Positions 1 through 64,000 of a stretch of DNA of 64,000 bases are shown piece by piece (position 1 is the first letter of the stretch; each line of letters starts with the position of its first letter). The notes under the pieces are model-generated. The model was not told the DNA's origin and did no database searches. It saw only the letters and a list, made by a program, of their open reading frames with translations. Made by a program: the position numbers and the translations under genes. The stretch comes from Draconibacterium aestuarii (lineage in GTDB: Bacteria; Bacteroidota; Bacteroidia; Bacteroidales; Prolixibacteraceae): contig JAPOHD010000064.1 in assembly GCA_026671195.1 (NCBI GenBank), positions 62,001 to 126,000 on the forward strand, in the 5' to 3' direction.

Positions 1-1084
1 ACATATCCTGGTGTCCGCATCCCTGACACAAAGCCGGCGGGCGATTAACTATTATATCCGGAATTTCTGCTCCTTTCAAAACTTCTTTCCCCAAGGCTTT
101 GGCAACCAAATCAGCATTTAGTTCTCCGTCACGAGGAAGTGCACCACTCAATCGTCCCGATACTTTTATATCTTTTTTGAAAGCTGCCTTTACTGCTTCT
201 TCCACAACAGGTGCTCCTTCTTCCAATACCAAAACCTCTTCGCAATGTTTCTCCATTTTGGACAACATCTTTTCCGGAATCGGGTATTGTGTTAATTTCA
301 TTACCGTGTAAGGACAATCGTCAATTGGATAATTTTCCTGCAGATAATTGTATGCAATTCCACAGGCAATAATTCCAAAGCTCCGGTCCGAACTTTTAGT
401 AATTGAGTTGTATTTCGATTTTTTTGCTGCTTTCTCAAAGTCCTTTTGTTTCTCCAGCAATCCTTTATAACGACGACGGGCAATGGCGGGCAGCAATACA
501 AACTGACTTGGATCGGATGGCAACTGTAATTCATTCGAACTTAAAACTTCGCTGCGTTCAACTCCTGCACGCGAGTGTGCCAAACGAGTTGTGATACGAA
601 CCATTACAGGCACTCCCAGCTCTTCGGAAAGGGCAAAACCTTCGCGAACCATATCATATGCTTCCTGCTGATTACTTGGTTCTAAAACCGGAATCATGGC
701 AAACTTGGCATAAAAACGCGAGTCCTGTTCGTTTTGTGATGAGTGCATCGACGGGTCGTCGGCAACGGTCAAAATCATTCCTCCGTTAATACCTGTTATT
801 GCAGAATTTACAAATGCGTCGGCAGCCACGTTTAATCCCACGTGTTTCATACAAACCATGGTACGTTTGCCTGCGTACGACATTCCCAAAGCAGCCTCAT
901 AGGCTGTTTTTTCGTTCGACGACCATTTGCTGCGAATGCCCAATTCTGCTGCCAATTCGCTTTCCTGTATAAATTCGGTTATTTCGGTTGAAGGTGTTCC
1001 TGGATACGCATAAACGCCTGAGATGCCACCATCGATAGCTCCCTGCCCAATGGCTTCAACACCTAAAAATAGATTTTTTTGCAT
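1..1084 (-). CDS. iorA: Indolepyruvate:ferredoxin oxidoreductase, alpha subunit (3' end outside window)
   Basis: IorA, with IorB, oxidatively decarboxylates aryl pyruvates such as indolepyruvate to aryl-CoA in the cytoplasm and reduces ferredoxin. About 361 codons are visible, starting at the ATG at 1084 (MQKNLFLGVEAIGQGAIDGG). The family is usually 530-600 residues, so the C-terminus with the ferredoxin-like Fe-S domain lies beyond position 1. Visible marks are the N-terminal pyrimidine-binding fold (AYPGTPSTEI near residue 26, KWSSNEKTAYEAALG near 53, MVCMKHVGLNVAADA near 76, DDPSMHSSQNEQDSR near 107) and the beginning of the thiamine-diphosphate domain (PPALCQGCGHQD) right at the window edge. 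The upstream gap holds the nrf promoter on the other strand. The partner iorB is not in the window. The identification is firm; the exact 2-oxoacid preference is inferred. Confidence 0.93.
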   Translation of the reverse strand, partial: MQKNLFLGVEAIGQGAIDGGISGVYAYPGTPSTEITEFIQESELAAELGIRSKWSSNEKTAYEAALGMSYAGKRTMVCMKHVGLNVAADAFVNSAITGINGGMILTVADDPSMHSSQNEQDSRFYAKFAMIPVLEPSNQQEAYDMVREGFALSEELGVPVMVRITTRLAHSRAGVERSEVLSSNELQLPSDPSQFVLLPAIARRRYKGLLEKQKDFEKAAKKSKYNSITKSSDRSFGIIACGIAYNYLQENYPIDDCPYTVMKLTQYPIPEKMLSKMEKHCEEVLVLEEGAPVVEEAVKAAFKKDIKVSGRLSGALPRDGELNADLVAKALGKEVLKGAEIPDIIVNRPPALCQGCGHQDM

Positions 1085-1285
1085 TTTGGTTCAATTTTCA
1101 AAGCGAACAAAAGTATTAAAATGAAAAGAAGATGCAATTAGAATTGTCATGTTTTACTATTTTTCGATATTTTCGAAAAAACATACTCTCGGACAATAAC
1201 TGGCTAATAAGGATCAACTTACAGCTACACATCTCTCTTATTTAAACTCATTACAAACAATATTACACAATATCTGAAACATATC

Positions 1286-1309
1286 ATTTTGTAACATCTG
1301 TTACAAAAT
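1286..1309. promoter_or_regulatory. Crp/Fnr-type palindromic operator upstream of nrfH
   Basis: A perfect inverted repeat with 10-bp arms, ATTTTGTAAC-N4-GTTACAAAAT (spacer ATCT). The architecture of two arms and a 4-bp spacer is that of Crp/Fnr-superfamily sites. A TAnnTT-like minus-7 element (TAAATTGA, 1317-1324) starts 19.5 bp from the dyad centre. The same spacing recurs at 4878-4899. The bound regulator (Fnr-like or HcpR-like) is inferred; no such gene is in the window. Confidence 0.72.
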
Positions 1310-1373
1310 AATGATGTAAATTGAATGTTCTTTAGGGTAGAATTTTACTACAGAACAAAAACCGATTTTAATT

Positions 1374-1949
1374 ATGCTGAACAAACTACTTCCTCCTGTA
1401 AAATGGAGATTTCCGGTGTTAATTATTACGAGTATTCTTGTCGGACTCATCCTTTTCATTTTATACATCTCAAAAGCGCATTCCTATTTGTCCGATAATC
1501 CGGAAACCTGCACGAATTGTCACATTATGGCTCCTCAATATGCCACATGGCAACACAGTTCACACCGCGAAGTGGCTCACTGCAACGATTGTCATGTTCC
1601 ACATAACAATGTTTTTAACAAATATTATTTTAAAGCAAAAGATGGTATGCGACACGCCACCATGTTTACACTTCGTTTGGAGCCACAGGTAATATTTATT
1701 CACGAAGCCGGACAGAAAGTAGTACATGATAATTGTATTCGATGTCATAACAAACAGATTACCGATCCCAAACTGGCCTCATCAGTTGAATCGCACCAGG
1801 CACACATGCAAGACCGCCCTTGCTGGGAGTGTCATCGCGAAATTCCTCATGGCCGTGTTAACAGTCTTTCAAGTGTGCCTCATGCTCAAGTGCCACTGCC
1901 TTCAAGTCCTGTTCCCGACTGGATAAAACAATATGTAAATAAGAACTAA
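1374..1949 (+). CDS. nrfH: Cytochrome c nitrite reductase small subunit NrfH (tetraheme quinol dehydrogenase)
   Basis: NrfH takes electrons from menaquinol at the cytoplasmic membrane and passes them to NrfA. The 191-residue protein has one N-terminal membrane anchor (residues about 15-34) and then a periplasmic domain with four heme c motifs: CTNCH (46-50), CNDCH (70-74), CIRCH (121-125) and CWECH (150-154). The first motif is followed by IM, matching the CxxCHxM arrangement of the NapC/NirT/NrfH family in which heme 1 has a methionine ligand. The ATG at 1374 directly precedes the anchor. nrfA follows 13 bp downstream, so the two are cotranscribed. The palindrome at 1286-1309 and the leader of about 40 nt suggest redox or nitrosative control. 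Identification is very secure. Confidence 0.97.
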   Translation: MLNKLLPPVKWRFPVLIITSILVGLILFILYISKAHSYLSDNPETCTNCHIMAPQYATWQHSSHREVAHCNDCHVPHNNVFNKYYFKAKDGMRHATMFTLRLEPQVIFIHEAGQKVVHDNCIRCHNKQITDPKLASSVESHQAHMQDRPCWECHREIPHGRVNSLSSVPHAQVPLPSSPVPDWIKQYVNKN

Positions 1950-1962
1950 ATATCGTATATCT

Positions 1963-3483
1963 ATGACCACAAAATCAAAATCAGGAAAAAGCCCCTTGTT
2001 AAATTGGGGAATTTTTATCGCGACTGTTGTTGTTGTTTTTTTACTTGGCCTTCTCGCATCATCAATTCTTGAACGCAGAACAGAAGCGGCCTATGTGAAT
2101 GTACCTAAAACCGAAGTCAACCAATTTGATCCCCGCAACGAAGTTTGGGGCGAGAATTATCCCCGCGAGTTTCAATCGTATTACGGTACTGCTGACACTA
2201 CTTTCCAAAGTAAATACAATGGAAATGTAATGATCGACATGCTTGAAGTTGATCCACGACTGGTTGTGCTTTGGGCAGGCTATGGTTTTTCGAAAGACTA
2301 CAACCAGGGACGCGGACATTATTATGCCGTTACCGACGTACAGAATACGCTGCGAACCGGTGCCCCAAAAACAAAAACCGATGGGCCAATGCCATCAACC
2401 TGCATGACCTGTAAAAGCCCTGATGTACCCCGTTTGATGAACCAACTGGGTGTTGCACAATTCTACACCGGGAAATGGGCTGAATTGGGTGCCGAAGTGG
2501 TTAATCCAATTGGCTGTGCCGATTGCCACGATGCCAAAACAATGAATTTACGCATTTCGCGTCCGGCTTTGGTTGAAGCATTCGAGCGTCAGGGGAAAGA
2601 CATTACAAAAGCCAGCCACCAGGAAATGCGGAGTCTGGTTTGTGCCCAATGTCATGTGGAATATTATTTCAGCAAAACGACAGCTGAAGGTGCCAACTAC
2701 CTTACTTTTCCGTGGGATAATGGCTATTCGGCTGAAGCAATGGAAGAGTATTACGACAATATAGAATTTTCGGACTGGACGCATGCCCTTAGTAAAGCAC
2801 CCATGTTAAAAGCACAGCATCCGGGTTACGAAGTGTATATGACCGGAATTCACGCACAACGTGGTGTTTCGTGTGCCGACTGCCATATGCCTTACAAAAG
2901 CGAAGGAGGACAGAAATTTACCGACCATAAAATGCAGTCGCCTTTAAATAATATTGCCAATTCGTGCCAGGTTTGTCACCGCGAGGAAGCAGGAACGCTG
3001 ATGGCCAATGTTTATGAACGTCAGGATAAAATTATAGAGAACCGCGACAAACTGGAAGAGCTGGTTGTTCGTGCTCATGTTGAAGCCAAAAAAGCCTGGG
3101 ATTTAGGCGCCAGCGAAGACCAGATGAAAGACATTTTAATGGGAATTCGTCATGCACAGTGGCGCTGGGATTATGCAGCTGCCAGCCATGGTGGTTCGTT
3201 CCACTCGCCTGTTGAGATTGGCCGCGTTGTTTCTACCGGGATAACAATTGCCCAGGAAACACGTATTAAACTGGCTCGATTATTAGCTGACCTGGGGCAC
3301 AACGAAGAAATTCCCTATCCGGATATTGCAACAAAAGCAAAAGCTCAGGAATTTATTGGCTTAGACATGGATAAACTAAATGCCGACAAGAAAGAATTCC
3401 TAAAAACTGTAGTTCCTCAATGGGAGAAAGAAGCCGCAGAGCGCGAAAAAAACTATGACAAGTTATTTTCAAGTAAGGAATAA
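1963..3483 (+). CDS. nrfA: Ammonia-forming cytochrome c nitrite reductase NrfA (pentaheme)
   Basis: NrfA reduces nitrite to ammonium by six electrons in the periplasm (dissimilatory nitrite reduction to ammonium). The 506-residue protein carries the diagnostic lysine-coordinated catalytic heme motif CMTCK (147-151). Four ordinary motifs follow: CADCH (185-189), CAQCH (227-231), CADCH (304-308) and CQVCH (335-339). Active-site candidates by family position are Arg131 (TLRTGAP), Tyr234 (HVEYYF) and His297 (GIHAQRG). Residues about 15-35 form an uncleaved anchor or signal peptide, consistent with a membrane-attached NrfHA complex. It lies 13 bp after nrfH. Cytochrome c maturation genes are not in the window. 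A hairpin at 3500-3540 follows the stop codon. Confidence 0.98.
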   Translation: MTTKSKSGKSPLLNWGIFIATVVVVFLLGLLASSILERRTEAAYVNVPKTEVNQFDPRNEVWGENYPREFQSYYGTADTTFQSKYNGNVMIDMLEVDPRLVVLWAGYGFSKDYNQGRGHYYAVTDVQNTLRTGAPKTKTDGPMPSTCMTCKSPDVPRLMNQLGVAQFYTGKWAELGAEVVNPIGCADCHDAKTMNLRISRPALVEAFERQGKDITKASHQEMRSLVCAQCHVEYYFSKTTAEGANYLTFPWDNGYSAEAMEEYYDNIEFSDWTHALSKAPMLKAQHPGYEVYMTGIHAQRGVSCADCHMPYKSEGGQKFTDHKMQSPLNNIANSCQVCHREEAGTLMANVYERQDKIIENRDKLEELVVRAHVEAKKAWDLGASEDQMKDILMGIRHAQWRWDYAAASHGGSFHSPVEIGRVVSTGITIAQETRIKLARLLADLGHNEEIPYPDIATKAKAQEFIGLDMDKLNADKKEFLKTVVPQWEKEAAEREKNYDKLFSSKE

Positions 3484-3499
3484 ATCTCTTTATCAACAA

Positions 3500-3540
3500 T
3501 TCAGCAGGTGACTATCCTGTTTTATGAGTCACCTGCTGAA
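3500..3540 (+). terminator. Intercistronic hairpin after nrfA (weak terminator or processing site)
   Basis: A perfect 14-bp stem (3500-3513 with 3527-3540) and 13-nt loop lie between nrfA and the porin gene. No run of T follows, so full termination is doubtful. It may stabilise the nrfHA message or set a lower level for the downstream gene. Confidence 0.55.
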
Positions 3541-3572
3541 TCTCTTACACTTTAACACTTTTAATTCTAATT

Positions 3573-4787
3573 ATGAAGACATTAAAATACATCAGTTTGA
3601 TTGTATTGGGTATTTGTTTTGCCCAATTCGCAAAGGCACAATTTACGCTTTCAGGAGAATTCAGGCCACGTACGGAGATAAATCACGGGTACAAAACACT
3701 GGCTGCTGAAGACCAGGATATTTCAACAATTACGACACAACGCACACGTCTGAATTTTGGATTTACAAACGAATGGATTAAAACCGGGTTGGTACTGCAG
3801 GATGTGCGGCAATGGGGAAATCAAGCCCAGTTGGTACAAAATCAGGATTATGCCGTTTCGATTCACCAGGCCTGGGCCGAAGTGTTTTTTACTTCGGAGT
3901 TTTCATTAAAAGCAGGACGACAGGAACTGGTTTACGACGACCATCGGATTTTTGGAAATGTGGGTTGGGCCCAGCAGGCACGTTCGCACGATTTAGCTTT
4001 ATTTAAGTATGAAAAGGACTTTAAACTGCATTTTGGTATTGCCCACCACGAAAACAGCAATTTAACCAATAGCGATTACGACGGACCCGATGCCTACAAA
4101 GACCTTCAATTTATTTGGTTTAATAACCAGTGGGAAAATGCCGGTTTAAGTTTGCTATTTCTCAACAACGGAGTTCCGGTAAACGAAGCGAATGAACAAG
4201 AAACGAAATACAGTCAGACCATAGGGGGACGTTTTACCACATCGGTAGAATCGGTTAAACTGGCATCGAATATCTATTACCAAAGCGGGAAACATGCATC
4301 CGGTCGCGATATTAGTGCCTTAAACTTTTTACTGGAAGCTTCGGTTAAAAGTTTTACCCTGGGTTACGAATACCTTTCAGGAACAGACTACGATGAAACA
4401 GATTTTAAATCGTTTACTCCATTTTATGGTACCAACCACAAATTCAATGGATTTATGGATTATTTCTATGTAGGTAACCATGGTGGCTCTGTGGGTTTAA
4501 ATGATATTTACCTGAAATACAAATACACCAAAGACAAATTTGGCTTTGATGCCCACCTGCATTATTTTGGTGCTACAGCTGAAATTGCAAACGATGCAGA
4601 TAAGTACCTGGGAACCGAATTGGATTTGGCGGCTTCGTGGGCCATTCAACCCATGGCAAAAATTTCAGTTGGACTATCTACCCTGTTTGCCGGCGACTCA
4701 ATGGAAATACTAAAAGGAGGCGACAGTTCTGCCACTCAGGCATGGGCTTATGTAATGCTTTCAGTAACTCCCGACTTTATTAAATAG
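3573..4787 (+). CDS. Alginate-export-family outer-membrane beta-barrel protein
   Basis: A 404-residue protein with a signal peptide (MKTLKYISLIVLGICFAQFAKA, cleavage about residue 22) and alternating aromatic/polar strands typical of a beta-barrel. Sequences such as SGEFRPRTEINHG, TQRTRLNFGF and SLKAGRQELVYDDHRIFGNVGW are characteristic of the alginate export/porin family. It follows nrfA by 89 bp, with a hairpin between, and ends at a strong terminator (4811-4858), so it is probably the last gene of the nrf transcript. The context suggests an outer-membrane channel for nitrite, nitrate or ammonium, or an unrelated barrel placed in the respiratory operon. Substrate is not determinable from sequence; true alginate export is unlikely because no alginate genes are nearby. 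Confidence 0.82.
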   Translation: MKTLKYISLIVLGICFAQFAKAQFTLSGEFRPRTEINHGYKTLAAEDQDISTITTQRTRLNFGFTNEWIKTGLVLQDVRQWGNQAQLVQNQDYAVSIHQAWAEVFFTSEFSLKAGRQELVYDDHRIFGNVGWAQQARSHDLALFKYEKDFKLHFGIAHHENSNLTNSDYDGPDAYKDLQFIWFNNQWENAGLSLLFLNNGVPVNEANEQETKYSQTIGGRFTTSVESVKLASNIYYQSGKHASGRDISALNFLLEASVKSFTLGYEYLSGTDYDETDFKSFTPFYGTNHKFNGFMDYFYVGNHGGSVGLNDIYLKYKYTKDKFGFDAHLHYFGATAEIANDADKYLGTELDLAASWAIQPMAKISVGLSTLFAGDSMEILKGGDSSATQAWAYVMLSVTPDFIK

Positions 4788-4810
4788 ATTATTTTAAGCA
4801 TTTACTATAT

Positions 4811-4858
4811 TCACCGCCTGACTTCGAATTCGTATTTAAAGTCAGGCGGTGATTTTTT
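4811..4858 (+). terminator. Rho-independent terminator of the nrf operon
   Basis: A 14-bp perfect stem (4811-4824 with 4839-4852), GC-rich at its base, is followed by six T residues (4853-4858). It closes the nrfH-nrfA-porin unit. Confidence 0.9.
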
Positions 4859-4877
4859 AGGTTGTTAGCATGGAGTC

Positions 4878-4899
4878 TTTTGTATCAATTGTTACAAAG
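4878..4899. promoter_or_regulatory. Second Crp/Fnr-type operator, upstream of the PepSY gene
   Basis: TTTTGTATC-N4-GTTACAAAG, with 7 of 9 arm positions symmetric, matches the consensus of the perfect palindrome at 1286-1309. A TATGTTTA minus-7-like element (4908-4915) starts 19.5 bp from the dyad centre, exactly as at nrfH. This puts the PepSY gene under its own, similarly controlled promoter. Confidence 0.65.
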
Positions 4900-4948
4900 G
4901 ATTTTTTTATGTTTAAGCATCTTTGAACCGGAAACATTTCGGAAGAAC

Positions 4949-6475
4949 ATGAAGAAAAGCAAACTCATAAAGTTTTTTAAAAAATTTCATAAATGGTTGG
5001 CCGTAATCATTGCTTTTATTGCCATCCTTTTTGCGGCATCGGGGATTATTATGAATCACCGTAGTTTCTTTGCTTCCATTGATGTATCAAGAAAATTACT
5101 GCCCGGGAATTACTCCTATCAAAACTGGAACCTTGCAGCAGTTCGCGGCTCGCTACAATCCGGAGATGCTAACTTTATATACGGGAATAGTGGCATTTGG
5201 AAATCGACCGATGATTTTACAACTTTTGATGATTTTAACCAGGGGTTTCCGAAAGGAATTGATAACCGGAAAATTTATTCGGTAGCACAATTTAACGGTG
5301 TGTTGTTTGCCGGCACACACATGGGATTATTTAAAAGACCTCTCACAAACGGAAGTTGGGAGAAAGTAAAAATACCGGTGCCAAAAGAACGAATTGCTGA
5401 CCTTACCTTAAAAGATAACACGCTGTTGATTTTAACCCGGCATTACCTTTTACAAAGTTCTGACGGAAACACTTTTGAAAAAATACAACTGCCAAAACCG
5501 GTTGATTACAAAAAACAAACCGGACTTTTTAATACGTTCTGGGAATTACACAGTGGCGAATTATTCGGACTAACCGGAAAACTGCTGGTTGACCTATTGG
5601 GGCTGGTTACTATTTTACTTTCGGTAACCGGCTTGCTGCATTTTTTTCTGCCCAAATGGATAAAACGCAAAAAGAAAAAAGAACAACAAGTTGGCACAAT
5701 GGTAACTGTCAAAAAGAAAAACCTGCGTTGGCACAATGTAGCCGGTTACGTATTTGTACTTTTTCTGGTGATCAATACTTTTTCGGGAATGCACCTGCGC
5801 CCTCCCCTTTTGATTGCCATTGCAAACAAACAAGTCGGAATTCTTCCGGGCACCCACCTCGACAGTCCAAATCCATGGTTCGATAAATTGCGAAAGATCC
5901 ACTGGGATGCTACGAACAACCGGTATATTTTTTCCACTTCCGATGGATTTTATTTTGCTGAAGAAACGCTTACCCGACACCTGATTCCTGCGCCCGTGCA
6001 GCCACCTGTAAGTGTTATGGGATGTAACGTACTGGAACCCCTCGGCAACAACCTTTTAATGGTGGGATCGTTTAGCGGCATGTATTTGTGGAACATCCAA
6101 AACGGAATGGTAAGCGACTTTTTTACAGGACAACCCTATCGTGCGCCACAAGGAATGACGCGTCCGATTGGAGCAAATACCGTTGCAGGTTTTGTTCAGA
6201 CCAATGAAAAAAGCTGGTGGTTCGACTACAGCCGCGGAGCCATTGAAATGAATGCCAACCCGCATAAAAAAACCTTTACTCAGATGCCTGAAGAAATTCG
6301 ATTGGCTTCCCCCATGTCGCTTTGGAATGTTTCGCTTGAAATTCATACCGGACGGATATTCGAGAATATAGTAGGAATGTTCTACATTCTTTTTGTTCCC
6401 ATTGCCGGCATTTGTATTTTACTGGTGCTGGTTAGCGGATTTTTTATCTGGTGGCTGGTGTACAGGAGAGCCTGA
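4949..6475 (+). CDS. PepSY-associated transmembrane protein (PiuB-like), possible membrane redox partner of the nrf system
   Basis: A 508-residue membrane protein of the PepSY_TM family. The ATG at 4949 (MKKSKLIKFFKKFHKWLAV) is chosen because the reading frame upstream would run through the operator and promoter. Four membrane segments are visible: residues about 15-37 (HKWLAVIIAFIAILFAASG), one around 200-225 (LLGLVTILLSVTGLLHFFLP), one around 265-285 (NVAGYVFVLFLVINTFSG), and a C-terminal one (FVPIAGICILLVLVSGFFIWW). Conserved His residues flank these helices (FHKW, MNHR, LRWHN), as in members proposed to bind heme. The two large periplasmic stretches contain propeller-like pieces (IWKSTDDF, FAGTHMGLFKR). 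It lacks the flavodoxin/FAD reductase domain of larger relatives. Shared regulation with nrfH links it to nitrite respiration; this role is inference. Confidence 0.75.
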   Translation: MKKSKLIKFFKKFHKWLAVIIAFIAILFAASGIIMNHRSFFASIDVSRKLLPGNYSYQNWNLAAVRGSLQSGDANFIYGNSGIWKSTDDFTTFDDFNQGFPKGIDNRKIYSVAQFNGVLFAGTHMGLFKRPLTNGSWEKVKIPVPKERIADLTLKDNTLLILTRHYLLQSSDGNTFEKIQLPKPVDYKKQTGLFNTFWELHSGELFGLTGKLLVDLLGLVTILLSVTGLLHFFLPKWIKRKKKKEQQVGTMVTVKKKNLRWHNVAGYVFVLFLVINTFSGMHLRPPLLIAIANKQVGILPGTHLDSPNPWFDKLRKIHWDATNNRYIFSTSDGFYFAEETLTRHLIPAPVQPPVSVMGCNVLEPLGNNLLMVGSFSGMYLWNIQNGMVSDFFTGQPYRAPQGMTRPIGANTVAGFVQTNEKSWWFDYSRGAIEMNANPHKKTFTQMPEEIRLASPMSLWNVSLEIHTGRIFENIVGMFYILFVPIAGICILLVLVSGFFIWWLVYRRA

Positions 6476-6719
6476 AGCGCGAAGTTGAAAGTAGCGACAG
6501 CAGCATTTCCAACAGCAACTATAGGCTCACTTTAAACGCGAAACCCGGCAATTCCTTGCTTACAGAGTATTTATTTGTACTGTTAAAACATCCTTTTTAT
6601 CTGGCGCCCCAGTAAGAAGATTCAAGGAGCAGAACGCGCCCCGGAAAAACAATTGTTGCTATAAGCGTAATAACCTGGTTACAAAGAACGTGCAACAGAT
6701 ATTTGATTAATAGTTGCGC

Positions 6720-6918
6720 TCCTACATTACAAATTGCTCGTCCTACATACGTAGGGCAAGATAAATGTAAGGCAGGAAACGATTTTGCCGGTGTAGGACG
6801 CATATTTTTGGGCGTAGGAGACCTTTCCCCCGTTGTAGGACAGGTTCTTTTTGTCGTAGGACAGTTTTTTTTTGTTGTAGGAGACCATTTTTTCGTTGTA
6901 GGACGGCTACTTTGGAGT
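6720..6918. repeat. Head-to-head intergenic array of 21-bp units (GTAGGA core)
   Basis: On the plus strand GTAGGA-type cores begin at 6751 (GTAGGG), 6772 (GCAGGA), 6793, 6814, 6835, 6856, 6877 and 6898, every step exactly 21 bp. Two further copies in the opposite orientation (TCCTAC) begin at 6720 and 6741, also 21 bp apart, so the array is inverted around TCCTACATACGTAGGG. Bases after the core are T-rich and often end in GTT or GTC. Because 21 is a multiple of three, stop-free frames appear (about 70 residues), but no ribosome-binding site or protein family supports coding. The array sits between two convergent genes (PepSY gene, ending 6475, and methyltransferase gene, ending 6961). Confidence 0.85.
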
Positions 6919-6926
6919 TGATTAGC

Positions 6927-6957
6927 TTGTGCCCCCGGGGAAAATTGTGCCCCCGGG
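6927..6957. repeat. Direct repeat of TTGTGCCCCCGGG
   Basis: The 13-bp sequence occurs at 6927-6939 and 6945-6957, an 18-bp step, immediately before the stop codon of the minus-strand methyltransferase gene. Its GC content contrasts with the surroundings, and each copy contains the palindrome CCCGGG. It borders the 21-bp array. Confidence 0.8.
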
Positions 6958-6960
6958 TAT

Positions 6961-7701
6961 TTATTTCCGGCAACTCACCACCAATGGCAAATGCGCACCT
7001 CCAAAAGTTTCCTGTTTAAAGTTGGCGTAAAGCTGAATGTTTTTAAATCCCGCTCTTTCCAGAAGTTCTGTCAACTTGCTACTTTTCAAGGCCAGCAAAG
7101 TAGTTTGGTTCGATACAGTGGTATCTTCGGCTTTGATTTGCAAATCAGTCTGAAAACGAATTAAAGCGGAGTTGTTCTGAAATTTATAGTTGCGGATAAA
7201 GCGTATGTTTTCGGTTTCGATCAATGGAAGTTCAGAGACTTTTTCCCCAAGGATATAATCGTAGTTTAAAATCTGAAGTAAAAAATGTCCGCCCGGCTTT
7301 AAAACGTTGTTTACACCGTTTAGCATGTGTTCAACCCCTTCTTCCGATTGCAAATGCACCAGTGTATTTCCAAAACACAGCACCGCATCGAATTGCTCTT
7401 TTCGAAAATCGGTTGCCAGCTCCAGCATGTTTCCTTGCCGGAATTGTAACTTCGGATGAATCTTATTCTGAATGGCCTGATTTAATAAGTCTTCATTTAA
7501 ATCGATACCGGCAACAGTGGCTCCTGAACCTGCCAGATGAAAGGCCAGCTCTCCGGTGGCACAACCAATGTCGAGAATCTGTTTTTGGTCTAAATTGCCA
7601 ACACAGGCCTGAACAAATTTCTGTTGCATCGCACTGTATGGAAATATTTCGGAATAATATTTTGAAATGGAGGAGTAGAATTTATTTTGAGCGTTTTCCA
7701 T
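6961..7701 (-). CDS. Class I SAM-dependent methyltransferase
   Basis: A 246-residue cytoplasmic methyltransferase. The SAM-binding motif I (ILDIGCATGELAFHLAGSGA) lies near residues 39-58, the acidic end of strand 2 is in GIDLNEDLL, and motif IV-like DAVLCFGNTLVHL lies near 106. The methyl acceptor cannot be predicted. The ATG at 7701 is preferred; a GTG two codons upstream (7707) directly abuts the trxA stop codon and would also serve. It is the last gene of the small-membrane-protein/trxA/methyltransferase operon on the minus strand and runs toward the 21-bp array. Confidence 0.85.
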   Translation of the reverse strand: MENAQNKFYSSISKYYSEIFPYSAMQQKFVQACVGNLDQKQILDIGCATGELAFHLAGSGATVAGIDLNEDLLNQAIQNKIHPKLQFRQGNMLELATDFRKEQFDAVLCFGNTLVHLQSEEGVEHMLNGVNNVLKPGGHFLLQILNYDYILGEKVSELPLIETENIRFIRNYKFQNNSALIRFQTDLQIKAEDTTVSNQTTLLALKSSKLTELLERAGFKNIQLYANFKQETFGGAHLPLVVSCRK

Positions 7702-7707
7702 ACTCAC

Positions 7708-8016
7708 TTACCCGTTATTAATAACCTGATTTACCAGTTTCTTAATTTCATTTACCGATTGCACTCCCATTCCTGTCCATTTTAACTCACCATCTTTAAA
7801 CAGCATGAGCGTTGGAATGCTTCTGATCCGATATTTTGTAGCGATATTCGGATTTTTGTCCACATCCACTTTAATAATGCGCACCTTTTCTTTTAGTTCA
7901 TCTTTTACCTGTTTTAAAATGGGAGGCATCTGTTTACAAGGGCCACACCAATCGGCATAAAAATCAACCAATACCGGACGATTTGAATTTATAACATTAT
8001 TAAACTTGGCTATCAT
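7708..8016 (-). CDS. trxA: Thioredoxin
   Basis: A 102-residue thioredoxin, a cytoplasmic dithiol-disulfide oxidoreductase. The active site WCGPCK (Cys24, Cys27) sits in the canonical context LVDFYADWCGPCKQMPP, and the conserved cis-proline motif appears as IRSIPTLMLF near residue 75. Length equals the family norm and there is no signal peptide. Its start overlaps the 3' end of the upstream small membrane-protein gene by 17 bp, indicating translational coupling. The methyltransferase gene follows almost without a gap. Confidence 0.95.
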   Translation of the reverse strand: MIAKFNNVINSNRPVLVDFYADWCGPCKQMPPILKQVKDELKEKVRIIKVDVDKNPNIATKYRIRSIPTLMLFKDGELKWTGMGVQSVNEIKKLVNQVINNG

Positions 8017-8245
8017 GCTTTAATTCTCTTTTCTTTTTTATTTTTTTCACTACATCTGAAATAAAATCACCAACCAAATAACCAACAGCAGCGCCCCACA
8101 ATGTACTCCAGTACCAAACCGATTTAATGGCACATGTACCGCTGGTACAACCCACAAATTTCCAGTACAGGAAACCTCCAACAGCACCAAGTACCAGGAA
8201 AATAAGAGCAAGCTGTTTTTGTTTAATTTGTTTCATAATTTTCAT
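8000..8245 (-). CDS. Small membrane protein of the DUF6132 type
   Basis: An 81-residue protein from the ATG at 8245 (MKIMKQIKQKQLALIFLVLG); a TTG six codons earlier is a less likely start. Two membrane segments (LALIFLVLGAVGGFLYWKF and WSTLWGAAVGYLVGDFI) flank the sequence GCTSGTCAI, whose paired cysteines recall the DUF6132 family of Bacteroidota. The C-terminus is lysine-rich. Overlap with trxA suggests a link with thiol chemistry or rhodanese-like functions, but the role of the family is unknown to me. Confidence 0.75.
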   Translation of the reverse strand: MKIMKQIKQKQLALIFLVLGAVGGFLYWKFVGCTSGTCAIKSVWYWSTLWGAAVGYLVGDFISDVVKKIKKKRELKHDSQV

Positions 8246-8348
8246 TGTATCTATTTCTAACAATAAATATCTTTTTTGGTTTTCAACATTTCATCAATAA
8301 TAACAATAGCAAATAGATTTCCTTTAAAATCATAACCTTAAGGAAATA

Positions 8349-8376
8349 TTTGTTTCGTTGTCATCCGCTATATTTG
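8349..8376 (+). promoter_or_regulatory. Bacteroidota-type promoter of the DMT permease gene
   Basis: A TTTG (8349-8352) lies 16 bp before a perfect TAnnTTTG element, TATATTTG (8369-8376). The start codon is at 8395, giving a short leader of about 10-15 nt. Confidence 0.6.
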
Positions 8377-8394
8377 CGCGCTTTACAAATTACT

Positions 8395-9300
8395 ATGTGG
8401 GCAATATTTGGTTTGGCATCGGCGCTCTTTCTGGGCATTTACGATATTTTCAAAAAACAATCGTTAAACCATAACGCGGTTATGCCGGTGTTGTTTTTTT
8501 CAACCATTGCAAGTTCGCTTATTTTTATTCCGCTTTTAATTATTTCCCGCACATCGCCGGATCTGCTTTTAAATTCAGGATTTTTTGTCCCCCGTCTTAC
8601 ACCAGGCGAGCACCTCCATGTACTTCTAAAATCGGTGATTGTGGTAGCAAGCTGGGTGTTATCGTTTTTTGCCTTAAAACACCTGCCCATTACCATTGTT
8701 ACTCCAATACGCGCAACCGGTCCGCTTTGGACGCTGGTGGGCGCTCTCCTGATTTTTCACGAACGATTAAATGGATTTCAATGGCTTGGCATTCTGATTA
8801 CCCTCGTTTTCTTCTACATTTTTTCTACTGCCGGAAAACTGGAAGGCATTCATTTTAAAACCAACAAGTGGATATTTTTTATCGTCGGGGCTACCATACT
8901 TGGAGCAGCCAGCGGTTTGTACGATAAGTACATTATGACGCGGATTGACCGGATAGCGGTTCAGGCGTGGTTCTCGTTTTACCAGGTGTTGGTTTTGCTG
9001 CCTTTTGTTTTGCTGAATGAGCGAATCAGAAAACGAAAAAACATCCGTTTCGAATGGCGCTGGACCATTCCGTTTATTGGTGTTTTTTTGGTGATTGCCG
9101 ACTTTCTGTATTTTTATGCTTTGAGCAACGAAGATGCTTTAATTTCGGTAATATCAGCACTTCGCCGGGGCAGTGTATTAGTTACTTTTCTGGTGGGTGG
9201 TTTTTTATTTAAAGAACAAAACCTAAAAAAGAAAGGACTGTATTTGCTGGGAATTTTAACCGGTATTGTTTTGTTAACGCTTGGAACATTGTTGAATTAA
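8395..9300 (+). CDS. EamA/DMT-superfamily permease
   Basis: About 301 residues from ATG 8395 (MWAIFGLASALFLGIYDIFKK). This start is preferred over an in-frame upstream codon because the promoter element at 8369-8376 lies between the two. About ten hydrophobic segments fall into two repeats, each like an EamA domain; the first includes KHLPITIVTPIRATGPLWTL and the second IISVISALRRGSVLVTFLVG. Such inner-membrane carriers export or import small metabolites such as amino acids or nucleotides; the substrate is unknown. It is monocistronic, divergent from the trxA operon and convergent with the ECF sigma operon. Confidence 0.85.
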   Translation: MWAIFGLASALFLGIYDIFKKQSLNHNAVMPVLFFSTIASSLIFIPLLIISRTSPDLLLNSGFFVPRLTPGEHLHVLLKSVIVVASWVLSFFALKHLPITIVTPIRATGPLWTLVGALLIFHERLNGFQWLGILITLVFFYIFSTAGKLEGIHFKTNKWIFFIVGATILGAASGLYDKYIMTRIDRIAVQAWFSFYQVLVLLPFVLLNERIRKRKNIRFEWRWTIPFIGVFLVIADFLYFYALSNEDALISVISALRRGSVLVTFLVGGFLFKEQNLKKKGLYLLGILTGIVLLTLGTLLN

Positions 9301-9370
9301 GAGCTTCAGGCAAGAAGCTGTAAGATGCAAACATATTCGTGCCCGAATAAATTTTAAAAGCTTCTTTCAG

Positions 9371-9712
9371 CTACAACTTATCTCTCTTTTTTATGGTAAA
9401 ACGAAGCAAACTATCAAACTGACTGGCAACTACCAGCACAATAAAAATTTCAGCGATTAATAAAACCAGTTTCGATTTTTCTCCGATAAAGGGGAGTTGA
9501 ATATCAGTTAGAAACTGTGTGACAAAAATGCCAAGAAATGCACCGATGAACAAAAACAACCACGACATTTTGAGATTTTTCCACACCGAACGTCGGTTCG
9601 CCTCCTTCTTTTTAATTTGTGTCATTACCTGCTCTTCAAAGTCGGGAAACTGAATTTCGAGCTTCGATTGCTGCATCATATTTTTAAAATCCATCTCTTC
9701 CATTCCACTCAA
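9371..9712 (-). CDS. Small two-helix membrane protein, probable anti-sigma or sigma-associated factor
   Basis: A 113-residue protein with a cytoplasmic N-terminus (FEEQVMTQIKKKEANRRSVWK) and two membrane helices (MSWLFLFIGAFLGIFVTQF and LVLLIAEIFIVLVVASQF). Its start overlaps the stop of the ECF sigma gene by 4 bp, the usual arrangement of a sigma factor with its membrane-bound regulator. It has no recognisable zinc-binding anti-sigma motif (no HxxxCxxC) and no FecR domain, so the anti-sigma role rests on position and topology. Confidence 0.6.
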   Translation of the reverse strand: MSGMEEMDFKNMMQQSKLEIQFPDFEEQVMTQIKKKEANRRSVWKNLKMSWLFLFIGAFLGIFVTQFLTDIQLPFIGEKSKLVLLIAEIFIVLVVASQFDSLLRFTIKKRDKL

Positions 9713-10251
9713 ATTAAAGATTCAACTTCTGTGCTCAGCAATTTTTTCATTTTCTGTTCCATCGATTTACGGGCACGGTGCAAGGTTACTTTTACTTTCG
9801 ACTCGGCCCAGCCGGTCATTTCGCAAATTTCCAGAATATTGTTTTCGTTCAGATAATACAAGCGTAAAACCAAACTTTCGTTGGGAGCCATAATTTTTAA
9901 AACTTCGTTTACATAAAACTTCTGGTCGGCTTCCTTTAACGCATCTTTCGAAATTTCTTCCAACTCCAGTAACTCATCGGTGTAATTTACTTTGTTTCGC
10001 CGAACCACTTTGTACGCTTCGTTAATTACAATGCGCATTAACCAGCTCGAAAACTTTGATTTTCCCTTAAACGATTTCAGGTGCTCGAATGCTTTTACAA
10101 AAGCTTCCTGCACCACATCGGCAGCCGTAAATTCGTCTTTTACCACAGAAACGGCAAGCGAAAAAGCCAGGTCTTTGTATTGGGTTACAAAGTACCGAAA
10201 GGCTTCCGTGTCGCCGTTTAAAATCTTTTTTATGTAGAGTTCTTCTACCAA
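9709..10251 (-). CDS. ECF-type RNA polymerase sigma factor
   Basis: A 180-residue sigma-70 family protein of the extracytoplasmic-function group. Region 2 is seen at residues about 10-80 (DTEAFRYFVTQYKDLAFSLA, AADVVQEAFVKAFEHLKSF, SSWLMRIVINEAYKVVRR). Region 4 is at about 115-170 (LVLRLYYLNENNILEICEMTG, SKVKVTLHRARKSMEQ). The gene begins one base after the stop of the DUF6249 gene and overlaps the downstream membrane-protein gene by 4 bp, forming a three-gene operon. Unlike the sigma factor at 18.7 kb it is not next to FecR or a TonB receptor, so it probably answers envelope stress rather than nutrient uptake (inference). Confidence 0.9.
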   Translation of the reverse strand: MVEELYIKKILNGDTEAFRYFVTQYKDLAFSLAVSVVKDEFTAADVVQEAFVKAFEHLKSFKGKSKFSSWLMRIVINEAYKVVRRNKVNYTDELLELEEISKDALKEADQKFYVNEVLKIMAPNESLVLRLYYLNENNILEICEMTGWAESKVKVTLHRARKSMEQKMKKLLSTEVESLI

Positions 10252-10614
10252 CTAGTTTTTGGGTTTATCAACAAAATAAGCAACAATAATAGAAATGGCA
10301 GTAAACAGCGATACAATACCAAAAAGGATAGGTTCTTCCTGAATGCGGTAATCCAGCTTCATTTCATTTAAAGCAATTTCTACAGAGAAGAAGGCTACAA
10401 GCATTCCAAAAGAAAAACCAGTTCCAATTACACCTAACTTTAACCACGGAAACCTAAACTTTATCTCCTGTTTCGAATAAATCTCCGAAACATCTTTCCC
10501 ACTTTCAATTAAAGCCATTCGCTCTTTGTTACGTGCTTTAATATAAAAATACCAGGCTAAAAAAACGGCTGCAAAAAAACCAAGCCAAATTAAAGTTACA
10601 TCAAAATTTCTCAT
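10252..10614 (-). CDS. DUF6249-like membrane protein
   Basis: A 120-residue protein with an N-terminal helix (LIWLGFFAAVFLAWYFYI), the family-like stretch KARNKERMALIESGKDVSEI, and two more membrane segments. It is first in the operon with the ECF sigma factor and the small membrane protein; this kind of protein commonly precedes such sigma genes in Bacteroidota. Function unknown; a sensing or buffering role for the sigma factor is conceivable. Confidence 0.72.
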   Translation of the reverse strand: MRNFDVTLIWLGFFAAVFLAWYFYIKARNKERMALIESGKDVSEIYSKQEIKFRFPWLKLGVIGTGFSFGMLVAFFSVEIALNEMKLDYRIQEEPILFGIVSLFTAISIIVAYFVDKPKN

Positions 10615-10687
10615 TATTTATTTGTTTTAAATTCGTGGCTTAGATACCAGCTGGAGAAAAAAGGTTACAATGAAATTGAAGTTAATC

Positions 10688-10725
10688 AAAAAAAAGAACC
10701 GCTCCTTTATTCAAAGAAACGGTTC
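10688..10725 (-). terminator. Terminator of the DUF3078 gene
   Basis: Read on the minus strand, GAACCG pairs with CGGTTC (10720-10725 with 10696-10701), with partial pairing inside, followed by eight T residues (10695-10688). Confidence 0.7.
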
Positions 10726-10750
10726 AATACTTATTTGATTGTATGTTTTT

Positions 10751-11617
10751 CTAGAACTTAAATGTTAAGCCAACACCAAACATTTCCATAAACTGAATTT
10801 TTGGGGAACCTTCACCTGTATCGGGATCCACAATTTCAACATCGTCGTCGTAAATCATTTGAGTTACAATATTCGCCGACAAGTAATCATTTACCTTCAT
10901 GTTTATTTTGGCTGTCCAGTCCACATCAATATTTTGTGGATTATTCAGGTAATTCGAGAACAAATCGAGTTTGGTATTAAACGACACATTTTTCATGATA
11001 TCGGTTTTATACTCGAATTTTACGGTTGCACCCAGTTCACTTCTCGTCTTATCTCCCGGGTCAACCCCAAAAGCACCTTCATCAGAAAGAACATCGTCCA
11101 TAACAAAAGTAAATTTTCCCGAAACCGGCGCCAGTAAAGCTGAAAAATTACCGGTTTTGTAATCCATACCCAAACCCAGAGTTAAATAACCCGGAGCCAT
11201 AAATTTAGAAATGGCATTGTCGGTATCGGGATAGTTATAGCCGGGTGCAAACTGCGATTTAAAATTTAACAGGCCCGAATAATTCCAGTTTCCTTTCGCC
11301 TGAATTCCCAGTTTCGAGCTAATATCGATTTTATCATCCGACTTTCTTAAATCCACACTTTCTTCTTTTAAAAAACCATATCGGAAATCAAAAGTATTGT
11401 CCCAACTCAGTTTGTCTTTTTTGTAATTGGCAGCAAGGTTTAACATCATAACGCCCGACATTGAACTTTTCCCACCGGCAGCCCAATTGCTTAACGATAC
11501 CTGCGAAAAATTTAAAGTTGTTGTTCCGCTGGTTGTCCAAAAGGTGTCTTTTTTAGCCTCGTTCTGCGTAAATGCAATAAGCGGAACGAAAAGTAAAAGT
11601 GTTAGTAGTTTTCTCAT
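10751..11617 (-). CDS. DUF3078 outer-membrane protein
   Basis: A 288-residue exported protein with a signal peptide (MRKLLTLLLFVPLIAFTQ) and the DUF3078 signature near its start (WTTSGTTTLNFSQVSLSNWAAGG as two adjoining pieces around residues 27-49). Many alternating strands and a terminal aromatic residue (GVGLTFKF) indicate a beta-barrel. The family is widespread in Bacteroidota and of unknown function. The gene is single, with its own terminator at 10688-10725 and an AT-rich upstream gap. Confidence 0.85.
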   Translation of the reverse strand: MRKLLTLLLFVPLIAFTQNEAKKDTFWTTSGTTTLNFSQVSLSNWAAGGKSSMSGVMMLNLAANYKKDKLSWDNTFDFRYGFLKEESVDLRKSDDKIDISSKLGIQAKGNWNYSGLLNFKSQFAPGYNYPDTDNAISKFMAPGYLTLGLGMDYKTGNFSALLAPVSGKFTFVMDDVLSDEGAFGVDPGDKTRSELGATVKFEYKTDIMKNVSFNTKLDLFSNYLNNPQNIDVDWTAKINMKVNDYLSANIVTQMIYDDDVEIVDPDTGEGSPKIQFMEMFGVGLTFKF

Positions 11618-11939
11618 TTTTTGTTTTTTGCTTTTGTTATTGAATCTGTGTTCTTTTTTAGGTAATACCTAACAAGATAAAAAAAGATTTGTTCCCTTTC
11701 AAATCAGATAAAGCGTATAATAATGGCTTGTTTTGGTATTTCCCCAAAATTACATTTTGAACACCAAATGATACTTACTTTTTATTAATTATTAATTATT
11801 AATTGAATGATAATTTTCTTTTGGTAAATATGATAAACCGGAGAACTGATCATTCGGGCTCTAAATACTTTCACTGAAGGTATCTGAGCTTATCGTTCGC
11901 CTTTCCAATTTCGCTTAAGAAATCAATCCGTGTGATGAT
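11618..11939. other. Gene-free stretch upstream of the DUF3078 gene
   Basis: AT-rich sequence with a short ATTAATT direct repeat around 11780-11805. It must hold the minus-strand promoter of the DUF3078 gene and the end of the rpiB transcript, but I see no clear terminator hairpin, conserved RNA or reading frame. Confidence 0.5.
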
Positions 11940-12386
11940 CTATATCGAACAGGACGAACAAATCGAAACTTTACTTATTCTGTTTTGATGCCGGCCTCCT
12001 TCAAATGGTGTCTGCAAAAATTGTTTTAGAATCTCAATACTTTCGTTATCACTAATAAAACGAGCCGGAAGACATAAAATATTGGCGTTATTATGCTGAC
12101 GTGCCAACACCGATATTTCAGGTTTCCAACACAAAGCAGCTCTGATTCCCTGATGTTTGTTAGCTGTAAACGAAACGCCCTGTCCGCTTCCACATACCAG
12201 AATACCATATTTGAATTCGCCCTTTTCTACCGCACCGGCCACGGGATGAACATAATCGGGATAATCCACCGATTCAGGAGTATCAGTACCAAAGTTTTGT
12301 ACCTGATACCCCTCTTGTTCAAGCCACTCCAAAATAATTAACTTCATTTCGTAACCTGCATGGTCGTTTCCTACCGCTATATTCAT
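11940..12386 (-). CDS. rpiB: Ribose-5-phosphate isomerase B
   Basis: RpiB interconverts ribose 5-phosphate and ribulose 5-phosphate in the pentose phosphate pathway. The 148-residue protein shows the LacAB/RpiB fold from its first residues (MNIAVGNDHAGYEMK), the catalytic cysteine in GILVCGSGQG (Cys65), the phosphate-binding region VDYPDYVHPVA, and HNNANILCLPARFIS near residue 98. Length is normal for the family. The cysteine-rich tail KVSICSSCSI is unusual. It is monocistronic. Confidence 0.95.
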   Translation of the reverse strand: MNIAVGNDHAGYEMKLIILEWLEQEGYQVQNFGTDTPESVDYPDYVHPVAGAVEKGEFKYGILVCGSGQGVSFTANKHQGIRAALCWKPEISVLARQHNNANILCLPARFISDNESIEILKQFLQTPFEGGRHQNRISKVSICSSCSI

Positions 12387-12927
12387 ACTCGTTCTTGTTG
12401 TTTAGTTTTTATCACTCTCAAAAATGAATAATTTATTAAATACCACAAAATTATAAATAAGAAAGATTTTCGCATCCGGTAGTTTCTGCTCTTCTTTTTT
12501 TTCGTTCTCTTTTATTATCACTCCTTTCCCATTAAATCTTTCCAAATGGCAAAGATTTTTTCACATCATTGTATTTCGAAACCAGTAACAGTCAGTTACA
12601 TATTACAATAACTCATATCTTTTAAAAACCTGTCATTCACACCCGCCGGCTGAGGGAGAGGAATCTTTTCAAAGTTCCCCGGACCAAAATGTTCTTTAGC
12701 TCAAAAAAAAGGACCGATTCTTTTTTTCGAAATCTCAAAACAAACACTCTGCCTCCACCTACTTTTATGAATTAAAATCAACGCTTTAACTTTCACGACA
12801 ACAATTTGTAATTAACCGTGTTTATCTAAGACTAAAAATATGGTCTAAATCAGCTAATAGAAATCATATTTTATCTAGTCTCCAATTTGCACCTTTCATG
12901 AAATTTGCATCCTATTAAATTATAATT
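12387..12927. other. Long divergent intergenic region between rpiB and the S9 peptidase gene
   Basis: About 540 bp without a convincing gene. It must contain both divergent promoters. Close to the peptidase gene, the near-repeat AATTTGCACC/AATTTGCATCC (12885-12894 and 12902-12912) lies 20-40 bp upstream of the ATG and may be part of the promoter. An imperfect GTAAC-N5-GTTAC dyad at 12585-12599 was noted but not called. Confidence 0.5.
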
Positions 12928-14997
12928 ATGAAGAAATTAACGTTATTACTTACTTTGCTGGCTCTTATGGCACAATTTAGCAAAGCACAGGACGACCCAT
13001 ACCTTTGGTTAGAAGATGTGGACGCAGAACAATCGTTGGAATGGGTTGGAAAATGGAACGAAAAAACACTTGATGTTTTAACCGGCCACCCCGACTATAA
13101 AAGTATTTACGAGAAAAATATTGAGATTTATAATTCAGATGACCGGATTGCAGATCCAACAATTCGGGGTAACCAGGTGTACAATTTTTGGCAGGATGCC
13201 GATCATCAACGTGGAATTTGGCGCCGGGCAAGCATAAAAAGCTATCTAAATGGCAATCCGGAATGGGAAACAGTACTGGATTTTGATGCGCTTTCGGAAA
13301 AAGACGGGGAGAAATATGTTTTTAAAGGCGCCTCTGGTTTATACCCAGACTACAATAAGTTTTTGGTAAACCTATCGAAAGGGGGAGGCGATGCCGTAGT
13401 TATCCGCGAATTTGATGCGGTTAAAAAGGAATTCGTAAAAGATGGTTTTTATGTGCCGGAAGCAAAAGGAAGTGCCAGCTGGATTGATGAGAATACACTA
13501 ATGGTATCTACAGACTTTGGCACCGGAATGACCACCTCTGGCTACCCGAAAGAAGTAAAAATATGGAAACGCGACACAGAATTAAAGGATGCCCAGTCGG
13601 TTTTCGAAGGCAATGAAGACGATATGGGAATTTGGGGATATTCCGTTCAAACCAAAGAAAAAACCTACCGACTTATCACGCAACGCACTTCCTTTTATTC
13701 GGGTAGCTACTATTTTATAGAAAACGGCAAACTGGTAAAACCCAACTTACCCGACGATATTGAACTATCGGGTATTTTCAAAAAGCAGGTACTTTTTCAG
13801 CTAAAATCGGATTGGGATGTTGGTAAAAATTCCTTTAAACAAGGCGATATGGTTAGCATTGCATACGATGATTTGTTAAAAGACGGCACCAACTATATTC
13901 TGATTATTTCACCTGACGAGCGTTCAAGTATCACCGAAACCAACACCACCAAAAATGTACTTCTGGTAAATATGCTCAACAATGTTAAGAGCGAACTTTA
14001 CAGGTATACATTTACCGGATCATGGGAAAAGCAAAAGATCGATGCGCCGCAATTTGGGAATATCTCGCTGGGATCGGCCGATGACGAAAGCGACAATTAT
14101 TTCTTCTATTTCCAGAACTTTTTGGAACCATCAACCCTGTACAAAGGCGATGCAAAATCAGGTACGTTTGTAAAAGTAAAATCGCTAAAATCGTTTTTCC
14201 CAACCGAGAACTACAAAGTACAACAGTTTGAAGCAGCCTCGAATGATGGTACAAAAATTCCTTATTTCGTAGTATCGGATAAAAACACCAAACTTGACGG
14301 GAATAATCCAACATTAATTGGAGCCTACGGCGGTTTCGAAGTTGCCCGGCTTCCCACTTACAGTGCCATTACCGGAACTGCCTGGTTGGAAAAAGGTGGC
14401 ATTTATGTTCTTGCCAATATTCGCGGAGGTGGAGAGTTTGGTCCCAAATGGCATCAGGCCGGATTAAAAGAAAACCGCCAGCGTATTTACAACGATTACT
14501 TTGCCGTGGCTGAAGATTTGATTGCCAAACAAATTACATCACCACGCAGATTAGGAATTATTGGTGGAAGTAACGGAGGTTTGTTGGTAGGGGTAGGCTT
14601 TACACAACGCCCCGACTTGTACAATGCCGTAGTTTGCGCTGTTCCGCTGCTCGACATGAAACGTTACAATAAACTGCTGGCCGGTGCCAGCTGGATGGCC
14701 GAATACGGCAATCCGGATATTCCAGAGGAATGGGAATACATTAAAAAGTATTCACCCTATCAGAATGTAAAAAAAGGAATGAACTATCCTGAAGTTTTCT
14801 TTACAACATCGACCCGCGACGACCGTGTACACCCGGGACATGCCCGAAAAATGGTAGCCCGAATGAATGAACTGGGATATAAAGTGTATTATTTCGAAAA
14901 TACTGAAGGTGGCCACGCAGGCGCATCAACCAATGAGCAACGTGCAAAAGTTGCCGCTCTTGAGTTTATTTACCTGCAAATGAAGCTAATGAACTAG
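12928..14997 (+). CDS. Secreted prolyl oligopeptidase-family serine peptidase (S9A)
   Basis: A 689-residue peptidase with a signal peptide (MKKLTLLLTLLALMAQFSKAQ), hence periplasmic or outer. The N-terminal part (about 25-400) has the prolyl oligopeptidase start DDPYLWLEDVD and a seven-blade propeller region. The C-terminal alpha/beta-hydrolase domain contains the catalytic triad: Ser548 in GGSNGG, Asp631/632 in TRDDRVHPG, and His663 in EGGHAG. The stretch ANIRGGGEFGPKWHQAG is typical of the S9A/S9B group. It would cleave short peptides, probably after proline. It is a single gene ending at the bidirectional terminator 15021-15056. Confidence 0.93.
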   Translation: MKKLTLLLTLLALMAQFSKAQDDPYLWLEDVDAEQSLEWVGKWNEKTLDVLTGHPDYKSIYEKNIEIYNSDDRIADPTIRGNQVYNFWQDADHQRGIWRRASIKSYLNGNPEWETVLDFDALSEKDGEKYVFKGASGLYPDYNKFLVNLSKGGGDAVVIREFDAVKKEFVKDGFYVPEAKGSASWIDENTLMVSTDFGTGMTTSGYPKEVKIWKRDTELKDAQSVFEGNEDDMGIWGYSVQTKEKTYRLITQRTSFYSGSYYFIENGKLVKPNLPDDIELSGIFKKQVLFQLKSDWDVGKNSFKQGDMVSIAYDDLLKDGTNYILIISPDERSSITETNTTKNVLLVNMLNNVKSELYRYTFTGSWEKQKIDAPQFGNISLGSADDESDNYFFYFQNFLEPSTLYKGDAKSGTFVKVKSLKSFFPTENYKVQQFEAASNDGTKIPYFVVSDKNTKLDGNNPTLIGAYGGFEVARLPTYSAITGTAWLEKGGIYVLANIRGGGEFGPKWHQAGLKENRQRIYNDYFAVAEDLIAKQITSPRRLGIIGGSNGGLLVGVGFTQRPDLYNAVVCAVPLLDMKRYNKLLAGASWMAEYGNPDIPEEWEYIKKYSPYQNVKKGMNYPEVFFTTSTRDDRVHPGHARKMVARMNELGYKVYYFENTEGGHAGASTNEQRAKVAALEFIYLQMKLMN

Positions 14998-15020
14998 GCT
15001 TTTCCTGAACGTAATTTTGA

Positions 15021-15056
15021 ACACCCCTAAGGAAACTCTGTTTTCCTTAGGGGTGT
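15021..15056. terminator. Bidirectional terminator overlapping a stop codon
   Basis: A perfect 15-bp stem (15021-15035 with 15042-15056) with a 6-nt loop separates two convergent genes. T-rich flanks lie on both sides. The right arm contains the last codons and stop (15047-15049) of the minus-strand DUF255 gene, so the hairpin is partly coding. Confidence 0.9.
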
Positions 15057-17137
15057 TTCGATATCAGTTCCAATGCTTCATCAGCCGATTTCACCGGCAG
15101 CTGACAAACTCCCTCGCGACAGATATAAATCAAATCGTCACCAATCTGGAAGCGATTCTCTAACAGCGGAATAGCACTTTCTGAATTTGTGTGTGCCCAT
15201 AAAACATTGGGCAGATATGCAACCTGAAGCTGATTTAAAAGAATATTGGAATTAATACCACAAACTGCCACTTCAAAGTAGGGTTCGGTTTGTTTTAACA
15301 TCAAAGTCCCCCAATTGGCATAAGCCATCGGATATTTACTAAAATGAGGAGTTATGTGATGCAACATTTTTGAAATCATGTTTTTATAATCGATTGTTCC
15401 ATTTAATAAATACAAACGATGCAGATTATTCGCCATTACCGAGTTAGCCGCCGGAATAACATTATCTTCTTTTTGAAAATGATTCGTAACAACCGATTTT
15501 GAAATTTTCTCCGAAAAATAAAAAAGACCACTTCTTTCATCGTAAAAATGGAGTGTCGTGTATTCAGTTAGTTTATTGGCCAGTGCCAGCCAGATATCAT
15601 CACCCGTAATTTCAAACATCGAAATATATGCCTGAATCAGCAAAGCATAATCTTCCAAAAATCCTTCAATCGAACGGGTTCCTGCCTTCCAGTTGTGATA
15701 TAATTTGCCGTTTTCATTCAGCTGTGAATCTTTAAGAAAGGTGGCATTTTTAATGGCCAGCTTCAAAAAATGTTCATCTTTAAAAGCCTTGTAAGCATCG
15801 AGTAAACCCTGTATGGCAAGGGCATTCCACGATGTTAGTGTTTTATCGTCAAGCCCGGGACGAATTCTGTTTTCGCGTTCTTTCAACAGAACAAACTTCC
15901 ATTTACTTACTTTTATTTGAAGTTGATGTGCTGTTAAATTCCTTTTTGCGGCGAAATTTTCATCTCCACCATTACGTAATAAAATAGTATTTCCCTGTTC
16001 CCAAAATCCTTTTTTGTTAACCTGAAAATAATCGGCAAAAAGTGGATAGTCGGCACCTATTAGTTGTTGTAGTTCTCTTTCATTCCACACATAAAACTTG
16101 CCCTCTTCTCCTTCACTATCTGCATCCAGCGACGAATAAAACGCGCCCGATTTATCCATTAATTCCCGCTCAAGGAAATCAGCTGTTTCGTACACCACCC
16201 GTTTAAATTCTTCGTTTTTAAATTGCTGGTATCCTTTTGAGTAAATACTTAACAACTGGCCATTATCGTACAACATTTTTTCAAAGTGAGGCACTTTCCA
16301 AATATCATCAACCGAATAGCGGGCAAAACCGCCTCCCACCTGATCGTAAATTCCGCCACGCGCCATTTTTCCCAATGTGGTGTGCACAAACTCCAAAGCT
16401 TTATTATCGTTTTTAATAAAGCCATAATACAGCAAAAATTCAAGGTTCACAGGCATCGGAAATTTCGGGGAACCAGCATTCCCTCCTTCTTTCATATCCC
16501 AGCGCTGTTTCCAGCTTTCCACACCTCTTACAAGTAATTTACTATTTATCGGAAATCTATTTTCCACCTCGGTAATTAGCGAAACCTGTTCAATTCCTTC
16601 CTGAAGTTGTTCTCCATATTCGGTGGTCTTTTCTTCATTCTGTTTGTAAAATTCAGCAACAGTCTTCAGGTTTTTTATCCAGGTTTCTTTTGTGAAATAA
16701 GTGCCACCCCAAATCGGGCGTCCATCGGGCAATGCAATAATATTTAACGGCCAACCTCCCTGTTGTCCCATTAACTGAACCGCACTCATGTAATAATGAT
16801 CCACATCGGGGCGTTCTTCCCGGTCCACTTTAATACAGACATAATGTTCGTTCATTACCCGTGCCACTGCTGTATCTTCAAAACTTTCATGTTCCATTAC
16901 ATGACACCAGTGACAGGCAGCATAACCGATACTTACCAATACAAGCTTGTTTTCTTTTTGAGCCTGTGCGATTATTTCTTCGCTCCACTGATTCCAGTTT
17001 ACGGGATTATGAGCATGTTGCAAAAGATAGGGCGATGTGGAATGTATTAAATTATTTGTGTGTTCCATATTCTGGTTATTTTGACCGCGGTATCCTACAA
17101 CTGTAAAAAGTAGCAGCATTAAAATCAAAGTATTCAT
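15047..17137 (-). CDS. Thioredoxin-domain protein of the DUF255/YyaL (SPATA20) family
   Basis: A 696-residue protein. The family thioredoxin-like domain starts at about residue 28 ([20 protein letters not shown]) and carries CHWCHVME (Cys75, Cys78). A long six-hairpin-type helical region then resembles N-acylglucosamine 2-epimerases/glycosidases ([48 protein letters not shown]). The first 20 residues look like a signal peptide, while a second Met at residue 24 would give a cytosolic start as in most homologues. Substrate is unknown. Its C-terminus is embedded in the terminator stem shared with the S9 peptidase gene. Confidence 0.9.
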
Positions 17138-17362
17138 TCTACGAGAATAAACATGTAAAACAAAATAAGGTTCGTTACAGTTTTAAAAACAAAACATTAC
17201 AAGTATCAGTGCTTATTTTTTTTATATCAGAAAGCTTGAAATGAAAACTCAGTTATTTTAACCCCATTTTTAATCTATAAATAGTAAGGAATGAAAAAAA
17301 CTTCAACTTAATTTACACACACAAACCCATTTAGATTGTGACACAACATCAGAGTAAAAAAT

Positions 17363-17395
17363 AAAATCCCGGAGTGGACGCCGGGATTTTTTTTT
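17363..17395. terminator. Orphan terminator 1
   Basis: AAAATCCCGG (17363-17372) pairs perfectly with CCGGGATTTT (17381-17390) across an 8-nt loop, followed by five more T residues. A-rich sequence on the left makes it usable in both directions. No protein gene ends here. Confidence 0.82.
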
Positions 17396-17581
17396 GTCCT
17401 AACAAAATTACACGTATTTATTCTCACTCATCCTAAAAAATTCACACTACCAGTCTGTGAACTCATACTCCTTTAATAACATTTCATCTTTTGCAATATC
17501 TTTTCAAAAAAAACTCAAACATGGTAGGGTAATATTTTCCTCAGCTGTATTCTTAGCAAATTATAATTATCAAGTTGTAAT

Positions 17582-17660
17582 TAATTTTGAGGTTTTAATG
17601 GTAGAAAACCGGAAACAGTTTAGGTTGCCAACCCTCTTGTTGAAGAGGGTTGGTTTTTTT
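17582..17660 (+). ncRNA. Candidate short RNA ending in orphan terminator 2
   Basis: A TAnnTTTG element (TAATTTTG, 17582-17589) is followed by a small hairpin GGTTTT-N8-AAAACC (17591-17610). Then comes a strong terminator: CCAACCCTCTT (17628-17638), loop GTTG, AAGAGGGTTGG (17643-17653), and seven T residues to 17660. The transcript would be about 65 nt. It could instead be an attenuator in a long leader of the FKBP gene (start 17813). The terminator is secure; the RNA is a hypothesis. Confidence 0.4.
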
Positions 17661-17812
17661 AAACAGTTGTAAATTAATAACCATAACTATTAATACTGAA
17701 CAAATTACTTGTTTTTTTACTTACATCAAAAGGAACATGAATTTAAATGCATGAAAGCTCCTGTTTCCAGGCAGGTAAATTAAATAAAATAAACATTTTT
17801 AAACACCGGAAT

Positions 17813-18316
17813 ATGCTTAAATCAATTTCATACACAGCAGTGCTTTCAATGTTGCTAATTACATCATGTTTAACCGATGAAACAGATACCAGAACTTACG
17901 AGCAGGAAATGATAGAATTAGATGTATTAATTCAGTCAATAATTGCTGAAGGGACCGTTGTTGACACCACCGACCTTGGAGTTTATTATATAATAGAAGA
18001 AGAAGGCGAAGGTGATTTTGCACAGGTAGGCGACACAATTTCAATAGAATATGCGGGATATTTAACCGATGGAAATATATTTGATATTTCATCGGATTAT
18101 TACGAGGATGGTATTTGGGAGTTCGTATATGGCGAACAAAGCTTAATTACAGGATTTGATGATGCACTTTCGTTGATGAGAGTTAACCGTGAGGCCGAAT
18201 TTATTATTCCTTCCACTTTAGCCTACGGAGCATATGGCTATGGTAGCATTGGCTCCTATCAAACTTCAATTTTTGTAATTAAAATGCATGATTTAAAACC
18301 TGTTCAGGACCAATAA
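17813..18316 (+). CDS. FKBP-type peptidyl-prolyl isomerase lipoprotein
   Basis: A 167-residue lipoprotein from ATG 17813 (MLKSISYTAVLSMLLITSC), with the lipobox cysteine at residue 19. It catalyses prolyl isomerisation of envelope proteins. The FKBP fold is seen in VGDTISIEYAGYLTDGNIFD, the turn LITGFDDALSLMRVNREAEFIIPS, and LAYGAYGYGSIGSYQTSIFVIKMHDL. The domain is preceded by an acidic linker (DETDTRTYEQEM). An in-frame upstream Met is rejected because it would hide the lipoprotein signal. It appears monocistronic. Confidence 0.9.
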   Translation: MLKSISYTAVLSMLLITSCLTDETDTRTYEQEMIELDVLIQSIIAEGTVVDTTDLGVYYIIEEEGEGDFAQVGDTISIEYAGYLTDGNIFDISSDYYEDGIWEFVYGEQSLITGFDDALSLMRVNREAEFIIPSTLAYGAYGYGSIGSYQTSIFVIKMHDLKPVQDQ

Positions 18317-18671
18317 TCAACCTTATTCAGATATCAATCCTACGTAATGCCCAAAAATGATCTTTTAATTTACAGCACTACTGTCCACTAAAATTTGGGT
18401 TTTGAAAAAGATTCTTTCGCTCCACTTCATTATGCTCTGAATGACAATAGGTTAGGTTATTAAGATAATGCTTCAAGGTAAATCAATCAATCCTCAAAAA
18501 TTTCTGTCACCAAATTTGCTCGGCGTCCAATTCATTTAGCTGCTAACGTTGTTGTTCTGATTTTTTCTACTGCGATAGTCTTTAAAAAACAAAAGTAGGG
18601 TAAAATCTATACCATCTGTATTATTAGTGAAAATTGATTAAATTAAGATCGATTTACAGAAAACTGTTTCT
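18317..18671. other. Intergenic region with no clear gene
   Basis: About 355 bp between the FKBP gene and the sigma-factor gene. No supported frame, tRNA or terminator is seen. TGTCCACTA (18382-18390) resembles, in reverse complement, the TAGCGGACA found in the other gene-free region at 54162-54170; both might be remnants of a mobile-element end, but this is weak. The sigma-factor promoter should lie near the right end. Confidence 0.4.
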
Positions 18672-19172
18672 ATGCCGGGTTTTGAGAAGAGTGATTTTAT
18701 AGAGTTATTCAACCATATGTACCAGCCTGTAAAAAACTATGTTTATTACAAAACGGGCGATATTGAGGTGGCCGAAGATGTGGTTCAGGATACTTTTATC
18801 AAAATTTGGGAGAAACGAAACGAAATACGAAAGCAAACGGTAAAATCGCTGCTGTACACAATAGCAAATAACCTGTGCAAAAACAGGTTCGAACACCAGC
18901 AAGTGGTTTTCGAATTTGCCAATAATTACAAACAGGAGTACAACAATAGTTCGCCTCAATTTGAACTGGAGCTAAAAGAGTTTAATAACAAGTTACAAAA
19001 TGCAATAGGAAATTTGAACGAAAAAAACAGAACTGTATTTTTGATGAACCGGATTGACGGATTAACCTACAATCAAATTGCCGAAAATTTGGAACTGAGT
19101 GTAAAGGCTGTTGAAAAACGCATGAAAAATGCATTACATGAGTTAAAAAAAACGATAGAATACAAAATCTAA
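18672..19172 (+). CDS. ECF RNA polymerase sigma factor (FecI-like)
   Basis: A 166-residue sigma-70 factor of the large Bacteroidota FecI-like group. Region 2: YQPVKNYVYYKTGDIEVAEDVVQDTFIKIWEKR, in pieces around residues 17-49. Region 4: RTVFLMNRIDGLTYNQIAENL and SVKAVEKRMKNALHELKK, around 118-160. The FecR gene follows after 4 bp and the TonB receptor overlaps FecR, so the sigma factor very likely drives the receptor gene in response to ligand binding through the STN domain. Confidence 0.93.
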   Translation: MPGFEKSDFIELFNHMYQPVKNYVYYKTGDIEVAEDVVQDTFIKIWEKRNEIRKQTVKSLLYTIANNLCKNRFEHQQVVFEFANNYKQEYNNSSPQFELELKEFNNKLQNAIGNLNEKNRTVFLMNRIDGLTYNQIAENLELSVKAVEKRMKNALHELKKTIEYKI

Positions 19173-19176
19173 CAGG

Positions 19177-20049
19177 ATGCAAAACAATTCCGAAAATAAC
19201 ATGACGCCGGAAGAATTCAGAAAAATGAATTCGGAGGAGAAAATCCTAAAGATGGCAAGTGGGTTGGTTCTTCCAAAGGGGAAACCACAAAATGAGGTTT
19301 TGGATTCGCTCTTAAACAAAATTGAAGACAGCTCCCCTACCCGAAAAATAAATTTAAGCCGATATTTTCAGGCTGCTGCTGCAGTTATCATACTTTTAGT
19401 TGCATTTAAAGTAGTGCCAAACATGCTTTCGGCTCAGCAATTAAAAACAGCTAATGCCCAACAAGCCGAACTTACTCTTCCCGACGGAACAGAAGTTGTA
19501 TTAAATGCCGACTCGAAAATAAAATGGAACAAGAAAAAATTTAATAACGCAAGATACCTGCAACTAGAAGGTGAAGCTTTTTTTAAAGTAAAAAAAGGCG
19601 ACCAATTTGTAATAAAAACCAATAACGGAACAGTTGAAATTTTAGGCACCCAATTGAATGTATTTTCAAGGAACGAAAAGTTTTGGGTAAGCTGTATTAC
19701 AGGTAGAGTAAGGGTTTCGGCCAACAATATGCAACAAATTATTACTCCAGGCGAATGGGTACAGTTAAATGATTCGGGTTTAGAAAAGTCCGAATCTGAG
19801 TCGATTGAAAATACAATAATGTGGAAAAATGGCATTTCCCATTTTGAAGAAACCCAACTTGATGCTATTTTCGCTGAATTGGAAAGACAGTTTGATGTTT
19901 CAATTCAGTTTGAAGGTAACGGTGAGCGAAAAGCAACCATCGATTTTTCAAATGACGATTTAACTGAAGCGTTGGATGTTGTTTGTATTCCGATGGAGTT
20001 AAATTATGAAATTAAAAACAAAAAGATTAACATATCAGAGAAACAATAA
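19177..20049 (+). CDS. FecR-family anti-sigma factor
   Basis: A 290-residue inner-membrane protein. The cytoplasmic N-terminus (about 1-65) binds sigma, a single membrane helix (YFQAAAAVIILLVAFKVV) is near residue 65-83, and the periplasmic part has the FecR domain (LPDGTEVVLNADSKIKWNKK, LEGEAFFKVKKG, VEILGTQLNVFS, GRVRVS). The C-terminal DUF4974-like part (FEETQLDAIFAELERQF, IDFSNDDLTEALDVVCIP) is the usual Bacteroidota extension that contacts the receptor's STN domain. The 3' end overlaps the receptor gene by 44 bp. Confidence 0.94.
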   Translation: MQNNSENNMTPEEFRKMNSEEKILKMASGLVLPKGKPQNEVLDSLLNKIEDSSPTRKINLSRYFQAAAAVIILLVAFKVVPNMLSAQQLKTANAQQAELTLPDGTEVVLNADSKIKWNKKKFNNARYLQLEGEAFFKVKKGDQFVIKTNNGTVEILGTQLNVFSRNEKFWVSCITGRVRVSANNMQQIITPGEWVQLNDSGLEKSESESIENTIMWKNGISHFEETQLDAIFAELERQFDVSIQFEGNGERKATIDFSNDDLTEALDVVCIPMELNYEIKNKKINISEKQ

Positions 20050-22660
20050 ACAGCTTTTCGGGTTCCTCTTTTTTTTCTGTTTTCTGTTTATTCCATTTGC
20101 TGGGCTTTCCCAGCATTTTCAGTTTAAATTCGATAATACCCCTGTTTCCGGTGCACTTCTCGAAGTCGCAAAAAAAACAAACATCCGAATTGCTTTTGAC
20201 GACAGTCATTTTGAAAAGCTTACTTTATCAAAAACAATCGAATCAGACGATATTGAAGTTATTTTAAATACAATACTTGCCGGCACTAAATATGTAGCCG
20301 AATTTAAACACAATACCTGGTTAATTTTAAAACCAACAGAAGAAGATCTGAAAAAGAAGGTGGTTAGTAAAAGCATTTCGGGAATTATTTACGACAGTAC
20401 TACCGGCGAACGCCTCCCTTACGCATCAGTGTATATTTGGGACAAAAACCGCTTTATCCCCTCAACTGTTGATGGTACTTTTAGTGCAGAAGTAAAGGAG
20501 GGAGAAGATGCCTATTTCCAAATACGCTATCTTGGATACCAAACACTAGACACGCTGGTAAACATCTCGCAAACAAACAGTCCGCTACAATTTCGCCTGA
20601 TTCAAAAATCGCAAAATATTGAAACCATAAACGTGAAGGGAAACAGTATTGAGATGATGCATATTGCCAACGATGCAGGGCATATCATGTTTAACCCACA
20701 CCGTTTCTCCGACCTCCCGAATTATGGAGAAACCGATATTTTCAGGGCATTACAGTTTTTGCCAGGCATAAGTGCACGCGAAAACTCGGCCCAGTTAAAT
20801 ATTCGCGGAAGTTCAGCCGATCAGAATTTGGTGTTATACGACGGTTTCACACTCTACAATCTCGATCATTTTTTTGGAGTATTTTCGGCACTAAATCCAA
20901 ATGTAGTAAAGGATATTCAGGTTTATCGGGGTGGTTTCGATTCGCGCTATGGCGAACGTGTTTCGGGCATTGTTGATATTACAGGAAAATCGGGAAACAA
21001 AACAAATCCGCAATTCTATGGCGGAGTTAATTTAATTAGTGCCAATCTCACCGCTGAAATACCACTTTCCAAAAAACTGACCCTGGTAACAGCAGGACGA
21101 AGATCGTATTCCGATGTTTATTCCAGCTGGCTGGCCGATGCCATTCTTGCTGATAAAATCGGACAGGCACGACGTTTCCCGGGAGCTGAAAATGTAATAG
21201 AGCCCAAATTCTATTTTGGTGATTTTAATACAAAACTAACCTGGTCGCCAAACGAATTCGAAAACCTGTCGTTTAGTATATACGGTGCCAAAGATGATTT
21301 AAACAGTTCGAATATTTCGGAAAAAGATGGCTATAAAATAGATACCGAAGACACAAACCAATGGGGCAACTACGGTTTCGGATTCTCGTGGAAAAAACAA
21401 TACGGGACCAAGTATTTTACCAACCTGCAACTGGGACATTCGGGCTATTACAACGATTACTACAACAACACCACTTTTGAATATACCGATGAAAACACCG
21501 GACAAGTGCCCGACTTCACCGAGGAGAGAATGGCCAACGAAGAAAACAATTTGATTGATTATTTTATTTCGTTACAAAATACCTACTCGTTAAACGAAAT
21601 AAATCATTTACAATTTGGTCTTTCGGCAAAATATACCGAGTTCAAATTTTATAAAGATGCAGAAAACGATTTTGTTTACAACCGTTTGAACAGTGCCGGT
21701 TTTTTATATACCGCTTTTATGCAAGACCAGATAACTTTAAATAAGAAGTTGGTTATTAAACCCGGTTTACGATTAAATTATTACGACCAAACTAAGAAAA
21801 TGTATTTTGAACCCCGCTTGGCAGCGAATTACAAGGCAACAGAAAGATTACGTTTAAAACTGGCAACAGGCCGGTATTACCAGTTTCTAAACAAATCGGT
21901 ATCAGAACAAAATTATGGTTACAACCGTGATTTCTGGGTGCTTGCCGATAAAGAAAATCATCCGGTGGTTTCATCAAATCATTTTATAGTTGGAGCAAGC
22001 TTTGAAACAAAAAAACTGTTCTTTGATGTAGAAATGTATTACAAAACGGTGGATGGATTGCAAGAATATTTATTTTTTGCAAACAGAGACAAAGACCCCA
22101 ATACTGAACCACCTTTGACGCCACCTGAGGAATCCAGTAAATTCATCTCTGGAAGCGGCGATGCTTATGGTATTGATTTTCTGACCAAATACGAAAATAC
22201 CAACTTTACCAGCTGGCTGGCGTATTCTTACAGCAAATCAACTCAGAACTTTAGTTTGATTAACAATGGTGAGAATATACCGGCCAATTACGATCAAACA
22301 CACGAACTAAAATGGAACAATATTTATACATACAACAGGTGGAACTTCTCAACGGTAACACTGTATAATACGGGGCATCCTTACATTGCAACCACCGAAA
22401 AAGATGAGGATTTTAATACGTATAGAACTTACAAACGTCTACCCGATTATTTCAGAGTTGATTTATCCGTTAATTACAACTTCAATATCAAAAAGGTAAA
22501 CATTAAACCCGGATTCTCAATTTTAAATGCCTTTAATACTGAAAATTACCTTGACATATACATTCGTGAATTTAATGGCCCCGATAACGAATTTAGAGAA
22601 ACAACTTTGATTAAAGCCCAGGACATTACTCTCAACTTTTTTGTAAACTTCAGATTTTAA
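20006..22660 (+). CDS. TonB-dependent outer-membrane receptor with STN signalling domain
   Basis: An 884-residue transducer-type receptor. Order of parts: signal sequence (to about residue 35, GLSQ), STN domain (about 40-110), a carboxypeptidase-regulatory-like beta-sandwich (GIIYDSTTGERLPYASVYIW, about 128-205), the plug (LPGISARENSAQLNIRGSSA, LVLYDGFTLYNLDHFFG, RGGFDSRYGERVSGIVDI, about 225-330), and the 22-strand barrel ending in a terminal Phe (FFVNFRF). It imports a large ligand using TonB energy and signals through FecR. No SusD partner follows, so the ligand may be an iron complex, a peptide or an oligosaccharide. The start at 20006 lies inside fecR. Confidence 0.93.
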   Translation: MKLKTKRLTYQRNNKQLFGFLFFFCFLFIPFAGLSQHFQFKFDNTPVSGALLEVAKKTNIRIAFDDSHFEKLTLSKTIESDDIEVILNTILAGTKYVAEFKHNTWLILKPTEEDLKKKVVSKSISGIIYDSTTGERLPYASVYIWDKNRFIPSTVDGTFSAEVKEGEDAYFQIRYLGYQTLDTLVNISQTNSPLQFRLIQKSQNIETINVKGNSIEMMHIANDAGHIMFNPHRFSDLPNYGETDIFRALQFLPGISARENSAQLNIRGSSADQNLVLYDGFTLYNLDHFFGVFSALNPNVVKDIQVYRGGFDSRYGERVSGIVDITGKSGNKTNPQFYGGVNLISANLTAEIPLSKKLTLVTAGRRSYSDVYSSWLADAILADKIGQARRFPGAENVIEPKFYFGDFNTKLTWSPNEFENLSFSIYGAKDDLNSSNISEKDGYKIDTEDTNQWGNYGFGFSWKKQYGTKYFTNLQLGHSGYYNDYYNNTTFEYTDENTGQVPDFTEERMANEENNLIDYFISLQNTYSLNEINHLQFGLSAKYTEFKFYKDAENDFVYNRLNSAGFLYTAFMQDQITLNKKLVIKPGLRLNYYDQTKKMYFEPRLAANYKATERLRLKLATGRYYQFLNKSVSEQNYGYNRDFWVLADKENHPVVSSNHFIVGASFETKKLFFDVEMYYKTVDGLQEYLFFANRDKDPNTEPPLTPPEESSKFISGSGDAYGIDFLTKYENTNFTSWLAYSYSKSTQNFSLINNGENIPANYDQTHELKWNNIYTYNRWNFSTVTLYNTGHPYIATTEKDEDFNTYRTYKRLPDYFRVDLSVNYNFNIKKVNIKPGFSILNAFNTENYLDIYIREFNGPDNEFRETTLIKAQDITLNFFVNFRF

Positions 22661-22751
22661 AAGTTTACTGCCGCACAGTAATAAACATATGATCGGTAGG
22701 GAATATTAGGTTATACTTGTACTATTATCGTACAAAATCTAATACAATATA

Positions 22752-23561
22752 ATGCAAAAATTGCTTCAGATACAATGTAAACTGCATCTGGTTCTGCTAC
22801 TGTTAACGGCTGTTTTTTCTTCCTGTTCCAAGCTCCCCATTAACAAAAGCGAAAGAATCAGTTGCCTGACAGAACCTAATTTCCCTGAAATAAAAACAGA
22901 AAATCACGACAAAGGCAATACAATAAACTATGGCATTGCCAACAATGATTCGGCACTATATTTAAAGGCAATCTTTCACAAAGAAGAAGACCTTATGAAG
23001 ATTATGCATGGCGGAATTTCTATCTATTTTGATCCGGAAGGTAAAAAAGGAAAAGAATACAATCTAAAGATTGAACGGGGCGAGAAACAAGCAATGCAAC
23101 AACCTGCTCAGAAACTTCGAACCATGCCCTCACGCGACGAAGAAAAACCAATATAAGATATGGCTTCGGGAATGGACAAAATGCTTTCGAAAGTTACCTG
23201 GAATGCCAATGGGAAAGAATTGGTTTTTAACAGAGGATTACAAAACTATAGTATTGAAGTTAAATTTTTATCGAATGAGCATAACGAACTGGTTTTGTTT
23301 GCGCAACTACCTTTAACAGAACTCCCTATTCCTGAGAACAAAATAATATCAGTGGGTATTGAAACAGGCAAGGTTGCTTCGGCACAAGAAAAAGGGCCAG
23401 AAATGGACCGCCCGGAGGGAATGGGTAGCGGCAAAGGTGTGCCTCCACCGGGAGGAATGCGAGGTGGCACTGGTGGCAACATGGGAGGTGGTGCTCCATC
23501 GAAAGATGGCTCTTCAACCTCAACGAGCCCTCTAAAAATTTGGTTTAAAATTGAATTATAA
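22752..23561 (+). pseudogene. Lipoprotein gene split by an in-frame TAA stop
   Basis: Two reading frames in the same phase, 22752-23156 (134 aa) and 23160-23561 (133 aa), are separated only by TAA GAT. The first has a lipoprotein signal (VLLLLTAVFSSC, Cys about residue 25) and a domain with NNDSALYLKAIFHKEEDLMK and GGISIYFDPEGKKGKEYNL. The second continues with GKELVFNRGLQNYSIEVKF, then a Gly/Met/Pro-rich segment (GMRGGTGGNMGGG) and an ending KIWFKIEL. Together they give about 268 residues, as expected for one secreted protein that accompanies TonB receptors. Either a nonsense mutation inactivated it, or the halves are made separately by coupled initiation at ATG 23160. Confidence 0.65.
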
Positions 23562-23971
23562 TCATACTCATCATCAATAAGTCTTTCGCATAGACATAGT
23601 TCTAATTAATTCAGGCTCCGTTCAGTAATGAATAGAGCCTTTAAAAAAATATACGTTAACATGAGAAATGAATTTTGTCGTCGAATTGAACAGAAGAAAT
23701 TCTATAAACCGAGATTTCTTATAGATGAATGCGGATTTTATTATGACGTGACCACGAAAAGAACGAAGTACCTCTTTTTGAGCCAGTTTGAAAACAGAAC
23801 CAATTGCCCAATGCATACATTGATCTGTATACTTGTATCAAATCTGGCATTTTTTTTTACATGAGGATCATTTTTTTGGTATGGTAAAATGTTGTTAGCC
23901 TGTATTACTTCCAAAATGTAGCATAGTACATAGCGAAATGCTAAAACTGGAAACAAAGTAAAAAAGCCAAC
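23562..23971. other. Intergenic region between the receptor operon and the LytTR gene
   Basis: About 410 bp. A modest hairpin, AGGCTC ... GAGCCT (23613-23640) followed by TTTAAAAAAA, may end the receptor operon. A 78-codon frame at 23628-23864 overlaps this hairpin, lacks a start signal and resembles no family I know, so I do not call it. The LytTR promoter should be near 23900-23960. Confidence 0.45.
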
Positions 23972-24700
23972 ATGAATTGTATTTTAATTGAAAAACCGCA
24001 CGCTCAAAACCAGGTAAAAGAATACCTTAACATGGTTCCCTATTTTAATTTAGTTTCATTTTGCTCATCGGTTTTCGATGCTTACGAAATTCTGCAATCC
24101 CGAAAAATCGATATTATTTTTGTTGATACCGATCTTCAACGTATCTCGGGAATCGATTTCATTAAGAGTTTGGCCCACAAGCCACTAGTTGTTTTCCTAT
24201 CCGACAAACCAGAGCTGGCTGTAGAATCTTACAATATTAATGCCCTCGACTTTCTTCTAAAACCTGTAACTTTTAATCGGTTTTTGAAAACAGCCAACAA
24301 AGCCTACGATAGTTTTAGTTCACCAATAAAAAAGGAAGCCGCTGATAAAGAAAACCACGAACAGGCATCAAATCAAAACAAAACAGTATTAGTAAAAACC
24401 GATTACAAAACCATATTAATCCGGCTAAACGAAATTCTGTATATTGAAGGTCTAAAAGATTATATTAAAATTTACACATCACACAAAGACAAGCCGGTTA
24501 TTACGCTAAATTCGCTAAAAAGGCTTCAACAAAATCTGCCGTCCGATAAATTTTCGCGTATTCATAAATCGTACATTGTTGGCCTCGACCATATTGATGC
24601 GATTAACAAAACTCAAGTGATGATTCATGATAAACATATTCCGATCGGGGAAAGTTACCGAAATATTTTTAACGAAAAAATGGAAGAACTTCGCATCTGA
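23972..24700 (+). CDS. LytTR-family response regulator
   Basis: A 242-residue DNA-binding regulator. The receiver domain (1-118) keeps the phosphoacceptor Asp52 (IIFVDTDLQRISG), Ser77 and Lys97 (FLLKP). The usual acidic pair after strand 1 is replaced: the sequence reads ILIEKPHA with only Glu7. The LytTR domain (about 138-240) shows the signatures ILIRLNEILYIEGLKDYIKI, FSRIHKSYIVGLDHIDAI and IPIGESYR. No partner LytS-type kinase is adjacent, so it is an orphan. A terminator (24728-24769) follows. Confidence 0.92.
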   Translation: MNCILIEKPHAQNQVKEYLNMVPYFNLVSFCSSVFDAYEILQSRKIDIIFVDTDLQRISGIDFIKSLAHKPLVVFLSDKPELAVESYNINALDFLLKPVTFNRFLKTANKAYDSFSSPIKKEAADKENHEQASNQNKTVLVKTDYKTILIRLNEILYIEGLKDYIKIYTSHKDKPVITLNSLKRLQQNLPSDKFSRIHKSYIVGLDHIDAINKTQVMIHDKHIPIGESYRNIFNEKMEELRI

Positions 24701-24727
24701 TTCTAATCGCTAACTATTACAAAAAAT

Positions 24728-24769
24728 GCAGGCTATAAGGAGATGATCCTTGTAGCCTGCGTTCTTTTT
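24728..24769 (+). terminator. Terminator of the LytTR gene
   Basis: GCAGGCTA (24728-24735) pairs with TAGCCTGC (24753-24760), continued inward by AAGGA/TCCTT, and is followed by GTTCTTTTTG. Confidence 0.85.
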
Positions 24770-24971
24770 GTTGAATAAGTTACTTATCCCAGAATTTGGA
24801 CATTTTTTTGAACTTCAATTTGCCTGATTCATACTTACAATAGAATTTGATCTCTGATTAAGAAAGCTTCATTTTTGAGGCTTGCACAGTCCGAAAAATG
24901 TGCGGTTACTGATGTAAATGAACATTTTACCGGCAAGCGTAACGAAAAAAAATGGAGATTTCTTGCAGAGA

Positions 24972-26225
24972 CTAATTAATCTTCCGCTTGATAAATGCCA
25001 TCTCGTTCAGGCTAAAACCAACATTAAATAATATATATTTTTCCTGAAGAAGATTATTCGATTGTGTGCCTTTCATTCCACCGGTTACCGACAAATCGAG
25101 CTTCGACAGCCCGTCGTACAGATGAATTCCAAAACCAAGCGTAAAACTTCTATCTTTTATATTTGAATTACCAAAGGTTAAATACGACGACTCGTAATTC
25201 ATTCCGAACCGATAGCTCCAGTTTTTATAAAAGACATTTACAGCCCGTTTCTCCCATGGATTTAATTCGATACCCATTGTAAATTTGTGAGAGTCAACAA
25301 AACCGTCATTTTGTATCGGATATCTAATCCCCGACCAGTTTTGGAAAGTATAATCAAGGGCAAACGTATATTTATCGGCTTTAATGCCTAATCCGGTTCC
25401 TATAATATTTGGTACAGCCAGGTAATCAGTATTATAATCATCCGATTGCATAAGTGTTCCGCTGCTGTTATACAAACTTACACTATGCCTCGAATTTAAA
25501 CTTTGCCCTAGGGCAAAAGTTAATCCCAGCGAATAATCGCGTTTATCGGTTTTAAATTTATACTGCACTCCAAAATCAACATACATGCTTCGCATATAAT
25601 CTGTTCGGACTAGCATAATACTTGGAACAATTGTAGTTGCCACCAGGTTTTCCTCTTGTATAAGCGATCCGAACATATAGGAAACAGTAGCACCAAGCGA
25701 TAGATGTTTCCCCAAGCGTGCTGCATTAGAATAATACAACTGGCTAATTCCACCGCTACCCACGTAATTCGATGTGTACTGATGATAAATTCCTTCCACA
25801 TAATTTACCCGATCGATTGAATACCCAATACTACTAAAAGGAACAACCCCAAAGGATCCCGCCAGCCAGGGTGTGTATTTAAATCCGATGGCGAGGTAAG
25901 CTAAATTTCCGGTAAAACCGGAATGGCTGTTTCTGGAAGTATTTAAGCTATAACTTTTCCCTTGCAGGCCAAATTCTACAATTAACCGAAGGCTATCCAT
26001 TCCTGCATAAGATGCTGGATTCAGGTTATTCAAATAGTTACCCGACTCCATTGCTATTCCTGCTCCTCCCATGCCTGTGTTAGTTCCGAAACCTTTACTC
26101 TGAATTTCACCGGGTCCGAAAATTGAGTAAGGAGAAACAGTATTTTGTCCCAGTGTAATTCCACCGGCAAAAAGAAGTACGCATAGAATAAAATACCTTG
26201 TATTGATTTTTGTTTGTTTAATCAT
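24972..26225 (-). CDS. Outer-membrane beta-barrel protein (FadL-like), partner of a DUF4270 lipoprotein
   Basis: A 417-residue exported protein with a signal peptide (FILCVLLFAGGITLGQ) and the conserved start NTVSPYSIFGPGEIQSKGFG. GMGGAGIAMESGNYLNNLNPASYAGMDSL, in adjacent pieces around residues 51-80, resembles the hatch region of FadL/PorV-type barrels. The remainder alternates as in a barrel. It follows the DUF4270 gene by 42 bp in one operon. The ligand is unknown. The DUF4270/kelch neighbours suggest a surface complex for an extracellular polymer. Confidence 0.78.
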   Translation of the reverse strand: MIKQTKINTRYFILCVLLFAGGITLGQNTVSPYSIFGPGEIQSKGFGTNTGMGGAGIAMESGNYLNNLNPASYAGMDSLRLIVEFGLQGKSYSLNTSRNSHSGFTGNLAYLAIGFKYTPWLAGSFGVVPFSSIGYSIDRVNYVEGIYHQYTSNYVGSGGISQLYYSNAARLGKHLSLGATVSYMFGSLIQEENLVATTIVPSIMLVRTDYMRSMYVDFGVQYKFKTDKRDYSLGLTFALGQSLNSRHSVSLYNSSGTLMQSDDYNTDYLAVPNIIGTGLGIKADKYTFALDYTFQNWSGIRYPIQNDGFVDSHKFTMGIELNPWEKRAVNVFYKNWSYRFGMNYESSYLTFGNSNIKDRSFTLGFGIHLYDGLSKLDLSVTGGMKGTQSNNLLQEKYILFNVGFSLNEMAFIKRKIN

Positions 26226-26267
26226 TTGCTAGCTGTAATATTTTTAAATTGAATTTACCTGAACCAT

Positions 26268-27581
26268 CTAATTGTAAAATATATAATACAGATTTAGGTA
26301 AGGTCGGTAACTTGATCCGCTACGGGCATCGAAAACAACCCGGTTAACTGTTCCGTAGAATTCAGAACTTCCAAACATAACGAGCAAACCATTGTTTGGA
26401 TCAACATAATTACCACTTAACTCGCTGTATAAATAATTGGTAATATCAAAAACGTAATACGTGTCCTCATTAAAAAATTCGTCGTGGTAAAAAGTGGCAT
26501 AAACAGCATCACCATTAGTATCCGTAATTTGAGAAACAAAATTATTGTACTTATCTGTTGTATAAAGCGTTAGGCTTTCAGGTAAAGGAACGGGCCTTGG
26601 AATTTCGGTTATTGGCCGTAAAACCAGTTCCGCTTTGTACAGGTAATTTTTATTTTCTACCTCAAATATTCTCGACAATGATGGAAAATCCAACCGTGTT
26701 ACTATAGCTGTTCCCGCCTGCAAATAGGCCATATCAGCCATAGCTCCTGAACTTATATTCTCTCGCTGAGTGCTTAGTGCTTCAATGGAAAATCCCGAAA
26801 CATCGCTGGAAATGTTGTTAAATTGTTCAAGGCTCGAAGCGTATGGAAAAATATATGACTTTTCAATTTTTTCTTCTTCTATTAAATGTGTATACAATAC
26901 AATCTTTAAAGATGTATCGGCGACAAACGAAAGAAGTGCAGTGTTTTCGCTACCTGACACCACGGCCACTCCTTTAAAATAATCTACAAAATCACTGGTA
27001 ATATCAATCCCATCATTATTATCCTTTAACATGTTCATAAAATCCGCCCCAAGCTCATCCGACAACCTTACTTCCAACTTGTCGTTCTGATTAGGTCTAG
27101 GGTTCCAGCTTTTCTCTCCCAGGGCCTGAGTATCGTATTTAAACGATGATGTATTATATATATAAGAAGCATCGATGTCTGTAGCTTCAATATCTTCCAA
27201 CACCCGGTGAATTTTAATGGTTTGCAACGTTAAAGTATCGCCGTACGATGTCCCGGAATAGGGCAATTCAATACAAATTGAATCAAGTACTTCATCGTCA
27301 TCAATACTGGTATAGGAGGGCAAATCAAGTTGACAATAACCAGTGCACCTTACTTCACCAAAGAAAGGATCGCTGTACTTACCTGCTAATAAATAACCGC
27401 ACGATGAAGTTGCAATAGAATCAATTTTAAAGCTCGACATGTTAACTGTCATTGAATCAACCAACGCTACCGTAGTTTCCGATTTTATAAAATTATCGCC
27501 AACCGAAATGGTTAAGTGATCCTCTTCGCACGACATTAACATTAAAAGTCCTAACAAACCCAGGATTGTTTTACTATTCAT
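26268..27581 (-). CDS. DUF4270-family lipoprotein
   Basis: A 437-residue lipoprotein; the ATG at 27581 (MNSKTILGLLGLLMLMSC) places the lipid-modified cysteine at residue 18, so the longer in-frame extension upstream is rejected. The DUF4270 pattern is visible: SVGDNFIKSETTVALVDSM, LAGKYSDPFFGEVRCTGYCQL, DSICIELPYSG, VFDITNYLYSEL and a C-terminal NRVVFDARSG. Family function is not established. It is the first gene of a two-gene operon with the FadL-like barrel and is divergent from the kelch lipoprotein gene. Confidence 0.88.
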   Translation of the reverse strand: MNSKTILGLLGLLMLMSCEEDHLTISVGDNFIKSETTVALVDSMTVNMSSFKIDSIATSSCGYLLAGKYSDPFFGEVRCTGYCQLDLPSYTSIDDDEVLDSICIELPYSGTSYGDTLTLQTIKIHRVLEDIEATDIDASYIYNTSSFKYDTQALGEKSWNPRPNQNDKLEVRLSDELGADFMNMLKDNNDGIDITSDFVDYFKGVAVVSGSENTALLSFVADTSLKIVLYTHLIEEEKIEKSYIFPYASSLEQFNNISSDVSGFSIEALSTQRENISSGAMADMAYLQAGTAIVTRLDFPSLSRIFEVENKNYLYKAELVLRPITEIPRPVPLPESLTLYTTDKYNNFVSQITDTNGDAVYATFYHDEFFNEDTYYVFDITNYLYSELSGNYVDPNNGLLVMFGSSEFYGTVNRVVFDARSGSSYRPYLNLYYIFYN

Positions 27582-27816
27582 AACTAATTTCTGTTTTCTG
27601 CTCAAAAGAAGAAAAGAAAAAGCTGGTGAAAAAAGATTATATACCAATGGGATAACCTGACAGATCAATCGCACAAAAGTTGGGTTTTTAGTGCTTTTTA
27701 ACTTTAAAACAACAACAAAACCTGCATATTTCAGGATAAAAAGATAAAATTCGGGGATTCATCTATACATTTCACGACTTAGTCCAAATTCCTTTTATAT
27801 CAGTATTGCGTAGCTT

Positions 27817-27824
27817 ACGTTTGC
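27817..27824 (+). promoter_or_regulatory. Minus-7 element of the kelch lipoprotein gene
   Basis: TACGTTTG is an exact TAnnTTTG match 45 bp before the ATG at 27870, in the divergent gap with the DUF4270 gene. No clear minus-33 TTTG is seen at the usual distance. Confidence 0.5.
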
Positions 27825-27869
27825 GTGAGAATAGAAAGATTTCAAACAATATTTTTAAACTAATAAGTC

Positions 27870-28907
27870 ATGAAGATTACGAATTTTAAATTCCTTTTAT
27901 ACCTGTTACTAAGCACCTTTTTGCTGGTTTCGTGTAGCGACGATGATGATGATGAAATCACACACGGTGACTGGTGGAGAAAAGCATATACCGTGGTGGA
28001 TGGCCGTGGTGATGGTGTTTGTTTTGTTATTGATGATATCGCTTATGTTGGCACTGGTTACAATGGAGACGACCGTTTAGCCGACTTTTCGGCATATGAT
28101 GCAGAAACCGATAACTGGACTTCAATCGCTGATTTTCCGGGAACTGCACGAAATGGAGCCGTTGCATTTAGTGTTAACGGGAAAGGTTATGTGGGTACAG
28201 GTTATAGCGGGAGTGATCGACTAAATGACTTTTGGGAATACGATCCGGCTTCAAATACATGGAAGCAGGTGGCTGATTTTATTGGAAGTGCCCGCTATGG
28301 AGCCGTGAGTTTTGCTATTGACGGGAAAGGATATGTTGGATGCGGATACAACGGAAACCACCTGAAAGATTTTTATTCATATGATCCATCAACAGATACA
28401 TGGGAAGAGATTGTGACTTTCTCGGGGCCTAAACGCCGAGATGCGGCCTCGTTTGTTATCGATGGAAAAGCCTATGTGATTTCAGGTATCGATAACGGTA
28501 CTTATTTGGACGATATATTTGAATTTGATCCATCTTCAGGAAGATGGACTGAAATGCGCGAAATTTCAGATGCAAATTCAGATGAAAGTTTCGACGACGA
28601 TTATACAACGATTATTAGAATGGATGGTGTTGGATTTACAATTGACGGTATCGGCTACCTGACAACAGGAAGCGTAGGATCTCTATTAAACAACGTTTGG
28701 GCTTATGATCCTCAAGCCGATTTGTGGGAAGAAAGAACATCGTTTGAAGGATCGGCACGAACTACTTCAGTTGGTTTTGTAATTGGCTCGCGGGGTTATA
28801 TTGTTAACGGTAGAAGCTCAAGTCTTTATTTCGACGACCTTTGGTGCTTCGATCCAACACTTGAATATGATGAGAGTAAAAAAGAACCTTCAAGTGATAA
28901 ATATTAA
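27870..28907 (+). CDS. Kelch-repeat lipoprotein
   Basis: A 345-residue lipoprotein (FLLVSC, Cys22) followed by an acidic linker (SDDDDDE) and about six kelch blades. The repeat core is seen in KGYVGTGYSGSDRLNDFWEYDP, split by variable loops, with SNTWKQVADF, GKGYVGCGYNGN, GKAYVISGIDNG and RGYIVNGRSSS. Each blade ends in a W-containing strand. Such beta-propellers mediate binding to proteins or glycans at the cell surface. The gene is divergent from the DUF4270/barrel operon, and these three families commonly co-occur, suggesting one complex. A terminator follows at 28944-28984. Confidence 0.9.
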   Translation: MKITNFKFLLYLLLSTFLLVSCSDDDDDEITHGDWWRKAYTVVDGRGDGVCFVIDDIAYVGTGYNGDDRLADFSAYDAETDNWTSIADFPGTARNGAVAFSVNGKGYVGTGYSGSDRLNDFWEYDPASNTWKQVADFIGSARYGAVSFAIDGKGYVGCGYNGNHLKDFYSYDPSTDTWEEIVTFSGPKRRDAASFVIDGKAYVISGIDNGTYLDDIFEFDPSSGRWTEMREISDANSDESFDDDYTTIIRMDGVGFTIDGIGYLTTGSVGSLLNNVWAYDPQADLWEERTSFEGSARTTSVGFVIGSRGYIVNGRSSSLYFDDLWCFDPTLEYDESKKEPSSDKY

Positions 28908-28943
28908 ATAAATCCGGAATTCTATATTAGTAGATAATTTTCA

Positions 28944-28984
28944 AAAAAATAACCACTCTTGTTTACAGGAATGGTTATTTTTTT
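28944..28984 (+). terminator. Terminator of the kelch gene
   Basis: AAAAAATAACCA (28944-28955) pairs with TGGTTATTTTTT (28972-28983) over a 16-nt loop and ends in a T run. Confidence 0.82.
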
Positions 28985-29203
28985 GCCAATTAATTAAATC
29001 AGTAAACTGGTTTCACCTTCGAATATTGGAATCAAGGTAAAATTTCGCAGTTTGAGTCTGCTTCCATGCTTTCGTTCCAGCCAGGTTATAAATACCCTTA
29101 CGCATTCAGTAAGCAACACTCCATATAGTTTCTCAAATTTTACCTGTTAATTTTATAGGTATATCTATATATTTACTCGTCAGTTTAGTATAACAATTAA
29201 TTA

Positions 29204-29246
29204 AACCCGGATTATACAACATAAAACCTGTTGTATAATCCGGGTT
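29204..29246. promoter_or_regulatory. Perfect 17-bp inverted repeat just upstream of the beta-galactosidase start
   Basis: AACCCGGATTATACAAC (29204-29220) and its exact complement (29230-29246) flank a 9-nt loop; the right arm ends 14 bp before the ATG at 29261. No T run follows, so it is not a standard terminator. It is either a repressor operator or a hairpin in the leader that could block ribosome access. The rest of the gap (28985-29203) shows no gene. Confidence 0.75.
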
Positions 29247-29248
29247 AA

Positions 29249-32584
<3,336 letters not shown>

Positions 32585-32601
32585 TAATTGGAAAAATGAA
32601 A

Positions 32602-32623
32602 AGGGCTTGCATTCGCAAGCCCT
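32602..32623. terminator. Bidirectional terminator between the beta-galactosidase gene and purT
   Basis: AGGGCTTGC (32602-32610), loop ATTC, GCAAGCCCT (32615-32623). The T-rich flank is better on the minus strand (CCCTTTTC) than on the plus strand (CTTTATATC). Confidence 0.78.
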
Positions 32624-32656
32624 CTTTATATCACTTTTATTTTCCAGGTCAAACAA

Positions 32657-33853
32657 CTATAACTCGGCAACAATTACCGCACTGGAGTTATTGGCTTTTT
32701 CCCGTGCTTCCTCAACTGTATTTGCACGTGCCAGACAAACCCCCATCCGGCGCTCACCTTTTACTTCAGGTTTTCCGAATAAACGTATCTGCGTATCGGG
32801 TTCCTTTAATGCTTCTTCCAAATTACAGAATTGTACTTTTGCAGAATTTCCTTTCACCATTATTACACTGCTGGCAGCCGGCCCGTGAAATTTTATATTT
32901 GGAATAGGTAATCCAAGAATTGCCCGAACATGCAATGCAAACTCGCTTAAATCCTGCGATATCATAGTTACCATTCCTGTATCGTGTGGACGTGGCGAAA
33001 GTTCGCTAAAATATACCATGTCATTTTTTACAAAAAACTCCACACCAAACAATCCGCGACCTCCTAAAGCTTCAACAACGCTTTTTGCAATCTGTTGAGC
33101 TTTTTCCAAAGCCGCCGAGCTCATGGTCTGCGGTTGCCACGATTCCTGGTAGTCGCCACCTTCCTGACGATGCCCGATGGGTTCGCAAAACGAAACTCCG
33201 CCAGCATGATTAATTGTTAGCAAAGTAATTTCATAGTCAAAATCAATAAAACCTTCCACAATCACACGGTCACTGTTTCCACGTGCCCCATTAATTGCAT
33301 AAATCCATGCTTTATCAATATCGTTTTTACTTTTTACCACACTCTGCCCTTTCCCCGACGAACTCATAATCGGTTTCACTACGCAGGGAAATCCAATTTC
33401 ATTAATGGCTGCGACAAACTCTTCTTTCGAACCTGCAAATTTGTATGGAGATGTGGAAAGCCCCAGATCTTCGGCTGCCAGAGTTCTTATCCCCTCACGA
33501 TTCATGGTAAGTTTAGTGGCATTTGCCGTTGGAATAATAGTAAAACCTTCCTTTTCCAACTCCATCAAAGTATCAGTATCAATGGCTTCAACCTCCGGAA
33601 TAATATAGTCAGGCTTTTCTGCTCTGATGATATTTGCCAGGCGTTCACCATCCAACATCGATGCAACATAATTACGATCGGCAACCTGCATAGCCGGTGC
33701 ATTCTCGTAACTATCAACTGCAATTACTTCCGCACCGTATCGTTGAAATTCAATAACCACTTCTTTTCCCAGTTCGCCTGCGCCCAACAGAATTATCTTT
33801 GTTGCCGACGACGAAAACGGGGTTCCTAAAACTATCTTACTTTCACTCTTCAT
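32657..33853 (-). CDS. purT: Formate-dependent phosphoribosylglycinamide formyltransferase
   Basis: PurT converts GAR to FGAR with formate and ATP, the third step of purine synthesis, without folate. The 398-residue protein begins [26 protein letters not shown], an N-terminal nucleotide-fold signature of PurT/PurK. ATP-grasp elements follow: [18 protein letters not shown] (near residue 155), [44 protein letters not shown] (metal-binding Glu/Asn-type loop near 265-290), and the C-terminal [14 protein letters not shown]. Length is normal. It is monocistronic with a promoter at 33875-33901. Confidence 0.97.
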
Positions 33854-33874
33854 ACTTCTCTATTTCTGAGGCGG

Positions 33875-33901
33875 CAAAATTATATAATTATTTATTCCAA
33901 A
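33875..33901 (-). promoter_or_regulatory. Promoter of purT
   Basis: On the minus strand a TTTG (33901-33898) precedes TAATTTTG (33882-33875), an exact TAnnTTTG, by 15 bp. The purT ATG lies about 22 bp further. The spacing resembles the element pair at 8349-8376. Confidence 0.6.
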
Positions 33902-34119
33902 ACTTATTCACCCATTGATTCAAACACGACTTAACTTACCCTTTAAACCGAGCATCAGATACTACTTATTATACGCTTCTAAATGATTAATAACTTAAAA
34001 AAACAATCGCTGTTCATTAAAAATACTTTTTTGTATAATTTTAAAAATTGATTAAAATCTAGATTCAACTACTTTTTTTCATCTCTCTGAATTTTGTTTC
34101 TTTACATAAAAAACAAATC

Positions 34120-34662
34120 ATGATTGTTGACGGTGTCCGTTATCATACGTTTGAAACCGAACGTTTATTTATTCGCCCCTGCGTGTTGGACGATGCTGAA
34201 TTTATTTTTAAGCTGCTGAATTGCGAATCGTGGCTCAAATACATTGGCAACCGAAATGTAAAATCGGTTGAGGAGGCTTGCAATTATATTAAAACTAAAA
34301 TGTACCCTCAACTGAAACGTCTCGGCTTCGGCAATTACACCGTTATCCGAAAATCGGACAACACAAAATTGGGAACTTGTGGATTAAACGATCGCGAAGG
34401 ATTGGAAGGAATTGACATTGGTTTTGCCTTTTTGCCCCAATACGAAGGGCAAGGTTATGCCTTTGAATCGGCGCAAAAACTAAAAACTGCCGGATTCGAC
34501 CTTTTTTTACTTACTGAAATTACAGGCATTACCCGCCCCGACAACCTCCCATCCAGAAAACTGTTGGAAAAAATAGGATTGCATTTTGACAAATGTATTC
34601 TTCTACCCAATGATCAGGAGAAACTAATGTTTTACAGACTTGAAAACAATAAAAAGAATTAG
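34120..34662 (+). CDS. GNAT-family N-acetyltransferase (RimJ/RimL-like)
   Basis: A 180-residue cytoplasmic acetyltransferase. It starts with the RimJ/RimL pattern YHTFETERLFIRPCVLDDAEFIF, has the acetyl-CoA-binding motif A region in DIGFAFLPQYEGQGYAFESAQ (near residue 107-127, pieces around the Q/RxxGxG/A turn), and ends with the usual ITRPDNLPSRKLLEKIGL. The substrate amine (protein N-terminus, antibiotic or metabolite) is unknown. It is 88 bp upstream of the GyrI-like gene and may be cotranscribed with it. Confidence 0.9.
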   Translation: MIVDGVRYHTFETERLFIRPCVLDDAEFIFKLLNCESWLKYIGNRNVKSVEEACNYIKTKMYPQLKRLGFGNYTVIRKSDNTKLGTCGLNDREGLEGIDIGFAFLPQYEGQGYAFESAQKLKTAGFDLFLLTEITGITRPDNLPSRKLLEKIGLHFDKCILLPNDQEKLMFYRLENNKKN

Positions 34663-34750
34663 CTACCAGAACTAAATGTAATTGGGTGAACGAGTGATGG
34701 GTTACTTGAAAAACATGAATATTTACAATACAAACTCGAAATAAAAACGG

Positions 34751-35233
34751 ATGCAAATACAGGCAAAAATTGCAGAGATACAAGAAAAGAAACTGGTTGG
34801 AAAACGCTTAATGATGAGTTTTTCCAATAATCGTACAGTTGAACTTTGGAAAAGTTTTATGCCCCTGCTAAAAGAAATAGCAAACAATATTTCAACAGAT
34901 CTTATTTCTTTACAAATTTATCCTACGGATTATTTTTCTGACCTGAATCCCAACCTTGAATTTGAGAAATGGGCATTAACAGAGGTTTCTAATTTTGATC
35001 AGATTCCTGAAAATATGGAGTCCTTTGTTTTGCAGGGTGGACTTTATGCCGTTTTCGGGTACAAAGGATCAAGCGCCGACAAGCGAATTTTTCAAACCAT
35101 TTTTACAAGCTGGCTTCCTAACTCCGAATATAAGCTTGACACACGGCCTCATTTTGAAGTACTGGGTGAAAAATATAAAAACAACGATCCTGAATCGGAA
35201 GAAGAAATTTGGATTCCGGTGAAGAAAAAGTGA
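34751..35233 (+). CDS. GyrI-like / effector-binding-domain protein
   Basis: A 160-residue protein with the fold of the AraC-effector-binding/GyrI family. Evidence: the start AKIAEIQEKKLVGKRLMMSF, the tryptophan-containing helix RTVELWKSFMPLLKEI, YAVFGYKGSSADKRIFQTIFTSWLPNSEY and the end ARPHFEVLG-type segment (TRPHFEVLGEKYKNN, EIWIPV). Such stand-alone domains bind hydrophobic small molecules or inhibit gyrase. No DNA-binding domain is present. Function is uncertain. Confidence 0.88.
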   Translation: MQIQAKIAEIQEKKLVGKRLMMSFSNNRTVELWKSFMPLLKEIANNISTDLISLQIYPTDYFSDLNPNLEFEKWALTEVSNFDQIPENMESFVLQGGLYAVFGYKGSSADKRIFQTIFTSWLPNSEYKLDTRPHFEVLGEKYKNNDPESEEEIWIPVKKK

Positions 35234-35410
35234 AGCGGGAAGTGAATATTGCCAATATTGTCATCATATTCTACAATTTTAGCACGCTCAATACAAACAA
35301 ATTGTAAAAAAAACTTCTTTATCTTACCAAAATTGGTGATAAGTTCAGAATCTTAACTGATTATTCAATAATAAGTTGTACTTTGCGCTCATTAATTTTT
35401 TAAAAATATC

Positions 35411-35602
35411 ATGAATAAAGGAACAGTAAAGTTCTTCAATGATTCCAAAGGATTTGGATTCATTAAAGACGCAGAATCAACCAAAGAGTATTTCGTGCAC
35501 GTAAGTGGATGTAAAGATGAAATTCAGGAAAACGACGAAGTAGTTTTTGAATTAGAAGAAGGCCGTAAAGGTCTGAATGCCGTGAATGTAAAACTAGCAT
35601 AG
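35411..35602 (+). CDS. Cold-shock domain protein
   Basis: A 63-residue single-domain CspA-type RNA chaperone. RNP1 is read as SKGFGFIKD (residues 12-20) and RNP2 as YFVHVSG (27-33). The start NKGTVKFFND and end GRKGLNAVNVKLA are typical, although the spacing is slightly shorter than in E. coli CspA (70 residues). The AT-rich leader contains the promoter-like TACTTTGC at 35379-35386. A terminator follows directly at 35623-35651, so the gene is monocistronic. Confidence 0.95.
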   Translation: MNKGTVKFFNDSKGFGFIKDAESTKEYFVHVSGCKDEIQENDEVVFELEEGRKGLNAVNVKLA

Positions 35603-35622
35603 TTATATATTACATGTTGAAG

Positions 35623-35651
35623 AAAATCCTGTCAGTGGCAGGATTTTTTTT
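35623..35651 (+). terminator. Terminator of the cold-shock gene
   Basis: AAAATCCTG (35623-35631) pairs with CAGGATTTT (35639-35647), loop of 7 nt, and is continued by further T residues to 35651. Confidence 0.88.
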
Positions 35652-35781
35652 GCCTCGACTTTTCTTATACCCGGATGGAATTAATCTGTTCCAGAAAGAA
35701 ATGCATTTGTACCATCAGGAAATATTCGTACCAGATTGCAATGCAATTGTATCTTCATAAAATAGCATTGCACCGGGCAGA

Positions 35782-37197
35782 TTAGAAACTTTGAGCTCCT
35801 TCCTCAACCAATTCCACAAACAATTGCACCGATTCCATCCGTGTAACTACCACCGTCTCACCTTTCTCAATAAAACCGGTTTCGGAAACCGCATCATAAA
35901 CATCACCATCAATTATTATTTTTCCCCCGGGCCGAAGAACGGTTTGCGTAACTCCCGTTTTACCAATTAACCGAAACAAAGAAGTATCCACACTTACATA
36001 CCCCTCATCCACTTGCTGAACGGTATGCAAAGCCATATTTTTAAACGGGCCGGAACTGGCAGTAAACAAGCGTTTCCCGAGATATAGTGAAAGAATAAAA
36101 CCACCGAATATACCAAAAACAACGGTAGTAACTGCTACTCCAACTCCCCTCATTTGAACACCCTCAAAATCGAAATGTACATTATCAATAAGACTCAAAA
36201 CCAAGCCGATGAACATAAACGATACGCCTAAAATTCCGGCTATTCCAAAGCCGGGTATTACAAAAATCTCGACTGCGACTAAAATAACTCCGACAATAAA
36301 AAGTGCAATTTCCCAGTGTGCAGCCAAACCTTCGAGATAAAGCGGAGCAAAATAGAGCACTGCAGCCAAAATTGCAATACCAAGCGGGAAACCAATGCCT
36401 GGCGTTTGCATTTCGAAATAAATACCACCTACAATTGCCATTATCAGCAGTCCCGAAATCATTGGATGTACCAAAAACCCAATGATTTTCTCGATAAAAC
36501 TAGGCGTATATTCAATCAGTTCATAATCAACTATACCCACCTGAGCCAGAACTTCATCGATGTTTTCAGCCGTTCCTTCGCAAAAACCGTTTTGCATGGC
36601 TTCCATTGGAGTAAAGGTTAGTACTTTTCCAGTATCAGAAATACCCTCAACAAAAATACGCTGATCGACCATTGCCTCTGCAATTTGAGGGTCGCGGAAC
36701 CATTTATAAATCGTATCGTTATCTGCCGTTACAATTGTATCTTTCCCGTGTGCTTCGGCAGTTGCACGCATGGTAGATCGCATATAACTCTGGTATTTAT
36801 CGGGCATGGCCTGCCCGGTTTGGTTAACCACAGTTGCGGCTCCAATACTTCCCCCCGGGCGCATATAAATGCCATCGCAGGCAATAGAAATCAATGCGCC
36901 GGCCGAAGCTGCATTGTTATCGATAAATACATAAACAGGTATTTTACTTTGCAAAATGCGCGTACGAATGGAATCGGCATCAACCACAGTTCCTCCGTAA
37001 GTATTCATGTGAATCAGAAATACATCGGCTTTTAGCGAGTCGGCAGCAGCAAAAGCCTGACTTACCTGCCTGCGGGTTGCAGGTGTAATTTCCTTTTTGA
37101 TATCAAGTTTATATACCAGTTTTTTATTTGCCTCCTGGGCAAAAGCAGCAAAGGTGGCGACGACTAGCAATAGAATCCAGAATCTTTTTAGCTTCAT
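35782..37197 (-). CDS. NfeD-family membrane protein with ClpP-like serine protease domain
   Basis: A 471-residue long-form NfeD protein. The signal peptide (ILLLVVATFAAFA) is followed by a ClpP/SppA-like domain (about 27-215): LIHMNTYGGTVVDADSIRTRI and the nucleophile region IDNNAASAGALISIACD with Ser98. A membrane region of about five helices (about 240-380; ISGLLIMAIVGGIYFEM, GIAILAAVLYFAPLYLEGL, ILVAVEIFVIPGFGIAGILGV) precedes the C-terminal NfeD OB-fold (about 405-465; LIGKTGVTQTVLRPGGKIIIDGD). Such proteins work with stomatin-like (prohibitin) proteins in membrane quality control; no such partner gene is adjacent here. Confidence 0.93.
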   Translation of the reverse strand: MKLKRFWILLLVVATFAAFAQEANKKLVYKLDIKKEITPATRRQVSQAFAAADSLKADVFLIHMNTYGGTVVDADSIRTRILQSKIPVYVFIDNNAASAGALISIACDGIYMRPGGSIGAATVVNQTGQAMPDKYQSYMRSTMRATAEAHGKDTIVTADNDTIYKWFRDPQIAEAMVDQRIFVEGISDTGKVLTFTPMEAMQNGFCEGTAENIDEVLAQVGIVDYELIEYTPSFIEKIIGFLVHPMISGLLIMAIVGGIYFEMQTPGIGFPLGIAILAAVLYFAPLYLEGLAAHWEIALFIVGVILVAVEIFVIPGFGIAGILGVSFMFIGLVLSLIDNVHFDFEGVQMRGVGVAVTTVVFGIFGGFILSLYLGKRLFTASSGPFKNMALHTVQQVDEGYVSVDTSLFRLIGKTGVTQTVLRPGGKIIIDGDVYDAVSETGFIEKGETVVVTRMESVQLFVELVEEGAQSF

Positions 37198-37365
37198 AGG
37201 TTGGTAGTAATTTTATAAAATCCAAATTACAAAATCCAAATTACAAATGATATGTAAAACTCAAAAAAAACAAAGTTATGCATCTATTCTTGTTACACTC
37301 GAAAAAGCAGGGTTAATGAATCTTAAAATCGTTGGCTGACATTTATCGTACTTGAGTTAATTTGT

Positions 37366-37373
37366 TAAATTTG
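37366..37373 (+). promoter_or_regulatory. Minus-7 element of purB
   Basis: TAAATTTG, an exact TAnnTTTG, lies 92 bp before the purB start codon (37465). This gives a leader of about 80 nt, long enough for regulation, but I see no known purine riboswitch in it. Confidence 0.5.
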
Positions 37374-37464
37374 CGATTTATTAATTTATCGAACAGATTA
37401 TCAGACTTGAATAGTGAGGATTAAACAGAAAAAATCTCACTTTCTAACAAATCAAAAAAATAAA

Positions 37465-38811
37465 ATGGAGTTAAATACATTAACAGCAATTTCTCCGGTT
37501 GACGGAAGATACAGTGACAAAGTGGAAGGTCTTGGAAAATATTTCAGTGAATTTGCCCTTATAAGATACAGGGTATTTACCGAAATTGAATACTTTATCG
37601 CGCTTTGCGAAATTCCCCTGCCACAACTTGCCGATATTTCGAGAGACAAACTGGATAAACTTCGTACCATCCACAAAGATTTTTCGCTGGAAGATGCGAC
37701 ACGTATTAAAGAAATCGAAAGTGTAACCAACCACGATGTAAAAGCTGTTGAATATTTTATTAAAGAGGCGTTTGACAAACTTGATCTGAGCAAATACAAA
37801 GAGTTTATTCATTTTGCGCTTACTTCGCAGGATGCCAATAATACCGCAATCCCAAAATCTATTCAGGAAGCTTTGGAGTTTGAATACCATCCGCTTTTAC
37901 AACAATTAATTGAAAAATTGCTGATCCTGGCAAACGAGTGGAAAGATATTCCGATGCTGGCAAAAACGCACGGACAACCTGCATCGCCAACAAAACTGGG
38001 CAAAGAGTTTAAAGTATTCATTGAACGAATAATGATACAGTTGGTGCAATTAAAATCGATTGCCATTGATGCCAAATTTGGTGGTGCCACCGGTAATTTT
38101 AATGCCCACTACGTAGCTTATCCTGATATTAACTGGGAAGATTTTGCCAATAAATTCTGCAAAGAAAACCTGGGATTGAACCGTTCGCAGTTTACAACAC
38201 AAATTTCGCATTACGACAATCACAGTGCTATTTTCGATGCTCTAAAACGGATCAACAATATTATTCTTGATTTAGACCGCGACATTTGGACATATATTTC
38301 GATGGGGTATTTCAAGCAAAAAATTAAAAAAGGCGAAGTGGGTTCGTCAACCATGCCACACAAAGTAAATCCTATCGATTTTGAAAACTCGGAAGGAAAT
38401 ATCAGCATTGCCAATGCAGGATTCGAGCAGTTATCGTCGAAATTACCGGTTTCGCGTTTGCAGCGCGACTTAACCGATTCAACCGTAACCCGTTTTATTG
38501 GCGTACCGTTTGGACATACTATTATTGCAATAAAATCAACTTTAAAAGGATTGAACAAAATTCTGATAAACGAAGCAGCAATAGCAAAGGATTTGGAAGA
38601 CAATTGGGCAGTTGTTGCCGAAGCAATTCAAACTATTTTACGTCGCGAATTTTTCCCAAATCCTTACGAAGCGTTAAAAGATCTGACACGTAAAAATGAA
38701 GTAATTAACAAAGAGGCCATTCACAGTTTTGTGGATACTCTTGACGTTAGTGATGCTGTGAAAGAGGAGTTAAAACAAATTACGCCTCAGAATTACACAG
38801 GAATATTTTAA
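37465..38811 (+). CDS. purB: Adenylosuccinate lyase
   Basis: PurB cleaves SAICAR and adenylosuccinate in purine synthesis. The 448-residue form starts at ATG 37465 (MELNTLTAISPVDGRYSDKV), the exact usual start of the long PurB type; an upstream in-frame GTG start is rejected. The superfamily signature GSSTMPHKVNPIDFE (near residue 293-307), the HFALTSQDANNTA motif (near 114) and the AKTHGQPASPTKLGKE motif (near 170) are all present. The ABC exporter gene lies 131 bp downstream. Together with purT this makes two purine genes in the window, not adjacent. Confidence 0.97.
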   Translation: MELNTLTAISPVDGRYSDKVEGLGKYFSEFALIRYRVFTEIEYFIALCEIPLPQLADISRDKLDKLRTIHKDFSLEDATRIKEIESVTNHDVKAVEYFIKEAFDKLDLSKYKEFIHFALTSQDANNTAIPKSIQEALEFEYHPLLQQLIEKLLILANEWKDIPMLAKTHGQPASPTKLGKEFKVFIERIMIQLVQLKSIAIDAKFGGATGNFNAHYVAYPDINWEDFANKFCKENLGLNRSQFTTQISHYDNHSAIFDALKRINNIILDLDRDIWTYISMGYFKQKIKKGEVGSSTMPHKVNPIDFENSEGNISIANAGFEQLSSKLPVSRLQRDLTDSTVTRFIGVPFGHTIIAIKSTLKGLNKILINEAAIAKDLEDNWAVVAEAIQTILRREFFPNPYEALKDLTRKNEVINKEAIHSFVDTLDVSDAVKEELKQITPQNYTGIF

Positions 38812-38942
38812 CATAAAACGAATCGATTTAAGAGTGAGTAAGAGCTAAAAGCTTCTTATCGCTTTTCAATTCATAAATTAAAAAAGAAGACTTTTTACTT
38901 GCGACTTCGGTCTTAGGTGGTCAGTCTTCGGTCTTCTTCAAT

Positions 38943-40766
38943 ATGAAAGAATTCTTGCAACTCATGAAACGGTTTATGCCACCCTATAAGTGGAAAATCA
39001 TCATGAATCTTGTTTATAATATTTTGGGTGCTTTGTTTGGTGCCTTCTCATTTGCGATGCTCATTCCGGCTCTAAGAATCCTGTTTCAAACCGAGGATAT
39101 TGTTGTTGAAAAAACGGATTTCGTATTTACAATTGACTCAGTCACTCATTTTTTCAACTATTACATCAGTCTGTTTATTGTTGAATATGGCGCTCACCGG
39201 GCTCTGATTGTTATCGGTATTTTTCTGGTTATTGCCACCTTACTCAAGGTAGGATTTACCTATTTGGCCAGCTTTGTACTTATTGCACTACGGAATGGAG
39301 TTGTATACGATATCCGCTCTTTGATTTACAAAAAAATCATCGGGCTGCCACTTGGCTATTTCTCTGAAGAACGCAAAGGCGATATAATGGCACGCATAAC
39401 CAGCGACGTACAGGAAGTGGAAAATTCCATTGCCAACTCGCTCGATATGATGATTAAAAATCCGATTTTGATTGCAGTGTACCTGGCTGTGATGATTTAC
39501 ATGAGTTGGTCACTTACACTTTTTGTATTTGTTATGCTTCCGGTAACCGGTATTATTATCGGGCGTATCGGACGAAGCCTGAAACGGGTTTCAACGAGAG
39601 GACAAAACAAGCTGGGTGAGATTTTATCGATAATTGAAGAAGATCTGTCGGGTTTACGTATTATTAAATCGTTTAATGCTGAAGAAAAAGCGAAAGCGCG
39701 TTTTCAGAAAGAAAACAACAATTACCGCCTGATTATGAACCGCCTGATGTGGCGCCGAAACCTGGCACACCCTGCCAGTGAATTTTTAGGTACCATTGTT
39801 ATCGTAATTATTTTATGGTATGGTGGAAGTATTATTTTAACCGGAGAAGGCTCGTCGCTTTCGGCAGCCGAATTTATTGGGTACCTGGTTTTTTTCTATG
39901 GCATTATTAATCCGGCGAAAGCGTTTTCAACTGCTTTGTACAGCATTGAAAAAGGATTAGCTTCCATGCATCGAATCGATTACGTTTTAAATGCCGAAAT
40001 AACGATAAAAGACAAAGCTGATGCTAAGAATATTGATTCGTTTAAAGAATCAATTTCGTATAAGAATGTAACATTTGCCTACGGATCCAACGAAGTACTT
40101 TCGAATGTTTCGCTTATCGTAAAAAAAGGGAAAACCATTGCTTTGGTTGGATCGTCGGGAAGTGGAAAAACAACGATGGTTGATTTACTGCCGCGTTTCT
40201 GGGACATTTCCCAAGGAACCATTGAAGTGGATGGAACTGATATACGCGATTTAAAGATTAAATCGTTGCGAAACCTGATTGGAAACGTAAACCAGGAACC
40301 GATTCTTTTTAACGATACAATTTATAACAACATTGCGTTTGGTGTTGAAGATGCCAAACAGGAAGAAGTAGAGAAGGCCGCTAAAATTGCCAATGCTCAC
40401 GAATTTATTCTTGCTTCGGAAAATGGTTACGATACTAAAATTGGCGACCGTGGCGATAAACTTTCGGGAGGACAAAAACAACGACTTTCGATTGCACGGG
40501 CTATTTTGCGAAATCCGCCTATTCTTATTTTAGACGAAGCAACATCGGCCCTCGACACGGAATCGGAAAAACTGGTTCAGGAAGCTTTGGAAAATCTGAT
40601 GAAAAACCGCACTTCATTGGTAATTGCCCACCGCCTTTCAACCATTAAAAATGCTGATTTAATTTGTGTGCTCGATGAAGGTAAAATTGTAGAACAGGGT
40701 ACACATGACGAATTAATGGCACTTGACGGACGATACAAGAGGTTGCATGGGATGCAGATGTTTTAA
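38943..40766 (+). CDS. MsbA-like ABC exporter (fused permease and ATPase)
   Basis: A 607-residue half-transporter working as a homodimer in the inner membrane. Six membrane helices occupy about residues 18-330, including the coupling-helix region YFSEERKGDIMARITSDVQEVE. The ATPase domain (about 365-600) has Walker A GSSGSGKTT, the Q-loop NVNQEPILFNDT, signature LSGGQKQR, Walker B ILILDEATSALD and the H-loop IAHRLST. The sequence is typical of Bacteroidota lipid-A/phospholipid flippases of the MsbA type, but a multidrug function cannot be excluded. A strong terminator follows at 40784-40824. Confidence 0.93.
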   Translation: MKEFLQLMKRFMPPYKWKIIMNLVYNILGALFGAFSFAMLIPALRILFQTEDIVVEKTDFVFTIDSVTHFFNYYISLFIVEYGAHRALIVIGIFLVIATLLKVGFTYLASFVLIALRNGVVYDIRSLIYKKIIGLPLGYFSEERKGDIMARITSDVQEVENSIANSLDMMIKNPILIAVYLAVMIYMSWSLTLFVFVMLPVTGIIIGRIGRSLKRVSTRGQNKLGEILSIIEEDLSGLRIIKSFNAEEKAKARFQKENNNYRLIMNRLMWRRNLAHPASEFLGTIVIVIILWYGGSIILTGEGSSLSAAEFIGYLVFFYGIINPAKAFSTALYSIEKGLASMHRIDYVLNAEITIKDKADAKNIDSFKESISYKNVTFAYGSNEVLSNVSLIVKKGKTIALVGSSGSGKTTMVDLLPRFWDISQGTIEVDGTDIRDLKIKSLRNLIGNVNQEPILFNDTIYNNIAFGVEDAKQEEVEKAAKIANAHEFILASENGYDTKIGDRGDKLSGGQKQRLSIARAILRNPPILILDEATSALDTESEKLVQEALENLMKNRTSLVIAHRLSTIKNADLICVLDEGKIVEQGTHDELMALDGRYKRLHGMQMF

Positions 40767-40783
40767 CAGATATAATCTAATAG

Positions 40784-40824
40784 AAAAATGCAGATATGGA
40801 AAGTTGTCCGTATCTGCATTTTTT
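40784..40824. terminator. Bidirectional terminator between the ABC exporter gene and the lutA-like gene
   Basis: A 17-bp stem with one G-T wobble (40784-40800 with 40807-40823), loop AAGTTG, ends in a T run on the plus strand and an equally good one on the minus strand. Confidence 0.9.
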
Positions 40825-40849
40825 GCACCTTGTTCTTTCTCTAAACGCA

Positions 40850-41563
40850 CTACGCCAGAATATCTACCAAATGAATTGTTTTGATCGGTAATTTCTGTTT
40901 TTTAATATATGCCTCCATATTCATTAAACACGAGGCTTCGGTTGAAACAATGTATTCTGCACCTGTTTTTAATGCATGCTCCACTTTTTGCTCGGTCATT
41001 GCGGTTGAAATATGATGAAATTTAGCGGCAAACGTTCCTCCAAATCCGCAGCAGGTTTCCAGTTTTTCCATTTCAATCAACTCCAGTCCTTTAACAGCTT
41101 TCAATAATTTTCGGGGTTCTTCTTTAATGCCATATTCACGCAAACCGGCACAAGAATCGTGAAAAGTAACCTTATGATTAAATTCAGCACCTAAATCAGT
41201 TGTTTTTAAATGGTTTACCAAAAAATCGGAAAACTCAAAAACACGTTTCCGGATGGTGTGTGTTCTTTCCAAAAGCTCAGCTTCTTCTTCAAAGAGTTTG
41301 TGGTAATAATTTCGAATAAATCCGGTACACGAAGCTGAAGGCGCAACCACAATACCTGCTTGTGCAAAATCGTTTAAAAATTTAGTGGCAATGGTTTTTG
41401 CTTCTTTCCAGTATCCACTGTTGTAAGCCGGCTGCCCGCAGCAGGTTTGCTCCGGATTATAATTCACATCGCATCCGGCCTTTTTTAGAACCTGAATAAA
41501 ATTTTCAGCCGTTTCGGGATAAAACTGATCAATAAAACAAGGAATAAAGGCATCGACTAACAT
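40850..41563 (-). CDS. lutA: LutA/YkgE-type (Fe-S)-binding protein with two CCG domains
   Basis: A 237-residue cytoplasmic protein with two cysteine-rich CCG domains: CFIDQFYPE with QTCCGQPAYNSG (near residues 9 and 41), then HDSCAGLREYG and ETCCGFGGTFAAKF (near 137 and 167). It matches LutA, which with LutB and LutC oxidises L-lactate to pyruvate, and also resembles the C-terminal part of heterodisulfide reductase/glycolate oxidase subunits. LutB and LutC are not adjacent, so the partner must be elsewhere or the role differs. Confidence 0.85.
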   Translation of the reverse strand: MLVDAFIPCFIDQFYPETAENFIQVLKKAGCDVNYNPEQTCCGQPAYNSGYWKEAKTIATKFLNDFAQAGIVVAPSASCTGFIRNYYHKLFEEEAELLERTHTIRKRVFEFSDFLVNHLKTTDLGAEFNHKVTFHDSCAGLREYGIKEEPRKLLKAVKGLELIEMEKLETCCGFGGTFAAKFHHISTAMTEQKVEHALKTGAEYIVSTEASCLMNMEAYIKKQKLPIKTIHLVDILA

Positions 41564-41639
41564 TGGCTACAATTTGGCTTTGAAAATACTGAAAAGATTA
41601 ATTAAATATAGATTATACAATAAGGAATCGAAAATTTTG

Positions 41640-41669
41640 CAAAAAAAAAGATCTTACTTTCGTAAGACC
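41640..41669 (-). terminator. Terminator of tRNA-Trp
   Basis: On the minus strand GGTCTTAC, loop GAAA, GTAAGATC (41669-41650, one wobble), followed by about nine T residues (41649-41641). It lies 12 bp after the tRNA 3' end. Confidence 0.85.
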
Positions 41670-41681
41670 TTAATGTTTTTG

Positions 41682-41754
41682 CACGGGAGGAGAGACTCGA
41701 ACTCCCGACACCTGGTTTTGGAGACCAGTGCTCTACCAACTGAGCTACACCCGT
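41682..41754 (-). tRNA. trnW: tRNA-Trp (anticodon CCA)
   Basis: On the minus strand the 73-nt cloverleaf reads: acceptor ACGGGTG/CTCCCGT (one U-U mismatch), D arm GCTC-AGTTGGTA-GAGC, anticodon stem CTGGT/ACCAG with loop CTCCAAA (anticodon CCA), and T arm GGGAG-TTCGAGT-CTCTC. The CCA end is not fully encoded (GCA follows the acceptor stem). A TAnnTTTG promoter and a terminator flank it. Confidence 0.97.
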
Positions 41755-41772
41755 GTTTCTTTTTAGCGAGTG

Positions 41773-41780
41773 CAAATATA
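41773..41780 (-). promoter_or_regulatory. Minus-7 element of tRNA-Trp
   Basis: TATATTTG on the minus strand (41780-41773) is an exact TAnnTTTG match ending 18 bp before the mature 5' end of the tRNA. Confidence 0.65.
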
Positions 41781-41883
41781 GTAATTCATTCGAAATTACC
41801 TAAGCCCCTGAATAAATTTCCTGATTTTTTTAAACAAATAATTTGAATCCCATTCCCCGTACCTCTCTTCGAACGTCTGAAAT

Positions 41884-42090
41884 AAAAAAAGGCAGTTCAA
41901 TAACTGCCTTTTACTATATCTTACAAAAGTAAGAACAAAAGAATTGTGCCAATTTATTAGTGCGTTTTGTTCGTTTAAGAAAGGGCAGTTCATTAACTGC
42001 CCTTATAATGTTAACCCCCAAACACACAATAGGTTTGAACAACCTATCAATACAAAGAAAAGAAATAGAAATCAGATTTACACTACGTTT
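41884..42090 (-). ncRNA. Candidate structured small RNA with twin hairpins
   Basis: On the minus strand an exact TAnnTTTG element (TAAATTTG, 42104-42097) precedes about 200 nt without a supported gene that fold into successive hairpins. These are ATAGGTT/AACCTAT, then AAGGGCAGTT/AACTGCCCTT (42004-41981), then TCTTAC/GTAAGA, then AAAAGGCAGTT/AACTGCCTTTT (41912-41887). Seven T residues follow the last one. The second and fourth hairpins share 17 of 18 core bases. The last one is a standard terminator; the earlier copy also has a T-rich tail. Reading frames here cross the terminators and are not convincing. The remainder of the 41755-42348 gap shows nothing else except the MFS terminator. Confidence 0.45.
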
Positions 42091-42281
42091 TTTGTTCAAA
42101 TTTAATCCGACAAACTAAAATCAGCATTTCACTGAGTTACTCTAAGTATTTTTAACCACCACCTAAGTGATCAGTCAATTTTTCCGAACATGTTTGTTTA
42201 AATAATATAAGAATACTGTTTCAACTGGATCAGCAAAATTCTAATTTGAAATCTTATATTCAAATCATACTATTATGATAG

Positions 42282-42323
42282 AAAAAGAGCCACAATGGAA
42301 TTAACTCCAATGCGGCCCTTTTT
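42282..42323. terminator. Terminator of the ThuA-MFS operon
   Basis: An 18-bp imperfect stem with wobble pairs (42283-42300 with 42307-42324, loop about 6 nt) is bordered by AAAAA on the left and TTTTT on the right. It serves the minus-strand MFS gene and could also act on the other strand. Confidence 0.78.
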
Positions 42324-42348
42324 AATACCTCTAATCTCTTTAAAAAAC

Positions 42349-43671
42349 TTAAGCTTCTTTTTTCTTTTTAACCAGCATATAAAGTATTGTAAATGCAAAA
42401 ACCAGTATTATTGGTAAAATCGACATATTTCGTAAGGTGATTTGCGGACCTGCAGTTTCAATCGATTTTCCCATTATAGGCAAAACCATCGAAGTGGCCA
42501 CAAAACCGGCACCTCCTAATATCGACATTCCAAGAGCTCCGCTTTTTGGCACATATTCAGAAGCAACACCAATCATTGTAGGCCAAAAATAGCAAACACC
42601 CACTGCAAATACTGCAGCCGAAACTACAGTCATAACCGGTCCACTTGCAATACTTAATAACAACAAGCCTGCCACCGAAAATACAGCCGATCCCAGCAAT
42701 ACTCCGGGAGTAGCCAAACGATGTATCAAACCACCGGCAAAGAAACGCCCAACAGCCATTAAACCGGTAACTACAGCTAATATGATCATCGGATGAATTC
42801 CGTTATCAGCCAGCAAAGCATTAATCCACTGAGTGGTTCCCAGCTCGGTGGAAGCGGTTAATAACATACAAAAGAATATAAATGGGAAAAGTAAGGTGAT
42901 CTTGTTCACCATTCGACCTTCAATAATAATTGCAATGGCAATTATTCCAACAATTATTACAGGTAAGGAATAACTTGATGTTACCGCATCGGCAATTGCC
43001 GGAGTAGTCGCCACAAGAATCATAAAAATAACAGCCAGTGTAATCGTAATCGGAGCCCCCACATTACGCATCATTTCTTTGTAGGTTACGCCTGTTGTCA
43101 CGCGTTCTGTTTCCGGAATGTTCTGACCAAAGAAAAGAAAGCCATAAATGGCTAGTGGAATAAACAACAAACCAACCAATACCTGCCATGGTAAATTAAG
43201 TTGGTCCATTACCAGTGCGGCCAATAAACTACCGATTACAATTCCTCCGGGAAACCAAACATGAAAGCGATTTAACATCTTAGTTTTTTTATCAGGGAAA
43301 AGTGTTGTAACCAGCGGATTACATGCTGCTTCTACACTACCATTTCCAAGCCCTATAAAAACGTTGGCAACAAATAAAGAGGTATAACTTTTAGCCATTA
43401 ACAATAAAACAATACCAACTAAGTGCATGGTAAAAGCCGCCCATATAATGGATTTTGTTTTTACAATGTCGATAAAATACCCACCGGCAAACATAGCTAC
43501 TGCAAACCCCCAGAATGCAGGACCAAATGCGCGTCCCACCTGTTCGGCCGTTAAGCCGTAATCGTCGGTAAAAACACTTTCAATTCGTGCTCTAATGGCA
43601 AAAGTAATAGCGGTGACCAGCAAGGCCAGACAGCTCGCAATAAACAGTCGTTTTTGATTCATTTCTTTCAT
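42349..43671 (-). CDS. Major facilitator superfamily permease
   Basis: A 440-residue inner-membrane transporter with about 12 helices. The first is KRLFIASCLALLVTAITFAIRARI, and the loop GNGSVEAACNPLVTTLFPDKKTK in the N-terminal half is like sugar/nucleoside-type MFS members of Bacteroidota. The C-terminus is lysine-rich (VKKKKEA). Substrate is unknown; its likely cotranscription with a secreted ThuA-like protein suggests a sugar or sugar derivative. It is the second gene of the operon, 74 bp after the ThuA gene. Confidence 0.87.
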   Translation of the reverse strand: MKEMNQKRLFIASCLALLVTAITFAIRARIESVFTDDYGLTAEQVGRAFGPAFWGFAVAMFAGGYFIDIVKTKSIIWAAFTMHLVGIVLLLMAKSYTSLFVANVFIGLGNGSVEAACNPLVTTLFPDKKTKMLNRFHVWFPGGIVIGSLLAALVMDQLNLPWQVLVGLLFIPLAIYGFLFFGQNIPETERVTTGVTYKEMMRNVGAPITITLAVIFMILVATTPAIADAVTSSYSLPVIIVGIIAIAIIIEGRMVNKITLLFPFIFFCMLLTASTELGTTQWINALLADNGIHPMIILAVVTGLMAVGRFFAGGLIHRLATPGVLLGSAVFSVAGLLLLSIASGPVMTVVSAAVFAVGVCYFWPTMIGVASEYVPKSGALGMSILGGAGFVATSMVLPIMGKSIETAGPQITLRNMSILPIILVFAFTILYMLVKKKKEA

Positions 43672-43745
43672 GATTAAAAAATTGGTTTAGATGAGATTTT
43701 GTATAGCTTAGGTATAATACCAAAATCTCTGAATTATTAAATTGA

Positions 43746-44456
43746 TTAATTTTTAATTGCCAGATATTTTATTGCCTGCAAGATTAATTTTCCGTAGTCT
43801 TCCGATTCGTAAGTACGTTTGTCGTGCCCCGGTTGAATGTATACAATGTTTGATTTGTTATACACATTTTGCCAGGCTACAAATTCCGAACTTTGAGGAT
43901 GCCGCGTACGCAATAATGGTTTTACATTATCCGAAATACGAATGTTTCCGTAAACCTCATCAAAAAAACGTAACTCACGAAAACCGGAAGTTACCGGGGT
44001 GTAATTCTCGATGCTGCAATACACCCATACATCGTGCTCGTACGTAGAGAACATCTCTTCAGCCACATTTTTATCCTTTTCTACATACTTTCCCCCTATC
44101 ATTTGCTCAAAATCAGGCCATTTTTGATACGACGCCAACGAGTGATGCAGAAACAAAAAGGGTTTCCCTTGTTTTGTCAGTTTCACATAAGCAGCTTTTT
44201 CTTCCATCGAGATAGTATTCCACATATCGTAAAATACCAACACATCAAATTCGTAAGCTTTCCCTTTTACCAGTTCAGCATTTGCTTTTGGCTGCTCAAA
44301 ATGCTCGTATTCCACTCCCTCAAGCCCATCAAACAACTGAAAAAACTGAAGTGTGTCGAAAGCATGCCCACCGGTTACCAACATAATTTTAATGTCTTGC
44401 CCCAGGGCAAAGTGAATGGTAGAGAGAAACAAAAAAAGAAGTATTATTCGTTTCAT
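43746..44456 (-). CDS. Secreted ThuA-like domain protein
   Basis: A 236-residue exported protein (signal peptide LLFLFLSTIHFALGQ) made of one ThuA-like class I glutamine amidotransferase fold: IKIMLVTGGHAFDTLQFFQLF, YEFDVLVFYDMWNTIS, GKPFLFLHHSLASYQKWPDFEQMIGG, and NIVYIQPGHDKRTYESEDYGKLILQAIKYLA. The catalytic cysteine of true amidotransferases is absent at the elbow (LHHSLAS). ThuA proteins are linked to trehalose/disaccharide utilisation; the precise role is unknown. It probably leads the operon with the MFS permease. Confidence 0.87.
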   Translation of the reverse strand: MKRIILLFLFLSTIHFALGQDIKIMLVTGGHAFDTLQFFQLFDGLEGVEYEHFEQPKANAELVKGKAYEFDVLVFYDMWNTISMEEKAAYVKLTKQGKPFLFLHHSLASYQKWPDFEQMIGGKYVEKDKNVAEEMFSTYEHDVWVYCSIENYTPVTSGFRELRFFDEVYGNIRISDNVKPLLRTRHPQSSEFVAWQNVYNKSNIVYIQPGHDKRTYESEDYGKLILQAIKYLAIKN

Positions 44457-44753
44457 AAGCGGCTTATTTGATCATAATTGCATAAACACTGTTCTGTTCC
44501 GGTCGATTCTGCCACTAAATATAATAATTTCAGGTTTACATTTGATATAGTTCCGTAATTTTTAAATTTCCAGAATATATTATACTAAAGTAAAATATTA
44601 AATATCTTGTCGAGAACATCTACACTCACAAAATTTTGGAAACCAAATCTATTCTAAAATTTGATTTAGAACATTATTAGATTTAAATTGTATTTCATTA
44701 CATAAACACATTAAAACTTCTTTCTGTACGTTATACTGAAAAATCTATAAATT

Positions 44754-46004
44754 ATGAGAAATACATTAAATCGTTTTCCCCTTTATTTTTTCATTTCCCT
44801 GCTGATCTTTGTTTCGTGCGACAATGGGATGGAGGATGTTGAAGTTCCCAATGATTTTGATTACTATGTTGAATCGGAGCTTATTACCATGTATTCTGAA
44901 GCCGTAATTAATGCAACAATTACTGCCGCCATGCTCGCCTATCCTGATCAGGCCGATGCTTTGGAAACAATAAAAGGTTATATCCAAAACGGTGTTAAAG
45001 TCTACAAAATCACTTACAAAACGGAGTTTCAAGATGAAGAATTAAATGCATCCGGAATCGTTTGTTTACCTGATGAGGCAGGAAGTTATCCTATTTTAAG
45101 TTATCAAAATGGCACCAATACCTTACACAGTGCCGCTCCTTCAGTCGATACTAATAACACGCTTTTTAAAATCCTTCAGATGATGGGTTCAACGGGCTTT
45201 GTAATTACCATACCCGACTACCTTGGTTTTGGAGCGTCTGACAATATGTTTCATCCCTATCTGCACAAAGAATCGACCGTACAAACAGTTATGGATATGT
45301 TACGCGCTGTTGAAGAAATGGTTGAAAAAGATGAAACCCTCGAATTAGACCAAGACATATACATCACAGGTTATTCGCAAGGCGGATGGGCAACAATGGC
45401 TCTGCAGGAAGCTCTTGAAAACCAATACTCATCTGAATTTAATTTACAAGCCAGTTCATGGGGTGCCGGCCCCTGTGATTTAACAGCGATGAACGAATAC
45501 ATACTCGGGTTAAGTGAATATCCAATGCCTTACTTTCTGGGATATATTTTCAACAGTTACACGGAATTGGGAATGACAACTGCCATCGAAGATGTAGTTA
45601 AGGAACCTTATGCAGGTCTTATTCCGACTTTATACGACGGGACAAACTCAGGCGACGAAATTAACAGCCAGCTTACTACTTCAATAACCGATTTCTTAAC
45701 AGCAGATTATCTTAGCAACTGGACAAGCGATTCAAAATTTGAAGATCTTAATAATAGGCTAGAAGAAAACAGTGTCGAGGCGTGGAAGACATCAACTCCA
45801 ACCATGATTTTAGCTGGAACTGAGGATGACTTTGTGCCACCCGTTATTTCATCTAATATATACGTCGATTTTATTACTGCAGGATCGAGCACTGATGTAG
45901 TTAAAATGGTTCCATTAGCCGGACTGGATCATTCCGGGGCAATCATTCCTTCGGGCCTTGCTTCAATAAAATGGTTTATTGAGTTAAAAGGAGAAGTTCA
46001 ATAA
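44754..46004 (+). CDS. Secretory-lipase-like alpha/beta-hydrolase lipoprotein
   Basis: A 416-residue lipoprotein (LIFVSC, Cys22) with an alpha/beta-hydrolase domain. The nucleophile is Ser208 in ITGYSQGGWATMALQEAL; the oxyanion and lid regions appear as PILSYQNGTNTLHSAAPSVD and VITIPDYLGFGASDNM. The acid is likely in AGTEDDFVPP and the histidine in AGLDHSGAIIPSG. It resembles fungal and actinobacterial secretory lipases and cephalosporin-esterase-like enzymes. It is monocistronic and convergent with the TPR regulator gene only 14 bp away. Confidence 0.87.
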   Translation: MRNTLNRFPLYFFISLLIFVSCDNGMEDVEVPNDFDYYVESELITMYSEAVINATITAAMLAYPDQADALETIKGYIQNGVKVYKITYKTEFQDEELNASGIVCLPDEAGSYPILSYQNGTNTLHSAAPSVDTNNTLFKILQMMGSTGFVITIPDYLGFGASDNMFHPYLHKESTVQTVMDMLRAVEEMVEKDETLELDQDIYITGYSQGGWATMALQEALENQYSSEFNLQASSWGAGPCDLTAMNEYILGLSEYPMPYFLGYIFNSYTELGMTTAIEDVVKEPYAGLIPTLYDGTNSGDEINSQLTTSITDFLTADYLSNWTSDSKFEDLNNRLEENSVEAWKTSTPTMILAGTEDDFVPPVISSNIYVDFITAGSSTDVVKMVPLAGLDHSGAIIPSGLASIKWFIELKGEVQ

Positions 46005-46018
46005 AAAACGGCTTCTAT

Positions 46019-48103
46019 TTAAAGTAAGCCCTTTTCGTTAAGCGACACCTCAACCCTTTTATGGTACCTGTTGAATTTATTCAGCAGTTTCGAAAATATT
46101 CTTTTGTAGTTGGGGTGCGCTTTCATATTTTCAACCAATGGGTCGATGGGTGTAAACAGAATCGTCCAGTAATGAAAGTTCTCTTCTTCGGAAAAGAGTT
46201 CAAGATGCTCGATCGCTTTCTCTGCATCACCTTTGTATGAATAATAAACAGCCAGGTTATAATGTTTGTAAATCGACTGCATATTCTCTGCATCTGACTT
46301 GAATTTTTCAAGGTACTTTTCTGAGAGTTCCTTCTCGCCCACCTGGTCAAAAACATAGGCTATTTTCGCATTTTCAGAATTGTATATATCAAGCTTATAT
46401 GCCTCTCTTAACTCCGCAAACTTTTTATAATAAGTATAAGAAGTTTGATAATCGCCTAAATAATAATAAGCTTTTGCCACTTCCTGAAGTATATCCAACC
46501 GACTTTTATCTTTTTCAAAGGTGGCCAGTAACAAATCTTTTAATTGATTTAAATCCTTATTCTTTGCAAACAGAATATAAGCCTTCAGATATTGTGAATA
46601 CAAATTGCCGGGGAAATATTCGAGCGATTTATCGATGTATTTTTCGGCTTCATCAACAAATCCCGATTGAATAAAAGCATTACTAATATGTAAAAAACTA
46701 TAACTCGCAGTTGCTGAATCGTAAGCAGCAACTATATCAACTTCCAAGCCTTTTAAAGCATACTCAAGGTATTTTTCAGAATTTGGTAAATGATTTACGT
46801 ATAAATCAACTAAAAATATTAAAACAAGATCGTTGTTTGGACTTACCTCCAATGCTTTTTCGAAATACGGAACTGCCAGCTCATACTCGTAATGTTCCAT
46901 ATAAAAAAGGGCTTTGGCAATTAAACTTTGTGGCAATTTCGAATCGAAAAACATCGCCTGATCAGAATAATAATTTATGGAATCAGAAAATTGTTTTTCT
47001 GCTTTTCCTTCGTCTAAAAGATAATATGCAATGGCTATGGCAGCGTACGCTCGAGCAAACTCAGTATCCCGTCTTATTGCTTTCGTGAAATACGGAATTG
47101 ATTTTTCCAGATTTTCAGGAGTGGGTTTGTTTAACAGGTCGAGACCCTGCAAAAATAAATCGTAGGCAACCAAGTCATTTGTGGGTTTTTTCTCAATCCG
47201 ATCCACTTCCTCCGGAGTAATAATAACCTGAATCTCCTCGGCTATATTTTTGGCAACTTCGGCCTGTAGCGAAAAAATATCTTCCGTGCTATTTTTGTAC
47301 TGCTTGCTCCACAAATGATTATCAGTGGCTGCTTCAATCAATTGGATATTCAGTAAAATCTGGTTCCCGATTTTTTGTCCGCTGCCTTCAATCAGGTAGG
47401 TCACGTTTAATTCTTTTGCAATTTCCGGAGTAGTTCTTAAATTTCTCCGGTATTTCTCCACCGAAGTGCGGCTAATCACGCGTAGATCTTCTATTTTCTG
47501 AAGATTATTGAGTGTCGATTCCATCAATCCGTTTATGATATACACATTCGCCGAATCGCTACTATCATTAATAAAAGGTAAAACAGCAATTGACTTTTTG
47601 GCTGATTTATTTTTATCTATCGTTGAAGTTTTCTTTTCGAATACATCGGAAATTGAAAGCAGATAGCCCAGAACAATAATTAATAATCCGATTAAACTCC
47701 ATTTTATCCAGCGCGTCCTATTTACTGATTTTTCATCATGGACTTCCGGAACGTCTTCCTGCGACACTATTTTAGTCGTTTCTCCAGGCGGATAACCATA
47801 CAAATCGCCAAAACATTTAATAAAATACGATGGGCTTCCAAAACCCACTTTGTACGAAATCTCGGAAACGGTAAACGAAGTTTCCTCCAAAAGCTGCTTT
47901 GCTGATTTCAGTCGGATATTACGAATAAACTGACTAACCGAAAGATCGGTGTGTTTTTTAACTTTTCGAAGTAAATTTGAACGACTCATGCCAATTGAGT
48001 CTGCCAATTCCGAAACGCCAAACTGTTCGTTCGAAATGTTTTCCTCGATTATCCGGGTAATTTTCTCAATAAAATCGTTCTTATCCGAGCGGGAATTTGG
48101 CAT
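46019..48103 (-). CDS. Membrane-anchored AraC-type regulator with periplasmic TolB-like and TPR domains
   Basis: A 694-residue one-component regulator. An N-terminal AraC-type helix-turn-helix domain (about 13-107; FGVSELADSIGMSRSNLLRKVKKHT, FTVSEISYKVGFGSPSYFIKCF) faces the cytoplasm. A single membrane helix (about 133-151) follows. The C-terminal part begins with a TolB-like segment as found in adenylate-cyclase/TPR proteins (KKSIAVLPFINDSSDSANVYI, LRVISRTSVEKYR, LNVTYLIEGSGQKIGNQILL, about 165-285) and continues with about nine TPR-like helical pairs (290-690). Presumably the TPR region senses an envelope or metabolite signal. It is divergent from the acyltransferase-ankyrin gene, whose promoter it may control. 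Confidence 0.88.
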   Translation of the reverse strand: MPNSRSDKNDFIEKITRIIEENISNEQFGVSELADSIGMSRSNLLRKVKKHTDLSVSQFIRNIRLKSAKQLLEETSFTVSEISYKVGFGSPSYFIKCFGDLYGYPPGETTKIVSQEDVPEVHDEKSVNRTRWIKWSLIGLLIIVLGYLLSISDVFEKKTSTIDKNKSAKKSIAVLPFINDSSDSANVYIINGLMESTLNNLQKIEDLRVISRTSVEKYRRNLRTTPEIAKELNVTYLIEGSGQKIGNQILLNIQLIEAATDNHLWSKQYKNSTEDIFSLQAEVAKNIAEEIQVIITPEEVDRIEKKPTNDLVAYDLFLQGLDLLNKPTPENLEKSIPYFTKAIRRDTEFARAYAAIAIAYYLLDEGKAEKQFSDSINYYSDQAMFFDSKLPQSLIAKALFYMEHYEYELAVPYFEKALEVSPNNDLVLIFLVDLYVNHLPNSEKYLEYALKGLEVDIVAAYDSATASYSFLHISNAFIQSGFVDEAEKYIDKSLEYFPGNLYSQYLKAYILFAKNKDLNQLKDLLLATFEKDKSRLDILQEVAKAYYYLGDYQTSYTYYKKFAELREAYKLDIYNSENAKIAYVFDQVGEKELSEKYLEKFKSDAENMQSIYKHYNLAVYYSYKGDAEKAIEHLELFSEEENFHYWTILFTPIDPLVENMKAHPNYKRIFSKLLNKFNRYHKRVEVSLNEKGLL

Positions 48104-48190
48104 AGTTGTTAATTGACTGTACTAAAACGGTAATTTTTTTAAAAATACGAAATAAGTTTTACATCCCTTTTTTTCGTTTAAAATTCACGG

Positions 48191-48226
48191 TATGCGTCAT
48201 AATTTATATGCATGCATCATAATTTA
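48191..48226. promoter_or_regulatory. Direct repeat in the regulator/acyltransferase divergent gap
   Basis: TATGCGTCATAATTTA (48191-48206) and CATGCATCATAATTTA (48211-48226) share 14 of 16 bases and are 20 bp apart, two helical turns. This suits the tandem sites bound by AraC-type dimers. A related CATCATGATTCA is present upstream of the second target gene (50135-50146). Confidence 0.55.
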
Positions 48227-48271
48227 AAGCGCTTCCGCAAACTTGATTTATTCTTCCGCATAGTTGATTGT

Positions 48272-48309
48272 ACCTGCATCGCGCTTTGAAGGACCTTTAC
48301 ACTAACGAA
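48272..48309 (+). promoter_or_regulatory. Shared promoter element, copy 1 (acyltransferase-ankyrin gene)
   Basis: ACCTGCATCGCG is followed by a variable 9 bp, then CTTTACAC and, two bases later, CGAA. The same arrangement occurs at 50151-50187. It lies just upstream of the ATG at 48321 and contains a minus-7-like GACCTTTAC. Confidence 0.65.
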
Positions 48310-48320
48310 AAATTCAAAAA

Positions 48321-50042
48321 ATGAAAACAATGAAAACTCGAATTAATTTTTTAGACAACCTTAGAACTTTCCTGATTTTTCTGGTAGTAGTTCTACACTC
48401 CGGATTGGTTTACGAATCGGTACTGAATAACAGCTGGATTGTGATCGACCCGGTAAAAAACGAATCAATAGGATTAATACGTATGTATTTAGATTTATTT
48501 GTGATGTTTACGATCTTTTTTATCTCCGGATATTTTGTTCCAATATCGGTAAAAAGCAAATCGGCTATTGAATTTATTAAGTCAAAATTTAAACGAATTT
48601 ATCTGCCCTGGGTAATTGCCGTATTCACATTAGTTCCGGCCTATAAATTTATTTTCCTTTTTTCAAGAGGTTTGCCACAGGAAGAATGGTTCACCTACTT
48701 TCACTTCTTTGAAAGAGCCGGAACCGACTTAAGTTTTTATGCCAATAATCCGGCTCAAAACTGGTTGTGGTTTTTACCGGTACTCTTTCTCTTCCAGATT
48801 ATTTACCTGGCTTTATCAAAAACAAGAATTCTATCGTTGAATATTTCCTTAAAAACAGGAGTAATTCTCACTTTTGTACTTGGACTATTATACAGCGTTA
48901 CTATTTCATCGTTGGATTTAAAAGGCTGGTACGATTCTGCCCTACTCCACTTTCAACGCGAAAGATTACTGGTGTATTTTATGGCTTTTTTGCTGGGCAC
49001 GCTTTGTTACAAACATAAAGTTTTTGAATCCACTGCTAAAAAGAAAAAGCTATACGTAGTTGCAAATGTAGTTCTTACAGTTGCCCTCGGTATTTTTACT
49101 GCTGTGGCTTTAAACATCTTTTTCAATTTAATAGATCCGAGCCGTAACTTCTATTATATTTCTGAATTTGCCGACCGTGTAGTTTATTACATAACTGCAC
49201 TCCTGTCTCAGCTTAGCTTTTTATATGTTATGGTTTACGCATTTCGTTACAGCTTAAACAAAACCAATGCTTTAATGAACGAACTCAACCGGAATTCGTA
49301 TTCAGTCTATATTATTCATACAATCGTTTTAGGAGTTGTTGCTCTGTTTCTAATGGATTTTGCAATTCCGGTAATGATTAAATATTTGATACTCACACTT
49401 AGCACATTTGCCTTTTCGAATATGCTTATTTATTTGTGGCGATTAACAAAACAAAAACAAGTAAATATGAAAACAATTGCAAAAACAGTTATGGTAGTTT
49501 TAATAACAGGGGCCGCATTCAGAGTGTATCCCGAAACTGCCAGCAAGGAACAAAACACAAACACTGCGCAGGAAAGTTTAGTGGTTCAAAACAGCCAAAG
49601 TATGCATGCTGCAGTAATTTCCGGTAACCTCGAAGCCATCAAACAATTCATAAAATCAGGAGCCGATTTAAATGAAAAAGAACCTGCAGGAGGTTCAAGC
49701 CCCTTAATTACTGCCTGTGTTTTTAACCAAACCGAAATTGCTCTGGAATTAATTAAGGCCGGAGCCGATTTAAGTTTTACCAACAACGACGGATCAACAG
49801 CACTGCACACTGCCGCTTTTTTCTGCCGTACCGAAATTGTAAAAGAATTGCTTGCCAAAGGTGCCGATAAAACAATTAGAAACAATGCAGGCTCAACAGC
49901 CGTAGAAGCTGTATTAGTGCCTTTTGAAGCAGTAAAAGGAATATACGATTACTTTGGGAAAGTTTATGAACCACTGGGACTTAAATTAGATTATGAAAGA
50001 ATTCAATCCACACGTCCGGTAATTGCAGAAATATTAAAATAG
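48321..50042 (+). CDS. Acyltransferase-3 membrane protein fused to a secreted-type ankyrin-repeat domain
   Basis: A 573-residue protein of two parts. Residues 1-382 form an acyltransferase-3 (OafA/YrhL-like) membrane domain with about ten helices: it begins NFLDNLRTFLIFLVVVLHSGLVYE, with the conserved His in VVLHSG. Such enzymes acylate glycans or lipids at the membrane. At residue 383 an internal Met starts a stretch that looks exactly like a signal peptide (MKTIAKTVMVVLITGAAFRV). Four ankyrin-like repeats follow: MHAAVISGNLEAIKQFIKSGADLN, SPLITACVFNQTEIALELIKAGAD, TALHTAAFFCRTEIVKELLAKGAD, all in their usual 33-residue spacing. The junction suggests a past fusion of two neighbouring genes. 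Divergent from the TPR regulator. Confidence 0.85.
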   Translation: MKTMKTRINFLDNLRTFLIFLVVVLHSGLVYESVLNNSWIVIDPVKNESIGLIRMYLDLFVMFTIFFISGYFVPISVKSKSAIEFIKSKFKRIYLPWVIAVFTLVPAYKFIFLFSRGLPQEEWFTYFHFFERAGTDLSFYANNPAQNWLWFLPVLFLFQIIYLALSKTRILSLNISLKTGVILTFVLGLLYSVTISSLDLKGWYDSALLHFQRERLLVYFMAFLLGTLCYKHKVFESTAKKKKLYVVANVVLTVALGIFTAVALNIFFNLIDPSRNFYYISEFADRVVYYITALLSQLSFLYVMVYAFRYSLNKTNALMNELNRNSYSVYIIHTIVLGVVALFLMDFAIPVMIKYLILTLSTFAFSNMLIYLWRLTKQKQVNMKTIAKTVMVVLITGAAFRVYPETASKEQNTNTAQESLVVQNSQSMHAAVISGNLEAIKQFIKSGADLNEKEPAGGSSPLITACVFNQTEIALELIKAGADLSFTNNDGSTALHTAAFFCRTEIVKELLAKGADKTIRNNAGSTAVEAVLVPFEAVKGIYDYFGKVYEPLGLKLDYERIQSTRPVIAEILK

Positions 50043-50150
50043 AAACTACGGAAAACTGACGATGTCGCTGTTCTATTCATAATTGATATACGCGCAACAT
50101 TATTTATATTGTAATGCAAAATTTATGCGCTTTACATCATGATTCATTAG

Positions 50151-50187
50151 ACCTGCATCGCGGTTTTCCGGACTTTACACCAGCGAA
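50151..50187 (+). promoter_or_regulatory. Shared promoter element, copy 2 (serine hydrolase operon)
   Basis: ACCTGCATCGCGG, then TTTTCCGGA, CTTTACAC and CGAA align with copy 1 (48272-48309) with only a one-base gap. It ends 16 bp before the operon's first ATG (50204). Two such elements next to one regulator point to joint control. Confidence 0.65.
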
Positions 50188-50203
50188 GATCAATAAAAAC
50201 AAA

Positions 50204-51418
50204 ATGAAACTACTAACAATCAAAATCAACATATTCGTACTTATACTTTTTTTGCTTACGGATATAAGCTGCCAGGGGCTGCTACACAAAAATGATTTCC
50301 ATTACGAGATACCCGAACACATGAATGACGGTCTGGTTACGGGAGCGGCCTGGGAAGCAGGTGTGGATACAAGCAATTTAATTCACGCTGTAAATGCCAT
50401 TAAAAAAGGAAAACACAACGAAGTTCATTCGATGCTGATTTACAAAAACAACAAACTGGTTTTTGAAGAATATTTTAAGGGACATGAATACAAATGGGAT
50501 GGCCCGCATTATTGCGGAAATTTGGTACAATGGACTCCTGAAATGAGACACCCCATCATGTCGTGTACCAAAAGTATAACATCGGCCTGCATTGGAATTG
50601 CCATTGAAAAAGGTTTTATAAAAGATGTGCACCAATCAATTTTTGATTATTTGCCTGAACATCAACACCTGAAAACAAACAACAAAAACTACATTACCAT
50701 CGAACACCTGCTTACCATGTCGTGTGGTTTGGCCTGGGACGAATGGAGTGCTGCCCACGGCGGTGATTTCACCTACGACATCGACCGCTTGTATACAGTT
50801 GACGACCAAATAGCTGCTGTTCTTGAAAGAGAATGGTGGGCCGAACCCGGGGCATTTTTTACATACAACGGTGGAGGGATGGTTGTTTTGGGCGAAATTC
50901 TGAAAAATGCCTCCGGGATGGACATTGAAGAGTTTGCAAATACATATTTGTTTGCATCGCTGGGTATTGATTCCACACCCTGGATGCATTACAAAAACGG
51001 AAGAATTGAGTCGGCAGGTTCTTTGAGTCTGACACCACGTGAAATGGTAAAGTTTGGAACATGCTATTTAAACAAAGGTGTTTGGAACAACAAAAGAATT
51101 GTTCCTGCTGCATGGGTGACAAAAAGTTCGGCTCCCTATAACAACAACCACGATATAAAAGTCCCTATCGAGGATTCCGGATTAAATGGATACGCATATA
51201 CCTGGTGGATAAGCGAACTGGATCACAACGGCAAAAAAATAAAAATGTACCGTGCCAACGGTTGGGGCGGTCAGGCAATTATGGTTTTTCCTGAGCTAGA
51301 AATGGTTGTTGTTTTTACCGGAGGCAACTGGGCAAAAAAATCAACCCTCTACAAAATCGTCGAAAAATATGTGCTTCCTGCAGTAAGCGAATACAATCAA
51401 TTAAAAACAAAATCATGA
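50204..51418 (+). CDS. Class C beta-lactamase-related serine hydrolase
   Basis: A 404-residue exported hydrolase from ATG 50204 (MKLLTIKINIFVLILFLLTDISC; probably a lipoprotein with Cys23). The upstream in-frame extension is rejected because it runs through the shared promoter element. Catalytic motifs of the family: SxxK as SCTK (Ser120, Lys123), YxN as Tyr221-Asn222 (FTYNGGG), and a late GWGGQA replacing the HxG/KTG motif. Such proteins act as esterases, D-amino-acid peptidases or transpeptidases. It is first in a four-gene operon; its stop overlaps the next start (ATGA). Confidence 0.9.
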   Translation: MKLLTIKINIFVLILFLLTDISCQGLLHKNDFHYEIPEHMNDGLVTGAAWEAGVDTSNLIHAVNAIKKGKHNEVHSMLIYKNNKLVFEEYFKGHEYKWDGPHYCGNLVQWTPEMRHPIMSCTKSITSACIGIAIEKGFIKDVHQSIFDYLPEHQHLKTNNKNYITIEHLLTMSCGLAWDEWSAAHGGDFTYDIDRLYTVDDQIAAVLEREWWAEPGAFFTYNGGGMVVLGEILKNASGMDIEEFANTYLFASLGIDSTPWMHYKNGRIESAGSLSLTPREMVKFGTCYLNKGVWNNKRIVPAAWVTKSSAPYNNNHDIKVPIEDSGLNGYAYTWWISELDHNGKKIKMYRANGWGGQAIMVFPELEMVVVFTGGNWAKKSTLYKIVEKYVLPAVSEYNQLKTKS

Positions 51419-52404
51419 AAGCAGTAATTTGTACAAAATACGGAACACCAGAAGTTCTTCAAATGGTAGAAGTGGATAAACCCGTACCTAAAAACAATGA
51501 AGTTCTTATAAAGATACATGCTACAACTGTAAACGGTGCCGATGCCCGAATTCGCGGAGCAGTGTTTCCTTCTATTTTCAATTTCCCGGTAAAAATGGCA
51601 ATGGGCTTTAAAGGGCCACGAAAAAAGATTCTGGGAGTTGAACTGGCAGGAACAATTGAGGAAATTGGAAAAGATGTTACCCGGTTTAGGATTGGCGATG
51701 AAGTGTTTGCTTCGAGCGGCGCCAATTTTGGTGCACACGCCGAATACATTTGTCTTCGTGAAACTGCGCAAATGACTCATAAACCTTCGAACATGAGTTT
51801 TGAAGAAGCAGCCGCAGTTCCACATTGCGCCCTGGCTGCATTGTATTACCTAAAAAAAGGAAAGGTTCAACCCGGACAGAAAGTACTCATTTATGGTGCT
51901 GCCGGTGGCATTGGAACTTTTGCTGTACAAATTGCCAAAACTATGGGGGCCGAAGTTACGGGTGTCTGCAGCACCTCTGGAATTATTATGGTAAAGGCGA
52001 TAGGCGCTGATAAAGTAATCGACTACACCAAAGAAAAACTAAGTGAAAGCAACGAGAAGTACGATGTAATTTTTGATACTGTTGGCAAAGGTCCAATTAA
52101 AGATTGTGTCAATGTTTTGAACGGGAAAGGGGTGTATTACTCTGCCGTTCATTTGGACTTGTCGAGGATTATTGAAGGAATTAAAGCTACGCTAACAAAC
52201 AGTAAAAAAGTAATAGGTGGAGTGGCAACTTATACCACCGAAAACCTGAATTATTTAAAAGACCTTATCGAAGCCGGTAAACTAAAAACGGTGATTGACA
52301 AACAATATACACTACAACAAATGGTTGAAGCGCATGCTTATGTTGATACCGGTCATAAAAAAGGACATGTGGTAATTACAGTAAATGGTGTAACCAACAA
52401 ATAA
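51415..52404 (+). CDS. NAD(P)-dependent medium-chain dehydrogenase / quinone reductase-like
   Basis: A 329-residue MDR-family oxidoreductase of the zinc-independent quinone oxidoreductase type. It begins MKAVICTKYGTPEVLQMVEV; the substrate domain has ILGVELAGTIEEIGKDVTRFRIGDEVFA; the nucleotide-binding Rossmann motif is YGAAGGIGTFAVQIAKTMGA (near residue 160); and it ends VDTGHKKGHVVITV. No structural zinc cysteines are seen. It overlaps the upstream gene by 4 bp. The substrate is unknown. Confidence 0.92.
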   Translation: MKAVICTKYGTPEVLQMVEVDKPVPKNNEVLIKIHATTVNGADARIRGAVFPSIFNFPVKMAMGFKGPRKKILGVELAGTIEEIGKDVTRFRIGDEVFASSGANFGAHAEYICLRETAQMTHKPSNMSFEEAAAVPHCALAALYYLKKGKVQPGQKVLIYGAAGGIGTFAVQIAKTMGAEVTGVCSTSGIIMVKAIGADKVIDYTKEKLSESNEKYDVIFDTVGKGPIKDCVNVLNGKGVYYSAVHLDLSRIIEGIKATLTNSKKVIGGVATYTTENLNYLKDLIEAGKLKTVIDKQYTLQQMVEAHAYVDTGHKKGHVVITVNGVTNK

Positions 52405-52412
52405 TTGAAGAC

Positions 52413-53054
52413 ATGGAACAGAAGAATAAAGAAACTTACTGGAGCAGGTTTACAGAGGATTTCGAAAAAAAACAAAGTCATGTAGTTGGGCAGGAAATCC
52501 TGTTACTCGCCCATCAGGAATTATTAAAAGAGAATAATCTGGGGGATGTTCTGGAATTGGGTTGCGGCACCGGATTATATACAGAAACACTACAGAAAAT
52601 TTCGAAGAATGTTGTAGCTACAGATTTCTCGGAAGAGATGATTGTGTATGCTCAACAGAAAAGAGGGAATCTGGAAAATGTGCGTTTTCAACAAGCGGAT
52701 GCCTTGAACCTGGATTTTGAGGCAGAAAGTTTTGATACGGTTTTTATGGCTAATCTGATTCATGTAATTGGCAATGCTGAAAAGGTGATTCAGGAAAGTA
52801 AGCGGGTGTTGAAAAAAGGCGGAAAGTTGATTATCAATTCTTTTGCCATCGCCGACATGAGCTTTTTAAACCAGCTGACAATGGGTATTCGCTATATAAA
52901 AACATTTGGGAAACCTTCAGCGGAAGCCACAAAAGAAAAAACGACAAAAGAAAGTGTGGAGACCTTGCTCATCAGTAACGGGTTTGAAATTTCCAAAAGT
53001 ATTTTGCTGGGAAGAAAATATAAATCGTTTTATATTACGGCTACTAAGATTTAA
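52413..53054 (+). CDS. Class I SAM-dependent methyltransferase
   Basis: A 213-residue methyltransferase with motif I VLELGCGTGLYTETL (near residue 46-60), motif II ATDFSEEMIVYAQQ, and the post-I region FDTVFMANLIHVIGNAEKVI. The pattern resembles UbiE/Coq5 and arsenite-methyltransferase-like enzymes acting on small molecules. It lies 8 bp after the dehydrogenase gene and shares one base with the downstream hydrolase gene, so all are translated from one message. Confidence 0.9.
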   Translation: MEQKNKETYWSRFTEDFEKKQSHVVGQEILLLAHQELLKENNLGDVLELGCGTGLYTETLQKISKNVVATDFSEEMIVYAQQKRGNLENVRFQQADALNLDFEAESFDTVFMANLIHVIGNAEKVIQESKRVLKKGGKLIINSFAIADMSFLNQLTMGIRYIKTFGKPSAEATKEKTTKESVETLLISNGFEISKSILLGRKYKSFYITATKI

Positions 53055-53908
53055 TGAAGCGAAAAACATTATATATACAAGTTGAACAGAACATTAATCT
53101 TTGGGTAGAAACCTATGGAGACAACAATAATGAAGCCTGTTTACTCATTGCCGGAGCAGGTGCAAACTGCTCGTTTTGGTCGGAAAGATTATGTAAGAAA
53201 CTGGTTGATATGGGATTGTTCGTTATAAAGTACGACCACCGCGATGTTGGCTATTCAACAAAAATTGACTTTGATAAAAATCCCTACGATGTAAACCAAT
53301 TAGCAAAAGATGCAGTATGTATATTAGATGCTTTAAACCTTAAAAAGGCGCATGTAGCCGGCCATTCAATGGGTGGATTTATTGTCCAGCTTCTGGCAAT
53401 CCATTATCCCGAAAGAATTTTATCAATGATTTCGGCATCCTCTTCCACCAACTCGCCAAATGTTCCACTCCCTCCCGAAAAAACATGGGAGATTTTTTTG
53501 CAATTTTCTCCAACTAACAATTTAGAAACAGATCTGTCAGGATTTCTTTTGGTGTGGGAATATTTAAACGGCACAGCCAAATTTGACACAAAACTTGCCG
53601 TTGAGTACACGATAAACATATACGACAGGCAGGAAATAAAGGGTGCTTTAGGCGAAGGACACGTAAAGGCTCAATCGCAAATAAGCGACAGGAGTAACTT
53701 ACTAAAAAACGTTCACATTCCGACCCTGGTGATACACGGAGAACAAGACTATTTAGTGGATAAATATGGTGGAATTCAAACTGCAGAATGTATCAGTAAT
53801 TCGGAATTAGTTCTACTACCGGAAATGGGACACTTACCTTTTAACCACATCATTCTTGAAAAATTCGAAAATGAAATGGTTCGGTTTATCGCACAGAACA
53901 GACACTAA
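53054..53908 (+). CDS. Alpha/beta-fold hydrolase
   Basis: A 284-residue cytosolic hydrolase with nucleophile Ser105 in AGHSMGGFIVQLL. Other elements are the oxyanion turn LIAGAGANCSFWSE, the DHRDVGYSTK segment, a catalytic Asp in VIHGEQDYLVDKYGG and His in MGHLPFNH. It resembles aclacinomycin methylesterase/haloperoxidase-like enzymes. It is the last gene of the serine-hydrolase operon and faces the 42-bp repeat region; no terminator hairpin directly follows it. Confidence 0.91.
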   Translation: MKRKTLYIQVEQNINLWVETYGDNNNEACLLIAGAGANCSFWSERLCKKLVDMGLFVIKYDHRDVGYSTKIDFDKNPYDVNQLAKDAVCILDALNLKKAHVAGHSMGGFIVQLLAIHYPERILSMISASSSTNSPNVPLPPEKTWEIFLQFSPTNNLETDLSGFLLVWEYLNGTAKFDTKLAVEYTINIYDRQEIKGALGEGHVKAQSQISDRSNLLKNVHIPTLVIHGEQDYLVDKYGGIQTAECISNSELVLLPEMGHLPFNHIILEKFENEMVRFIAQNRH

Positions 53909-54240
53909 AATAAAAACACTCATTTACCTTCAGCTTCTAAGCTATCGTCACAATTTTAATTTCAGTCTTAAATATGAAATAATTTTTCACTGCGCTTGAC
54001 TGGAGTTCGGAAATTTGCTGAATATTTTCGATGGATTGCACCAACCAGGGATTGACGGAGAGCACAGCTTGCAGGGCCAGGAGTAGTAGAAAACCAATAA
54101 AGAAAATTCTTGAAGTTGACTATCCCCGTGGCAGAGCCAAGGGGTATTATTCAGATTAAACTAGCGGACACCGCACTACTTGTGGTACTCCGGGCAATAT
54201 CCCAAACAAAAAAAACACCTAACTGCCTCACAAATAGGCT
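53909..54240. other. Gene-free stretch left of the hairpin array
   Basis: No supported gene. A 9-bp hairpin with one mismatch (CCCCGTGGC, loop AGA, GCCAAGGGG; 54124-54144) stands alone and resembles a REP-like element. TAGCGGACA (54162-54170) matches, with one difference and in reverse orientation, a motif at 18382-18390. The hairpin could terminate the hydrolase operon, but only weak T runs follow. Confidence 0.45.
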
Positions 54241-54512
54241 TCCCGCAGTTTTGCGGGAACAAAAAAAACTTTGTGGCTGACGTCCCGCAGTTCTGCGGCA
54301 TCGGGAAAAATGTTGTGGATTGCTTCCCGCAGTTCTGCGGTAGAGGAAAAAATGTTGTGGATTGCTTCCCGCAACTTTGCGGCATAGGAAAAAATGTTGT
54401 GATTCACGTCCCGCAGTTCTGCGGGAACAAAAAAAACTTCATGGCTGGCTTCCCGCAACTTTGCGGCACAGGAGAAAATGTTGTAGCTCGCCTCCCGCAA
54501 CTTTGCGGCACT
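54241..54512. repeat. Tandem array of seven 42-bp units each beginning with a small palindrome
   Basis: TCCCGCA begins at 54241, 54283, 54325, 54367, 54409, 54451 and 54493, every step exactly 42 bp. Each unit starts with a hairpin, either CCCGCAGTTTTGCGGG, CCGCAGTTCTGCGG or CCGCAACTTTGCGG. An A-rich stretch and then a GTTGTGG-like part follow. Two unit types alternate irregularly (GGAACAAAAAAAACTT and GGxAAAAAATGTTGTG). Paired changes in the stems keep base pairing (GCAG/CTGC and GCAA/TTGC), which points to selection on structure. Open frames exist on both strands only because 42 is a multiple of three. Confidence 0.88.
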
Positions 54513-54718
54513 GGTGCTTTTAAACAAACATTTGAAAAGGTGGCCCTGGCATACGAAGCGGCAAGGATTGCAGCGGCACCCCATTGCAGCCTGCGCCACG
54601 TTTTTGTTGGTGGGCGGAGGCGACAACGAAGCCCACGCACCGGCTACAAAAATGCAAGCGGGCAAAATGGGTAGAGCGTAAAGCCTGTTAAAGCCGAATT
54701 ATGCGTTAGAACTTTGTA
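54513..54718. other. GC-richer stretch right of the hairpin array
   Basis: About 200 bp with a higher GC content than its neighbours and an ATTGCAGC near-repeat (54567-54574 and 54583-54590). No gene, tRNA or terminator is supported. The end GCGTTAGAAC (54703-54712) looks superficially like an integron core site but fails the consensus. Confidence 0.4.
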
Positions 54719-54862
54719 ATGAGCATTGAAAGTGCAATAAAACAAGAACTTTCTGAAACAAGGCATAGCACCGCTCTGGTGAGTAGAAGAAACTCAGTGA
54801 AACGTCTTGGTTTGAAGCAATTTCAAGGCGTAATAAATTTTCTAATGCATATTTTGGGTTAA
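54719..54862 (+). CDS. Possible 47-residue small protein
   Basis: ATG 54719 opens a frame of 47 codons (MSIESAIKQELSETRHSTAL ... HILG) ending with TAA at 54860. The N-terminal half is predicted helical and charged, the C-terminal end hydrophobic. It resembles no family I recognise. Its position between the repeat array and miaB, without a clear promoter, makes it either a real small gene or a fragment of a lost one. Confidence 0.3.
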   Translation: MSIESAIKQELSETRHSTALVSRRNSVKRLGLKQFQGVINFLMHILG

Positions 54863-54881
54863 AGCCGCCCCGGAAAATATA

Positions 54882-56228
54882 CTATAACTGAACTTCTTTT
54901 TCCACGGTTACCAACTCGCCTTCCGTAGAGAAATCGGTGGCTGCAGTAATTTTCACATCAACAAATTGCCCAATCAATGTTTCGTTGTCAGAAGCAAAAC
55001 GCACAATCAGTTTTCCTTCGGTATGCGACGAGAGGAAGCCCTCTTTTCTATCCGTTCCGCGCACCAGAACGCGCATTGTTTTACCAATTAAAGCCTGGTT
55101 GTAGGGAAGACTGTGCTCGCGCAAATCTTCGGTTAAAGCATGCAGTCGGCGTTTCTTTTCGTCTTGCGGAATATCGTCGACCCAACGGTGACTGGTAGCT
55201 CCCGGGCGCGGTGAGTAAATAGCCGTATACGACATGTTAAACTTAAACTCGTGGAAAGCCTTTTGCGTGTTGGCAAACTGCTCTTCGGTTTCGCCGGTAA
55301 AACCAACAATCACATCAGTAAATAATGTGGCTTCGGGAATTAACCGACGAATGGTTTGTACAATGTGACGGTATTTTTCCAAGTTGTGTTTGCGGTTCAT
55401 TCGCATCAACACTTTATCGTCGCCACTTTGCATGGGCAAATGAATTTGTTTTCCCAAAACCGGGTATTCGGCAATTACCTCAATTACTTCGTCGGTCATG
55501 TCGCGTGGATGTGGCGAAGTAAAATACAGCCAGAATTCTTTTTTCATCCGGTTTCCGAGTTCACCAATTTCGCGTAATAACTGTGGGAAAGTAATCTCCT
55601 CTCCTTTTTTATCCAGTCCGTACGAATTTACGTTTTGTCCGAGTAAAGTAATCGACTTAAACCCTTGTGCCACCAATAAAGCAACTTCGGCTAAAATATC
55701 TTTCGAAGGGCGTGAAACCTCGCGACCACGGGTATACGGAACAGCACAATAGGTACAGAATTTATCGCATCCGTTCTGAATGGGAATAAATGCTTCAAAA
55801 TTGGATTGATAATTTGGAGCCACATTCCAGAACTCCTCAATATTTTCGTTGTGCGGATCAATTCCGGATTTAAGGTGTGTAGGCGTAGTTATACCATACT
55901 GACTGATCAGTTCAGGCAGTGTTGGCAGATCTTTCATCTGAAACGTAACGTCGAACAGCTTTAAAAATTTCTCATGATCGTCGGGCAACATACACCCCGA
56001 AATAAAAGTAATCAGGTTTTTATTGTTTTTCCACTTGTTCCATTTATGAATGCGTGAATACACCTTATCAATTGCTTTTTGACGTACCGAACATGCCAAA
56101 ATTCCAATTAATCCTGCTTCCTCCTCGTTATCGGTCCACTCGTATCCGGCTTCATCAAGCACAGAAATTACTCGCTCACTATCCGATAAATTCATCTGAC
56201 ACCCTAAGGTTATTACGTGGTATTTCAC
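54882..56228 (-). CDS. miaB: tRNA-2-methylthio-N6-dimethylallyladenosine synthase
   Basis: MiaB is a radical-SAM methylthiotransferase that adds a methylthio group to i6A37 of tRNAs reading UNN codons. The 448-residue protein has the UPF0004 domain with cluster cysteines Cys10 (LGCQMN), Cys46 (ILACSVRQKA) and Cys79 (ISGCML). The radical-SAM CxxxCxxC follows as Cys154, Cys158 and Cys161 (GCDKFCTYCAVPYTRGREVSRP in context), and a C-terminal TRAM domain (about 380-445). FTDVIVGFTGETEEQF is also typical. MtaB/RimO are alternatives, but the AVPYTRGREVSRP context favours MiaB. It lies 37 bp downstream of the flavin reductase gene. Confidence 0.92.
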   Translation of the reverse strand: MKYHVITLGCQMNLSDSERVISVLDEAGYEWTDNEEEAGLIGILACSVRQKAIDKVYSRIHKWNKWKNNKNLITFISGCMLPDDHEKFLKLFDVTFQMKDLPTLPELISQYGITTPTHLKSGIDPHNENIEEFWNVAPNYQSNFEAFIPIQNGCDKFCTYCAVPYTRGREVSRPSKDILAEVALLVAQGFKSITLLGQNVNSYGLDKKGEEITFPQLLREIGELGNRMKKEFWLYFTSPHPRDMTDEVIEVIAEYPVLGKQIHLPMQSGDDKVLMRMNRKHNLEKYRHIVQTIRRLIPEATLFTDVIVGFTGETEEQFANTQKAFHEFKFNMSYTAIYSPRPGATSHRWVDDIPQDEKKRRLHALTEDLREHSLPYNQALIGKTMRVLVRGTDRKEGFLSSHTEGKLIVRFASDNETLIGQFVDVKITAATDFSTEGELVTVEKEVQL

Positions 56229-56265
56229 CTTTTAATTTCTTATTGATTAATTATAACTCTCTATT

Positions 56266-56910
56266 CTAAAAATATACTTCTGAATAAATGTTTGACGTTG
56301 GCACTCCTTTGCCAGTTAAAATATCAAACACTTCATAAATCATTTCGCTGTTGCCGCATAAAAAACAGTTGGTTTCAGCATCAATATCCTGTTCTTTTAA
56401 AAAAGCTGTCACTCTTCCCTCAAAAGTCCCCTTGTTATCGCCGGAGGTACAAAGTACCATTCTCTTTTCATCAAAATCAGCATGATCGTAAGCTTCTTCT
56501 GCTAAACGAACACCGTGCACCATTTGGTAGTTCAAATCGGGATACGTTTTTATAAAACCATGGAAGGGACTAATTCCGGTTCCGGTGGCCACAAACAAAA
56601 ACTTTTGCGATTGAAATGCCGCAGGTGAAAATTTAAAAAATCCGAAAGGACCGTCAACATCAACGGTGTCTCCGGGTTTTAGTTTCTTTAGTTTTGCCGA
56701 AACCTTTCCTCCGTTCACTTCACGCACCAGTACTTCCAAAAAGTTTTCGTTTTCGCCACTGTAAATGGAATATTCGCGCCTTTCAACTGCTCCTTTTGTT
56801 CCAACAAGGACAAACTGTCCGGTTTGAAATTGCATCCCATTTCGCTCCAACCTAACAACAAAGGTCGAATTGGTTAAATTCCTGACTTCTTTTACTTTAT
56901 GCTTTTTCAA
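56266..56910 (-). CDS. Ferredoxin-NADP+ reductase-like FAD/NAD(P)-binding oxidoreductase
   Basis: A 214-residue flavoprotein of the FNR superfamily. The FAD-binding RxYS motif is read as RREYSIYSG (near residue 45), followed by KLKKLKPGDTVDVDGPFGFF. The NAD(P) domain starts FLFVATGTGISPFHGFIKTY (near residue 108) and ends CFLCGNSEMIYEVFDIL with VYF-COOH. It transfers electrons between NAD(P)H and an iron-sulfur or flavin partner. Its neighbour miaB needs reducing equivalents for its radical-SAM chemistry, so an operon link is plausible but unproven. Confidence 0.9.
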   Translation of the reverse strand: MKKHKVKEVRNLTNSTFVVRLERNGMQFQTGQFVLVGTKGAVERREYSIYSGENENFLEVLVREVNGGKVSAKLKKLKPGDTVDVDGPFGFFKFSPAAFQSQKFLFVATGTGISPFHGFIKTYPDLNYQMVHGVRLAEEAYDHADFDEKRMVLCTSGDNKGTFEGRVTAFLKEQDIDAETNCFLCGNSEMIYEVFDILTGKGVPTSNIYSEVYF

Positions 56911-57033
56911 TTATTAAGACCTGTTCTAAATAAATCGGTGCAAAAGTAAAAAAAAGTAGCTAATGGTCAAGCCTAAGTTAAGATTGATTTTCAAATATTT
57001 ACTTTCAGGATATTCGCAAAAAACCAAAACAAA

Positions 57034-58647
57034 CTACTCTGGATTTGGGAACTCGCGCATGGGACTGTAACGAAGGTAAGAATCGAAGATTTCTTTATCC
57101 GGCCCAACAATGCGCGGATCGCCTGATTTTGTCAGTTCATCAAGCAAAGCTGTTTTTAGTTCTGTTTCAATTTTTTCGTATTCTGCCGCTCCTGTTAAAT
57201 TTGTTAAACAATAAGGATCCTTCTTGATATCAAACATTTCAAACTCCGGACGTTTATCATGTGCCAGGTGAAAAAATGGTGCCATTTCTTCATCCTGCCA
57301 GTTTTCGATAATGAATGATTTTGTAGGAGCGCCATCAATATCAGTGAAAGCCCAATCGGAGTGATGTTTCCCATTTGCATCGATTCCATACATTGGCCAA
57401 AGCTCATCTTCAGTTCCTTTCACTATACGTTGCGGAGCTCCTGCCGGCCAGCGCTCCGGTTTCATATTCCAGATCAGTAAATACTCTTCGCTCCGGATCA
57501 TTCGTTGCGGATATCCCCAATTTTTATATCGCGAGCTGGAGTGGCGTTCTCTTCCACTAAATGCATATTTTTTATTCGCATCAACAATTCCTTGTTTTTC
57601 CGAAGTCAAAGTTTCAACCATACTTTTCCCGCTGATGGGTAACATACCTTTTCCCGAAGTTCCTGTAAGTTCGAGAATTGTTGGTGCCAGATCGGCAAAA
57701 CCAATTGGATCATCTACAATTCTTCCACCCGGGAATTCTTTTGGAAAACGAACCGCAAAAGGTACATGAATTCCATACTCGTATCCATTGGCTTTTGCAC
57801 GTGGAAATGCCATTCCGTTATCGGAAGTTACGATAACAATGGTATTTTCCAGTTCGCCAATTTCATCCAGATAATTCAGCATACGCTGAAGGTGCAAATC
57901 GAACCATTCAATTTCAACGGCATAATCCAAAACATCGCCCCTTACAATTTCATGATCGGGAAAAAATCCCGGAACTTTCACATCGGCTAATTTCTTATCT
58001 GTGCGTTTCCACGAATCCTGTTCAAACGCGCGGTGTGGTTCTCTGGCTCCATACCAAAAGAAAAAAGGTTTATCTCCCTTTCTATTTTCGATAAAGTACT
58101 TAAAATTGGCAAAATAATTTGAAGCACTAATTCCTCCTGCTGTTCTCTCATCGTCCGGTGTTCCTTTCTCGTATAGAATATTGCTGTATTCAATTCCACC
58201 TGCATCGGTTTTTCTCCATAACGAATCGGCTTCACTTCGGGCATATTGAAACGGCCCAACTCCCTTTCCTGTTCTTCCGGTAACATAACCGTTAGCATCC
58301 AGCAGATCAATAAACGGAACATATTTTTTCAACCACGAAGATGCATGTTGTCCTGCCTGCTCGTTTTGCCAATGGTGCCTCCCGGTTACAATTGAACTTC
58401 GTGACGGTGCACAGCCCGGCGAGCCTGCCATACAATTTGTAAAAAACACGCCGTCCGTTGCCACGCGATCAAAGGCCGGCGTATCAACAAATTTGCATCC
58501 GGCAAAACTGGTGTGTGCAAATGCCTGGTCGTCGGAAATGGCAAAAAGAATATTTGGACGCCTTGTTTTCTGTTCGTTTGAAGCACACGAAATAATACAT
58601 AACGAAATAACGAGTAAAAAAACAGCAAACGTGATTCTACGGTTCAT
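57034..58647 (-). CDS. Lipoprotein sulfatase (S1 family, heparan-N-sulfatase-like)
   Basis: A 537-residue type I sulfatase attached as a lipoprotein (LCIISC, Cys21). It hydrolyses sulfate esters or N-sulfates of glycans. Metal ligands are in ILFAISDDQAF (Asp39, Asp40). The formylglycine motif is CAPSR (Cys79 to Arg83), which a maturase must convert. The motif is followed by SSIVTGRHHWQ as in heparan N-sulfatase relatives. SDNGMAFPRAKANGYEYGIH provides the later catalytic Asp/Asn and His. Upstream lies a sugar-binding lipoprotein gene, so both may act on a sulfated polysaccharide. No sulfatase maturase is in the window. Confidence 0.92.
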   Translation of the reverse strand: MNRRITFAVFLLVISLCIISCASNEQKTRRPNILFAISDDQAFAHTSFAGCKFVDTPAFDRVATDGVFFTNCMAGSPGCAPSRSSIVTGRHHWQNEQAGQHASSWLKKYVPFIDLLDANGYVTGRTGKGVGPFQYARSEADSLWRKTDAGGIEYSNILYEKGTPDDERTAGGISASNYFANFKYFIENRKGDKPFFFWYGAREPHRAFEQDSWKRTDKKLADVKVPGFFPDHEIVRGDVLDYAVEIEWFDLHLQRMLNYLDEIGELENTIVIVTSDNGMAFPRAKANGYEYGIHVPFAVRFPKEFPGGRIVDDPIGFADLAPTILELTGTSGKGMLPISGKSMVETLTSEKQGIVDANKKYAFSGRERHSSSRYKNWGYPQRMIRSEEYLLIWNMKPERWPAGAPQRIVKGTEDELWPMYGIDANGKHHSDWAFTDIDGAPTKSFIIENWQDEEMAPFFHLAHDKRPEFEMFDIKKDPYCLTNLTGAAEYEKIETELKTALLDELTKSGDPRIVGPDKEIFDSYLRYSPMREFPNPE

Positions 58648-58681
58648 ATTGGTTTATTTTTACCAAACATACAGAAGTTTT

Positions 58682-58718
58682 TATAAAAAAGAAAGGATCT
58701 CAAAATTGAAATCCTTTC
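58682..58718 (-). terminator. Terminator after the sugar-binding lipoprotein gene
   Basis: On the minus strand GAAAGGAT (58718-58711) pairs with ATCCTTTC (58698-58691) and is followed by TTTTTT. It separates the binding-protein gene from the sulfatase gene. Confidence 0.65.
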
Positions 58719-58739
58719 AAAATACAATACCTGAATTTA

Positions 58740-59741
58740 CTATTTAAAAACCTCTTCCTCTTTTTGATAACCTTCAGAAATAACTGTTAGCTTAAGATTT
58801 TCGCGGTTTACGATCATTCCGGTCTGGAAAACGGTTGGAACCAACCGGGCTCCATTACTCACCGTTTGATAGGTATTTTCAATTGCCTCACCGCGTCCCA
58901 GTTTAACGGCCAAATCAGCTGCTGTAGATGCAAGTTTATCGATAGGTTTATAAACTGTGCAAATTTGATTACCGGCAACAATCTCCTTCAGATTGCGTAA
59001 ATCGGCATCCATTCCTGCCACCAAAACATTTTCGACACCTTCTTCTTGCAATGCTCTTATTACCCCCATAGCTAATTCATCATTCCCCGCAATAATTGCA
59101 TCAACTTTTTCTCCACTACTTAAAAGTTTCTTAGCATGTTCATATCCCTCTTCTTCATCCCAGGCAGTAGTAAATTCATTATAAATAATATTAATATCGC
59201 CCTTTTCAACCAGCGGCTGTAATACATTTCGCTGCCCCAGATATAATAACTGACTATTATTATCGCTAAGTGCACCTCCAATCAAGGCGTAATTTCCAGT
59301 GGGCTTTATGGTTGTTAGGTAATTTGCCTGCAACGCTCCAATCTCCACATTATCGGTAGACACATAAAAATCGAGTTTGCAGTTCTTAATCAACCGGTCG
59401 TACGAAATTACTTTTACATTACATGCATGAGCTTCATTAACAATTTCAGCAGCAGCAAACTGATCAACAGGTACCACAACTAATACGTCAACACCGTTGG
59501 CGAGCAGTTCTTTTGCCTGAGCCAACTGTTTGTCGGCATTATTTTGGGCATCTTTAACTTTTACGGTCCCTCCGAGTTCCTGAACACTTTCAATGAAAAA
59601 GTCCCGATCGTTTCCCCACCTTTCTCTATCAAATGCATGAATTAATAATCCTACTTCTACCGATTTATCCTTTTGCGTACATCCACCGATAAACAAACTG
59701 GCGAGAAAAATCACAATGAATAGTTTTGCCTGATAATTCAT
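58740..59741 (-). CDS. Periplasmic sugar-binding lipoprotein (xylose-binding XylF-like)
   Basis: A 333-residue LacI/XylF-type binding protein carried as a lipoprotein (FIGGC, Cys21). Landmarks: VGLLIHAFDRERWGNDRDFF, VDVLVVVPVDQFAAAEIVNEA, VKVISYDRLIKNCKLDFYVSTDN, GNYALIGGALSDNNSQLL, VDAIIAGNDELAMGVIRAL and VLVAGMDADLRNLKEIVAG. In most bacteria such proteins feed an ABC importer (ATPase plus permease), yet none is adjacent. In Bacteroidota similar proteins can be sensors or scavengers. Ligand pentose or hexose is inferred from similarity to XylF. Confidence 0.88.
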   Translation of the reverse strand: MNYQAKLFIVIFLASLFIGGCTQKDKSVEVGLLIHAFDRERWGNDRDFFIESVQELGGTVKVKDAQNNADKQLAQAKELLANGVDVLVVVPVDQFAAAEIVNEAHACNVKVISYDRLIKNCKLDFYVSTDNVEIGALQANYLTTIKPTGNYALIGGALSDNNSQLLYLGQRNVLQPLVEKGDINIIYNEFTTAWDEEEGYEHAKKLLSSGEKVDAIIAGNDELAMGVIRALQEEGVENVLVAGMDADLRNLKEIVAGNQICTVYKPIDKLASTAADLAVKLGRGEAIENTYQTVSNGARLVPTVFQTGMIVNRENLKLTVISEGYQKEEEVFK

Positions 59742-59866
59742 AATTATTGAATTTACTTACGTTTCTATTCAATTTACGAATTATATACCAAATATGTTAA
59801 CTGTAAAAAACGATTTAATGAATTGTTTTATAACACATTAAATAATGAAACCTTTTTTAAGGCTTA

Positions 59867-60442
59867 CTAGAACTTTTGAATTTCTTCGTATAACTTTTGA
59901 ATTGGTAAGCCCATAACGTTGTAAAACGATCCCTCAATGTGCGTAATACCAATGGTTCCAATCCATTCCTGAATACCATAGGCCCCAGCTTTATCAAAAG
60001 GTTTAAACTGTTGTATGTAATAATTTATCTCCTGATTTGTAAGCTTCTTAAACTGTACATTGGTTAGCGAATAAAAAGAATGCATTTTTTTTTCAGAAGA
60101 AAGACATACTCCGGTAATCACCTGGTGTTCTTTTCCACTAAGATTTTGAATCATTTTAAATGCTTCCTCGTAATCTTTCGGTTTTCCAAGAATATCCTCC
60201 CCTAAACAAACTACCGTGTCAGCAGTAATCAACAAATCTTTATCTGATAATTCTGAAAGAAATGGTTTTGATTTTAATTCGGCCAGAAATACAGGCACCT
60301 CTTCCTTTTTTAGATTTTCGGGATAAATTTCGTCTACCTCTTTGGTTTCTACTGAAAAATCGATATTCAGCGATTTTAACAACTGCTGACGTCGCGGAGA
60401 TTTCGATGCAAGAATAAAATTATATTTGGGAAACCACTCCAT
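59867..60442 (-). CDS. maf: Maf-family nucleoside-triphosphate pyrophosphatase
   Basis: About 191 residues. Maf proteins hydrolyse non-canonical or excess NTPs to NMPs. Motifs: FILASKSPRRQQLLKSL (N-terminal signature), VDEIYP with KSKPFLSELSDKDLLITADTVVCL (metal-binding Asp in ADTVV), GKPKDYEEAFKMIQNLSGKEHQVITGV, and DKAGAYGIQEWIG. The ATG at 60442 places the signature eight residues from the start, as in relatives; a further in-frame ATG at 60460 would overlap kdsC by 17 bp. Last gene of a three-gene operon. Confidence 0.93.
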   Translation of the reverse strand: MEWFPKYNFILASKSPRRQQLLKSLNIDFSVETKEVDEIYPENLKKEEVPVFLAELKSKPFLSELSDKDLLITADTVVCLGEDILGKPKDYEEAFKMIQNLSGKEHQVITGVCLSSEKKMHSFYSLTNVQFKKLTNQEINYYIQQFKPFDKAGAYGIQEWIGTIGITHIEGSFYNVMGLPIQKLYEEIQKF

Positions 60443-60443
60443 C

Positions 60444-60974
60444 TTAAAAAGCTCTTTCATTAAGCATCTCCTCGGTAAACCATTTCCCCTGCGACTTTAG
60501 CACCTGTTCAATTACGTCGCGCACACAACCTTCGCCACCATTTTTATCCGATATATATTTCGAAATTGCCTTAATCTCGTGAACGGCATCTTTCGGACAT
60601 GTTGGTATTCCAACAAGATTCATCACTTTAAAATCAACCAGATCGTCTCCCATAAACAAAACATTTTTTGCCTCAAGACCTGTTTTTATGAGGAAGGTAT
60701 TCAAACATTCTGTTTTATTCCTCGCTTTATCGTAAAAATGTTCAACGCCAAGTTTCTCGTAGCGCAAACGAACACGTTCGATAAAACCACCCGTAATTAT
60801 TGCTATCGGGTAACCCGCTTTTATGGCACTTCTGATGGCGAAACCATCTTTTACGTTGGCAGTTCTAACCGGATCGCCATCTTCATTTAACGGTGAGGTA
60901 TCTTTCGATAAAACCCCGTCGACATCAAAAACAAAGGCTTTTACTTCTTTTAGTTCTTCTTTAAAAAATGGCAT
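60444..60974 (-). CDS. kdsC: 3-deoxy-D-manno-octulosonate 8-phosphate phosphatase (KdsC-like HAD)
   Basis: A 176-residue class C0 HAD phosphatase. The catalytic aspartates are Asp17 and Asp19 in AFVFDVDGVLSKD. Motif II is AIITGGFIERVRLRYEKLG and motif III/IV is VLFMGDDLVDFKVMNLVGIPTCPKDA. The end GGEGCVRDVIEQVLKSQG is typical. KdsC removes phosphate from KDO-8-P in lipopolysaccharide core synthesis. It overlaps the DUF2520 gene by one base (TAATG) and is followed closely by maf; this order is common in Bacteroidota. Confidence 0.92.
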   Translation of the reverse strand: MPFFKEELKEVKAFVFDVDGVLSKDTSPLNEDGDPVRTANVKDGFAIRSAIKAGYPIAIITGGFIERVRLRYEKLGVEHFYDKARNKTECLNTFLIKTGLEAKNVLFMGDDLVDFKVMNLVGIPTCPKDAVHEIKAISKYISDKNGGEGCVRDVIEQVLKSQGKWFTEEMLNERAF

Positions 60975-61756
60975 TACTTATTTTTTTCTTGGTGACGTTT
61001 AAAAATACTTTTTGAAATTGACTTGTACACTTCCTGATGATCCGGAAAATTGTTTAGTTGTTTTAAATGATCATTTATAATATTCTCATCAAAACGAACG
61101 GCCGGGCCTGTCTGTGCATCTGCCGGATTCATCTCCTGCACTTTTTTTGCAGTTTCGGAAATTAATGGGTACAGAACCTCAAACGCGATATCTTCTGTTT
61201 GCAAAAAATCACCGGCCAGAGTATAAAAGTGATTCACAAAGTTGCATGCAAAAACAGCAGCAATATGCAGACTTTTCCGTTTATCAGAGCTTAAAACTGA
61301 CACTTTCGGAGAAATACTACTGGCTAACTTAATTAACAACTTTTCAGTTTCCTGGTTATTGGCTTCCACAAATACCGGAATTTCCTTAAAATTAACTTTC
61401 CGATTCTTAGAAAACGTTTGGAGAGGGTATAACACACCAATATTTTCGGAATAACTTTTTAATATCGAAAGCGGTAAACTACCCGAACAATGGATGAGTG
61501 GTTTATTCTGAAAATCAATTTTAGACAAAACCTCAAGGACCGCAGAGTCTTTTAACGCAACAATATACAAATCTGCTTCTTTCGATATTTTATTTATGGA
61601 GTTTGTAAAATCGCTTTCCAATTTGGCCGCAAGTTCCTTTGCCGACTTTTCGGTTCTGCTGTACACCTGCAAAATCTCGTATCCGGCCCGTTTTAATTCA
61701 ACAGAAAGATGAGTTGCCAAATTGCCCGCACCGATTATTGTAATTCTTTGTATCAT
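60974..61756 (-). CDS. Rossmann-like / DUF2520 dehydrogenase-like protein
   Basis: A 260-residue protein with an N-terminal NADP-binding Rossmann fold (RITIIGAGNLATHLSVELKRAG) similar to ketopantoate/pyrroline-carboxylate reductases. Next come ADLYIVALKDSAVLEVL and IHCSGSLPLSIL. The C-terminal helical DUF2520 domain (about 125-255) has HIAAVFACNFVNHFYTLAGDFL and PLISETAKKVQEMNPADAQTGPAVR. The physiological substrate is unknown; its steady company with kdsC and maf suggests envelope or nucleotide housekeeping. First gene of the operon. Confidence 0.9.
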   Translation of the reverse strand: MIQRITIIGAGNLATHLSVELKRAGYEILQVYSRTEKSAKELAAKLESDFTNSINKISKEADLYIVALKDSAVLEVLSKIDFQNKPLIHCSGSLPLSILKSYSENIGVLYPLQTFSKNRKVNFKEIPVFVEANNQETEKLLIKLASSISPKVSVLSSDKRKSLHIAAVFACNFVNHFYTLAGDFLQTEDIAFEVLYPLISETAKKVQEMNPADAQTGPAVRFDENIINDHLKQLNNFPDHQEVYKSISKSIFKRHQEKNK

Positions 61757-61827
61757 TCGTCCTTATTTCAAAAAACAAAATAACAAAAAAACAGTCAAAA
61801 TATTACTTTTACAGAAAGGCTGTTACA

Positions 61828-62910
61828 ATGAAGAATGTATGTTTTTTTAACTCTACTATGTTTTGGGGCGGTGGCGAAAAAGCCCATCTCGAATATGCTA
61901 TCAATTTCAGAAACGCGGATTACAATGTTTGGGTTGTATGTTCTTCAGGATCAGTTCTTGAAACTAAATTGAAAGATAATAACCTTCAGTACTTTGATAT
62001 AAAAATTGGGAATCTGTCGTTTCTAAATTTTCAAAAGAAAAATGTATTGATTCAGTTTTTTAAAGCCAAAAACATTGATACCGTTTTTTTTAACGCACCA
62101 AACGATATAAAAATAGGTGGACCAGCTGCAAAAATAGCAGGAGTTAGAAATAGAATTTATATGAGAGGACTGGCAGTTCCGGTAAAAAACAGTATTACAA
62201 ACCGTTATCTATTTGGTAAAATTCTTACTCACGTGGTTCCCAATTCGTATGATACAAGAAAAACATTCCTTACCAAACTTAGACCAATGTTTAACGAAAA
62301 CAACGTTCAAATGATTTACCGGGGAATTAACTTTGATGATTGGGACAGCAAGCCTGTGAAAAAGATGAACTTTAAAGAAAATAATGAAATTATTCTTGGA
62401 AATGTTGGAAGACTGGAGGTGCAGAAAGGTCAAAAATATCTTATCGAGTTAGCAAATATCCTGCGAGAACAAAAAGTTGATTTCAAAATAATTATTGCCG
62501 GAACCGGCCCGCTTGAGAATGAACTGCAAAAACTTGTTTCTCTCAACAATTTAGAAAAGCAAGTAAAGCTGGTGGGTTTTCAATCAGATGTAAAAAGCTT
62601 TCTTGGTGGTGTTGACATTTTTGTTTTTCCATCGTTGTGGGAAGGATTTGGGAATGCCATGGTTGAAGCAATGGCAGAACAAATAGTACCGGTAGCATTT
62701 GACAGGAGTAGTAATCCTGAAATAATTGAAACCGGGGAAAATGGTTTTCTTATCGATTTTCCCAACATTGAATTGTTTGCTGAAAAAGTATTATTCCTGA
62801 TACAAAATCCCGAAAAACGGAAACAAATGGGTATTTCTGCACGTGAAAGTGTTATTCATAAATTCTCGTTACAGAAAGTGATACGCGACTGGGAAGAACT
62901 GTTAGTCTGA
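61828..62910 (+). CDS. Family-4-like glycosyltransferase
   Basis: A 360-residue retaining glycosyltransferase of GT-B fold. The acceptor domain has a Gly-rich start (STMFWGGGEKAHLEYAINF). The donor-binding half has ILGNVGRLEVQKGQKYLIELA, IIAGTGPLENELQKLVSL, VKLVGFQSDVKSFLGGVDIFVFPSLWEGFGNAMVEAMA, read in pieces near residues 195-290, and the E-x7-E type motif (EGFGNAMVEAM). It likely adds a sugar to lipopolysaccharide core, O-antigen or capsule. Neighbouring truncated O-antigen-ligase-like gene supports this. It is divergent from the DUF2520 operon. Confidence 0.92.
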   Translation: MKNVCFFNSTMFWGGGEKAHLEYAINFRNADYNVWVVCSSGSVLETKLKDNNLQYFDIKIGNLSFLNFQKKNVLIQFFKAKNIDTVFFNAPNDIKIGGPAAKIAGVRNRIYMRGLAVPVKNSITNRYLFGKILTHVVPNSYDTRKTFLTKLRPMFNENNVQMIYRGINFDDWDSKPVKKMNFKENNEIILGNVGRLEVQKGQKYLIELANILREQKVDFKIIIAGTGPLENELQKLVSLNNLEKQVKLVGFQSDVKSFLGGVDIFVFPSLWEGFGNAMVEAMAEQIVPVAFDRSSNPEIIETGENGFLIDFPNIELFAEKVLFLIQNPEKRKQMGISARESVIHKFSLQKVIRDWEELLV

Positions 62911-64000
62911 TTTTGGCACCATAAATAAACAATAGAAAAACATAAAAAAGTTTGAACCTGTATGTGTCTCAAAATTTGCATCACCCAAATTTCCGACAAA
63001 CATAATAACCAGAAACAGAAAAAACAGTTGATTTAGGTATGCTTTCGATTTTATAACCGGATAAAGAATAAAAAACAATATTATTAGTAAACCAATAATT
63101 CCAAACTTTACCCAATAATTCAAATACTGATTATGCACATTCCCATAACGGGCCGGTGCCATCTTCGATTCGGTTTTAATATAAAAGTCACGATATGCAT
63201 TTTTCCAGTTTCCTGTCCCAACTCCTAACCATAAGTTACTTCTAATAATTGAAACTGCAGCTTTTGTATATTCAATACGCTGCGCCAAAGAACGGTGATT
63301 AGCATTACCGGTTCTAAAATAGCTGTCCAACTCCCATATACTAACATAAATTCTGGGATATAGAGAAATACCTGCATCTGCGAGAATGTAATTGCTTATA
63401 CCGTTTTCAATATTCTTTATATCTTCATCGTTCAGGGCTTTTACACCTGCGGCATCCTTCCGCAAATTCTTTGAAGTTAAATAGCGAATTAAAGTAAACT
63501 TTATTCCGTACCCCGATTTGTCCAGATCGTTATAGTTTATGGCTGAACGTTTGTTCCATGCTTCTTCTAACTCTTTCCTACAAACATACAGCCACACATA
63601 ATGTCCGTTTTCAATTGCCGGATTTGTAAAATCATGTTTGTAAGCATTCCCTTCAATGGTAAACTTATCTAATTCGACAGGTTGATACGTATCAACTGTA
63701 TAAAACCGATCAATTGCATAATAAAGATAAATAGCAGGAGTTGCCATAAAAATAAATAACATAATTCCTACAACAATTCTTATCTGTTTTTTAGGTTGAC
63801 CAACCAACCACATGATCAAAATTATGACAAGAGTAACAATTAAGGTAATGATGCCGGTTAACGATTGATGCCAAATTAAAAATGTACCTAATATTAAAAT
63901 GACACCTGTTATTCCAACTAGGAAATACTTATGTACATTATTTCGATACTCGTACAACAGTTGAGCCAGAATTAGTATCGCAAAATCTATTTGAAGACCA
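62902..64000 (-). CDS. O-antigen ligase-like membrane protein (5' end outside window)
   Basis: At least 366 codons, open to the right edge of the window, so the N-terminus is missing. Visible residues include about five membrane helices at the beginning (FLVGITGVILILGTFLI, IITLIVTLVIILIMWLV, IVVGIMLFIFMATPAIYLYY). A large periplasmic loop (about 100-250) holds the ligase-type motif LWLGVGTGNWKNAYRDFYIK and YGNVHNQYLNYWVKFG. Two or three helices end the protein, with NLGDANFETHTGSNFFMFFYCL. Such WaaL/Wzy-like proteins join or polymerise glycans on the periplasmic side. It converges on the glycosyltransferase gene and overlaps its end by 9 bp. Confidence 0.85.
   Translation of the reverse strand, partial: GLQIDFAILILAQLLYEYRNNVHKYFLVGITGVILILGTFLIWHQSLTGIITLIVTLVIILIMWLVGQPKKQIRIVVGIMLFIFMATPAIYLYYAIDRFYTVDTYQPVELDKFTIEGNAYKHDFTNPAIENGHYVWLYVCRKELEEAWNKRSAINYNDLDKSGYGIKFTLIRYLTSKNLRKDAAGVKALNDEDIKNIENGISNYILADAGISLYPRIYVSIWELDSYFRTGNANHRSLAQRIEYTKAAVSIIRSNLWLGVGTGNWKNAYRDFYIKTESKMAPARYGNVHNQYLNYWVKFGIIGLLIILFFILYPVIKSKAYLNQLFFLFLVIMFVGNLGDANFETHTGSNFFMFFYCLFMVPKSD

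Follow-up and report, generated by a model that had tools for sequence, protein, structure and literature searches.

Tandem arrays with a 41/42-bp pitch adjoin DUF6261 genes and include an orphan array in Draconibacterium aestuarii

Type III toxin-antitoxin loci (ToxIN, CptIN, TenpIN) carry tandem repeats directly upstream of a gene, with units that differ between families, and the iteron and centromere arrays of Rep-iteron, parC-ParR and tubC-TubR systems are direct repeats of ~10–22 bp, at helical pitch, beside the gene for a binding protein. The arrays described here resemble type III loci in having tandem repeats 5′ of a protein gene and family-specific units. However, the adjoining gene encodes a DUF6261 protein that, judged from its sequence, matches no ToxN/AbiQ, CptN or TenpN model (Pfam returned only DUF6261 for the one protein searched, and PADLOC returned nothing for five), the pitch stays at 41/42 bp across unrelated sequences, and there is no sign that one RNA strand is selected. 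They resemble iteron and centromere arrays in being direct repeats at helical pitch that adjoin a gene, but the repeats of those systems are shorter, DUF6261 has no Rep or Par match in Pfam, and a genome can hold up to 10 DUF6261 loci with unrelated units. CRISPR arrays share the regular repeat spacing and, in a subset of our arrays, the leader, whereas here the 42-bp units are diverged and contiguous, with no spacers. Like REP/BIME elements and their RAYT genes, the arrays are dispersed, multi-copy, intergenic and palindromic; unlike them, they do not accompany the two Y1_Tnp genes of the D. aestuarii genome, which by eye are flanked by other repeats or by none. We therefore rejected a REP/RAYT origin. 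The array-linked protein is a clear member of DUF6261 (PF19775; 1.5e-40 in Pfam for one of the proteins), to which Pfam assigns no function. We found no literature on bacterial 41/42-bp DUF6261 arrays in a search that covered subscription journals thinly, such that an earlier mention is possible, and the single paper in which we found the name DUF6261 appears unrelated. The arrays form a repeat class with spacing as its invariant, tied to an unstudied protein family from several bacterial families; they offer a way into a domain that has no assigned function, and into how DNA arrays can keep their geometry while their sequence turns over.

The window, a 64,000-nucleotide stretch of the D. aestuarii genome, contains a tandem array at 54237–54510 with a period of 42, 6.5 copies, 73% matches and 0% indels as determined by TRF. 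Chaining with a unit model gave six consecutive 42-bp spacings (unit readout starts at 54240, 54282 ... 54492; Table 1), and both methods bear out an earlier note on this DNA, made from the sequence alone, which described seven units at an exact 42-bp pitch with no indel. Unit 7 is the weakest, with a score of 12.0 as compared with 29.7–46.1 for units 1–6. Reading the unit sequences, we found a dyad with the core GCA-N4-TGC in all seven units, each of which has an A-rich second half. The array exceeds chance in its folding energy, with z-scores of -4.3 for the + strand and -3.1 for the - strand (20 shuffles per strand). It lies between two convergent genes, one of which we take to be MiaB-like. 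In a MAFFT alignment with other leaders, cctaactgcctcacaaata lines up as a possible, diverged version of AACAC-TAACTnACTGATTAtA, which leads related arrays; the match is weak, with three mismatches in the core motif TAACTn3TGATT, and many family members have no leader. The window includes no DUF6261 ORF of at least 80 aa, and no DUF6261 remnant was found in the 1.2 kb before the array or the 1.5 kb that follow the array, which is thus an orphan. It nevertheless has the family pitch and, by profile and plain DNA searches, a unit sequence shared with arrays that adjoin DUF6261 genes.

Table 1 Features of the array region, in window coordinates
Feature	Position	Strand	Evidence or remark
Possible leader	54200..54236	+	cctaactgcctcacaaata at 54218-54236, 3′ of A-rich stretch
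Unit 1, 42 bp	54237..54278	+	TRF, chaining
Unit 2, 42 bp	54279..54320	+	TRF, chaining
Unit 3, 42 bp	54321..54362	+	TRF, chaining
Unit 4, 42 bp	54363..54404	+	TRF, chaining
Unit 5, 42 bp	54405..54446	+	TRF, chaining
Unit 6, 42 bp	54447..54488	+	TRF, chaining
Unit 7	54489..54530	+	similarity to repeat lost past ~54512; TRF end 54510
Alpha/beta hydrolase, upstream neighbour, outside element	53054..53908	+	PF00561 1.3e-25
Radical SAM protein, MiaB-like, downstream neighbour, outside element	54882..56228	-	PF04055, PF00919, PF01938

The earlier note proposed that absence of the array from relatives would suggest a chance expansion; the outcome was the opposite. A plain DNA search with the window array matched 9 of 37 genomes of the genus at E ≤0.01, its own genome included, although two of these matches (G011 and G016) resemble coding sequence and chance. 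Window and G003 arrays matched each other at 1.8e-21, and one such G003 array adjoins a DUF6261 gene. We built a model, R1, three units long, from units of the window and its relatives (45 rows, four of them the window's own). Since R1 was built from sequence only, without structure, base pairing could be tested afterwards. R1 matched 19 of the 37 genus genomes, although the match in G022 reached no more than E 0.003. Among 140 genomes of the family it matched 30, namely the same 19, four strong cases that all belong to a second genus (g21) and seven weak cases; there are several window-type arrays per genome. We chained the units of 60 arrays (58 fetched loci, the window array and one further locus of the same genome, L018), permitting spacings of 36–48 bp and penalising those other than 42, a procedure that favours 42. 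Of the resulting 325 spacings, 274 were 42 bp and 51 were 41 bp, such that the freedom from indels seen in the window does not extend strictly to its relatives. The 41-bp spacings fall at the same unit position in related arrays and hence look inherited. Seven units is the commonest size (21/60 arrays). By eye, among the arrays listed, unit 1 frequently belongs to a type of its own, and a leader ending in TGTAACTnACTGATTAtA precedes many arrays. We conclude that chance expansion is ruled out by the arrays of relatives, their strict spacings and, as described below, their rarity in control DNA.

Within the window's own genome (6.37 Mb, 69 contigs), the model matches strongly at the window array alone (E 6e-25, 1.7e-22 and 2.4e-18). 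Weak matches were found on contigs C25 (8.7e-5), C45 (1.9e-4; L018), C20 (4.8e-4), C4 (0.003) and C13 (0.02), of which those on C25 and C4 adjoin DUF6261 genes. The other three (L018:1400-1720 on G000:C45, G000:C20:109028-109343 and G000:C13:95761-95947) are perhaps decayed orphan arrays; L018 looks decayed on reading, and its leader resembles that of two arrays at DUF6261 loci (L174 and L210). An exact-pattern scan of a wider collection of genome contigs returned four loci, none with a TRF array near period 42 and none with a DUF6261 ORF.

Clustering of the proteins encoded beside the 58 fetched arrays identified a 249–253 aa protein, the DUF6261 protein, on the same strand and 145–273 bp downstream of eight of them. 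Only two of these eight arrays (L125 and L128) have another compared flanking protein in common; hence, the eight linked loci represent seven contexts. DUF6261 is encoded in 26 of the 37 genus genomes, often in multiple copies, with up to 10 matches per genome. A sample of 395 genomes from the phylum yielded 12 with a DUF6261 match, 11 of which passed the cut-off. Across the 37 genus genomes, window-type arrays and the array-linked DUF6261 subfamily (≥63% identical, fragments included) occur together in 10 and are both missing from 17, while nine have only the array and one only the protein (Fisher p 0.003; counts made by hand, kinship ignored).

Many of the first 30 DUF6261 loci had TRF arrays of period 42 or 41 but of unrelated sequence. 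To these 30 we added 28 loci found in the sampled phylum genomes and 40 picked from part of the genus matches, mainly in G000, G006, G008, G032 and G033. Of these 98 fetched loci, 94 had an ORF passing an iterated family model and 86 were unique; eight duplicates were dropped, as were L164, L179, L227 and L239, which had no passing ORF, although L179 does carry a 42-bp array. By TRF, a 41/42-bp array lies upstream of DUF6261 in 62 of the 94 loci and 56 of the 86 unique ones; many of the loci are orthologues, and such counts are therefore not independent. The upstream TRF rows of period 15–200 and score ≥60 comprised 24 of period 41, 43 of period 42, 22 of multiples of these and six others, with none of period 39, 40, 43 or 44. 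There were 67 rows of period 41 or 42 in 102,868 upstream bases, as compared with three in 412,890 control bases, drawn from the window and from DNA flanking window-type arrays, and two in 112,900 bases downstream.

A lag scan left free over 30–60 placed the best upstream lag at 41 or 42 in 78 of 85 DUF6261 loci, the region of L166 being too short to include. Of these 78 loci, 56 have the TRF array; among the other 22, the lag exceeded every one of 60 shuffles at 16 and failed to do so at six. Lags downstream of DUF6261 were scattered, except that a group of 225-aa DUF6261 proteins (L181, L192 and L213) has lag 42 downstream instead of upstream, in all three cases; the array of this group in the window's genome (C4) is a weak match to the window array model. 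At four of the 85 loci (L184, L233, L234 and L161) neither side gave a lag of 41 or 42. One of these exceptions, L161, is the only DUF6261 upstream region with a clear lag of 43 (0.55, versus 0.45 in shuffles). Both DUF6261 records that plasmid searches found by protein similarity alone have an array upstream, of period 41 in Prevotella nigrescens and 42 in Parabacteroides distasonis (NZ_OY725748.1); a third plasmid protein search found nothing. In the P. nigrescens plasmid the annotated DUF6261 start overlaps the end of the array, and the ATG further on, at 3977, seems the more probable start. We conclude that DUF6261 genes generally have 41/42-bp arrays beside them.

While the pitch stays constant, the unit sequence turns over with the DUF6261 subfamily. 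Chaining of the 56 DUF6261 arrays, with 41 and 42 free and other spacings penalised, gave 175 spacings of 42, 108 of 41, one of 40 and one of 38; because such chaining favours 41 and 42, the TRF and lag-scan counts are the unbiased results. These arrays have 3–9 units in 55 of the 56 cases and 18 in the remaining one. The median best circular identity between units was 0.62 where the two proteins share 70% identity or more (63 pairs), 0.47 where they share 50–70% (42 pairs) and 0.41 where they share less than 50% (1,435 pairs), as compared with 0.40 for shuffled units. A leader, TAACTn3TGATT with at most one mismatch, precedes 18 of the 56 DUF6261 arrays and 40 of the 60 window-type arrays but occurs in only 33 of 2000 control windows, and it links arrays whose units fall into four or more unrelated types. 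A dyad was significant in only 15 of the 56 unit consensi, indicating that the hairpin is common but not defining.

We compared indels with substitutions in orthologous array pairs. In 23 pairs, the ratio was 42:862 within arrays and 267:907 in flanks, where gaps are inflated by poorly alignable sequence. In the 14 pairs with 5′ flanks at least 80% identical, it was 14:354 within arrays and 57:341 in 5′ flanks (p 3e-7); these pairs overlap and are not independent, and a few of them include DUF6261-linked arrays. Thus, indels are depleted 4–6 fold inside arrays, and on these sequence comparisons selection appears to act on spacing even where the array is an orphan.

The arrays might act as RNA. 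A transcribed repeat RNA that binds DUF6261 in the manner of a type III antitoxin, or that serves as a protein sponge, would fit tandem repeats lying immediately 5′ of a protein gene, the hairpins of many units, the low folding energy of the arrays, and the 9 of 56 loci in which the chained array ends ≤60 bp from the DUF6261 start codon and so may be transcribed. The earlier note described compensating changes in the hairpin stems, among them a contrast of CAG/CTG with CAA/TTG (unit positions 12 and 15). That contrast is real within the window, but it does not hold across the family. We aligned 376 units (353 distinct) from 55 arrays, omitting the five of the 60 that have fewer than three units, and compared pairing with shuffles. 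Pair 12–15 is Watson-Crick in 106 of the 353 distinct units as compared with 146 in shuffles (z -4.9), and pair 7–20 falls further below expectation (z -6.7); four of the 13 dyad pairs (7–20, 12–15, 13–14 and 6–21) fall more than 2 sd below shuffles, and only two exceed them by as much, the nearly invariant 10–17 (z 4.4) and the outermost, 1–26 (z 2.9). The highest mutual information lies mostly between neighbouring columns, and the sole dyad pair among the top 30 is the adjacent 13–14. No compensatory change is supported over these units, and in the 15 dyad-bearing DUF6261 arrays double changes account for just 19 of 275 changed stem cells, with 62 G-T and 57 A-C mismatches and no strand asymmetry. 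Fold z-scores are similar on the two strands (-3.40/-3.24 for the 56 DUF6261 arrays and -2.61/-2.82 for 49 window-type arrays), as dyads in double-stranded DNA would yield. RNA hairpins with covariation are therefore not supported. In addition, a promoter-like block of the TTGAC..TAATTTT type, read by eye in the 11 loci printed out, lies between the array and the DUF6261 gene, DUF6261 matches no toxin model, and we know of no reason why an RNA should be limited to a pitch of 41/42. We consider an RNA role unlikely. A multi-hairpin transcription stop between convergent operons, which the earlier note listed among possible roles, would suit the setting of the window array and of the 19 of 60 arrays with convergent neighbours; however, 24 lie between codirectional genes (18 and 6), 15 between divergent ones and two in undefined settings (crude ORF calls). 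Moreover, a scan for GC hairpins followed by a T-run gave the window array one weak terminator-like site (unit 1, - strand) where shuffles lead us to expect 1.5. A terminator is thus highly improbable. There is even less to be said for a repetitive protein: 164-aa (+) and 145-aa (-) frames are open across the window array, but the 51 spacings of 41 bp break the reading frame, substitutions at the three codon positions number 59, 51 and 69 (four array pairs), open frames in the 49 arrays of at least five units are spread across the six possible frames, with 2 to 17 arrays in each, and the frames through the window array have no Pfam match. These results agree with the view of the earlier note that a surface-protein gene is unlikely here, and we put the chance of a coding function close to nil.

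The array could instead be the substrate for mobility or copying of a selfish cassette whose spread DUF6261 aids, with orphan arrays as non-autonomous offspring that have no host function. Two loci of one genome, L205 and L206, share 98.1% identity across a 1,242-bp block that takes in both array and gene, starting 471 bp upstream of the DUF6261 gene and stopping 20 bp past its end, and have different flanks; in many other locus pairs, similarity ends 54–75 bp after the stop codon, at a terminator-like hairpin in the cases printed out. The block duplication, the seven contexts of the eight linked loci, the several arrays per genome and a DUF6261 fragment that still adjoins one orphan array (L132) all favour a mobile cassette. 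On the other hand, inspection by eye of eight pairs of ends revealed neither a target-site duplication nor terminal repeats, DUF6261 has no match to a recombinase family beyond noise, and arrays at orthologous places resist indels. The matches that we took as noise had best E-values of 0.08 against PDB sequences and, for five DUF6261 proteins, 0.009 in NCBIfam and 0.006 in PHROGs, with none in PADLOC. A phage origin was rejected, as no phage match was found for the window-array DNA or for one DUF6261 protein, and no relative of four DUF6261 proteins was found in viral contigs. A purely selfish role seems to us a minority prospect.

We favour, with about as much confidence as doubt, a reading in which the window array is an orphan of the 41/42-bp family and the arrays are protein-binding sites on double-stranded DNA, kept in helical register and recognised by DUF6261 or by a partner protein. 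B-DNA has ~10.5 bp per turn, and 41–42 bp corresponds to four turns. Given unrelated unit sequences, no selected strand and selected spacing, an array of double-stranded sites on one face of the helix is the simplest reading. The proposal of the earlier note that the array binds a dyad-binding protein or forms a nucleoprotein array may also be accommodated, as far as sequence can tell. DUF6261 is the candidate reader because it is adjacent, is often multi-copy, turns over with the array, and, across an alignment of 34 proteins, keeps an Arg invariantly and an Asp almost invariantly (R75 and D72 of L171). Binding of the array by DUF6261, helical phase as the cause of the pitch, and any downstream effect are inferred. 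Several observations weigh against this reading. Arrays persist without a close cognate: G036 has arrays of seven and six units and no DUF6261 match to the array-linked clade at E 1e-20, and among the eight DUF6261 matches in the window's genome the nearest to the array-linked subfamily is only 50% identical. The low counts of leaders and significant dyads at DUF6261 arrays, the nine arrays that end close to a start codon and the four loci with neither lag also count against it. Elsewhere the element would form the upstream part of a small mobile cassette: tandem 41/42-bp units, with a leader in a subset, followed by the DUF6261 gene and its terminator. DUF6261, or a protein acting with it, would assemble cooperatively on sites repeated along one face of the DNA; the site sequence would turn over with the protein subfamily while selection holds the pitch. 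An array next to the gene might control or mark the cassette, and given the promoter-like block it would act from upstream, whereas orphan arrays might be additional loading sites, sinks, or remnants left after gene loss. The data suggest a protein system that responds to how DNA sites are spaced more than to their sequence. If the helical-register reading is correct, half-turn shifts should kill function and full-turn shifts should not. AA/TT steps have no 10–11 bp signal, which counts against this reading too and led us to reject intrinsic bending by phased A-tracts. More speculatively, and with doubt outweighing belief, DUF6261 could be a new class of protein that forms arrays on DNA, in which pitch is the invariant and site sequence a fast-evolving password, each of up to 10 paralogues having its own private array and orphans serving as extra loading sites. 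If true, this would give bacteria a counterpart of satellite DNA and the proteins that bind it.

No Rfam family reached its gathering score in the window or in the array loci searched (14 of the 58), and a known RNA was rejected on this basis; the one sub-threshold match, to Flavo-1 RNA, lies beside the window array, just 3′ of it (54556–54694, + strand, 28.3 bits against a gathering score of 42, E 0.0036). Three further repeats were observed in passing. A short array of period 21, equivalent to two helical turns, lies at 6832–6904 of the window (3.5 copies of GTTGTAGGACACCATTTTTTT, TRF score 76). On the leader side of one DUF6261-linked 42-bp array are two arrays of period 51–52 with the hairpin GGTGCAGAGCACC (L045:3680-4340), another hairpin array type. 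Lastly, a Y1_Tnp gene on the window's own contig (L058; G000:C61:439-660) is flanked by GGCACGGATTGCAAATCCGCGCCAGCGG-type palindromes and is likely a REP/RAYT pair.
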